Of a stretch of DNA of 38,419 bases, positions 1-38,419 are shown piece after piece. The notes under the pieces were generated by a model that saw nothing but the letters and a program-made list of their open reading frames with translations, did not search any database and was not told where the DNA came from. The stretch's first letter is position 1. Each line of letters begins with the position of its first letter. Both the position numbers and the translations under genes were made by a program. The DNA comes from Thermogemmata fonticola (lineage in GTDB: Bacteria; Planctomycetota; Planctomycetia; Gemmatales; Gemmataceae), in the NCBI RefSeq assembly GCF_013694095.1, contig NZ_JACEFB010000022.1, positions 1 through 38,419 of the forward strand, written 5' to 3'.

Positions 1-1
1 T

Positions 2-820
2 CTGGCCATTCACAACCACAATGACTCAACCGGTTTCCTCCCCAGCGGAGGCCAGCATTGGTCGATGGCACCAACTTACGGCATCCCTGTCGTTGGTGTA
101 GCGCCCAACCTCTCTGCACCCGCAGCTCCACCGGCCGGGGTTACGGAGCAGCGGGCCGGCTGGCTTTTCCAACTCCTCCCTTTCGTCGAACAGCAGAACA
201 TTTACAACGGCGGCGGGCAACCCACCATCGGTGGGCAAATGAGCCAAGCGCGGGCGGCTATCATCAAGACCTACTTCTGCCCCTCCCGCCGGGCACCCAC
301 TGCTTGGACCCAAGCTACCTCTTGGTATGAACCTACCACGGGCTATCCATTCTGCGGAACACATGGCCAAACAGATTACGCTGGATGCATCGGTCCGAAT
401 AATGCGGATTGGGGCGCTATCGTTCGGACATTCAACCACAGCACAAACAACATTCCCGGCACCCGGCGCCGGCAACCGATCCGCTTGCAGGACCTGGTCG
501 ATGGCCTCTCGCAAACTTTGGTGGCGGGCGATAAGAAAGCAATCCGCGGCATCAGCGGCTTTCGGGGTGATGACAATGAGGGTTACTCTTCCGGCTGGGA
601 TCATGACGTTCTCCGCCGGACAGACCTAGCCCCCATGCCGGACGATGGTACCGACGGCGGTGGCCGATTCGGCGGCTTGCATCCCGGCGGCTTCAATGCC
701 CTGCTCGGCGATGGCTCCGTCCGCTTCATCAATTTCAACGTGAGTTGCTGCGGCGTGGGAACGACATTTTACGGTTTGGGACACCGCGCTGATGGTGGTG
801 TGCTCGGCAACGATTGGTAA
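2..820 (+). CDS. DUF1559 domain-containing protein (5' end outside window)
   Basis: The reading frame is open from base 2 without a start, so the gene begins upstream of the window. The visible part starts LAIHNHNDSTGFLPSGG, the usual DUF1559 stretch just after the pilin-like N-terminus, and ends with the family's C-terminal H-x9-DG motif (LHPGGFNALLGDGSVRFI) about 30 residues before the stop. DUF1559 proteins are a large planctomycete family with a type IV pilin-like N-terminus, probably exported pseudopilin-like surface proteins; their exact function is unknown. The intact paralogue at 37285-38280 shows what the missing N-terminus should look like. An intrinsic terminator follows at 877-911, and a lipoprotein gene comes next on the same strand. 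Confidence 0.93.
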   Translation: MAIHNHNDSTGFLPSGGQHWSMAPTYGIPVVGVAPNLSAPAAPPAGVTEQRAGWLFQLLPFVEQQNIYNGGGQPTIGGQMSQARAAIIKTYFCPSRRAPTAWTQATSWYEPTTGYPFCGTHGQTDYAGCIGPNNADWGAIVRTFNHSTNNIPGTRRRQPIRLQDLVDGLSQTLVAGDKKAIRGISGFRGDDNEGYSSGWDHDVLRRTDLAPMPDDGTDGGGRFGGLHPGGFNALLGDGSVRFINFNVSCCGVGTTFYGLGHRADGGVLGNDW

Positions 821-876
821 CGCAACCTCGTAATGCTGTCTCCCCGTAATGCCGTTTCATCGTAGCCATCCCTGAG

Positions 877-911
877 GCGGCTCGTTACTGACTCGTAGCG
901 AGCCGCTTTTT
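877..911 (+). terminator. Rho-independent terminator after the DUF1559 gene
   Basis: A 12-bp stem is formed by GCGGCTCGTTAC (877-888) and GTAGCGAGCCGC (895-906), with one T-G wobble and the six-base loop TGACTC. It is followed at once by five T residues (907-911). The position, 56 bases after the stop codon, fits transcription ending after the DUF1559 gene, so the lipoprotein at 1017 probably has its own promoter or depends on read-through. Confidence 0.9.
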
Positions 912-1016
912 GTACCGTGGAGGAACCCCTATCCGTAGGAAACGATGGGATCGGGTGATCCTTCCTTATGGATATTCGAGTCCTATCCCCTGAGATGCAA
1001 AGGAGACGAGCCGATC

Positions 1017-1472
1017 ATGGTTAGTGGAATCCCGTCCAAGCCGTGCCGCCTCGCTAGCGTGCTTCTTCTGGGTCTACTCCTTGTGGCAGGATGTTCCCGA
1101 GACAGCGGTGTTGCGGAGGGGCGCACCAAACCCCGGGGCCGCATCTTGGAAAACGGCCTACCAATAAAAATCGACACCACCAATTTGCCTCCTGGTGATC
1201 CGGGACTGCAAGTCACTTTCATCAAGATCGGCGGTGTCGATGCGGGCACAGAATACGAAGCCAGAATCACCGATGCTGCTACTGGGTCTTTTGATCTGAT
1301 CGGGGCCGATGGCAAAGGCATTCCGCCGGGGAAATACCGCGTGGCGGTGACCGTGGCTCCCTTCGGCAGCGAAGACCAACTGAAGGGGAAGTATAGCCGG
1401 GAGAAGTCCAAGATCGAAATCGAGGTCAAGCCTGGCGAGGATGTGGTGATCGATTTGGCACAGTACAAGTAA
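1017..1472 (+). CDS. Small lipoprotein, carboxypeptidase-regulatory/transthyretin-like
   Basis: The 151-residue product starts MVSGIPSKPCRLASVL and has a hydrophobic stretch ending in the lipobox LVAGC (Cys near residue 24), so it should be a signal-peptidase-II lipoprotein. The rest (GRILENGLPIKID...GKGIPPGKYRVAVTV) resembles the small beta-sandwich lipoproteins common in planctomycetes. I chose ATG 1017 because AGGAG lies at 1001-1005; an ATG at 945 in the same frame would add residues that do not look like a signal peptide. It follows a DUF1559 gene, the same order as the pair at 36523-38280. The function is unknown; a role at the cell surface is inference. Confidence 0.8.
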   Translation: MVSGIPSKPCRLASVLLLGLLLVAGCSRDSGVAEGRTKPRGRILENGLPIKIDTTNLPPGDPGLQVTFIKIGGVDAGTEYEARITDAATGSFDLIGADGKGIPPGKYRVAVTVAPFGSEDQLKGKYSREKSKIEIEVKPGEDVVIDLAQYK

Positions 1473-1561
1473 AATCCCGCTTGCCAGCATGCTGTTTCGT
1501 CACTATGCTCTTTTGTAACACCTTGCTGTTTGGGACAGCAGGGAGACAAAGAGCAGGTGAG

Positions 1562-1745
1562 CATCTTATCCAGAGTGGCCGAGGGGCCAGGCCCGATGAC
1601 GCCACAGCAACCGGCCGCGGATGGTGGGAATCGCCCGGTTTCCTCTCTGCGGTGCTGGTGCTAATTCCTGCCCGGCAAACGCCACGGCGGAACGACCAGA
1701 AGCAAAAAGGTCAGCCCGCCGGGTATGGCCGGGGAAGATAAGATG
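1562..1745 (+). promoter_or_regulatory. SAM-I (S-box) riboswitch
   Basis: The conserved S-box elements occur in order. The 5' P1 strand is CATCTTATC (1562-1570), followed by CAGAGTGGCCGAGGGG, GGCCCGATGACGCCAC, GCAACC, then GGTGCTAATTCC in the J3/4 region, and finally GAAGATAAG. The closing P1 strand GATAAGATG (1737-1745) is an exact reverse complement of the opening strand, giving nine base pairs. A GC-rich insertion between GGTGCTAATTCC and the closing strand makes the aptamer longer than most. SAM-I riboswitches shut off methionine, cysteine and SAM synthesis or uptake genes when SAM is plentiful. This one lies about 175 bases upstream of the threonine-synthase-like gene and would control the operon at 1922-5842. 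Confidence 0.93.
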
Positions 1746-1780
1746 TGCTCGCGCGGGGCAACTCGCCGATCCCTCTTATC
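1737..1780 (+). promoter_or_regulatory. Possible expression platform: alternative pairing of the P1 3' strand
   Basis: The closing P1 strand includes GATAAGA (1737-1743). The sequence TCTTATC occurs again at 1774-1780 and could pair with it, with a 30-base loop, in competition with the aptamer's opening strand. Such mutual exclusion is how S-box expression platforms work. I see no T-tract in the rest of the leader (1781-1921), so control may act on translation or through Rho rather than an intrinsic terminator. This is inference from base complementarity only. Confidence 0.4.
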
Positions 1781-1921
1781 TCATCTAGCCTGCCGCGGAA
1801 GCCTCAGCAGGCATCTATCCCTGGAGAAAGGCTCACCCTTGTCCTTCCACCTCCGCTCGCCCTGAGCGAGGCCGGCGGCTGCCGCCTCCCAGGAAGCGGA
1901 CCTGTAGAACAGGGGGTTGCC

Positions 1922-3193
1922 GTGTCCTCTTTCGTTCGCGGAATGGTCTGTCGCGTTTGTGGAAAGCGCTATCCCGTGTCCCCGATCAACTTCTGCACGG
2001 ACGATTTCGGCCCTCTCGAAGTGGACTACCACTACGAGGAGGTCCAGAAAGTCCTGCGCCGCGAGGTGATTGCCCGCCGATCCTGGAACATGTGGCGCTA
2101 TCGCGAGCTGCTGCCACTGGACGGCGAACCGACCGTGGGGCACGCTGTAGGTGGTACTCCTTTGCTGAAAGCCCAACGGCTAGGAGAAGCCCTGGGCGTG
2201 CGCCATCTTTGGATCAAAAATGACGCGGTCAATTTCCCGACGCTGTCCTTCAAGGATCGGGTCGTGGCGGTAGCTCTATCCAAGGCACGCGAGTTCGGAA
2301 TGGCTACCGTTGGCTGTGCCAGCACCGGCAACTTGGCCAACAGTGTCGCCGCTCAGGCCGCTGCCGCCGGACTGGAAACCTTCATCCTCGTTCCTGCCGA
2401 CCTGGAACGGACCAAAATCCTGGGCACTGCTGTCTACGGCGCCAAGGTGATCGGCCTGAAAGGAACCTATGACGAAGTCAATCGGGTCTGCACGCAGATT
2501 GCCCTCAAGTACGGCTGGGGATTCGTCAACGTCAATTTGCGCCCCTTCTATGCCGAGGGTTCCAAAACTATGGGTTACGAGATTGCGGAGGAGCTAGGCT
2601 GGCGCTTCCCCCAGCACGTGGTCTGTCCCATGGCGGGCGGTGCCTTGATCGGCAAGATTTACAAAGCCTTCAGCGAGTTGCACCAGCTTGGCCTGGTCGA
2701 GACTCCCCTGACCACCCGTATGTACGGGGCGCAAGCCAGCGGCTGCAATCCCATCAGCGAATGCGTCAAATCCGGCCGGGAACGGCACAAGCCTATCCGC
2801 AAGCCCAACACCATCTGCAAGAGTCTGGCCATCGGCGATCCGGCGGACGGCTACTTCGCAGCCCGGCTCATCCGCCAAACCGGAGGCTGGGCGGAAGATG
2901 TCACGGATGAAGAGATCGTGGACGGGATGTTACTTTTGGCCCGCACTGAGGGCATCTTCGCGGAAACGGCGGGCGGCGTCACCGTCGCGGTGGCTCGGAA
3001 ACTGATCGAACAGGGGCGCATCCCCCGCGACGAGGACATCGTACTGTGCATCACGGGCAACGGCCTGAAAACGCAGGATGCTGTCTTCGACGCCATCGAA
3101 ACGCCGGCCGTCATCGCACCCACTCTGGCTGCCTTCGAGGAGTATGCCGGCTTGCGCGCTCCGGCTCCCTCGACAGTCCCAGCTTTAGTTTGA
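1922..3193 (+). CDS. Threonine synthase-like fold-type-II PLP enzyme, candidate homocysteine-forming sulfhydrylase
   Basis: The 423-residue protein carries the fold-type-II PLP lysine motif in NFPTLSFKDR (Lys111) and the phosphate-contacting loop CASTGNLANS near residue 132. Overall it reads as a threonine synthase relative. The N-terminus has Cys10, Cys13 and Cys25 in a zinc-ribbon-like arrangement, with Asp28 where a fourth Cys would be expected. GTG 1922 is chosen because AGGGGG lies at 1911-1916; ATG 1943 is an alternative. A GTG in the same frame at 1745 lies inside the riboswitch and is rejected. Classical threonine synthase converts O-phosphohomoserine to threonine. The SAM-I riboswitch and the CysO-like, ThiF-like and desulfurase genes behind it suggest instead sulfur addition to O-phosphohomoserine, giving homocysteine. 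Family membership is clear; the alternative substrate is inference. Confidence 0.88.
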   Translation: MSSFVRGMVCRVCGKRYPVSPINFCTDDFGPLEVDYHYEEVQKVLRREVIARRSWNMWRYRELLPLDGEPTVGHAVGGTPLLKAQRLGEALGVRHLWIKNDAVNFPTLSFKDRVVAVALSKAREFGMATVGCASTGNLANSVAAQAAAAGLETFILVPADLERTKILGTAVYGAKVIGLKGTYDEVNRVCTQIALKYGWGFVNVNLRPFYAEGSKTMGYEIAEELGWRFPQHVVCPMAGGALIGKIYKAFSELHQLGLVETPLTTRMYGAQASGCNPISECVKSGRERHKPIRKPNTICKSLAIGDPADGYFAARLIRQTGGWAEDVTDEEIVDGMLLLARTEGIFAETAGGVTVAVARKLIEQGRIPRDEDIVLCITGNGLKTQDAVFDAIETPAVIAPTLAAFEEYAGLRAPAPSTVPALV

Positions 3194-3278
3194 ACCTGCC
3201 ACCTTTTTTCCAACGCTGGACAGCGAGAGGCCATCCCCAAATTGTCCCTGAATCATCCGACCGGAGAGAGACCCTGTT

Positions 3279-3551
3279 ATGGCCGTCACTGTTGAGATTC
3301 CTGCACCGTTACGCGAAGCAACCGGAGGGCAGACAGCGGTGGCTGTGGCCGGAGAAACGGTCGCCGCGGCCTTGGCCGACCTGATCCGTCAATATCCCTT
3401 GCTGGAAAGCAAGCTCTTCCAGAATGGGCAACTGCGGCCTTACATCAACGTTTTCGTCAATGATGAGGACATTCGCTACCTGGAGGAGTTGCAAACGCCC
3501 GTAGCGGATGGCACCACCATTGCGTTAATCCCGGCAGTGGCCGGCGGTTGA
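3279..3551 (+). CDS. MoaD/ThiS-family sulfur carrier protein, CysO-like
   Basis: This 90-residue ubiquitin-fold protein starts MAVTVEIPAPLREATGGQ and ends ALIPAVAGG. The mature Gly89-Gly90 terminus needs no trimming before adenylation and thiocarboxylation. The overall pattern, including the YINVFVNDEDIRYLEEL segment and the PAVAGG ending, closely recalls mycobacterial CysO, which delivers sulfur as a C-terminal thiocarboxylate to the O-phosphoserine sulfhydrylase CysM. A GGAGAG sequence precedes ATG 3279. It lies 85 bases after the PLP enzyme and 32 bases before the ThiF-like gene. A role in molybdopterin or thiamine synthesis is possible for the family. The neighbours and the riboswitch make amino-acid sulfur transfer more likely. 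Confidence 0.9.
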   Translation: MAVTVEIPAPLREATGGQTAVAVAGETVAAALADLIRQYPLLESKLFQNGQLRPYINVFVNDEDIRYLEELQTPVADGTTIALIPAVAGG

Positions 3552-3583
3552 CACCGCATGAATCCTTCCACGAGTGAGACTCC

Positions 3584-4639
3584 ATGATAGCGGCAGACCC
3601 TTGGGACCGATATTCCCGTCAGATGCGTTTTCCCGGCTTGGGCAAAGCGGGGCAGGAACGTTTGTTGGCCTCCCGCGTGACTTTGTGCGGCTGCGGGGCC
3701 TTGGGAACAGTCCTGGCGAACGCCCTGGTGCGCGCCGGGGTCGGCATGCTCCGGATCGCCGACCGTGACTTCGTCGAACCGTCCAATCTCCAGCGGCAAG
3801 TGCTCTTCGACGAGTCCGACGTGACAGAGAACCTCCCGAAGGCGGAAGCCGCGGCCCGCAAATTACGGCAGATCAACTCCAGCGTGACGGTCGAACCCGT
3901 CGTGACGGACATCAACCGCACGAACATCGAGGACCTCTGCCGCGATGCCGACTTGATCCTCGACGGCAGCGATAACTTTGAGCTGCGGTATCTGATCAAC
4001 GATGTGAGCGTCAAGCTGGGCAAACCGTGGGTTTACGGGGGAGCGGTGGGTAGCGAAGGCATGACCATGACGATTGTGCCAGGTCAAACCCCCTGCTTGC
4101 GCTGCGTGTTTGAGGCCGCCCCAGGACCGGGGGAAACCGGCACCTGCGAAACCGCGGGCGTCTTGGGACCCGCTGTGGGGATCGTCGCCAACTTCCAGGC
4201 CGCGGAAGCTCTGAAAATCCTCTCCGGTCATCTGGAAGCCATCAACCGTGATCTGCTCGTCCTCAATGTATGGGACAACACGATCAAGCGGGTCAAAATT
4301 GCACCGCTAGCGGGACGCAAGGGGAAATGTCCCTGCTGTGCCCAGCGCCGCTTTGAATGGCTAGAAGGCGAGCACGGCACCCAGACGACCACCCTCTGCG
4401 GGCGTAACGCCGTCCAGGTCACGCATCGCCGGGCGAGCCGCCTCGACTTCGAGACCCTGGCCCAGACGCTGCGCTCCTCCGGCACCGTTTCCTTCAACAA
4501 ATTCTTGCTCAAATTCCATCTCGTGGAGAACGGCGAAGCCTACGAATTCACCGTTTTCCCTGACGGACGGGCCATCATCAAGGGCACCAGCGAACCGGAC
4601 AAGGCCCGCACACTCTACGCCCGCTACGTGGGTTATTGA
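3584..4639 (+). CDS. ThiF/MoeB/HesA-family E1-like adenylyltransferase
   Basis: The 351-residue protein has the nucleotide-binding loop GCGALG (36-41), IADRDFVEPSNLQRQ (58-72), LDGSDNFELR (127-135) and two zinc-binding pairs, Cys171/Cys174 and Cys249/Cys252. A catalytic-type cysteine is Cys188 in TCETAGVLGP. These enzymes adenylate the Gly-Gly end of a ThiS/MoaD protein so that sulfur can be loaded from a persulfide. After the zinc site there is a C-terminal extension of about 100 residues beginning around LCGRNAVQV (271-279); its role is unknown to me. It sits between the sulfur carrier and the cysteine desulfurase, which supply substrate and sulfur. Confidence 0.93.
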   Translation: MIAADPWDRYSRQMRFPGLGKAGQERLLASRVTLCGCGALGTVLANALVRAGVGMLRIADRDFVEPSNLQRQVLFDESDVTENLPKAEAAARKLRQINSSVTVEPVVTDINRTNIEDLCRDADLILDGSDNFELRYLINDVSVKLGKPWVYGGAVGSEGMTMTIVPGQTPCLRCVFEAAPGPGETGTCETAGVLGPAVGIVANFQAAEALKILSGHLEAINRDLLVLNVWDNTIKRVKIAPLAGRKGKCPCCAQRRFEWLEGEHGTQTTTLCGRNAVQVTHRRASRLDFETLAQTLRSSGTVSFNKFLLKFHLVENGEAYEFTVFPDGRAIIKGTSEPDKARTLYARYVGY

Positions 4640-4690
4640 GGTCCGCCGATCCTTGAGAAATCGATCAGAACAATTCATCGGGAAGGCATC

Positions 4691-5842
4691 ATGATCTACC
4701 TGGATAATGCTGCGACGAGCTATCCCAAACCCCCGACCGTTTACGAGGCCTTGGACCACTTCGCCCGACACGCATTGGCCAACCCCGGACGCGCCGGACA
4801 CAAGATGGCTCTGGCGGCGGAGCATACCCTGGACAACGCCCGGCACCGCCTCAATCGCTTCTTCAATGGGCGCAACCCGGAGCGCTGGATTTTCACCCTC
4901 AATGGAACGGATGCCCTCAACATTGCCATCAAAGGAGTGCTGCGGGACGGCGACCACGTCGTCACCACGAATGTGGAACACAACAGCGTCAGCCGCCCTC
5001 TGGTGGCGTTGGCCGAGGCGGGCCGTATCACGTTGACGCGGGTCAGTGCCCAAGAGGATGGGCGGGTCGAGCCGGCAGCGATCGAAGCGGCTTTGACCCC
5101 CCGCACGCGGCTGGTGGCCATGACACACGCTAGCAACGTCCTGGGCACGATCCAACCGATCGCCGAGATCGGGCGATTGGTTCGCTGCCGGGACTTGCTC
5201 TTTCTGGTCGATGCCGCCCAAACAGCGGGAGTAGTCCCCATCGACGTGCAAGCCCTGTGCATTGACCTGCTCGCTTTCCCCGGCCATAAAGCGATGTTCG
5301 GCCCGACTGGCACCGGCGTGCTCTACGTTGGGCCTCGTGCCGAAAACCTGATACGCCCCTGGCGGGAAGGGGGCACGGGTGGGGACTCCTCCAGTCCCAC
5401 TCAGCCGCGGGAGTTGCCGTACTATCTCGAAGGCGGCACCCCGAATGTGCTCGGAATTGCTGGACTGATCGCTGGCTTGGATTTCGTCGAGGAACGTGGG
5501 CCGGATCACCTCCGCCAGCACGAGGTGTCGTTATGCGAGCAGGTACGGCATGCCTTGCTGGACATGCCGGGTTTTCAGGTGTTCGGTCCTGCCGATCCTT
5601 CCCTGCGCGTCGGCACTCTCAGTTTCCGCCACGAAAGCATCCCTGCGGGGGATCTCGGAGCGATTCTGGACCAATCCTTCGACATCGCGGTGCGTCCCGG
5701 CCTGCATTGCGCTCCTTACATCCACAAAGCTATCGGCACCTATCCGGAAGGAACGGTCCGCATCAGTCCCGGTCCCTTCACGACCCAGGAACAGATCGAC
5801 CGCCTGCTCGCGGCCTTGCGGGAAATCACGGCGGGAGTGTGA
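4691..5842 (+). CDS. Cysteine desulfurase, class V aminotransferase family
   Basis: The 383-residue enzyme opens MIYLDNAATSYPKPPTVYEA, the signature start of the class V cysteine desulfurases. It has His97 in VEHNS, Asp174 in VDAAQ, the PLP lysine Lys200 in FPGHK, and a candidate sulfur-accepting cysteine, Cys340, in RPGLHCAPY. It should remove sulfur from cysteine as a bound persulfide and pass it to the ThiF/ThiS pair encoded just upstream. GGGAAGG precedes ATG 4691. It is the last gene of the riboswitch operon; the next gene is convergent, with a 62-base gap. Its specific partner is inferred from context. Confidence 0.92.
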   Translation: MIYLDNAATSYPKPPTVYEALDHFARHALANPGRAGHKMALAAEHTLDNARHRLNRFFNGRNPERWIFTLNGTDALNIAIKGVLRDGDHVVTTNVEHNSVSRPLVALAEAGRITLTRVSAQEDGRVEPAAIEAALTPRTRLVAMTHASNVLGTIQPIAEIGRLVRCRDLLFLVDAAQTAGVVPIDVQALCIDLLAFPGHKAMFGPTGTGVLYVGPRAENLIRPWREGGTGGDSSSPTQPRELPYYLEGGTPNVLGIAGLIAGLDFVEERGPDHLRQHEVSLCEQVRHALLDMPGFQVFGPADPSLRVGTLSFRHESIPAGDLGAILDQSFDIAVRPGLHCAPYIHKAIGTYPEGTVRISPGPFTTQEQIDRLLAALREITAGV

Positions 5843-5904
5843 GACCGCAGCCGTTTCAAAGCTGTGACAAGATTCAAGCTCCGACTCCAATAAGAGGGCC
5901 GGAT

Positions 5905-7374
5905 TCATTTCTTCGGGGCGGTTTCCTCCGGAGCGAGGGCTTTTAGGAGTGCCCCGGTTTTGCCGTTGTAAAGCCGGACCAAGCCGTCCTCGCAGCCGGT
6001 GGCCACCACTTCCCCGTCCGGACTAGCAGCGACGGCGTAGAGGAAATCCCCCGCTCCGCTGAACTGCCGGATGGTTGCGCCGTTGTCCGCATTCCAGAGG
6101 CGAGCCGTCGTGTCTCCGCTGACTGTCAGGAACTGGGGCGTCTTACCCACCACGACCAGCGCGGTGATTTGCTTCTGATGGCCGGGCATGTCGCGAATTT
6201 TTTCCCCTTTGTCGAAGTCCCAGGCTTTGACGATGTTATCGGCAGACCCGGAGACCAGGCGCTTACCATCGGGCGTCCAACCCACGCCCATGACATGGTG
6301 CGTATGCCCCTCGAACGACTTGACTAGCTTGCCAGAGGGCACCTCAAAGACCTTCACGAATTTGTCGGCGGCCCCAGAAGCCAGATATTTCCCATCGGGA
6401 CTGAAAGCCAAGGCGAACACCGTGTCGCTGTGGGCATTCCTAATCTCGGCGACCAATTGGGCGGAAGCAGCATCGAAGAGTTTCAATTCGCCTTCCTCCG
6501 AGGGCGGCCCGCCGCCGGTGGCCAGATATTTCCCATCTCCGCTGAATGCCAAAGCCGTGACCCGATCGGCAAAACCAGTCAACCGTTGCCGAATCTGGCC
6601 GCTGGCTAAGTCCCAGAGGATCACTTCCTGGAAACTGCCGCTGGCGAGGGTTTTTCCATCGGGGCTGATGGCCAGCGACTCAACCAGGGAAACATGGGCC
6701 GCTCCAGCCGGTTTGCCATCGGGGAATTTGACATTCGGATCAACTAATGAGCGCTGATAGACCCAATCCAGCACTTCTTTCTTGCCGGGGTCCTGTTTTT
6801 TCTGAGCGGTGTACACATGGATTTGATTGCCACGGCTGGCGATGACTTGCTTCCCATCCGGGGCGACAACCACAGCGCGGACAGGCCTGACTAGTGCTGG
6901 CGGCAAACTCACCACCACTTTAGTGCGGACGCGCGTCGTCGTCGGTGCTTTGGCCCCCTGCTCGATCCACAATTTCAGCAGGCTCAACTCGTGAGGCGTC
7001 AGCGGCGTCTCCGTCTTCGGCGGCATAATGGGCCGGGCACGCCGCGCGCAGGCCAAAAAGAGAAAACTTTCCTCCGGCTTACCCGGAATGATCACCTTCG
7101 CCCCCCGTTTGCGACCTCCCTTCATCAGCTTGTCGTAGCTGCTCATATCGAAGTCACCTTCGGTAATTTTCCCCGAATGACATACAAAACATTTATTTTC
7201 AAAAATAGGTGCTATATCTGTGTTGTATTCGATGGGCGTATTTCTCTTCAAATCCACAGTGGGAATCGGTTGCAATTCGTCTTTCTTGCTTTCTTGGGCC
7301 GAGCTGACAGGAGCTAAAAGGACGGGTCCGACCCAGAGCAGAACAACCAGCGGGTGGAAGGCAAGCCAACGCAT
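5905..7374 (-). CDS. Secreted c-type cytochrome-domain / WD40-repeat protein
   Basis: The protein has 489 residues. A signal peptide (about 1-26, ending VSSAQ) is followed by a planctomycete-type cytochrome domain with one heme motif, CFVCH (Cys62, Cys65, His66), and the PIMPPKTETPLTP segment with a possible Met ligand. The remainder is a WD40 propeller with repeated AxSPDGK...LASG and VWDL-type blades. Proteins of this layout are numerous in planctomycetes and are thought to sit in the periplasm; the biological role is unknown. I start at ATG 7374, eight bases after GAGGAG, rather than the TTG two codons earlier. No operon partner is obvious; the PPC-domain gene upstream on the same strand is 153 bases away. 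Confidence 0.9.
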   Translation of the reverse strand: MRWLAFHPLVVLLWVGPVLLAPVSSAQESKKDELQPIPTVDLKRNTPIEYNTDIAPIFENKCFVCHSGKITEGDFDMSSYDKLMKGGRKRGAKVIIPGKPEESFLFLACARRARPIMPPKTETPLTPHELSLLKLWIEQGAKAPTTTRVRTKVVVSLPPALVRPVRAVVVAPDGKQVIASRGNQIHVYTAQKKQDPGKKEVLDWVYQRSLVDPNVKFPDGKPAGAAHVSLVESLAISPDGKTLASGSFQEVILWDLASGQIRQRLTGFADRVTALAFSGDGKYLATGGGPPSEEGELKLFDAASAQLVAEIRNAHSDTVFALAFSPDGKYLASGAADKFVKVFEVPSGKLVKSFEGHTHHVMGVGWTPDGKRLVSGSADNIVKAWDFDKGEKIRDMPGHQKQITALVVVGKTPQFLTVSGDTTARLWNADNGATIRQFSGAGDFLYAVAASPDGEVVATGCEDGLVRLYNGKTGALLKALAPEETAPKK

Positions 7375-7527
7375 GGTCAATACTCCTCAAATTGACTGAT
7401 CCCAAACGTTCTGGCGAATGACCCCGTGGGAGGCGGGCTGAACCAACGCTCACACCCACAGCAACGGTAAGGGTACATCAGGACGGTAATGTTACAAGCG
7501 GGAGATCCTTAGCCTGACGGAATACCA

Positions 7528-10170
7528 TTATTTTTTCACAATGTTGACATTAATCTTGGCTTCATGGCGTACCGTATATTGAGCGTCATACGGTGCATTG
7601 ACGACAATGATGATCCCATTGACTGGCCCGGCTTTGGCCTCGGGGGCCGCGGTCAATCGCACCTGGCCCTCGTTTTGCCCCGGCGGTATGGTGCCACCTT
7701 GAACACTCAAACCGGAGGTATTCGGAGGCAGCTCCGCTGCGAGTTGGAATGGACCTTGGTAGTTGTACAGGCGCTCCACACGAACTACGAGGTCCGCGCT
7801 GGTACCGGGTTTGATCTGGTTGTTGGGCGGTCCTGTCACCGCCACCTTGGCCAGCGAGGTGGGAAGCACGACCACTAAAGCCGGCTCGCTGAGCACATCC
7901 ACCGGCACATTGCCCCCCTTTTTGGTCGCAGGATGGGTGAAGGGAAGCTGGGCCGTCCCCTTGATGACCAACGGATAGCTGCCGGGAGGTATGTTCGCGC
8001 GCACCGTAGCATTCACGACGGCTTCCGGCTTGTCCTTCGTCGGCTGGGAAGCGAATTGCACAATGATTGGCTCCTGGTTCCCCGGCATAATCCGCTCGGC
8101 AGCTAAGGTCAGGTTCTGCTTGTCCCCACTGATCCATTCCACCCGCAGAGGGAGGACAAACTTGTCGTTCGGCTTGACACGGATGACACCCTGGGCCGGT
8201 TCTGGCTTATCGTTGATCTTGAGTTTTGTCCAATCGGGCTTGAGGGCGAAGTGAGCTTTGAAGGGCCGAATGGCCAAAGGCAAACCGTGGTCCAAGCGGG
8301 CGAGGACCGGGGTGTTCGTCTGCTGATTGAAGCCCCAGATGATGGCCGCCGAGCGTACCTCCCGCACGAGCGGCGGGCCTTGCCATTGTGCAGGCGAACC
8401 CGTGGCTTTGAGCCGGATGTACCCGGTGAACGGGGGGGCGTCGGGCGCGATTCTGAGCACGAGTACTCCCCACCGGCTCTGAGCGCCCAGAGTCAGTGGC
8501 AAAGCGGTGACACCCGGCGGTAAGCCTTCGGCCGTGATGGTAATATCTCCGCTATAACCATCCCGGCGATCGACGAAGACATCGTAGGCTTGCTGCCCCC
8601 CCTGCCAGGCCGCCGAACCGACCTGATAATGCCGGCTGTACGGCATGGCAATCACTCGGAAATCGGGCTGGGGCGGCGCGATCCGCAGGCGATACACCAT
8701 GCGCGGACCATAGACCAGTCCGGCTTGGCGACAACCGACTTGTACGTAGTAGGCTCCGTCTTCAGGCGCGGTGAAGCGGAACGGCGGAGGGTCCAAAGTA
8801 CGGGTGAAGAAATTGGTGGGGTGCAGCGTGTCATTGTCGTCATCCTGTTCGCCAGAAAGGTCGCGGTTGGGGTCCTTTCCGTCGCGCACCGAGAAGTAGA
8901 AGTCCCCCGGCGTTCCTAAGCGATCCGCAAACAATTCGATGACAAACTGTTGTCCCTTTTTCGCCTCGAAGCGGTGCCAAACCACCTCGCCGCGCTGCGC
9001 GATGAAGCCGCCGATTTCGCCCGGCGCGGGAACAGGCTGGGCCTTGTCCGGCGCCGCTCCCAGTGCCGGGTTGCGGGCGACTACGGGCACATCCGTCAAA
9101 ATGATAGGGACGGGGAACGACACGCCATTCGGTCCCTGGAAGGTATAACCGAAACCTTCCATGAGCGCCATCGGGGGTGGAATCCGCCCGGGGTAATTCC
9201 AGCGGAAGCGGGCGGCGGGGTCCGTGGGGGGCTGGATCGTAACCTGTAGCTTCTCCAAGGGGCGGCCATCGATGGCGTATCCATCCGCCGGTTGACCGTT
9301 AGGTAAATTGCGGCCGTAGAGAGTAACCGTCGTCGGTTTGCCAAACTCCACCGCCGGCGGCACAACGGCGTCGATCCACGGTGCCGTGGTGATGGTCAGG
9401 CGATAGAAGTGATCCGCACCGCCGCTCAAGTAGGTGAACTGCGATAACCGCACGTAGTAATCCCCGTCCGTTGGCGCGATGAAGTCCGCGACGGCGTCAT
9501 TGTCCTTGTAATTGCGATTGCCCGCTAGCCGTTGTCCCCCCGCACTAAACACTTCCAGCAAAGGCACCGCCCGGCTGTCCATCGAACTGGACAAGCATGC
9601 CAGAACCACCCGCTGGCCCTTGCGCGCCGTCACAGCGAAGTAATCGACATCCGTACCGGCCGCAAACACGCCATTGACCGTGGTATCGAGAGGCAGCCGA
9701 TGGGCTTCCGCAACATCGTTATTCGGTTCTCGTTCCTCCACTTCGGGGAGCCGTCCCACAGCAAAGGCCCGCGGATTGCTCACTCCCCATTGGCCGACGA
9801 CGCGCACATCGTAGATTCCCGGCGGAACATCCGGCGCCGCCGTGACCCGAAAGGTGTGCGCTGTCGCATTCTGCTTGGCTTTCCCTTTGAGCTTGATGTC
9901 CGCCGCGGCGGAGTCGAGATACTCGGCCTTCAAACCGGGATGGGAAAAGAGCAGTCCTTGCGGCTCGTCCAAATCGGTCCCGGTCACTTTCACCACCGTC
10001 GCCATAGTCAGATTCATACCCAAAACGTGAATCTGCGGCGGCGGCAACGTGGACACTCCGATGGGGTAAACCTGAATCAACCGGGGGGTGGGCAGGCCCG
10101 GCGGCGCTTGTTGAGCTGCGACGATGCTGCACGTCCCAAAAAGGACCACACCCAGCCATTGCCGACGCAT
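7528..10170 (-). CDS. Large secreted protein with pre-peptidase C-terminal (PPC)-like domains
   Basis: The 880-residue product has a signal peptide ending near VAAQQ (residue 20). An Ig/IPT-like region follows, then a PPC domain starting at EREPNND (146-152) and continuing through DVDYFAVTARKGQ and DGDYYVRLS. A second PPC-like region around 385-500 includes WHRFEAKKGQQFVIELFADR and DGAYYVQVG. The C-terminal third is built of beta-sandwich-like segments (PPGVTALPL, IPPGSYPLVIKGTA). No protease or other catalytic motif is visible, so it is probably a structural or binding protein of the cell surface. GGGAGG lies just before ATG 10170. Confidence 0.85.
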   Translation of the reverse strand: MRRQWLGVVLFGTCSIVAAQQAPPGLPTPRLIQVYPIGVSTLPPPQIHVLGMNLTMATVVKVTGTDLDEPQGLLFSHPGLKAEYLDSAAADIKLKGKAKQNATAHTFRVTAAPDVPPGIYDVRVVGQWGVSNPRAFAVGRLPEVEEREPNNDVAEAHRLPLDTTVNGVFAAGTDVDYFAVTARKGQRVVLACLSSSMDSRAVPLLEVFSAGGQRLAGNRNYKDNDAVADFIAPTDGDYYVRLSQFTYLSGGADHFYRLTITTAPWIDAVVPPAVEFGKPTTVTLYGRNLPNGQPADGYAIDGRPLEKLQVTIQPPTDPAARFRWNYPGRIPPPMALMEGFGYTFQGPNGVSFPVPIILTDVPVVARNPALGAAPDKAQPVPAPGEIGGFIAQRGEVVWHRFEAKKGQQFVIELFADRLGTPGDFYFSVRDGKDPNRDLSGEQDDDNDTLHPTNFFTRTLDPPPFRFTAPEDGAYYVQVGCRQAGLVYGPRMVYRLRIAPPQPDFRVIAMPYSRHYQVGSAAWQGGQQAYDVFVDRRDGYSGDITITAEGLPPGVTALPLTLGAQSRWGVLVLRIAPDAPPFTGYIRLKATGSPAQWQGPPLVREVRSAAIIWGFNQQTNTPVLARLDHGLPLAIRPFKAHFALKPDWTKLKINDKPEPAQGVIRVKPNDKFVLPLRVEWISGDKQNLTLAAERIMPGNQEPIIVQFASQPTKDKPEAVVNATVRANIPPGSYPLVIKGTAQLPFTHPATKKGGNVPVDVLSEPALVVVLPTSLAKVAVTGPPNNQIKPGTSADLVVRVERLYNYQGPFQLAAELPPNTSGLSVQGGTIPPGQNEGQVRLTAAPEAKAGPVNGIIIVVNAPYDAQYTVRHEAKINVNIVKK

Positions 10171-10578
10171 GGGAGTGCCTCCCGTGAAATCGCTCGTTCT
10201 CTCGCCCTCAAACCACCGAGCTACTGGAGCAGGTGCAGGTAGGAATCGGCCTGCTTCTCAACTCAGACGGCGTCCCTAACGCGTAAGCTATCTCCCCAAC
10301 GCAAAAACAATCGAGGGTAATCCTCACGCAGAGACACCGAATATCGGTAGGTTATCGTCATCGTAAAACACAGGCTTGGGAAGGTCAACCGAAAAAGCGA
10401 TCCCCCCCCGGAGTGAACGCCAATGTCATGGTGTTTCCTCGGCATTTTGGGGCAAGACTCCAGAGCATACTGGGTCCGACTCCAGAGCATACGAGGGCAG
10501 ACTCCAGGGGCTACGTTGGGATGGCTCCCTGTTGCGTCAGGATAGCGAGCGGGGGCGTTCGCTTCGGGGATGTACCAG
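10171..10578. other. Intergenic region with tandem repeats
   Basis: This 408-base gap separates two minus-strand genes, so it should hold the promoter of the PPC-domain gene. Short open frames on both strands have no start context or recognisable protein pattern. The only clear structure is the threefold 22-base repeat at 10456-10521. Confidence 0.6.
10456..10521. repeat. Three tandem 22-bp repeats
   Basis: Copies run 10456-10477, 10478-10499 and 10500-10521 with no spacers. The first two share GACTCCAGAGCATAC; the third has GACTCCAGGGGCTAC. Each copy then continues with a variable seven-base tail. Twenty-two bases is about two helical turns, so bound proteins would sit on one face of the DNA. 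The array lies about 290 bases upstream of the PPC-domain gene. It is not a CRISPR, because the units touch each other and there are no spacers. Confidence 0.85.
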
Positions 10579-11433
10579 TTAGGAAGAACCGGCATCGGAA
10601 GCGAGGGGAGGGATCGGACGGGCCGGCGCTGGGGCGGCCACTCCATTCGTTGGAGGAGCTTGTTGGGAATGTTCAGCAGGCGGAGGCGTGGAAGCCGAGG
10701 CGGGGGGTTGGCCGTAACGTCCCTGGGCTCGCCACTTCTGGATGTAAGGCCCGCCCTGGTAAATATCTGAAAGCATGGCGCGGGCCACGGGGTCCTGGAC
10801 CACTTCCTCCAGGCGCGTCAGCGTGGCTCCGATGGGGTAGTCAGTGCGGCAGAGCTGAACCCGTCCATCCTCGATGATGGCATAGCTGGCGCGGGGATCG
10901 CCGTCCCGATTCAAGCCCACACTGCCAGGATTGACGATCGTTGTCCCGTTCACTTGCAACACATAAGGGTGATGGGTGTGGCCGACGAGGAGGTAATCGA
11001 CCTCCAGACCCTGCAAGCGGGGCGCCCAGAAATTGGGATCGGGTTGCGCGTATTCATCCATCGGATCGCGAGGCGTGGCGTGAACCATGAGGAAGCGTTT
11101 GCCGGCGATGGTGAACATCTGCCAGGTAGGGAGTTCGGCGAGGAACCGCCGCTGGTCGGGAACCAAGGCCGCGATGGTCAAGGGGCGGGTCACGCTGGTC
11201 AGAAAGCGGAAACCGGCGGTGCCTTGCACTTCGACTTCCTGGGCCACACCGTGGTCGTGATTGCCGCGGACGCAGTAAAGAGCGTTCTCCCGCACCCAAT
11301 CGACGCAGGGTCCCGGCTCCGGACCATAATCGACCAGGTCCCCCACACAGACGCAGGCATCGAAGGGCTGCGTCACAATAGCTTCCAATGCCGCCCGATT
11401 ACCATGAATATCGGCCAACACGAGTAACCGCAT
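10579..11433 (-). CDS. Calcineurin-like metallophosphoesterase (YfcE/MJ0936-type)
   Basis: The 284-residue protein carries the full metal-site set: Asp8/His10 in LADIHGN, Asp32 in GDLVDYG, GNHDH (57-61), VHATP, and GHTHHP toward the end of the domain. These proteins are small metal-dependent phosphodiesterases; the natural substrate is not clear from sequence. About 45 C-terminal residues are rich in Pro and Ala and probably disordered. I prefer ATG 11433 because MRLLVLADIHGN is the family's usual start; a GTG four codons upstream (11445) is also possible. It stands alone on the minus strand, divergent from the WXG100 gene. Confidence 0.9.
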   Translation of the reverse strand: MRLLVLADIHGNRAALEAIVTQPFDACVCVGDLVDYGPEPGPCVDWVRENALYCVRGNHDHGVAQEVEVQGTAGFRFLTSVTRPLTIAALVPDQRRFLAELPTWQMFTIAGKRFLMVHATPRDPMDEYAQPDPNFWAPRLQGLEVDYLLVGHTHHPYVLQVNGTTIVNPGSVGLNRDGDPRASYAIIEDGRVQLCRTDYPIGATLTRLEEVVQDPVARAMLSDIYQGGPYIQKWRAQGRYGQPPASASTPPPAEHSQQAPPTNGVAAPAPARPIPPLASDAGSS

Positions 11434-11543
11434 AGCGTCCGCCACCCCACCTTTGCCCTACTGGCACTCTATGGGAAAGTCAGGAGGCGAGAACACCCGG
11501 TTGGCTGCGCCGCCCCGCTCTTGCCCGGAGTTCCCCCCTTGCT

Positions 11544-11556
11544 GGCATAATATGCC
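11544..11556. promoter_or_regulatory. Perfect inverted repeat, possible operator
   Basis: GGCATA and TATGCC flank a single A. A dyad of this size between divergent genes could bind a dimeric regulator, but no regulator gene is adjacent. Confidence 0.25.
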
Positions 11557-11772
11557 ATTATGGACCACAATTCGCCCGTTGTCTCGCAGAAAATCGAAGC
11601 ATCCCCAAAGCGTTGCCGAACCTTCTCCAATTCCCCACGCCACGGCGATAACTTTCCCACGATCCATGATCACTTCCCTACGATCGATCCCCAGGATTGT
11701 CGGTGACCCTCCGTGCACTCTCTCCCATCCTCCTCGCGTGAGTTTCTCCCCTCTGGAACGGATTGTCTGAGG

Positions 11773-11778
11773 TATAAT
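11773..11778 (+). promoter_or_regulatory. Possible -10 box upstream of the WXG100/FtsK locus
   Basis: An exact TATAAT lies 82 bases upstream of the WXG100 start codon. No convincing TTGACA-like box is found 16-18 bases upstream, so this is a weak prediction. Confidence 0.35.
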
Positions 11779-11859
11779 GCAGCAAAGCATTCAGATTCCC
11801 CAGCGCTGAGGACGGGGCTGGGCCATCATCCTTCCTGTTTCATCACGAGGAATCAATCC

Positions 11860-12132
11860 ATGTCTCAAGCCATTGTTGACCCTGGGGAGCTTCGCCGGTT
11901 TGCTGCCTCGTTGCGGCGGTTCAACGCGGATTTGCAAGCGGCCATGGCCAACCTGCACGGGCAGCTCCAAACCCTGGGCGAAACCTGGCGCGACCAGGAA
12001 CACGAACGCTTCCGCCAGGAATTCGAGAGCACTCTGCATGCTTTGGAGCGGTTCCTGGAAATCAGCAACGAACACATCCCCTTTCTCCTGCGGAAAGCGG
12101 AACGGATCGAGGAATACCTTTCCCAGCGTTAG
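11860..12132 (+). CDS. WXG100-like (ESAT-6 family) protein
   Basis: The product is 90 residues, nearly all predicted helix, with a central turn at GETWRDQEHERF (Trp43, Asp45). This W-x-D variant of the Trp-x-Gly turn, the length near 100 residues and the two amphipathic helices match the WXG100 superfamily. Those proteins are substrates and partners of type VII secretion ATPases. No signal peptide is present, as expected. GAGGAA precedes ATG 11860. It is the first gene of a plus-strand run that ends in an FtsK/SpoIIIE ATPase, which strongly supports the assignment. Confidence 0.8.
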   Translation: MSQAIVDPGELRRFAASLRRFNADLQAAMANLHGQLQTLGETWRDQEHERFRQEFESTLHALERFLEISNEHIPFLLRKAERIEEYLSQR

Positions 12133-12296
12133 GGGGATTGCCCAACCGCTGAGCTATCAGGCGGGGTCGATGCAACGGTCAATCGCCAGAGCACGGTGAA
12201 CATCACACCGGACCCTACTAACACTGTCAAGCTTCTGCGAACTGTAGTTTGTGAACCGTAGCCTAAGACCTTCCAACGACAAACTCCGGGTGGCCC

Positions 12297-12923
12297 ATGT
12301 CGGAATCTGCGGAAGTCCTCTCTCTGGCAGCCCTGGCCGAATGGCAGGCGGCCTTGTCCAGTTACGCGGAAACCCTGGCGGAGGGACTGGCCGGAATCGA
12401 ACTCGAATTGCGGCGGCTGAGCGACTGGCTGGAGGAACAAGCCACGTACTGGAAGCGCATGGTGCGCCAACGGGAAGAGGAGGTGACCCGCGCCCGCGCG
12501 GAGCTTTCCCAGAGGCAATTTCCCGGCTGGGATGGCCGGGTGCCGGATTGCACGGTCCAAAGGAAAAACCTCCAGCGCGCCCTCGCTCGTCTGGAGCACG
12601 CCCAGACCCAAGTGGAACGTGTCCGCCGCTGGCAGACCCGCCTGCCCAAAATCATCGATGAAATCTACCGCGGAGCGGCCCACCGCCTGCAGCGCATGCT
12701 CGAAAGCACGATCCCCGCCGCTCTGGAGGACCTTCACGCCCGCCGGGCCGCTCTGGAAGCCTACACCGCCCTGGAACCTGCCGCGACCTCCGCTCGCGCA
12801 AGCAGTGGCATCCCGGCCAAGACGGAACAGGACCAAGGCACCGGCAGCACCCAAGCTGCCGCCCCTTCTCCAACACCGGCTCCAGTTCTGCCGTTTCCTC
12901 CTGAAAACGGAGAAGGACCATGA
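12297..12923 (+). CDS. Coiled-coil protein of the WXG100/FtsK locus
   Basis: The 208-residue product is mostly long charged helix (about residues 10-155, e.g. ELELRRLSDWLEEQATYW and KNLQRALARLEHAQTQVE). A Pro/Ala/Ser-rich, probably disordered tail follows. No signal peptide, membrane segment or catalytic motif is visible and I do not recognise a named family. Its stop codon overlaps the start of the next gene by four bases (ATGA), so the two are probably translated together. A role as adaptor or secreted partner of the ATPase is inference from position. Confidence 0.75.
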   Translation: MSESAEVLSLAALAEWQAALSSYAETLAEGLAGIELELRRLSDWLEEQATYWKRMVRQREEEVTRARAELSQRQFPGWDGRVPDCTVQRKNLQRALARLEHAQTQVERVRRWQTRLPKIIDEIYRGAAHRLQRMLESTIPAALEDLHARRAALEAYTALEPAATSARASSGIPAKTEQDQGTGSTQAAAPSPTPAPVLPFPPENGEGP

Positions 12924-13147
12924 GATTCGGCGCAACCCGCAGCCAGATTTACGACGCCCAGAAAACCGCACGCGCCCTCTGGGAGCACACCGAGCAATTC
13001 TGGCAAGACGACGTCTGCCGCCGCCATCGCGAGCAGATTGTGGAACCGCTGGATCAAACTGTCACGGACCTGTTGCGAGCCATCGACCAACTGGCCGCCC
13101 TGGTCACGCAAATGCGCCAGGAATGCGAAGACGAAGGAACATTCTAA
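12920..13147 (+). CDS. Small helical WXG100-like protein
   Basis: This 75-residue protein starts MRFGATRSQIYDAQKT. The centre reads EQFWQDDVCRRHREQ, again with Trp-x-Asp near the middle and helices on both sides, followed by EPLDQTVTDLLRAIDQLAAL. It is short for the family, but shape and context suggest a second WXG100-like protein, perhaps forming a pair with the product of 11860-12132. Its ATG overlaps the preceding stop (ATGA). Similarity to the family is by pattern only. Confidence 0.72.
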   Translation: MRFGATRSQIYDAQKTARALWEHTEQFWQDDVCRRHREQIVEPLDQTVTDLLRAIDQLAALVTQMRQECEDEGTF

Positions 13148-13262
13148 GGCCGAGAAGCTCCGGGGCAGCCCCGCCGAAACTTCCCGTGCAGAGATGGATC
13201 AACCGCGTACTCCAATGTCTCGTGGACAAGCTGCATCAATAGCCTCGTGGAGGACCCGTATC

Positions 13263-16200
13263 GTGTCAGGACCGGATGCTCCCGTGATGTCGCCGCCTGG
13301 TGGCGGCACACAGCAAGCCTCATCAAACCGGCAAATCACGGAGACCCTCAGCCTCCCCCGTCAGAGCTGGTTCGAGCAGCAATACGAGGCTTTCCAGCAA
13401 CTACTCGCCATTCACCAGGAACGGCAAACAGTCGAGGCCGAAATCACCGCCGCTTGGGAAGCCGAACGGGAAAAAGCCGAATGGGACCTCCAGCGCCAGC
13501 GCAAAAGCATCGAGCAAACCCGCACAGAACAGCTCAGCCGTTTGGAAGCCGAACATCAGCAGGCCCTCGAAGCGCTCCAGCAACATCACCAGAGCGAAGA
13601 GTACGCCCTGCACCGCCAGCGGGATGAGCTGCTCCACGAGTTGGACCGCAAGTATCACCAGGCCCGCAAGCAAGGGGAGGAGGATTACCAGGACCAACTC
13701 TGGCGGGCGGATTCGCTTTTGGAAGCGGGTGAGAAAGCGGCCAAGGAGCAATGGGAAGCCGCCCAACGCCAGGCCGCTGCCGCCCAAGAGCAACTGGAAA
13801 AGATGGGTCAAATCCTCGACCGCGTCCTGCAATTGCACCATCTCCAGCGTGCGGACATTCCCGTGCCGGTGGAATTGCCGCCGCCTACGCCGGACGAGCC
13901 TGCGGTGCGCCTCCAGAAGTGCCTGGACTTGGCCCAGGAGCAAATCGAGCAGTGGCAGCAACTCCGCTGGCCGCACTGGAGGGGCTGGCGCGTCGCTTTC
14001 GCCGCTGCGCTGCTTACCGCAGCTCTGAGCGTGCCTCCCGCTTTTCTCCTCCTTCCGCCCCTGGGGGCTAGCCTGGCCGCACTCCTGATCACCGGTCCGG
14101 CCACTCCCATTTTGACCTGGCTTTGGCACCGCCAGGTCCGCCAGCGGCTCCTCAAACGGGGCCGCCAGCTAGCCGAGACCTTGGCGAATGCCGAACGCGC
14201 CGCCCGACTTCTCTCCGATGCCGCCAACTCCCAATACGCCCAGGAAATGCTCCTGCAAAAGGAAAAGCATGCCGAGCGCCGACGACGCGCCGACGAACAT
14301 TACCTCCCCCTGCTGCAAAACCAGAAGGAACGCTACGAAAACCAGCGTCAACGCTTGATGACCGACTTCGAGCACAAAATCCAGAAGGCCCGCGAACAAT
14401 TCCAGACCCAGTTGGAACGACTAAAACAAGGATATGCCCAAGCCCGACAAGAGGCTGAAAGCCGGTTTGCCTCCCAACTCGCTGAGGCGGAGGCGGCCTG
14501 TGCTTCTCGCCTGAAGGCGGCGGAAGCCGTGCGGGAGTCGAGCTGGCAGAAATTGAGCGAGCGCTGGAATGCGGTCATCGAGCAGGTCAGCACTACCGTT
14601 GCCGCCCTGCGTCAAGCCAATGACATCTTTTTCCCTCCCTGGTCCCGCTGGCAGAGCCTGCCCCCCCCGCCCTGGCCCACTCGCGTCCCCTGGGGAATCC
14701 GCTACGGCGATTTCCTCCTCGACCTCGCAGCTCTACCCGGCGGGCAATCCCACGCCGGCCGCTGTTCTCTTCCCGATACACTTCTTGGACGGTTCCCAGC
14801 CTTCATTCCGTTCCCCAACCGCTCGGTGATGCTGCTGCGCGTCCGGGATGAGGGACGGGCGGCAGGCGTGGCTGTCTTGCAGAATCTCATGCTCCGCTTC
14901 CTGACCGGCTTGCCGCCAGGGAAAGTCCGCTTCACCATCGTGGACCCTGTCGGTCTGGGCGAGAACTTCGCTGCCTTCATGCATTTGGCGGATTACGATG
15001 AGAAACTCATCAGCGGACACATCTGGACCGAACCGCGGGACATCGAGCAACGCCTGGCGGACCTGACCGAACATGTGACGAGCGTGATCCAGAAGTATCT
15101 CCGCAGTCAATTCAGCAGTATCGAGGAGTACAACGAGGCGGCTGGGGAAGTGGCGGAACCCTACCGCGTGCTCGTCGTGGCCAATTTCCCGGCGGGATTC
15201 ACCCCTGAAGCGGCCCAGCGTCTGCTCAGTCTGGCTGCCACCGGCCCCTCCTGCGGCGTCTGCGTGCTGCTGAGCGCGGACACTCGCCAGGCCATGCCCC
15301 GCGACTTCTCGCTTTCCGCCCTGGAAGCCCTCAGCCTCACGCTCACCTGGAAGGAAGGACGCTTCGTCCCGAAGGACGCGGTGCTATCCGCCTTCCCGTT
15401 AGAGCTAGAAGCGCCGCCGGATGTCGCTGCTCTGACGGAGCTGATTCGCCGCGCTGGCGCCGCGAGCCTTCAGGCGGGCCGGGTTGAGGTTCCCTTCGAC
15501 TTCATCGCACCTCCAGCGGACCAGGTGTGGACCGCGGATGCTTCCCGAACACTCGCCGTTCCCATCGGCCGGGCTGGAGCCACCCGTCGCCAGGTCTTCC
15601 GCCTGGGTGAAGGCACGGCACAGCATGCCTTGGTCGCCGGCAAGACGGGTTCCGGCAAATCCACCCTCCTGCACGCCCTGATCACCAATCTCGCCTTGAT
15701 GTACAGCCCGGATGAAGTGGAGTTGTACCTCATCGACTTCAAGGAGGGCGTGGAGTTCCAGTGGTATGCGGCCCTCCGGCTGCCGCATGCCCGCGTCGTG
15801 GCCATCGAGAGCGAGCGGGAGTTCGGCCTCAGCGTGCTACAAAGACTGGACGGCCTCTTGCGGGAGCGCGGCGAGCAATTCCGCCAGGCCGGGGTGAACG
15901 AGTTATCCGCCTACCGGCAATGGCAAAAGCGCGAAGTGGCAGCCGGCCGCTTGCCCCCCGATGCTGCCCGGTGTCCCCGTGTTTTGCTCATCATCGATGA
16001 ATTCCAGCAATTGTTTGTCGAGGACGACAAGCTGGCCCAGGAAGCGGCCCTGCTTTTAGACCGCTTGGTACGGCAAGGCCGGGCGTTTGGCATTCACGTC
16101 CTTCTGGGATCGCAAACCCTCGGCGGTGCTTACTCGCTGCCGCGCAGCACTCTGGATCAGATGGCTGTCCGCATCGCCCTGCAATGCTCGGATGCCGATG

Positions 16201-17345
16201 CCCAGTTGATCCTGAGCAAAGACAATACGGCGGCCCGCCTGCTCTCCCGTCCGGGAGAGGCAATTTACAACGATCAAAGCGGGCTGGTCGAAGGCAATGA
16301 ACCGTTCCAGGTGGTCTGGTTGCCGGAATCCCGACGGGTGGAAATCCTGGAACAGTTGCGGCAGCGTGCCCAGGAGCGCTGGCCAGCTCCTATTGTTTTC
16401 GCCGGCCACACCCATGCGGATGTCACAGCCAATCCTGCCTTGCAGCACCTGTGGGACCACCCCGCACCCGCTAAGGCCCCCCTCGTGTGGGTGGGCGACC
16501 CCGTGGCAATCCGGCCCCCCACTGCCGTCCCCTTCCGCTCGCAGGGCGGCGCCCATCTCCTGCTCATCGGCCAGAATGAGGAAGCCGCCCGCGGACTCAT
16601 CACCGCCGCCTGCCTGAGCTTACTGCCCCAATTGAGCCGGGAGGAACCTTCCCCTTCCCTCGTCCTTTTGGATGGCACTCCCGACGATGCCGAAATGGCC
16701 GACTTCTTCCCGCGGCTCGCGCAAATGTTCCCCCCCCTCTATCTCCCCCTGCGTAGCCAGCTCGCCTCCGCGCTGGCCGAACTGGGAGCCGATCTCCAGC
16801 ACCGGGCGAACCAGGCCGCCAGTCCGGAATCCCGCAAGCGCTTCCTGCTCATCTTCGGCATCCAGCGCTTCCGCGAGTTACGCAAGGCTGAGGACGACTT
16901 CGGCTTCGCCCGCCGAGCTGCGGACCGAGAAACCACTCCGGCAGAACACCTGGCCACCCTCCTGCGGGATGGTCCCGCCCTCGGCCTCCACACCATCATC
17001 TGGTGCGACTCGCTGACCAACTTACAGCGGACCTTCGAGCGCTCGCAGCTCCGAGACTTCGCCTGGCGTGTGCTCTTTCAAATGAGTCCGAATGATTCCA
17101 GCCACTTGATGGACTCTCCCGCCGCTGCCCGCTTAGGACGCCACCGGGCCTTGCTCCTTACTGAAGAGAGCGAACGGCCGGAAAAGTTCCGCCCCTACGG
17201 CATCCCGCCGGTGGAATGGCTCCAGCGTCTCGCCGCCAAATGGCAGCAGCATCGCTCACAAAAGCTGGCAGTTCACCCTGCCGCCTCACCGCAAACAGTA
17301 GAACATGCTTTTGACATCTCGAAGACACTGCCCGAAACCCTCTGA
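13263..17345 (+). CDS. Membrane-anchored FtsK/SpoIIIE-family ATPase of a type VII secretion-like system
   Basis: The 1360-residue protein has a long N-terminal coiled coil (about 35-190). Two closely spaced membrane segments follow (about 242-293, starting WRVAFAAALLTAALSV), then a second coiled coil (about 295-455). The FtsK/SpoIIIE domain has Walker A GKTGSGKS (793-800) and Walker B LLIIDEF (Asp912, Glu913). A further C-terminal ATPase-like domain (from about residue 1090) has a degenerate nucleotide loop (LLLIGQNEEAARG). Tandem ATPase domains with a weak second site recall EssC/EccC of type VII secretion. GTG 13263 is chosen because GGAGG lies at 13249-13253; ATG 13194 in the same frame lacks a ribosome site. 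FtsK-type DNA pumping is less likely given the WXG100-like neighbours. Confidence 0.9.
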   Translation: MSGPDAPVMSPPGGGTQQASSNRQITETLSLPRQSWFEQQYEAFQQLLAIHQERQTVEAEITAAWEAEREKAEWDLQRQRKSIEQTRTEQLSRLEAEHQQALEALQQHHQSEEYALHRQRDELLHELDRKYHQARKQGEEDYQDQLWRADSLLEAGEKAAKEQWEAAQRQAAAAQEQLEKMGQILDRVLQLHHLQRADIPVPVELPPPTPDEPAVRLQKCLDLAQEQIEQWQQLRWPHWRGWRVAFAAALLTAALSVPPAFLLLPPLGASLAALLITGPATPILTWLWHRQVRQRLLKRGRQLAETLANAERAARLLSDAANSQYAQEMLLQKEKHAERRRRADEHYLPLLQNQKERYENQRQRLMTDFEHKIQKAREQFQTQLERLKQGYAQARQEAESRFASQLAEAEAACASRLKAAEAVRESSWQKLSERWNAVIEQVSTTVAALRQANDIFFPPWSRWQSLPPPPWPTRVPWGIRYGDFLLDLAALPGGQSHAGRCSLPDTLLGRFPAFIPFPNRSVMLLRVRDEGRAAGVAVLQNLMLRFLTGLPPGKVRFTIVDPVGLGENFAAFMHLADYDEKLISGHIWTEPRDIEQRLADLTEHVTSVIQKYLRSQFSSIEEYNEAAGEVAEPYRVLVVANFPAGFTPEAAQRLLSLAATGPSCGVCVLLSADTRQAMPRDFSLSALEALSLTLTWKEGRFVPKDAVLSAFPLELEAPPDVAALTELIRRAGAASLQAGRVEVPFDFIAPPADQVWTADASRTLAVPIGRAGATRRQVFRLGEGTAQHALVAGKTGSGKSTLLHALITNLALMYSPDEVELYLIDFKEGVEFQWYAALRLPHARVVAIESEREFGLSVLQRLDGLLRERGEQFRQAGVNELSAYRQWQKREVAAGRLPPDAARCPRVLLIIDEFQQLFVEDDKLAQEAALLLDRLVRQGRAFGIHVLLGSQTLGGAYSLPRSTLDQMAVRIALQCSDADAQLILSKDNTAARLLSRPGEAIYNDQSGLVEGNEPFQVVWLPESRRVEILEQLRQRAQERWPAPIVFAGHTHADVTANPALQHLWDHPAPAKAPLVWVGDPVAIRPPTAVPFRSQGGAHLLLIGQNEEAARGLITAACLSLLPQLSREEPSPSLVLLDGTPDDAEMADFFPRLAQMFPPLYLPLRSQLASALAELGADLQHRANQAASPESRKRFLLIFGIQRFRELRKAEDDFGFARRAADRETTPAEHLATLLRDGPALGLHTIIWCDSLTNLQRTFERSQLRDFAWRVLFQMSPNDSSHLMDSPAAARLGRHRALLLTEESERPEKFRPYGIPPVEWLQRLAAKWQQHRSQKLAVHPAASPQTVEHAFDISKTLPETL

Positions 17346-17394
17346 TCCTATCGCGGACAGCCTCGCGAATTCCCCTCAGGAGAGAGAAGTTGGA

Positions 17395-18453
17395 TCAGTA
17401 TCTCTCCCGTGACAATGGGCCACTCCGGGGAGCAAGATAGGCCTGGAGAAAGAGGGACCAGTGTTGCCAACGACTCAGGCGGACCCGTTGATTGAGAACC
17501 TCTGGCCCCGCCTGGTTCACTCGTTCGAGCAGATGCTGATACAGGGCGGTCATCAAGGAGAAGACGGCGCGGGAACGGGGCGGCAACAGGCGGAGGAGCG
17601 GTAGAGCCTGACGGAAGTAGCTCCGGGCGCGGTCCACTTGCCAGCGGATGAGCTGCGCCAGAGCGGGACGGCAGGCGGAGTCGGACCAGCGTTCCACCGG
17701 ACAGCCGAAAGCGGCCAATTCATCCTGGGGCAGATAGACGCGATTCCGGCGCAGGTCTTCACCCAAATCCCGCAGGATATTCGTCAGTTGGAAGGCGATG
17801 CCCGCAGCGATCGCTGCCGGTTCCGCCTCACTCCAAGGCACGCCGCGGCGCAAGCCCCAAATCGCCAGACAGGCCAGCCCCACGGCGGAAGCGACACGCC
17901 AACAGTACGCATACAACTCGGCAAAGGAAGCGAAGCGGACCGGTCCGGCATCCTGAGCCACACCTTCTAGCACGGCGTAGAGCCATGCGGGCTGAATGGA
18001 GAAACGGCGGATCGTATCGACCAAGGCAGGATGCACCGGATGCGTCGGCTGGCCGCGAAGGGCCAGTTCCAGCCCGTGCCGCCAAAGGTTCAGGGCATCC
18101 GTGGCTGGCGGCGATGCTGCCAGATCACCCGGCCGTTTGCTATCGAAACGGGACAGGGCGGCATCCGGATCCGGCTGGGAGGTGAAAGAGGATGGCACAG
18201 GTACGCCCTGTTCCGCTTGGCCCTCGCCATCCATGAGATCGTCACTGAGACGGAGAAAGGCATACAAGGCCTGCATCCCCCGGCGCTGGTGGGGCGGCAG
18301 CAGCCAGAAGGTCAGAGGAAAGGAGCTGCGGACCTGCTGGCACAAGCGGCGGCAATAGGTGTACGAAGCCGCCAAGTCCCACGGCTGATCGGATGTGCCT
18401 GGAGCTAGAGGCAGCGGGGGAAACGTCACACCGAAGACAGCCTCGAATTTCAC
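17395..18453 (-). CDS. Squalene/phytoene synthase family protein
   Basis: The 352-residue enzyme has both metal-binding aspartate motifs: DDLMD (71-75) and NILRDLGED (225-233, with Asp229 and Asp233), the latter followed by RRNRVYLP. These enzymes condense two prenyl diphosphates head to head. Related planctomycete proteins are of the HpnC/HpnD or CrtB type, so the product could be a squalene precursor, squalene or phytoene; sequence alone does not decide. The GTG start at 18453 overlaps the stop of the adaptor gene (GTGA), indicating coupled translation with an exporter operon, an unusual partner for this enzyme. Confidence 0.9.
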   Translation of the reverse strand: MKFEAVFGVTFPPLPLAPGTSDQPWDLAASYTYCRRLCQQVRSSFPLTFWLLPPHQRRGMQALYAFLRLSDDLMDGEGQAEQGVPVPSSFTSQPDPDAALSRFDSKRPGDLAASPPATDALNLWRHGLELALRGQPTHPVHPALVDTIRRFSIQPAWLYAVLEGVAQDAGPVRFASFAELYAYCWRVASAVGLACLAIWGLRRGVPWSEAEPAAIAAGIAFQLTNILRDLGEDLRRNRVYLPQDELAAFGCPVERWSDSACRPALAQLIRWQVDRARSYFRQALPLLRLLPPRSRAVFSLMTALYQHLLERVNQAGPEVLNQRVRLSRWQHWSLFLQAYLAPRSGPLSRERY

Positions 18454-19589
18454 TGGCCCAAAGCAACACGGACCCGCTGGCCAACCCGCAGGGGCGGCTT
18501 TTTCGCCGGAGCTGGGTCTTCCACTTCGATGATCGCTTCCAGGACACGAGTGTCGTTACCGGACAACAGGCTTTCGCCATTGGAGCGCTTAGGCAGGAAG
18601 GTCCCGCTGATGCGCCGCAACGTGCCGCTGTAAGTCAGGCGCGGGTCGGTGTGGTCGTAGATGGTCACCGTTTTGCCGATCAGGTCTGGGGTGACGCGGT
18701 GGGCGAAGTCCGCCTCGATTTCGGCCCGTACGATCCGTTTGCCTTCGGGAATCAGCCACAAGGCCGGCTCGCGCGTGCTGATGCCCATCGTGGTCCCTGG
18801 GCTGATAGTGATTCGCTCGACCGTGCCGGCGGATTTGGCCCGCACCGTGCACAGGTCGATCGCCGTTTGGGCTTTGGACACCTCGGCTTCCACCCGTTTC
18901 ATCGCGGCCAGGGCCTGGCGGACTTTGACCTGCGGGTCCAGGGCACGCAACTGAGCCAGCCGGGCCTGTTCGACACCCAATTCGTTCAAGGCGATCACGT
19001 ACTTGGCGTTGGCCTCGAAGAGCTTATCGTCATCCTGGAGTTTCTTGCGGATTTCTTCCTCGCTCAATTTGGGTTGGGCCTGATTCCGCCAGAAGTTTTC
19101 GAGGTTATCCCGGATAAGGTTGTAGAGGCGGGAATGAATGCGGACTTTTTCTTCCGCACTGGCGACCACTTTTTCCATAATGGCCACGCTTTTGGCATGC
19201 TGGTCTGCGGCAACTTTCGCCTCGTCCAAGCGGGTTTGGGCCAGCTCGAGTTCCGCTTTAGCGATCTCGAGGTCGCGCTGCAAAAGGGACGTATCGAAGG
19301 CATAGAGGCGGTCGCCGGCGCGCACGATCTGCTGCTCTTTGACGAAGACTTCCGCGATCGTTCCCGATTGCAGCACGGGGGGCAGGCCGTAGGCCACGGG
19401 CGGCGGATCGGTATCCACGGTTCCCAGAACAATGAGGCCGGTGGGGCGGACCGCCGGAGTAGAAAAGCGGTTGGACGCTGAGGTTTCCCCCTGGCCCTGG
19501 GTCAATGCCTTGGCTCCAAAGAGGCTGACCGCGAGCAAGGCTGCCCCCAGCAGGGCCATGGCCGGTCGCACGCGGAAACGCAACACCAT
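18450..19589 (-). CDS. HlyD/DevB-type periplasmic adaptor protein of an ABC exporter
   Basis: The 379-residue protein has one N-terminal membrane anchor (about 10-27), a barrel/lipoyl part (VLQSGTIAEVFVKEQQIVRAGDRLY), a long helical hairpin (LEIAKAELELAQTRL onward) and a C-terminal barrel (TVERITISPGTTMGIS). It should link the inner-membrane permease and ATPase to an outer-membrane channel. ATG 19589 is chosen because GGAG lies eight bases upstream and the hydrophobic anchor follows directly; the frame remains open 76 codons further upstream into the ATPase gene. No outer-membrane channel gene is present in the window. Confidence 0.85.
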   Translation of the reverse strand: MVLRFRVRPAMALLGAALLAVSLFGAKALTQGQGETSASNRFSTPAVRPTGLIVLGTVDTDPPPVAYGLPPVLQSGTIAEVFVKEQQIVRAGDRLYAFDTSLLQRDLEIAKAELELAQTRLDEAKVAADQHAKSVAIMEKVVASAEEKVRIHSRLYNLIRDNLENFWRNQAQPKLSEEEIRKKLQDDDKLFEANAKYVIALNELGVEQARLAQLRALDPQVKVRQALAAMKRVEAEVSKAQTAIDLCTVRAKSAGTVERITISPGTTMGISTREPALWLIPEGKRIVRAEIEADFAHRVTPDLIGKTVTIYDHTDPRLTYSGTLRRISGTFLPKRSNGESLLSGNDTRVLEAIIEVEDPAPAKKPPLRVGQRVRVALGQ

Positions 19590-19654
19590 GGCATGGTCTC
19601 CGTTCGGCAAGTTGGGAATCCTCCAGCCCTCGGCGGGCACCGAGCCAAGTGCCT

Positions 19655-20368
19655 CTAAGCCGGCAAGCCACGCTCTTCCAGATATCCATCTTCCAGATGG
19701 TAATGGACATCCACATAGGGCAGCAGACGGTGATCGTGGGAAACGACCAGCACGGCCGCCTGGCGTTCGTGGGCTGCCGCCCGCAGGAGTTCCATCACCT
19801 TCTGGCCGTTTTCCCAATCCAGGGCGGAGGTTGGCTCATCCGCGAAGACAAACGCTGGGTTTTTCACCAAGGCCCGCGCGATGGCCACCCGCTGCTTTTC
19901 TCCGCCGGAGAGTTGGGCTGGCTTTTTCCCCTGAAGTTTAACCAGGCCAAGCCGCTCCAGCAACTCATCGACCCGGCGGCGCGCTTCCCGCCGATCACCG
20001 CACCAGTGCAGGACAATCTCCAACTGCTGACGCGCGGTCAGCGCAGGAAGCAAATTATACCCCTGGAAGATAAAGCCGGTGTGCCGGCGGCGGTAGCTTT
20101 CCCGTTCCGCGGCATTCATCTGCCACAGATCACGGAGGCGGCCTTCTTCATCCACCAGGACCTGCCCGGCATCCGGTTCGAGCAAGCCGGAGAGAACAGC
20201 CAGCAGGGTGGACTTGCCCGAACCGCTCGGCCCCATCAGAAGTACCAATTGGCCTGGGTACAATTCCAGCGTGCACTCATGCAGCACCACCCGGCGGCTG
20301 TCCCCATCGCCGTAGGTCTTGACCAATCGCAGGCCCCGAAGAACAGGGGTCGTACCCGAACGCGGCAT
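19655..20368 (-). CDS. ABC transporter ATP-binding protein (LolD/MacB/DevA type)
   Basis: The 237-residue ATPase has Walker [10 protein letters not shown] (46-54), the Q-loop in FIFQGYN, signature [15 protein letters not shown], Walker [13 protein letters not shown] and the switch histidine in VVSHDHR. The size and the [11 protein letters not shown] segment match the DevA/MacB/LolD branch, which powers exporters with FtsX-like permeases. It lies between the permease gene (168-base gap, with repeats) and the HlyD-type adaptor gene (65-base gap), completing a DevBCA-like set. Confidence 0.92.
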
Positions 20369-20396
20369 ACAGCAGGCGTCTCCTCCTTTCTCCGCT

Positions 20397-20446
20397 GCTA
20401 CATCCTGAGTGCGTCTCTTGCGCTACATCCTGGGCATGTCTCCTGC
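20397..20446. repeat. Two tandem 25-bp repeats between permease and ATPase genes
   Basis: GCTACATCCTG occurs at 20397-20407 and 20422-20432, and GTCTCYTGCG at 20413-20422 and 20438-20447, so the period is 25 bases. Degenerate further traces follow, such as AGTCCGA at 20452 and 20482. The array fills much of the 169-base gap inside the operon. Confidence 0.7.
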
Positions 20447-20537
20447 GGCCCAGTCCGAGCTTGGCGTGTCTATCACGGCTTAGTCCGAACCCATCCGCTC
20501 AGCGTAACAACGCCTGCTCCCCGCAGCAACAGCTCCT

Positions 20538-21704
20538 TCAACGCAGCAGGGTCATCGGCTCGATCTGCTGCACGCTCCGCAAGGCGAATAGACCCGCCAG
20601 TAAGGCCATTGCCACCGTGAGCACAGCGGTACCCGCCAGAATCTGCCACCGCAGGTCCACATCGGTTGCAAACTGCAACGCCAGATATTTCAAACCGAGG
20701 CACACCGGATACGCCAAAGACACTCCTATGACACCGATCCAGAAGGCCTGGGTGACGACCAGCCCGGCGATCCGCCAGCGGGGAACACCCAGTGCTAGCA
20801 AGATGGCAAACTCCCGCGCGTTGGCCGCCGTGGCAGAATAGAGCGTCTGCGCTGTGATCACCATGCCGACAATTAGGCCCAGAAAGGCGGCGTAGCCGAT
20901 CGCCAGCCCGGCCTTGGTGCGTGTCAGCCAATACCAGCGGGAGCCGAAGGAGAACTCCGCCGCGGTATAAGCGGTCATATCGTCGGCGTAACGCTCTCGC
21001 AGATATCGGGCCACCTCCTGTGCGCGCTGGGGGGAATCACACCGTGCTAGCAGATATGTGACGTGGTCGGCAGGTAACAGCGGGCCAAGCAACTGCCGGG
21101 CGGTGTACAGGGAACAAAAAACCCACGGCGCCGCCAGGCTCTTCAAGCCGCGAACCGTCCCGACCACCGTCACCTCTTTGCCGTTGATCTTGGGCTTTGG
21201 GCCGTGGGCGTCCTCCAGCCCCAACCGCTTGACGTCGGATTCATCCACGATGATGGCGAAGGGCATCGTCAGGGCGTCCCGTTGTTCCTTCGTCAGCAGG
21301 GTGAGGGCGCCGGCCGCGCCATCATCGAGCGAACTGCCGAGTAGGAAGCACAACTCGGTCCCCCCCGTCGGCTTGGTGAAATTGGCGAAGTTAGCGATGT
21401 ACACCTCCGGCATGTGGACTCCCGGCAAACCCGCGACCCGGCTGAGGAAAGTCTTGGGAATCGGCTTGCCCAGATCCACGCTGGGGACTGCGGTGGAACC
21501 GATCCAAAGATCGGCGGAGGTGTAGTCGATGGGAATGGAGGTAATTTTGAACAGGCCCAGGAGCAGCCCGACCTGCAAGGCAATAAGCACGGCGGAGAAC
21601 GCCACCGCCAACACCCCAGCGGTGTAGCGGGCGCGTTCATGCCAGAGCATTTGCAAGGCGTAACGCATCGTATTCGATCGGATGCGGGACTGCGGAACCT
21701 TCAC
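20538..21704 (-). CDS. DevC/FtsX-type ABC transporter permease
   Basis: The 388-residue protein has an N-terminal membrane helix (about 28-52), a large extracytoplasmic domain (about 55-265), then three more helices (TKAGLAIGYAAFLGLIVGMV, WIGVIGVSLAYPVCLGL, AGTAVLTVAMALLAGLFAL). The cytoplasmic loop ANAREFAILLALGVPRWRI is typical of DevC/MacB-like permeases. The GTG start at 21704 lies four bases after the asparagine synthase stop; ATG 21668 (MRYALQML) is an alternative with no better ribosome site. It should work with the ATPase and adaptor encoded downstream. Confidence 0.85.
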   Translation of the reverse strand: MKVPQSRIRSNTMRYALQMLWHERARYTAGVLAVAFSAVLIALQVGLLLGLFKITSIPIDYTSADLWIGSTAVPSVDLGKPIPKTFLSRVAGLPGVHMPEVYIANFANFTKPTGGTELCFLLGSSLDDGAAGALTLLTKEQRDALTMPFAIIVDESDVKRLGLEDAHGPKPKINGKEVTVVGTVRGLKSLAAPWVFCSLYTARQLLGPLLPADHVTYLLARCDSPQRAQEVARYLRERYADDMTAYTAAEFSFGSRWYWLTRTKAGLAIGYAAFLGLIVGMVITAQTLYSATAANAREFAILLALGVPRWRIAGLVVTQAFWIGVIGVSLAYPVCLGLKYLALQFATDVDLRWQILAGTAVLTVAMALLAGLFALRSVQQIEPMTLLR

Positions 21705-21708
21705 TTTC

Positions 21709-23802
21709 CTAGGCTGAAGCGGCTGCTGAAGGAGTCACGGCTGTATCCGTCTCTCGGCGCGGGGCGCGTTGGAGGACGGGCCGGCCGCCTTGTTGGGCCA
21801 CCCAGGCTTCGACTGCACGCGTGGAACCGTGCAGGCAATGCGGCACTTCGCACAAGTCCCCGCTGATGTACAAATGATGCCACAGTTGGGTGGCTGTCAC
21901 CGCGGTCAGACCCATCTCCAGACTGGTCCGCAACCAACCCCGGCCAGGCCGTTGCAGCCGCTGCCGAGCCTCGGCCACCACCTTGGCATCGAACAAGCCT
22001 GTCTTGGCCAGGGATTCGGGAGACAGAACCTGGTCGATCCAACGTTGCGCCCCCATTTTGGCCCAGGAATCCATCGGCGCCCGGAACATATGCTTGCGCC
22101 GCCACGCAATCTCCGGCGGCAGCCAGCGCCGGGCCACCAGACGTTCAATGTACTTGTCCCGGAACAAGCCGCGGAGTTTCCACCGGGGATGCAACCGGGC
22201 CATGAAGGCGATCACGTCCTCGTCCAGAAAGGCATAGCGGCTCTCTACTGAGGAATGCATGGCGATCCGATCCCCTTTGCTGGCCAGCAAATGCCCTGGC
22301 AGCATGATCCGGGCGCCGAAATACATCTGCCGGTGGAACGGATGCCAGCGCATAAGGTTTTCGGGCAGCTCCAGGTCTTCCAGGGCCGAATGCCGCAAGG
22401 CATGTTCCCGCGCCGCTCCCGTGAAAAAGCGCAGCTTGTTCAAGCTCATGATGCCGTACAGGTCGAACCAGCCGTTGGGTCCTCCCATCTGCTTTTGCGT
22501 CTCGCGATAGATCGCATAGGGGAAGCGCGGATGCCCCCGCAGCCAGAGCATCACGGAGCGCAGGGAATACCCCAACGGCAAGCCCGGAATCCGATCCAGC
22601 CAGCCGGTCAAACGGTGAATCTTGAACCAGGGATAACCGGCGAGCCATTCGTCGGCTCCTTCCCCGGTCAGCACGACTTTGTATCCGTGCTCGTGCACCG
22701 CGCGGGCTAAATGCATCAGTCCCAGGCAGGAGGTGTCGATTACCGGGAACTCTGCCGTGGCGATTAACTCCGGATACCCCAGGCGCAGCTCCTCATGCCC
22801 GCAATTCACAATAACCGGCTCGCAACCGAGATACCGGGCCGTGTGCAGCGCTTCCGCCGTTTCGTTCAATCCGGGAGCCTGGACTGCCACGGTAAATGTC
22901 GGAATGGGCCGCCCCAGCACCTTATTGGCCAGGGCCACCACCAGGCTCGAATCCACCCCGCCAGACAAATACGCCACCACCGGCACATCCGCATGCTGCA
23001 AGCGGCGCTGCACGCTTTGCAACAGCACCGCCTCGTATTCCTCGACCACTCGCTCACCCTGGTCGAACGCCCGCACTTCCTGGCCGCGGTCCGGGTATTC
23101 CACCTGCCAGTACACCCGCTGGCGGACCGCTTCCTGCGGCGTCAGAGAAGCACCCAGGCGCAGATGGAGAAACCGGCCGGGAATCAAGCACTGGATACCC
23201 GCGAAGACCGTCGCTGGCCCCGGCATCGCAAAAAAGGTGAAGATGTGATTGAGACCCTGGAGGTCCGGCTGGCGCGCCACCAAACCGCTGGCCAAGATCG
23301 CCTTGATCTCCGACGCAAACAGCAGCCAATCCGAGCCATCATGCCGGACCACGGTGTAGAACAGAGGGCAGATGCCGGCGCGATCCCGTGCCAAAAGCAC
23401 TTCGCGCCGACGGCTGTCATAAAGGCAAAAGGCAAACTGTCCGCGGACGTGCTCCAGCATTTGTGGGCCGTACTCCTCCCACAAATGCGGCAATAACTCC
23501 GTATCGGTGTGCGTCCGGAAGCGGTGTCCTTTCCCTTCTAGCCGCGGACGGAGCTGCGGGTAGTCGTACAACTCGCCGTTGAACACGGCCCAGACGCTGC
23601 CGTCCTCATTACTGACCGGCTGGCGGCCATCATCCAGCCCGAAGATGGACAGACGGCGATTTGCCAGATGGAGGCCGGATGCCACATAAAAACCGTCCTC
23701 ATCCGGACCGCGGTGCATCAGAACCTCCGCCATCGTCGGCACAATGGAGGGAGGCGGGGTGCGTACCCCTTGCAGATCAATCATACCCGCTATTCCGCAC
23801 AT
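21709..23802 (-). CDS. asnB: Asparagine synthase (glutamine-hydrolysing)
   Basis: The 697-residue protein begins MCGIAGMIDLQG, so Cys2 is the class II glutaminase nucleophile, followed by HRGPDEDG, FNGELYDY and DRAGICPLFY. The synthetase domain has the pyrophosphate loop YLSGGVDSS and TGEGADEWLAGYPW. It is about 50-150 residues longer than common AsnB enzymes; the extra length is mainly at the C-terminus. AsnB-like enzymes in biosynthetic clusters often amidate other carboxylates. Its placement between an SDR and exporter genes suggests such a role, though ordinary asparagine synthesis is possible. ATG 23802 follows AAGGATG. Confidence 0.92.
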   Translation of the reverse strand: MCGIAGMIDLQGVRTPPPSIVPTMAEVLMHRGPDEDGFYVASGLHLANRRLSIFGLDDGRQPVSNEDGSVWAVFNGELYDYPQLRPRLEGKGHRFRTHTDTELLPHLWEEYGPQMLEHVRGQFAFCLYDSRRREVLLARDRAGICPLFYTVVRHDGSDWLLFASEIKAILASGLVARQPDLQGLNHIFTFFAMPGPATVFAGIQCLIPGRFLHLRLGASLTPQEAVRQRVYWQVEYPDRGQEVRAFDQGERVVEEYEAVLLQSVQRRLQHADVPVVAYLSGGVDSSLVVALANKVLGRPIPTFTVAVQAPGLNETAEALHTARYLGCEPVIVNCGHEELRLGYPELIATAEFPVIDTSCLGLMHLARAVHEHGYKVVLTGEGADEWLAGYPWFKIHRLTGWLDRIPGLPLGYSLRSVMLWLRGHPRFPYAIYRETQKQMGGPNGWFDLYGIMSLNKLRFFTGAAREHALRHSALEDLELPENLMRWHPFHRQMYFGARIMLPGHLLASKGDRIAMHSSVESRYAFLDEDVIAFMARLHPRWKLRGLFRDKYIERLVARRWLPPEIAWRRKHMFRAPMDSWAKMGAQRWIDQVLSPESLAKTGLFDAKVVAEARQRLQRPGRGWLRTSLEMGLTAVTATQLWHHLYISGDLCEVPHCLHGSTRAVEAWVAQQGGRPVLQRAPRRETDTAVTPSAAASA

Positions 23803-23914
23803 CGCTGTCCATCCTTATCGGGTGCCATTGACTCCATCCGTCGGAAAACACTCACATCCTGCTGCATCCTCGCCCCTTCGGAATCCTCCGCCCAGGGTTG
23901 ACCGCCGCGTCTCG

Positions 23915-23961
23915 AATCATGATCGCCCTACGATCCCAAATCATGATCGCCCTACGATCCC
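23915..23961. repeat. Two tandem 24-bp repeats overlapping the end of the SDR gene
   Basis: Two identical 23-base blocks start at 23915 and 23939, each containing ATGATC-G-CCCTACGATC. The second block reaches into the SDR gene and supplies its TAG stop codon on the minus strand. The modules ATGATC and CCCTACGATC also occur, with a four-base spacer, at 11666-11685. Confidence 0.85.
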
Positions 23962-24866
23962 GTCCAGGTTGGGGAGATTCGCTGCCGATCGATCCGCTGT
24001 TGGATTCTCTGTCCCTCACGCTCCCGCCGGGCAAAGCGCCACACTTTCCGGTGCATGAAGAAGCGGACGGCGCGGGGAAATAATCGTCGGGACCACCAAA
24101 CCCCCCACGAGACCCAGCCGCTCGGAGTTTCGGCCCGGCGGTGTTCCAGGCTTCGGAGAATGTCACGCGCCACTTCCTCCGGCGGCGGAGCGCCCGCAAA
24201 ATCCAGGTAGATTTTCCCTTCATTGCGCAACAGGTGCCGCTGGAGATCGTCGCTGCGGACCAGACCGGGCAACACCACCAGCACATCGATGCCGTAGCGG
24301 ACGAACTCGGCCCGGATCGCCTCGCTCCAGCCTACCAAGGCATGCTTGCTGGCGCAATGTTCCGTCATCGAGGGAATGCCCCACCGCCCGCAGATGCTAG
24401 CGACATTCACCACCGCCGGACGCCAACCTTCGCCGCTTCCCTGCCAGGCACTGCGTTCCAGGTAAGGCTGCGCCAGCCGGACCATTTCCACCGCGGCGAA
24501 AAAATTGACCTCCATCACCCGGCGCAGGATCTCCGGTGTGGAGGTGCTGAATTCCCCGAAGCTGCAAACCCCCGCTGCGTTGATAAGCACATCTACCCCA
24601 CCATAACGGAGCGCCGTGGCCGCTACGATCCGTTCGCGATCGGCAGGCCGGGTCACATCCCCAGCTTCCACCAGAACCTGGGCTTCCACCCCTTGAGCGA
24701 GCGCCTCGGACAAACAGGCGCGGGCGGTCCGCTCCAGTTCATCTTGGGAACGGGCTGTCAACGCCAGTTTTGCGCCCCGGCGAGCGAGCAGCACGGCAAC
24801 GCGCCGCCCAATTCCCCGCGACGCCCCGGTAATCAGTACCACCCGCCCTCTCACATCACGCTGCAT
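23952..24866 (-). CDS. Short-chain dehydrogenase/reductase
   Basis: The 304-residue protein has the cofactor loop TGASRGIG (14-21), NAAG, a conserved NVASICG serine strand, and CASKHAL. In the catalytic YxxxK position the sequence reads HCASK: the tyrosine is replaced by histidine (codon CAT), while the serine and lysine remain. The basic residues after the glycine loop favour NADP, but this is weak. The C-terminus (FPRAVRFFMHRKVWRFARRER) is basic and could touch a membrane. It is the first gene of the minus-strand run with asnB and the exporter, and a promoter-like sequence lies upstream. Confidence 0.88.
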   Translation of the reverse strand: MQRDVRGRVVLITGASRGIGRRVAVLLARRGAKLALTARSQDELERTARACLSEALAQGVEAQVLVEAGDVTRPADRERIVAATALRYGGVDVLINAAGVCSFGEFSTSTPEILRRVMEVNFFAAVEMVRLAQPYLERSAWQGSGEGWRPAVVNVASICGRWGIPSMTEHCASKHALVGWSEAIRAEFVRYGIDVLVVLPGLVRSDDLQRHLLRNEGKIYLDFAGAPPPEEVARDILRSLEHRRAETPSGWVSWGVWWSRRLFPRAVRFFMHRKVWRFARREREGQRIQQRIDRQRISPTWTGS

Positions 24867-25210
24867 GAGATTGCGCTTCTGCTCATTCCTTTCGATCCGG
24901 GTTGCTCACCGCTTCCATGACCATTCGGAAATTCTAGGAATTCTTCCGATCAGCACCAATAGAATCCTCCCCCTCGATGAGAATTTCCTATTCTACAATT
25001 TCAGCCGGAGTTGAATGAGAGGCCGCTCACTCCATAACCTGGATTTTCGGTTCGCCTTTTGGCTTGCCGTCCCGACCGCATTTCGGTCTTCTGGCCCCAT
25101 GTCGGGAGTCACCGGCATCGGAGCCGTGGCTTCGACCGGGAGCCTGGGTAGGTTGGGGAGGAAAGCCTGTTTCAATAAGACGGGCCGACTTGAAGGACAC
25201 ACCAGCGGTT
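24867..25210. other. Intergenic region upstream of the SDR-asnB-exporter run
   Basis: This 344-base gap includes an AT-rich stretch (about 24925-25010) unlike its surroundings, which holds the candidate promoter at 24931-24959. Two minus-strand open frames here (24993-25214 and 25027-25350) overlap each other or trpF and show no family pattern or ribosome site, so I do not call them genes. Confidence 0.55.
24931..24959 (-). promoter_or_regulatory. Sigma70-like promoter of the SDR-asnB-exporter run
   Basis: Read on the minus strand, TTGGTG (24959-24954) and TAGAAT (24936-24931) are separated by exactly 17 bases. The distance to the SDR start is about 65 bases. The near-palindromic stretch around AATTCTAGGAATTC overlaps the -10 box and could be an operator. 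Confidence 0.45.
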
Positions 25211-25867
25211 TCAACAGTTACTGGCGGCGATGCGAGCTTGAAGGATGAATTGCCGGACTTTCTCCAGGTCTTTCCGCCCCGGAGCTGCCTCCACACCGCC
25301 GGCGACATCAACCCCCCAAGGACGTAAGCGGCGCACGGCGTCCGCGACATTCTCCGGCGTCAACCCCCCTGCCAGAATCCAGGGCACCGGCGGAGCGAAG
25401 TTTTCCAGCAACTCCCACGGTGCCGTCTGACCTGTTCCGCCCCATTGGCCGGGCACAAAGGCGTCAAGCAGCACGGCGGCGGGAGGCCGCCCGGCGGCCT
25501 GAAGCGCCCGGAGATACTCCTGAGCAGCTTCCAGGTCTCCCGCCTCGCGGATCCGCAAGGCCGGAATGTGAGCAAACGGAAACGCATCTTCTCGCAACGG
25601 TGGCTCGGCATAGGTCTGCACCGCCCGTAAGCCCAACTGATAGGCGACGGCGCAGACTTGCCGCATGGGCCACCCTACGAAGATGCCCACCGGTGCCGTA
25701 AAAGGAGGCAACGCTCGCACGATAGCGGCAGCCTGCGGCGGTGCCACATACCGCGGCGAGGAAGGGTAAAAATTCAAGCCGATGGCATCCGCCCCCAACT
25801 CGGCGATCTTCACCGCTTCCAGCGGATCTGTCACCCCACAGATTTTGATGCGGATGGGATAGCCCAT
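25211..25867 (-). CDS. trpF: Phosphoribosylanthranilate isomerase
   Basis: The 218-residue enzyme shows KICGVTD (catalytic Cys10), GLNFYPSSPRYV, VGIFVG, LLDAFVPGQWGGTG (general acid Asp), WILAGGLTPENV and GVDVAGGVEAAPGRKD. The enzyme converts N-(5-phosphoribosyl)anthranilate to the carboxyphenylamino deoxyribulose phosphate in tryptophan synthesis. The usual VQLHG strand reads VQTYA, a modest divergence. No other trp gene is in the window. CAGGGA lies before ATG 25867. Confidence 0.92.
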   Translation of the reverse strand: MGYPIRIKICGVTDPLEAVKIAELGADAIGLNFYPSSPRYVAPPQAAAIVRALPPFTAPVGIFVGWPMRQVCAVAYQLGLRAVQTYAEPPLREDAFPFAHIPALRIREAGDLEAAQEYLRALQAAGRPPAAVLLDAFVPGQWGGTGQTAPWELLENFAPPVPWILAGGLTPENVADAVRRLRPWGVDVAGGVEAAPGRKDLEKVRQFILQARIAASNC

Positions 25868-26047
25868 AGGTGTGTCCCTGAGTCGAAATCTCCCGCGAAT
25901 TCTGCTAAGTCAGGCACTCGACAGATGCGGCCGGCACTGACTGATCTTACGGCATGCGGCTGGCCCCGCCCGCCGGTCCAGAGGCAACCGACAGCTTGGC
26001 GGAACCCACTGTATCGACCACCTCTCGGCTCATTACCTTCTTCTGGC

Positions 26048-26998
26048 TCAAGCTCGGCTCGACTCCCAGAGTTGCCGGGCCAAGGCAATCGCACCGTGGA
26101 CCACCACCTCTTCTCCCAATTGGGCGGGCACAATATCCGTCAATCCGCGGAAGGGGGGGAAGACACGGGCTTGCAAGCGTTGGCGTAGAGGTTGGAAGAG
26201 GCGTTCTTCACCCAGGAGCGACACGCCGCCGCCAATCACGATGCGCCGGGGACAAAGCAATCGAATAACGAGGTCCAGGGCGAAGGCGAGGGCATCCAGG
26301 GCGGTATCGAGCACGGATTGGGCCAGGGCATCGCCGCGGGCTGCCGCCTCGGTGACATGCCGCCCCGTCACTTGGGACCAATCGCCTTGAACCATCTCGG
26401 TCAGAAGGGAGGGTTCGCCCCGTTCGAGACGCCGCCGAGCTTGAGAGGCCAGTCCCCAACCGGAGGCCACTGCTTCCAGTTCTTCGCCTCGTTCGTTGAC
26501 TGGCACGTGCCCAATCTCGGCAGCGCCCTGCCCTGCACCGCGATAAATCGTTCCGTTGAGAATCAGGCCGCCGCCGATCCCGCTGCCGATGGTCATGTAG
26601 AACAGCGGTGACAGTCCTCGGCCCGTGCCATAGGTGGCTTCAGCCAGTCCGGCGACATCGGCATCGTTGCACAAAACCGCCGGGACGCCGCCGAGCAGAT
26701 CGCGCAGCCAAGCCGCCAGCGGGAAATGATCCCACCCGGCAATTTGGTGCGAAGTGATCACCGTTTGGGAGGCGTCATCCGTTGGCCCGCCGAAGCCGAT
26801 TCCAGCGGCGCGCAACTGATGGGCAGCGACCCCCATCTGGGCCAGCACTTGCGGAATCGCTCCCTGAAGTTGCCGGAGAATCCCAGCGCTACCCTCAGCC
26901 GGCACGACCGTCCCCCGCCATAACGCCAGGAGCTGGCCTGCCCCGTCGCCCAGTCCCACTTGCAATTTCGTACCGCCAATCTCGATGCCCAAGTACAT
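26048..26998 (-). CDS. ROK-family sugar kinase
   Basis: The 316-residue protein starts MYLGIEIGGTK, the ROK/hexokinase phosphate-1 motif. It continues with GIGFGGPTD, NDADVAGLAEATYG, MTIGSGIGGGLILNG and RRIVIGGGVSLLG. It is likely a glucokinase or related hexose kinase. The usual ROK zinc motif (CxCGxxGCxE) is missing: after EIGHVPVN the sequence reads ERGEELEAVASGWGL with no cysteines. ATG 26998 has GGGGGAG just upstream; 13 codons of open frame before it look unrelated. It is divergent from the DUF3307 gene. Confidence 0.9.
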   Translation of the reverse strand: MYLGIEIGGTKLQVGLGDGAGQLLALWRGTVVPAEGSAGILRQLQGAIPQVLAQMGVAAHQLRAAGIGFGGPTDDASQTVITSHQIAGWDHFPLAAWLRDLLGGVPAVLCNDADVAGLAEATYGTGRGLSPLFYMTIGSGIGGGLILNGTIYRGAGQGAAEIGHVPVNERGEELEAVASGWGLASQARRRLERGEPSLLTEMVQGDWSQVTGRHVTEAAARGDALAQSVLDTALDALAFALDLVIRLLCPRRIVIGGGVSLLGEERLFQPLRQRLQARVFPPFRGLTDIVPAQLGEEVVVHGAIALARQLWESSRA

Positions 26999-27179
26999 GA
27001 CATCTCCCCCAGCCGCCATCTCGCTTGCAGGAGCCAACCGACCCGTGCATTGGCGGGGCTAAGTTCGGCATCAAACCGAACAGTCCCCGATGGCTCGACG
27101 TCCCCCTGGAGGTTCAGCTCGATATATCACCCTCAGGTAGGAGTCTGTATATTGGGTGGAAAGCCTCTCAGGCAGCGCA

Positions 27180-27219
27180 GCGAAGGTGGACAACACGTAC
27201 GCGGCGAAAGGTAGACAAC
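27180..27219. repeat. 24-bp imperfect direct repeat before the DUF3307 gene
   Basis: GCGAAGGTGGACAAC (27180-27194) is repeated as GCGAAAGGTAGACAAC (27204-27219). The second copy contains AAAGG, the only ribosome-site-like sequence for the DUF3307 start at 27224. Confidence 0.7.
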
Positions 27220-27223
27220 CAGT

Positions 27224-27613
27224 ATGGATGATCCGCGGCCGATTCTGCTGCTGCTTTATCTGGTGGCGGGCCATGCGCTTGTGGATTTTGCTTTGCAAAG
27301 CGAGGCGATGGCCTTGGGCAAATGCCCGCATGCCCAGCATCCTGCCGCTCGTGCCGTCCCGTGGTACTACTGGCTGGCAGCACACGCCTTGCTGCATGGT
27401 ACCGCAGTCGGCCTGGTGTGCCAGTGGATGGGCCTCACACCGGCTGGGACCTTAGCCTTGGCCTTGGCGGAAACCCTGGCCCATGCTCTGATCGATCTGG
27501 GCAAATGCCGCGGCTGGTACGGTATTCATCGGGATCAGGCCTTGCACCTGCTCTGCAAACTGCTCTGGTGGTGCCTGGCCTTGGGAGCGTTTCCATCCTC
27601 AGGAGGATTATGA
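27224..27613 (+). CDS. DUF3307-like small membrane protein
   Basis: The 129-residue product has several hydrophobic helices and the pattern LYLVAGHALVDFALQSEAMALGK near the N-terminus, with AHALLHG and AETLAHALIDLGKCRGWYG later, as in DUF3307 proteins. The function of the family is unknown; histidine and aspartate residues in or near the membrane are conserved-looking. Its stop overlaps the start of the following adaptor gene (ATGA), so it is coupled to the exporter operon. It could be an accessory membrane component, but that is inference. Confidence 0.75.
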   Translation: MDDPRPILLLLYLVAGHALVDFALQSEAMALGKCPHAQHPAARAVPWYYWLAAHALLHGTAVGLVCQWMGLTPAGTLALALAETLAHALIDLGKCRGWYGIHRDQALHLLCKLLWWCLALGAFPSSGGL

Positions 27614-28857
27614 GCGTGCCGCCATTCTGCCGGAGGAGACCCGCGCGCTCCGGACGGCTGATGCTGTCCCTGCTATGGACCTTACTACTGTTGGCCACCG
27701 GCGGGGTCGCAGGTTATTTCCTGGCCCGGTTCATGCCGGACGCACCCAGTGCCTCGCCTGTCTCAGCACCAACGGGATCGCCCCGCATTGCGGCGCTGGG
27801 ACGGTTGGAACCGGCTGCCGGCATCGTACACGTTTATGGCCCAGTCGGGGACCGGATCGCCCGCCTTTATCCCTTGGCTCCCGGCCAATCGCTTCAGCAG
27901 GGCCAGCCGATCGCGGAACTCGCCAGTGCGGAAGAACGCCAAAAGCAAGTGGCCCTAGCCGAACTCGAACTCCAGGAACTGCAAGATAGATTCGATGCCG
28001 CCAAACAGGCTGGTGAGGCGAAAATCCGAGCTGCGGAAGCAGAATGGCAGCAAGCGATGGCGGCCCGGGATCAGGATCTCGCGGCCCAGGACGCCCGCCT
28101 GGAGTATCTCACCCAGCAATTGCAGGTGGCGGAAAAGAGTTTGGAACGTTTGGAGCAACTCCGGGCCAGCCGCGTTACAGTCCCCGCGGAGGAATACGAC
28201 AAGGCCCGGCTCGCTGTCGCGCAGGCCAAAGCAGAACGGCAAGCGGCGGAGGCGCTTCGGCGCAAGACACTCCTGTCCTACCAACACGCGGACAAAGTAG
28301 GCCAGGCGCGCAAAGCGGCGGCGGAACAGGAACTCCGCGAAGCCCTCGCCCGTTTCCCCCTGCAATCCGCTAAAGCCCGATGGGACCATGCCCGCGACCA
28401 ATGGGAGCGTCACAGGATGGTCCGCGCTCCGATCAGCGGCCAGATTCTGCACGTGCAAGCTAACCCCGGACAAACAATCACTCAAGAACCCCTGCTGACA
28501 ATGGCTGACGTGTCCCGCATGATCGTCCGAACGGAAGTTTACGAGGGAGATGTAGAACGCTTGCGGCAAGCCCTGCACCACGGCTCCGTGCTCGCGACGA
28601 TTCAAGCTCCGGCTTTACCCCGCTCCCTCCGCGGCAGTGTGAGTGATGAGAACGTTATCTCGCGCATGATCTCCCTAAATCGCGTTTTCTCTCTTGATCC
28701 CCGTATGGATCGGGATCGGCGAGTCGTCGAAGTGCTCGTCCCCTTGGACCCCGGCGATACGAACCTGGCCGCCCGCTTTGTCAACCTGCAAGTCACCGTA
28801 TTGTTCGAGTTGCCGGCTTCATCCGCCGCTGAATTGCCGAAGGCGAGCGAACAATGA
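27610..28857 (+). CDS. HlyD/DevB-type periplasmic adaptor protein of a second ABC exporter
   Basis: The 415-residue protein has one N-terminal membrane helix (about 17-37), a lipoyl-like part (GPVGDRIARLYPLAPGQSLQQGQ), a long coiled-coil hairpin (about 110-260) and a closing segment with RAPISGQILHVQANPGQTI. ATG 27610 is used because AGGAGG lies three bases upstream and the anchor follows. It should couple the two permeases and the ATPase encoded at 29045-33086 to an outer-membrane channel; none is found here. It is related in layout to the adaptor at 18450-19589 but clearly a different sequence. Confidence 0.88.
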   Translation: MSVPPFCRRRPARSGRLMLSLLWTLLLLATGGVAGYFLARFMPDAPSASPVSAPTGSPRIAALGRLEPAAGIVHVYGPVGDRIARLYPLAPGQSLQQGQPIAELASAEERQKQVALAELELQELQDRFDAAKQAGEAKIRAAEAEWQQAMAARDQDLAAQDARLEYLTQQLQVAEKSLERLEQLRASRVTVPAEEYDKARLAVAQAKAERQAAEALRRKTLLSYQHADKVGQARKAAAEQELREALARFPLQSAKARWDHARDQWERHRMVRAPISGQILHVQANPGQTITQEPLLTMADVSRMIVRTEVYEGDVERLRQALHHGSVLATIQAPALPRSLRGSVSDENVISRMISLNRVFSLDPRMDRDRRVVEVLVPLDPGDTNLAARFVNLQVTVLFELPASSAAELPKASEQ

Positions 28858-29044
28858 TCCTGCACCATGATGCGCCGCGTACCGTTCCCTGGGATTGCCG
28901 CTTCTAAGCCGATGCCCCCAGCAAATGGGTTAGGTTTTGTTCGAGGAAAGCCGGACTTGGCTCAACCTCGGACCACTTCCTAATGCGAAGAGAAAAGCGG
29001 CGGTGATACGCAGCCGACCCTCTGGCTGATCGGAGACTCTCCCC

Positions 29045-30268
29045 ATGAGGTATGCGTGGCTTTGGGCCATCCGACATCTGATCCACCGGCGGGAACGTAC
29101 GGTAACAGCCGCTACAGGCATCGCTTTTGCTGCCATCCTGATGTTTCTGGAAATGGGCTTCCTCGGCGGAGTCGATCGCACGGCGACCTTGCTCTTCGAC
29201 CGCTTGCAGTTCGATCTGCTGATCACCTCTTCAGAATACGAAGACCTCAGCCGCACGGCGGGGTTCCCGGATCAGCGGCTAGCTCAAGCGGCAGCAGTGG
29301 AGGGAGTGGGGGCGGTCGTGCCGCTGTCCATGGGCTTTGCCGAGTGGCGTATGCCGCAACGCCGTGGCTGGCTCCGTTCCCCCTCCGGCGGGGAAATTAT
29401 GAGCATCGCCGTCTTGGCAGTGCCCCCGGAGTACCTCCCGCAGGCTTTCCGCATCGGCCCGGAGGGTGTCTTTTCCACCCTAGCGGAAGCGGAAGAAGCT
29501 GCCCATCTCTTGGCCCGCCAGAAGACGTTTCTGTTTGATCGGCGGAGCAAAGCGGAATACGGCTCGGCCGAGTACTGGCTGGAGCAATCCCGCAGCCGGA
29601 ACCCGCAGGACCCCGTGCTGATCAATGGACGCTCTGCGGTCATAGCCGGCACGTTCTCCCTCGGTACAGGCTTCAGTTGGAACGCCATGCTTTTGACCAG
29701 CGAGGGCACATTCCGTGAGTTTTTGCCGCCAGTGCCTGATGGTGTTCACTTTGGCTTGATTCAACTGAGCGCCGGCGCCGATCCCGCCGCGGTTCAACAG
29801 CAACTCCAAACCCGCCTCCCTTCCGATGTCCGCATTTGGAGCCGCGAAGACATCACGGCCTCGGAGCGGAATTACTGGGTGAGGCTGACGTCCGTGGGCC
29901 AGTTTTTGGTGGTCGCGGTGGTTCTCGTCATCACCGTGGGTGTCATTTTCGTGTACCAGATGATGGCAGCAGACATTCGCTCCATGCTGCCGGAATACGC
30001 CACGATCAAAGCTTTGGGCCATACGCCGGGTTTCGCCACGGCCATGGTCCTTGCCCAGGCCGGCCTTCTCGCCGCTTTGGGCTTTCTCCCCGGTTGGGGA
30101 ATTGCTGCTTTTCTCTATTCCATCGCGCGGACCTACGGCGGCATCCCGGCGGAAATGACTCCCCTCATTATCATGGCTGTCGCTGGATTGACCGTCGGGA
30201 TGTGTCTTCTCTCGGCTATCCTCGCTTTGCGGAAAGTCCAGACGGCGGACCCGGCGGACCTGTTCTAG
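29045..30268 (+). CDS. DevC-type ABC transporter permease (first of two)
   Basis: The 407-residue protein begins MRYAWLWAIRHLIHRRERT. It has an N-terminal helix (ATGIAFAAILMFLEMGFLGG), a large external domain, then three helices (VGQFLVVAVVLVITVGVIFV and two further). The cytoplasmic loop LPEYATIKALGHTPGF is a typical DevC loop, as is the ending KVQTADPADLF. It lies 187 bases after the adaptor gene. It should form the membrane channel with the second permease at 30449 or as a homodimer. Confidence 0.88.
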   Translation: MRYAWLWAIRHLIHRRERTVTAATGIAFAAILMFLEMGFLGGVDRTATLLFDRLQFDLLITSSEYEDLSRTAGFPDQRLAQAAAVEGVGAVVPLSMGFAEWRMPQRRGWLRSPSGGEIMSIAVLAVPPEYLPQAFRIGPEGVFSTLAEAEEAAHLLARQKTFLFDRRSKAEYGSAEYWLEQSRSRNPQDPVLINGRSAVIAGTFSLGTGFSWNAMLLTSEGTFREFLPPVPDGVHFGLIQLSAGADPAAVQQQLQTRLPSDVRIWSREDITASERNYWVRLTSVGQFLVVAVVLVITVGVIFVYQMMAADIRSMLPEYATIKALGHTPGFATAMVLAQAGLLAALGFLPGWGIAAFLYSIARTYGGIPAEMTPLIIMAVAGLTVGMCLLSAILALRKVQTADPADLF

Positions 30269-30309
30269 CGGCTTCGCCCTCTATCTCTCCCTCCCCCGTT
30301 CTAGCGGCT
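30262..30309. repeat. 36-bp-spaced direct repeat at the end of the first permease gene
   Basis: GTTCTAGCGGCT occurs at 30262-30273 and 30298-30309; the similarity continues for a few bases (TCGC and CCGC). The first copy contains the TAG stop codon of the permease gene, so the repeat looks like a short duplication of the gene's end. Confidence 0.65.
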
Positions 30310-30448
30310 CCGCGTCCAGCAACTTCGGCGACTCATACCAGCACCCAATTTGGAGGAGTCGGGAAAAGTTCCTCCTGTTTCCTGAAAGGCAGACCTATTC
30401 CTGGCGGGGAACCGTTGACGCTGGACTGCCAGATGCGAAGCTGACAGT

Positions 30449-31663
30449 ATGCGGCTGGCTCTGCTCGTGGCCTGGCGAAATCTGACCTGCGATCCGATCC
30501 GATACGGGTTGTATACCCTGGGCATCGCCTTCGCGGTGGTGCTTATGGGGGTGCAATTCGGCATTCTCCGGGCAATGCTGGAGAGCAACACGCGCCTGTT
30601 GCGGTGCCTGGATGCGGATGGCGTGCTGATTCATCCGCAGCGCAGTTCTCTGATGTTCCGCCCAGCCTTTCCGCGCCGGCGGCTGGAACAGGCCCACGCT
30701 GTGGAGGGAATTGACCGCGTAGCGCCCCTGTATTTGGATTACCAGGCCGGAGAATGGCTGGCGACGGGGGTGCCGCGGCCGGAGCGGGGACCGAAGCGGC
30801 GCATCCGGGTGGTGGGGGTCGATCCCGCTGTGGCTCCCTTGCGGGGACTGGACATTCCCCCGGACGACTGGCAGAGCTTGCAACGGCCCGGTACCGCGTT
30901 GTACGACCGCCGGGCGCGGCCTGATCCCCAAAGGCGGATGCCGAGCGTCTATGGCCCCCTGGCGGAGGGATGCACCGCCGAGTTGACCGGCCAGCAACTG
31001 ACCCTGGTCGGTCCGGGTTTTTCCCTGGGCTTCGACTTCGCCGCGGATGGTACCTTGATTGTCAGCGAGCAGACCTTCGCCCGTTACCTCCGGGAGCCAT
31101 TGGCCCCGCCGGGTACCGATCCCCTGGAAGCGGTGGACCTGGGTCTGGTCTGGTTCCAACCGGAAGCGCGCCGGGAGCAGGTCCTCGACGCCCTCCGGCA
31201 GCTTTACGCAGCGACGCCCAATGTCGAGGTGCTGACCCTAAAGCAGCTCATCGAGCGAGAAGAGCGCTTCTGGCTGGCCAACACGCCCATCGGCTTCGCC
31301 TTCGGCGCCGGCATGATTCTGGGCTTCGTCGTGGGGTTGGTCATCTGTTATCAGATTCTCACAGGAAACATCGCCGATCATCTGGGCCAGTATGCGACGC
31401 TGCGAGCCATTGGGCACACGCCGGGTTTTCTCCGCGCCGTGGTGACTGCCGAGGCGTTGCTCCTGGCGGGAAGCGGTTTGGCTGTGGGAATCGGCATCGT
31501 AGCTGGAGTACAATCGTTACTAGAGGAATGGACCGGCATGCCGTTTCAGCTCACGCTATTTCGCATAGTGTGGTTGGGGGGCGCGACCATCGGCATGTGT
31601 TGGCTGTCTGCCCGTTTGGCTGCCCGACATGTGGAGAAGGTGGACCCCGCCGATGTCTTCTGA
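30449..31663 (+). CDS. DevC-type ABC transporter permease (second of two)
   Basis: The 404-residue protein begins MRLALLVAWRNLTCDPIRYG. It has a first helix GLYTLGIAFAVVLMGVQFGI, an external domain and three C-terminal helices. The loop LGQYATLRAIGHTPGF and the ending HVEKVDPADVF match the first permease, so the two are paralogues. Its stop is overlapped by the ATPase gene start (11 bases), which indicates coupled translation. Two different permeases with a single ATPase suggest a heteromeric channel. Confidence 0.88.
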   Translation: MRLALLVAWRNLTCDPIRYGLYTLGIAFAVVLMGVQFGILRAMLESNTRLLRCLDADGVLIHPQRSSLMFRPAFPRRRLEQAHAVEGIDRVAPLYLDYQAGEWLATGVPRPERGPKRRIRVVGVDPAVAPLRGLDIPPDDWQSLQRPGTALYDRRARPDPQRRMPSVYGPLAEGCTAELTGQQLTLVGPGFSLGFDFAADGTLIVSEQTFARYLREPLAPPGTDPLEAVDLGLVWFQPEARREQVLDALRQLYAATPNVEVLTLKQLIEREERFWLANTPIGFAFGAGMILGFVVGLVICYQILTGNIADHLGQYATLRAIGHTPGFLRAVVTAEALLLAGSGLAVGIGIVAGVQSLLEEWTGMPFQLTLFRIVWLGGATIGMCWLSARLAARHVEKVDPADVF

Positions 31664-33086
31664 GCCGCAGGTACAGCTAGTTTCGGATCCCTCGGATCGC
31701 TTGGACTCTTCCTCCAAAAAAGGGCCAAACGGCAGCCTGGGTGGAGGTACGAAAGCACCGCCTTTCGGGGAACCCTTACTCCGGGTCGTGGGTGTAGATC
31801 ATTTTTTTGGCCGGGGGGAAACGCGCACTCAGGTCCTCTTCGACAACAATTTGGAAGTGCTGCCAGGCGAGTTGGTCATCATGAGCGGCCCATCCGGGTC
31901 CGGCAAAACGACCTTGTTGACCCTCATCGGCGGCCTGCGCACTCTGCAACACGGCGACATTCGCATTTGGGACCACGAGCGTGGGGAGTCGATCTCGTTG
32001 CGCGGCCTGGCGGAGAAAGAGTTGATTGGCGTGCGCCGCCGACTGGGTTTCATCTTCCAACGGCACAATCTCCTGGAATCGCTGACGGCCTGGCAGAACG
32101 TGCAGATGGCGGCGGCTCTGCGCCCGCGCCCTCAGGCCCGGCAGGAAGCCCAGGAGCTGTTGCAATACCTTCTGCTGGGCGATCGGGATGTTTTGGGCCG
32201 ACCCCAGGTGCCGAAGTTCGACTACACGCCGGCGCGCTTGTCAGGCGGGCAGCGGCAGCGGGTGGCCATCGCCCGGGCTTTGATCAACCGCCCCAGGCTG
32301 ATTCTCGCAGACGAACCGACAGCCGCCTTGGATGCGCATTCCGGCTTGGCGGTCATCACCTTGCTGCGTTTTCTCGCCCGTCCCCGGCCCGCTACGGAAT
32401 GGCAAGCCTTGCTCCGCGAGGGGGAAGACAGCGGCGACCAGGGACGCCTCGCCGAATGGCAAATCCCGCTTCTGCACAAGCTCGCGGGACAAGGGGGTGC
32501 CACCAGCCTGATCGTCACGCATGACCCGCGGATCATGCATCAGGCGGATCGGATTGTGCATCTGGAACGGGGGCGAATCGTGGCCAACGTGGTGGTGGCA
32601 GAGCGGCTCTTTGTTCGCAATGCTTTGCGCCAAAGCCCGCCGTTTGCGGCGATCCTGCCCGAAGAGCAAGCCCGCCTCGCCGATGAACTGCTGGTGGGAG
32701 TCGATCCGGCGGTGCCCCTGCGGCCCGATCAACTCGCCGCGGCCTCGGACCGCGTTGCCGCCTTTGCTCCCGGCAGCGTCATCGTGCGCGAGGGGGAACC
32801 AGTCGATGACCAGAGCAAGTTCTATCTGATCCGCCGGGGCACTGTGGAAGTCTTCCGGCGGCGCCGGGAGGGGGGCGAAGAGAAAGTGGCCGAATTAGGA
32901 CCCGGCCAGTGCTTCGGAGAAGTGGCGCTTCTGATGGATCGGCCGCGCAATGCGACCGTGCGTGCCAAGGAAACCGTGGAAACTTATCTGGTGCGCCGGG
33001 AGGTCTTCCGCCGATACGAAGCGACCAGCCGGCCTTTCATTGAGCGGATTTTGGCTCGTTTCCGGCCGGACGACGCTTTGGGCTAG
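31653..33086 (+). CDS. ABC ATPase fused to a cyclic nucleotide-binding domain
   Basis: The 477-residue protein has Walker A GPSGSGKTT (79-87), signature LSGGQ (195-199), Walker B LILADEP (Asp219, Glu220) and switch His289 in VTHD. An insertion of about 35 residues (about 240-280) lies between the D-loop and the switch strand. A C-terminal domain (about 367-455) reads APGSVIVREGEP, YLIRRGTVEVF and FGEVALLMDRPRNATVRA. This is a cNMP-binding fold that keeps the usual Gly-Glu (421-422) and Arg431 of the phosphate cassette. Fusion of this domain to a DevA/LolD-type ATPase is uncommon to my knowledge and suggests gating by cAMP or cGMP. ATG 31653 overlaps the permease stop; ATG 31629 is an alternative. 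Confidence 0.88.
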   Translation: MSSEPQVQLVSDPSDRLDSSSKKGPNGSLGGGTKAPPFGEPLLRVVGVDHFFGRGETRTQVLFDNNLEVLPGELVIMSGPSGSGKTTLLTLIGGLRTLQHGDIRIWDHERGESISLRGLAEKELIGVRRRLGFIFQRHNLLESLTAWQNVQMAAALRPRPQARQEAQELLQYLLLGDRDVLGRPQVPKFDYTPARLSGGQRQRVAIARALINRPRLILADEPTAALDAHSGLAVITLLRFLARPRPATEWQALLREGEDSGDQGRLAEWQIPLLHKLAGQGGATSLIVTHDPRIMHQADRIVHLERGRIVANVVVAERLFVRNALRQSPPFAAILPEEQARLADELLVGVDPAVPLRPDQLAAASDRVAAFAPGSVIVREGEPVDDQSKFYLIRRGTVEVFRRRREGGEEKVAELGPGQCFGEVALLMDRPRNATVRAKETVETYLVRREVFRRYEATSRPFIERILARFRPDDALG

Positions 33087-33197
33087 CGCCCTACCTTCAC
33101 CAACGTCTGCCGAAACAGCAGGCTGTCTGCTCCTCCGCCGAATGGTGGCCCGCTCGCTTTCCCATGCGTGCTTTCCGCTTGTCCTGGAGACTCTGGC

Positions 33198-35159
33198 ATG
33201 ACGACCTGGCAAACCTTCCTCCGTTCTCCGAAAATGGTTGGCGGTTTGGGAGCAGCCGTCTTATTCGCTATCCTGGGCCTCATCTACTGGCTTCTTCCCG
33301 CTGAGGTTCCCACCCCCCCTTCCGGTGTCCCTCCCGCAAATCTGCAGCCTGATCCGCCGCCGCCCGATCCGCGCCTCGATCCCGCCGTTGTGTTCCGCAA
33401 TATCCGCCCGGAGGTCCAGTACGTTGGAGACAAGGCCTGCCAGGACTGCCATGCGGATATCAGCCAAACCTATCAGCAGCATCCGATGGGCCGCTCTGCG
33501 ACAGATCGGCTGGCGCTTTCCCTTGTCGAGCGTTGGGAGCCGCCGCTGACGTGGACCCACGGTCCTTATCGGCTGAGCATCCGCTCCCAGGCGTCTCAGC
33601 GAATGCACAGTGTGCAGCCCGCTGAAGACCTGGACGGCACGGCTCCATACTCGGTCCGGTTGGATGTGGCCATCGGCTCCGGAACCCGTGGGCGGTCCTA
33701 CCTCACCTTCGAGCACTCCGCCCTCTGGCAGTCCCCGATCAGTTGGTTCAGTCAGGAGCAACGCTGGGACATCTCGCCGGGGTTCGACTTGGGTCAAGGC
33801 GGGCGCCGGCCCGTGCATGCGGATTGCCTCTTTTGCCATGTTCACCACGTGGAGCCTATCTCCGGCGCCATCAACCGCTATCGGGAACCGCTTTTGCCCC
33901 TCCAGGCTGCCATCGGCTGCGAGCGCTGTCATGGACCGGGGCAACTCCACGTCCAGGAGCGTAGCAGCGGCTTGCCTTGGGAAGGGATCGACACCTCCAT
34001 CGTCAATCCCCGGCATCTCCCCGCGTCCTTGCAACAGGACATTTGCCGGCAGTGCCACCTGCAAGGACAGGTACGTGTGCCCCGGCGCGGGCGGCAGCCC
34101 TGGGAATATCGGCCGGGACTTCCTTGGAACCAATTTGTCACCGTGTGCGTTCGCAATCCGGAATGGTCTCGCGAGCTGCGCTCCGTCGGCCAATTCGAGC
34201 AGATGGAATCTAGCCGCTGCTTCCAGGCCAGTCAGGGGAAACTGCTCTGCACCACCTGTCATGATCCCCATGCGGTGCCTTCACCGGACGAACGCGAGCG
34301 GTTCTATCGCCAGCGCTGCCTGAACTGCCACGCCCGCCAGAGTTGCTCCGCGCCTTTGGCCGAGCGGCATGCTCAGCGGGATAGTTGCATCACCTGCCAT
34401 ATGCCCCGCCTCAGCAGTGCCAACATTGCTCACACGAGCATTACGGATCATCGCATTCCGCGCCGTCCCCCTCCGGCAGTGCCGGGACGTGCCGAGCCGC
34501 CGCCACCTGATTCGCTGCCCATCATTCCCTATCGCCCTCCCAGGCAGCCGCCGGACCCAGAGCAGGAGCGGGACTGGGCCGTAGCCTTGGCACGCCTGAG
34601 TGTTCAGTTACCGCCGGGGCTTGCTGCGCGTTCGCTGGCACAAGCCGCTGCCCCCCGTTTGGAAAGCGCGCTTTCCCTCCATTGCGGCGATATCGACGGC
34701 TGGATTGCCCTCAGCGAAGCCCGCGGGACCCTCGGCGAGATGTCCCAAGCCTGGCAGGCCGCGGAATATGCCCTGCAACTCCAGGCGGATCATGAACTCG
34801 CTCTGCGGCGGCTCGTGGATAGCGCTTTGGCTTTGCGCCGTTGGGATCGTGCGGAAGCAGCGGTGGAACAGCTCCTCAAGCACAATCCCTCCTGCGTGGA
34901 CTACCATCTCCTGCGGGCGGCCGTGCGCCTGGCCCAGAAACAGTGGGAATTGGCCGAGCGAAACTGCCAGCAAGCTCTAGCGATCCATCCCTGCCATCCC
35001 CAAGCGCACTTGTACCTCGCCGTCAGTTACCAGCAGCGCGGTGAAACCGCCGCCGCTCGCCAGCATCTGCAAATTGCCTTGCAACTGTGCACCACAGTCG
35101 ACCAGCGCCAGCACTTCCGGGAATGGTTCCGTCAGCAGACCCGCCCCGCTCCACCCTAA
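33198..35159 (+). CDS. Heptaheme c-type cytochrome with C-terminal TPR repeats
   Basis: The 653-residue protein has an N-terminal membrane anchor (about 15-33) and a Pro-rich linker. Seven CxxCH heme motifs follow: CQDCH (81), CLFCH (210), CERCH (241), CRQCH (283), CTTCH (351), CLNCH (374) and CITCH (397). From about residue 480 TPR helices follow (AWQAAEYALQLQADHELAL, YHLLRAAVRLAQKQWELAE). It should be exported and carry electrons or bind a redox partner; no specific enzyme motif beyond the hemes was recognised. ATG 33198 is chosen because GGAGA precedes it and the anchor follows. It lies 111 bases after the ABC ATPase gene on the same strand. Confidence 0.9.
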   Translation: MTTWQTFLRSPKMVGGLGAAVLFAILGLIYWLLPAEVPTPPSGVPPANLQPDPPPPDPRLDPAVVFRNIRPEVQYVGDKACQDCHADISQTYQQHPMGRSATDRLALSLVERWEPPLTWTHGPYRLSIRSQASQRMHSVQPAEDLDGTAPYSVRLDVAIGSGTRGRSYLTFEHSALWQSPISWFSQEQRWDISPGFDLGQGGRRPVHADCLFCHVHHVEPISGAINRYREPLLPLQAAIGCERCHGPGQLHVQERSSGLPWEGIDTSIVNPRHLPASLQQDICRQCHLQGQVRVPRRGRQPWEYRPGLPWNQFVTVCVRNPEWSRELRSVGQFEQMESSRCFQASQGKLLCTTCHDPHAVPSPDERERFYRQRCLNCHARQSCSAPLAERHAQRDSCITCHMPRLSSANIAHTSITDHRIPRRPPPAVPGRAEPPPPDSLPIIPYRPPRQPPDPEQERDWAVALARLSVQLPPGLAARSLAQAAAPRLESALSLHCGDIDGWIALSEARGTLGEMSQAWQAAEYALQLQADHELALRRLVDSALALRRWDRAEAAVEQLLKHNPSCVDYHLLRAAVRLAQKQWELAERNCQQALAIHPCHPQAHLYLAVSYQQRGETAAARQHLQIALQLCTTVDQRQHFREWFRQQTRPAPP

Positions 35160-35205
35160 CGCCCTTCCCCTCTGGCGCCATCAGCGCCCCTCCACCGTGA
35201 AGCAC

Positions 35206-36393
35206 CTAACGCCGTTCCATCGCGGCACACTCCGCAGCGGCCTTCCGCCACAGGCGGGCCAGGTCCGAGTGTCCCAACTGCTCGTGGACCTCCGCGAGTT
35301 TCTGCCGGACGGCACTATCCCAGGGCCGCTTCATCGCTTGCTTGGTCAGTTCCGTCAATTCTTGCAGACGTCGGTGCAGGTCTTCGACGCGCTGGCGAGC
35401 GTGAGCGGCGTCCTCTTTGCGGTTCAGACTCTCATAGACTTGGGCCAGCACATACCAAGATTCGGCATCGCTAGGGTCCAATTGCACGGCTCGTTCCAGG
35501 CATTCCGCAGCCTGCTCCATTTGGCCGGCATCCCGGTCGAGCCGTCCGCGGCAGCGCCACATCGCCGCTGTCCATTGCTCGCGCGGGATCGCTTCTAGCT
35601 CCGCCGCCGCCTCCGTCCACCGTCCCAAGCCGTACCGTCCCTCTGCACGCAACCAAGCCACTTGGGCTGAGTTTGCTGGGGTCTCCTCACTCCCCGCTTG
35701 CGTCCAGGCCAAGGCTTCCTCGTACCGCGCCTTTTGCAGGAGCACCTCCGCCAATTCCAGGCGGATGTCCAGCCGCATCGTCCCTTCCACACCGCGCTCC
35801 CAAGCGGCGCGATAGGCTTGTTCGGCATCGTCCCAGCGGGACAGGTCCTTGTACATTAGGCCGAGCAAGCGGTAGGGCCGTGGGTCCTTGGGGTCCAATT
35901 CCGCCACCCGTTGGAGATGCCGCTCCGCGTGATGCCATTGGCCCCAATCATACGCCAAGGCCGCTAGCCCCCGATGGGCATCGACTTGGTCATCGTCCTG
36001 ATCTAGCACCCAGCTCAGCACGCGGTAGGCTTCGCGGCGATTGTCCAAAGCGAGCAGACATTTGCCCGCAATCAGCGCTGCTTCGACGCGGAGTCGGCCC
36101 TCGGCTCGCACCCCTTCGGCCAGGGCCAAGGCGCCTGCTGCTTCCCCTCGGCTCCACAACCACTCCGCGCGTAACAGGCGGCTGTGGTCCCCATACCCGG
36201 CCCGTTCCAATCGTTCCGCCACTTCCTGAACCTTGTCCCACTCTCCGCGCATGAGGGCCGACCGCCCGGTTGCCAGCAAGCGATCCGCCGAGACATGGTA
36301 AACACGAAAGTACCAGACCGTTGCCAGGATGAGCAGGAAGGCGATCGCACCCAGCCGCCAGGCCAAACGTTGCCAGCGCCGGGCCGGACCCAT
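35206..36393 (-). CDS. Membrane-anchored TPR protein
   Basis: The 395-residue product starts MGPARRWQRLAWRLG, followed by one membrane helix (about 15-30) and about nine TPR-like helix pairs. Good examples are AERHLQRVAELDPKDPRPYRLLG and AAECLERAVQLDPSDAESWYVLA. ATG 36393 is chosen because GGAGGGG lies ten bases upstream; the open frame extends 22 codons further. TPR proteins are scaffolds. It is convergent with the TPR-containing cytochrome gene, 46 bases apart, and both have TPR arrays, so they could belong to one process, though nothing proves it. Confidence 0.85.
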   Translation of the reverse strand: MGPARRWQRLAWRLGAIAFLLILATVWYFRVYHVSADRLLATGRSALMRGEWDKVQEVAERLERAGYGDHSRLLRAEWLWSRGEAAGALALAEGVRAEGRLRVEAALIAGKCLLALDNRREAYRVLSWVLDQDDDQVDAHRGLAALAYDWGQWHHAERHLQRVAELDPKDPRPYRLLGLMYKDLSRWDDAEQAYRAAWERGVEGTMRLDIRLELAEVLLQKARYEEALAWTQAGSEETPANSAQVAWLRAEGRYGLGRWTEAAAELEAIPREQWTAAMWRCRGRLDRDAGQMEQAAECLERAVQLDPSDAESWYVLAQVYESLNRKEDAAHARQRVEDLHRRLQELTELTKQAMKRPWDSAVRQKLAEVHEQLGHSDLARLWRKAAAECAAMERR

Positions 36394-36522
36394 TTCGTGC
36401 ACCCCTCCAACGAACAACCCTGACGAGCAAGACCCGCCAGGGCTGCCGATTACCGCCACTTCCTTCTGCTAAACATTGGGCCGATGGTATTCTGGACGTT
36501 ACCGGTATTCCAGGCGTTGCTG

Positions 36523-37053
36523 CTATCGCGCAGACTTTTGCAATTCCAGCTTGATCGGCCCCGAAGACGGAATGGTAACGCGCAGGGGCGTCGTTTCCAA
36601 GCGGGCGTAAACCTCCGGCAACTCGGACTGCGCGCTCCCCGATCCTCCAGCTTTCCCCGGCATCGGCGGCATGGGGCCAGCAGCTCCCCCTTTTTTCATG
36701 TCCGCAAACTTCTTCATTTGCGACACGTAATCCTTGCTCATCTTCGAGGGGTCCGACTCCTCGGCGGGATTAATCGGAGCTGCCACGGCAGGGGCATACT
36801 TCACAACGGTCACCTTGTAGCTGCCGGGCGCTGCTCCTGGCCCCGCTGGACCGCTGAGCGTAAACTTCCCGCTCTCATCCGTCAGGCCGCTGAACACCTT
36901 GCTTCCATCTTCGGACGTGAACGTGACCGTGGCGCGGGCCACCGGTTGGCCGTTGAGGGTCACTTCCCCTTCCACGGGTACACGGCGCTCCCCGCAACCG
37001 CTCAACGCCCCTCCCACAACCAAGACGAATCCAAGACGAATGATGTTCTTCAT
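36523..37053 (-). CDS. Small carboxypeptidase-regulatory-like lipoprotein
   Basis: The 176-residue product starts MKNIIRLGFVLVVGGALSGC, with a lipobox ending at Cys20. Its beta-sandwich part (VEGEVTLNGQPVARATVTF, SGKFTLSGPAGPGAAPGSYKVTV) is typical of planctomycete lipoproteins with a carboxypeptidase regulatory-like fold. A Lys/Met/Gly/Pro-rich insertion (about 105-145) follows. ATG 37053 has GGGA six bases upstream; an ATG five codons earlier is less well placed. It follows a DUF1559 gene, as does the lipoprotein at 1017-1472. Confidence 0.85.
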   Translation of the reverse strand: MKNIIRLGFVLVVGGALSGCGERRVPVEGEVTLNGQPVARATVTFTSEDGSKVFSGLTDESGKFTLSGPAGPGAAPGSYKVTVVKYAPAVAAPINPAEESDPSKMSKDYVSQMKKFADMKKGGAAGPMPPMPGKAGGSGSAQSELPEVYARLETTPLRVTIPSSGPIKLELQKSAR

Positions 37054-37200
37054 GGCATTCCCATTCATTCATTGGTAAAAGTTCACAAAGCCCTGGCTAA
37101 CTGACCGCGACCCCTGGCGCACGTCTTAGGCATATTCTCAACAACTGCCGAAACGACTCGATAAGTCGCAACAGGATTGGCCCAAACTCGCTGGATGCCA

Positions 37201-37227
37201 AAGGGCGGCCTACGCGAAACCGCCCTT
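37201..37227 (-). terminator. GC-rich hairpin between DUF1559 and lipoprotein genes
   Basis: AAGGGCGG and CCGCCCTT form a perfect eight-base-pair stem around an 11-base loop. It sits 57 bases after the DUF1559 stop, the same place as the strong terminator at 877-911 in the left-hand pair. On the minus strand only a short T-run follows, so it may pause or partly terminate transcription, or protect the transcript end. Confidence 0.4.
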
Positions 37228-37284
37228 GTCTTGCACCCGCTTGCTTCAGGTCCACCCAAAGGACAGGCAACTCCAGGGGAGCCT

Positions 37285-38280
37285 TTATTCATTGGGCACG
37301 GGCCGGCCGTCATTGCGGCAACCCATGAGAATGTACGTGGTCATATTGATGTTCTGGCGCACAAAGCGCACCGAACCATCCCCAAAGACGAAGTTCACCC
37401 CGCCCGTGTGCCGAGACTTAAAGCCCCAAGCCAGATTCCAGTTCTGGAATGATCGGTCCGCAGGGGAGCACCAGGTGCGGGCATCCGTGGGGTAGTTGAT
37501 CGGCACAATCGTAGTGGCATGCGAGGCCCCGCCGTTGTAATGGGACCACGAGCCGCTCCAGAAGTGATCGTGCCATTCCGGCAATATCTCGCCGATCAGA
37601 ATGGTGTTGGACAAGCCATCGGTCACAGAAGCCATGTTGATCCGGGCACCGAGGCGATTGTACATGCCCCGGACTTGGCCCGCGTCAAGTGTGTTCCCAT
37701 GATCGGGACTCGCCGGCACGCCGATACCCGGCTGATTGCACAGTGCCTGATTCGGGTCATAGCCGCAGGGACCAATGGTGCATTGAGGCCCCAAGCTGCC
37801 CACGTAGTTGCAGATGGCCCACTCCGTGTTCCAGCCGTCGCTCGGACAGCGGAAAAACTTCGGACGGAAACTCGTGAAGTTGGGCTGAGACCGGGCGATG
37901 CCCGCCGAGTTGTACACTCCCGACGGCGGCTGCGGAAAAAGTTGATACAACGCCTGCTGCTCCACATACGGCAAGCTGTACACAATCCAGGTTCCGCGAT
38001 CGTCATTCCAGTCCGACCAGTTCCAACTGCCGCCGAAGTCCCGCCCGACTAAGCCGCCAGGGGGGAAAAAGCCGGTGCTGTCATGATAAGTGTGTTGTGC
38101 CAGACCCCACTGCTTCAGGTTGTTCTGGCAACTCATGCGAGCCGCTGCTTCCCGAACCTTCTGCACCGCCGGAAGCAACAGCCCAATGAGAATGGCAATG
38201 ATGGCAATGACCACCAAAAGCTCGATCAACGTAAAAGCACGACGGTTGGACCGACGAGGGGGGGAGAGTGTTCCAGCCAT
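37285..38280 (-). CDS. DUF1559 domain-containing protein with pilin-like N-terminus
   Basis: The 331-residue protein has the type IV pilin-like cleavage and methylation region [17 protein letters not shown] (14-30), then [28 protein letters not shown] and the C-terminal motif [16 protein letters not shown]. This is the complete standard DUF1559 layout. The proteins are probably processed by a prepilin peptidase and assembled or displayed at the cell surface; the exact role is unknown. AGGAG lies nine bases before ATG 38280. A TTGACA box occurs on the minus strand at 38394-38389, but the matching -10 box is poor. Confidence 0.93.
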
Positions 38281-38419
38281 AACCTGCTACTCCTAGGCAA
38301 GTACCAACGAGCTAAGAAGAGATAAGGATAGTGGGCGAAACACGAAACTATTATCTTCCTAACCCATCTTCTCACGGCAGGTTCCGGCTGTCAAGCAAAA
38401 AATCGGCCTGGTGTGAATT

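Follow-up and report, generated by a model that had tools for sequence, protein, structure and literature searches.

Descriptions of type VII secretion place it in Actinomycetota and Bacillota. A locus in the planctomycete Thermogemmata fonticola, where genes for WXG100-like proteins lie together with a gene for an EccC/EssC-like ATPase, bears on whether a WXG100/EssC unit secretes at all in a diderm cell. A preliminary description, made from the sequence of the 38,419-nucleotide stretch that was analysed (the window), read it as a minimal type VII secretion-like locus that may be reduced or distinct. We asked what the locus encodes, how it is retained and what it may do. As a compact four-gene relative kept together in many diderm planctomycetes, it lets the function of the smallest working WXG100/EssC unit be tested in a clean, single-copy setting.

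Layout of the locus

The cassette occupies positions 11860-17345 of contig C22 of the 4.81-Mb genome. Its four genes, g1 to g4, all lie on the + strand, with the following features.

11860..12132, + strand: g1, WXG100-family protein, 90 aa, W-R-D in the turn, C-terminal tail EYLSQR
12297..12923, + strand: g2, coiled-coil protein, 208 aa, proline-rich tail
12920..13147, + strand: g3, predicted second WXG100-fold protein, 75 aa, W28-x-D30 turn
13194..17345, + strand: g4, predicted membrane-anchored EccC/EssC-like ATPase, at most 1383 aa
13356..13973, + strand: N-terminal coiled-coil region of g4, about aa 55-260, from composition and alignment
13992..14126, + strand: transmembrane hairpin of g4, about aa 267-311, from hydropathy
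14613..15473, + strand: first ATPase-fold domain of g4, without Walker A, about aa 474-760, from the AF2 model and alignment
15480..16400, + strand: middle, active ATPase domain of g4, from invariant motifs and structure matches
15639-15662, + strand: Walker A of g4, GKTGSGKS, invariant motif
15996-16001, + strand: Walker B of g4, DE, invariant motif
16389..17207, + strand: C-terminal ATPase-fold domain of g4, without Walker A, about aa 1066-1338, from the AF2 model

The start of g4 is uncertain and lies either at the ATG at 13194 or at a GTG at 13263 that is preceded by a Shine-Dalgarno-like GGAGGA. The g2 and g3 reading frames share an ATGA overlap, which suggests coupled translation. Elsewhere in the window, a phytoene/squalene synthase gene followed by genes for an HlyD-like protein, an ABC ATPase and an FtsX-type permease (17395-21704, - strand) resembles a DevBCA-type exporter.

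The small proteins, the coiled-coil protein and the ATPase

The Pfam WXG100 family (PF06013) matches g1 at 33.3 bits, above the cut-off of 27.3 (E = 6e-8). HP0062 of Helicobacter pylori is the best solved structure for a profile built from 20 g1 proteins (E = 2.4e-13), followed by EsxB and EsxA proteins. The family aligns without gaps over 90 aa. At least 82 of 84 g1 sequences have W-x-D in the turn, so the WxG motif of the WXG100 superfamily is replaced, and a search of the last third of each protein found the YxxxD/E export signal in 0 of 84. In 76 of the 84, Y-L stands near the C-terminus with one to three residues after it. The same type of turn (WQD or WKD) is found in plasmid relatives from Caballeronia, Deinococcus and Rhodococcus, whose tails DYLQS, RYLHGG and QYLGR also carry Y-L, and HP0062 has WRD in its bend and YL close to its C-terminus. 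Because planctomycete g1, the plasmid relatives and HP0062 have both traits in common, we read the W-x-D turn and the Y-L tail as a putative subfamily signature, one that links the versions found in planctomycetes, in H. pylori and on plasmids and gives a way to find others. The single WXG100 match in the Thermogemmata genome is g1 itself. No second g1 or g3 was found there, and hence no WXG100-fused effector.

The profile search proposed for both small products, which placed g1 above the cut-off, gave no Pfam match for g3; nor was there a family above cut-off in NCBIfam or a match in PADLOC. The Trp-x-Asp turn that had been noticed in both short helical proteins is strongly conserved in g3, with W28 and D30 invariant in 60 sequences and WxD present in 94 of 94. 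The AF2 model, made with 60 homologues (pLDDT 90), is a hairpin of helices 3-25 and 31-71 with W28-x-D30 in the loop; it has the helix-turn-helix form of WXG100 proteins in only 75 aa, against an expected length of about 100. The nine best PDB structure matches of this model are HP0062 (the best, Z = 8.3) and Esx proteins, with Z between 7.7 and 8.3. Helical hairpins are a common fold, so a Z of about 8 is weak taken alone. An offset of about 15 residues in the structure alignments brings W28 close to residue 43 of S. aureus EsxA, which we take to be the site of its WXG motif. The g3 profile reaches PDB sequences only at E = 0.05, to an Esx protein, and the comparison of the g1 and g3 profiles is weak (probability 59) and local at the W-x-D turn. 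We conclude that g3 is, by its predicted structure, a second WXG100-fold protein, so that both small products can be assigned to WXG100 as first described, g1 by profile and g3 by model. In one genome, a weak second g3-like match (G036:C114:13505-13684, E = 0.003) lies directly upstream of g3.

No family in Pfam or NCBIfam matches g2 above cut-off, and PADLOC gave no match. It belongs to a conserved family with invariant Trp, Leu and Tyr positions. Homologues at three loci (L144:6451-7527, L147:5729-6820 and L175:6659-7648), at least two of them from Phycisphaerae, carry an Imm33-like C-terminal domain (E = 1e-14 to 6e-11), which would link g2 to the conflict and immunity domains of polymorphic toxins. 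The coiled-coil protein of the Caballeronia plasmid has no Pfam match, and its C-terminal part resembles a restriction-endonuclease fold when the sequence is judged by eye.

The g4 product matches PF01580 in Pfam (132 bits). Among NCBIfam models, those of EccC/EssC score 96-117 bits (EccCa, 117) and that of FtsK 18 bits. The nearest PDB sequences are 4nh0 (EccC of T. curvata) and EccC5, with EccC structures at 139 and 111 bits versus 44 for FtsK. The AF2 model of aa 474-1365 (pLDDT 90) contains three ATPase-fold domains, and 4nh0 aligns over 754 of its 892 residues. Its first domain (model residues 1-287) matches the EccC5 DUF domain 8rin (Z = 16.1), its third (model residues 593-863) matches EssC D3 6tv1 (Z = 16.7), and its middle domain matches FtsK and EccC motors at Z = 27-32. 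Superposed by itself, this middle domain fits FtsK (Z = 31.8) slightly better than EccC (Z = 28.5), and the fold is therefore not decisive on its own. The sequence comparisons and the predicted three-domain layout together place g4 nearer EccC/EssC than FtsK, in line with the kind of ATPase that had been proposed. The combination named beforehand as counting against the proposal, no WXG100 fold and an ATPase grouping with DNA-translocating FtsK, was not what we observed.

Multiple ATPase-fold domains are thus present, as the description of g4 as a tandem-domain ATPase implied, but only one of them appears active: Walker A (GxxxxGK[ST]) occurs exactly once in 74 of 75 aligned g4 homologues, where a type VII system is expected to have more than one intact Walker domain. 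Residues 55-290 are 53% E/K/R/Q/A with few G or P. Hydropathy in the hairpin region peaks at 2.04 and 1.87, and 60 of 72 planctomycete homologues have a hydrophobic span of at least 38 residues before the motor, several of the other 12 being cut by contig ends. By sequence, three-domain model and hydropathy hairpin, g4 has the form of a membrane-bound EccC/EssC-family ATPase with tandem ATPase domains. PADLOC matches of g4 (SspH, mad8) were set aside, as they cover only the generic motor.

Retention and descent among planctomycetes

Among the best 80 of 553 confirmed loci in a scan of named genomes, the named ones are all planctomycete. The synteny check that had been proposed was made on planctomycete loci in which 1.5 kb or more of DNA precedes g4, and 55 of 60 keep the order g1-g2-g3-g4, a recurrence far beyond chance. 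Carriers of the cassette include the culturable planctomycetes Singulisphaera acidiphila (locus L117) and Limnoglobus roseus (locus L107). No other gene family recurs around the cassette beyond scattered background in 104 distinct loci.

Co-retention was analysed across a sample of 294 Planctomycetota genomes, of which 39 have the first ATPase domain of g4, 40 have g1 and 38 have both; the three genomes with g1 or g4 alone are 72-87% complete, and in good genomes the two occur together in 22 of 22. The association is significant (Fisher P = 3e-44, a value inflated by shared ancestry). Among relatives, all six genomes without a long g4 match also lack g3; only two others lack it, and in both of these the g4 match is at the edge of a contig. 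In eight genomes the genes are dispersed and yet all four are retained; G033, for example, has g1 at 2.50 Mb, the g2-g3 pair at 4.30 Mb and g4 at 5.92 Mb. This retention of scattered genes is the strongest sign of joint function.

The cassette is single-copy in nearly all carriers. Two copies of the first ATPase domain were found in one genome of the 294 (G114:C126 and G114:C138). In the ATPase tree, 17 families require 20 label changes versus 48.7 when labels are shuffled, with some families not monophyletic, which indicates descent that is mostly vertical within planctomycetes rather than mobile. A phage link was considered and rejected, given that no g1 relative was found in viral contigs and that phages gave one weak match to the ATPase domain.

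Comparison with known systems and possible working

Like canonical T7SSa and T7SSb and the T7SSc-j systems (PMC11217815), the cassette combines a membrane-bound EccC/EssC-type ATPase with a WXG100 protein. Unlike them it has WxD for WxG, no YxxxD/E signal and one active ATPase domain, and no EssB, YukD, LXG protein or other effector was found to belong to it. The preliminary description had noted that the other Esx parts and any toxin substrate are absent from the window, and for some of these the absence extends to whole genomes: YukC/EssB and LXG proteins were each found in 0 of 31 relatives, and YukD gave one match (G032), unrelated to type VII secretion. That search took in YukC/EssB, YukD and LXG; for the T7SSa parts EccB, EccD, EccE and MycP the scope was the locus neighbourhood, where nothing else recurs. 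No recognised membrane partner or outer-membrane component was found. Judged from these sequence comparisons, the cassette is not a canonical type VII system, and the claim that it is a secretion system at all is unproven, as two defining features, the WxG motif and the YxxxD/E signal, fail.

The YukD-like match in G032 was rejected as a type VII part. This ubiquitin-fold protein (L194:1465-2659) adjoins an apparent E2-fold protein, recognised by eye, with a zinc-finger-like protein upstream, and the locus looks like a bacterial ubiquitin-like conjugation locus.

The cassette is not of a new kind: three sets of relatives have been described. A table footnote (6) in Zhang et al. 2012 (PMC3482391) lists solo WXG proteins with a YueA-like three-domain ATPase, its middle domain alone active, in planctomycetes, verrucomicrobia, cyanobacteria, bacteroidetes and some proteobacteria, and terms them 'mobile versions of T7SS'. 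The present genes agree with that footnote in having a solo WXG protein and an EssC-like ATPase of three FtsK/HerA domains of which the middle one is active. They differ in that the footnote calls its systems mobile and gives no gene set, whereas the present cassette has four members and a membrane hairpin, and the gene tree largely tracks bacterial family. In H. pylori, WxG and FtsK have been called a minimal type VII set, with HP0062 and HP0066 named (PMC4978471). Of the solved structures, HP0062 is the nearest for g1 as well as for g3; it clusters with an FtsK/SpoIIIE-domain gene (PMC3397514, PMC4978471) and is reported as a homodimer. The comparison was confined to HP0062 and HP0066.

The third set comprises TerY-P and CoCoNuT-linked operons. 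The CoCoNuT operon (PMC11090510) encodes two WXG100 proteins, a coiled-coil nuclease and an EssC-like ATPase that has a long coiled coil but lacks membrane helices; for stand-alone versions the paper refers to earlier work. Such operons resemble the cassette in the long N-terminal coiled coil, the one active middle domain, the two WXG100 proteins (one without the motif) and the coiled-coil protein. They differ in their lack of transmembrane helices, the nuclease on the coiled-coil protein and the VWA/restriction flanks, whereas the planctomycete form stands alone. Plasmid relatives likewise have no membrane hairpin in the ATPase and adjoin nuclease-like, kinase, VWA, PP2C, CARF, AAA and TerD genes, which suggests a use other than export there. 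On Caballeronia plasmid pSBC2-5 (L180:5555-18405), genes for VWA, WXG100, coiled-coil and small proteins, an EssC-like ATPase, CARF DUF1887, VWA, PP2C, kinase and AAA proteins stand in one run, a putative mobile WXG100/EssC-like locus in a TerY-P-like setting. The new elements are the WxD/Y-L signature and a membrane-anchored four-gene form that stands alone and has been inherited mostly vertically.

Wide conservation and the four-part make-up point to a real machine. We give an even chance to its being a stand-alone inner-membrane WXG100/EssC-like machine that also exports g1 and g3. In this model the membrane hairpin anchors g4, whose long coiled-coil stalks and three ATPase-fold domains face the cytoplasm, and ATP would be hydrolysed by the middle domain alone. 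The four-gene unit, the folds, the single active domain, the membrane segment and the joint retention come from computation; by analogy with EccC/EssC biology, the motor most likely works as a hexamer, g1 and g3 most likely pair as a WXG100-type heterodimer, and the conserved g1 tail (Y-L-x-x-R) would dock on the motor, probably on the inactive C-terminal domain, in the way that EsxB docks on EccC. g2 may be a coiled-coil partner that pairs with the g4 stalks or carries cargo. ATP hydrolysis would then drive the g1/g3 pair, with or without g2, through the inner membrane, and crossing the outer membrane would need a separate step. That the cassette represents a distinct diderm branch, defined by the W-x-D turn, Y-L tail, WXG100 pair, coiled-coil subunit and one-active-domain membrane motor and exporting protein across the planctomycete inner membrane with only four components, we suggest tentatively, at somewhat short of an even chance.

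The main rival keeps the same four-part complex without export. The WXG100 pair would belong to a membrane-tethered motor as fixed regulatory subunits or as sensors, and this motor would act on nucleic acid or envelope structures inside the cell, in a defence or stress module. The absence of canonical export signals speaks for it, as do the plasmid relatives beside TerD, VWA, PP2C, kinase, CARF and AAA genes and the CoCoNuT operon without membrane helices, which extends RNA-targeting restriction loci and has its coiled-coil partner fused to a nuclease (PMC11090510). However, none of those plasmid neighbours recurs beside the planctomycete cassette, planctomycete g4 has a membrane hairpin, and single copy with mostly vertical descent is unlike a typical defence island. 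We regard this reading as possible though rather doubtful, and the present evidence does not cleanly separate it from the export model.

Planctomycete proteins are often diverged, and unlinked cassette genes do occur; a true type VII system with its remaining membrane parts encoded at other genomic sites and too diverged to recognise would fit both observations. It is nevertheless improbable, given the lack of YukC/EssB and LXG proteins in the 31 relatives, the sole YukD match beside an E2-like protein and the absence of any further recurrent gene at the locus. An FtsK/SpoIIIE-type DNA translocase with accessory helical proteins would account for a middle domain that fits FtsK as well as EccC, but we consider it very improbable: the profiles strongly favour EccC/EssC, the three-domain layout is EccC-like, the Pfam matches of g4 include no FtsK gamma domain, and the same genome has a separate canonical FtsK-like gene (G000:C16).
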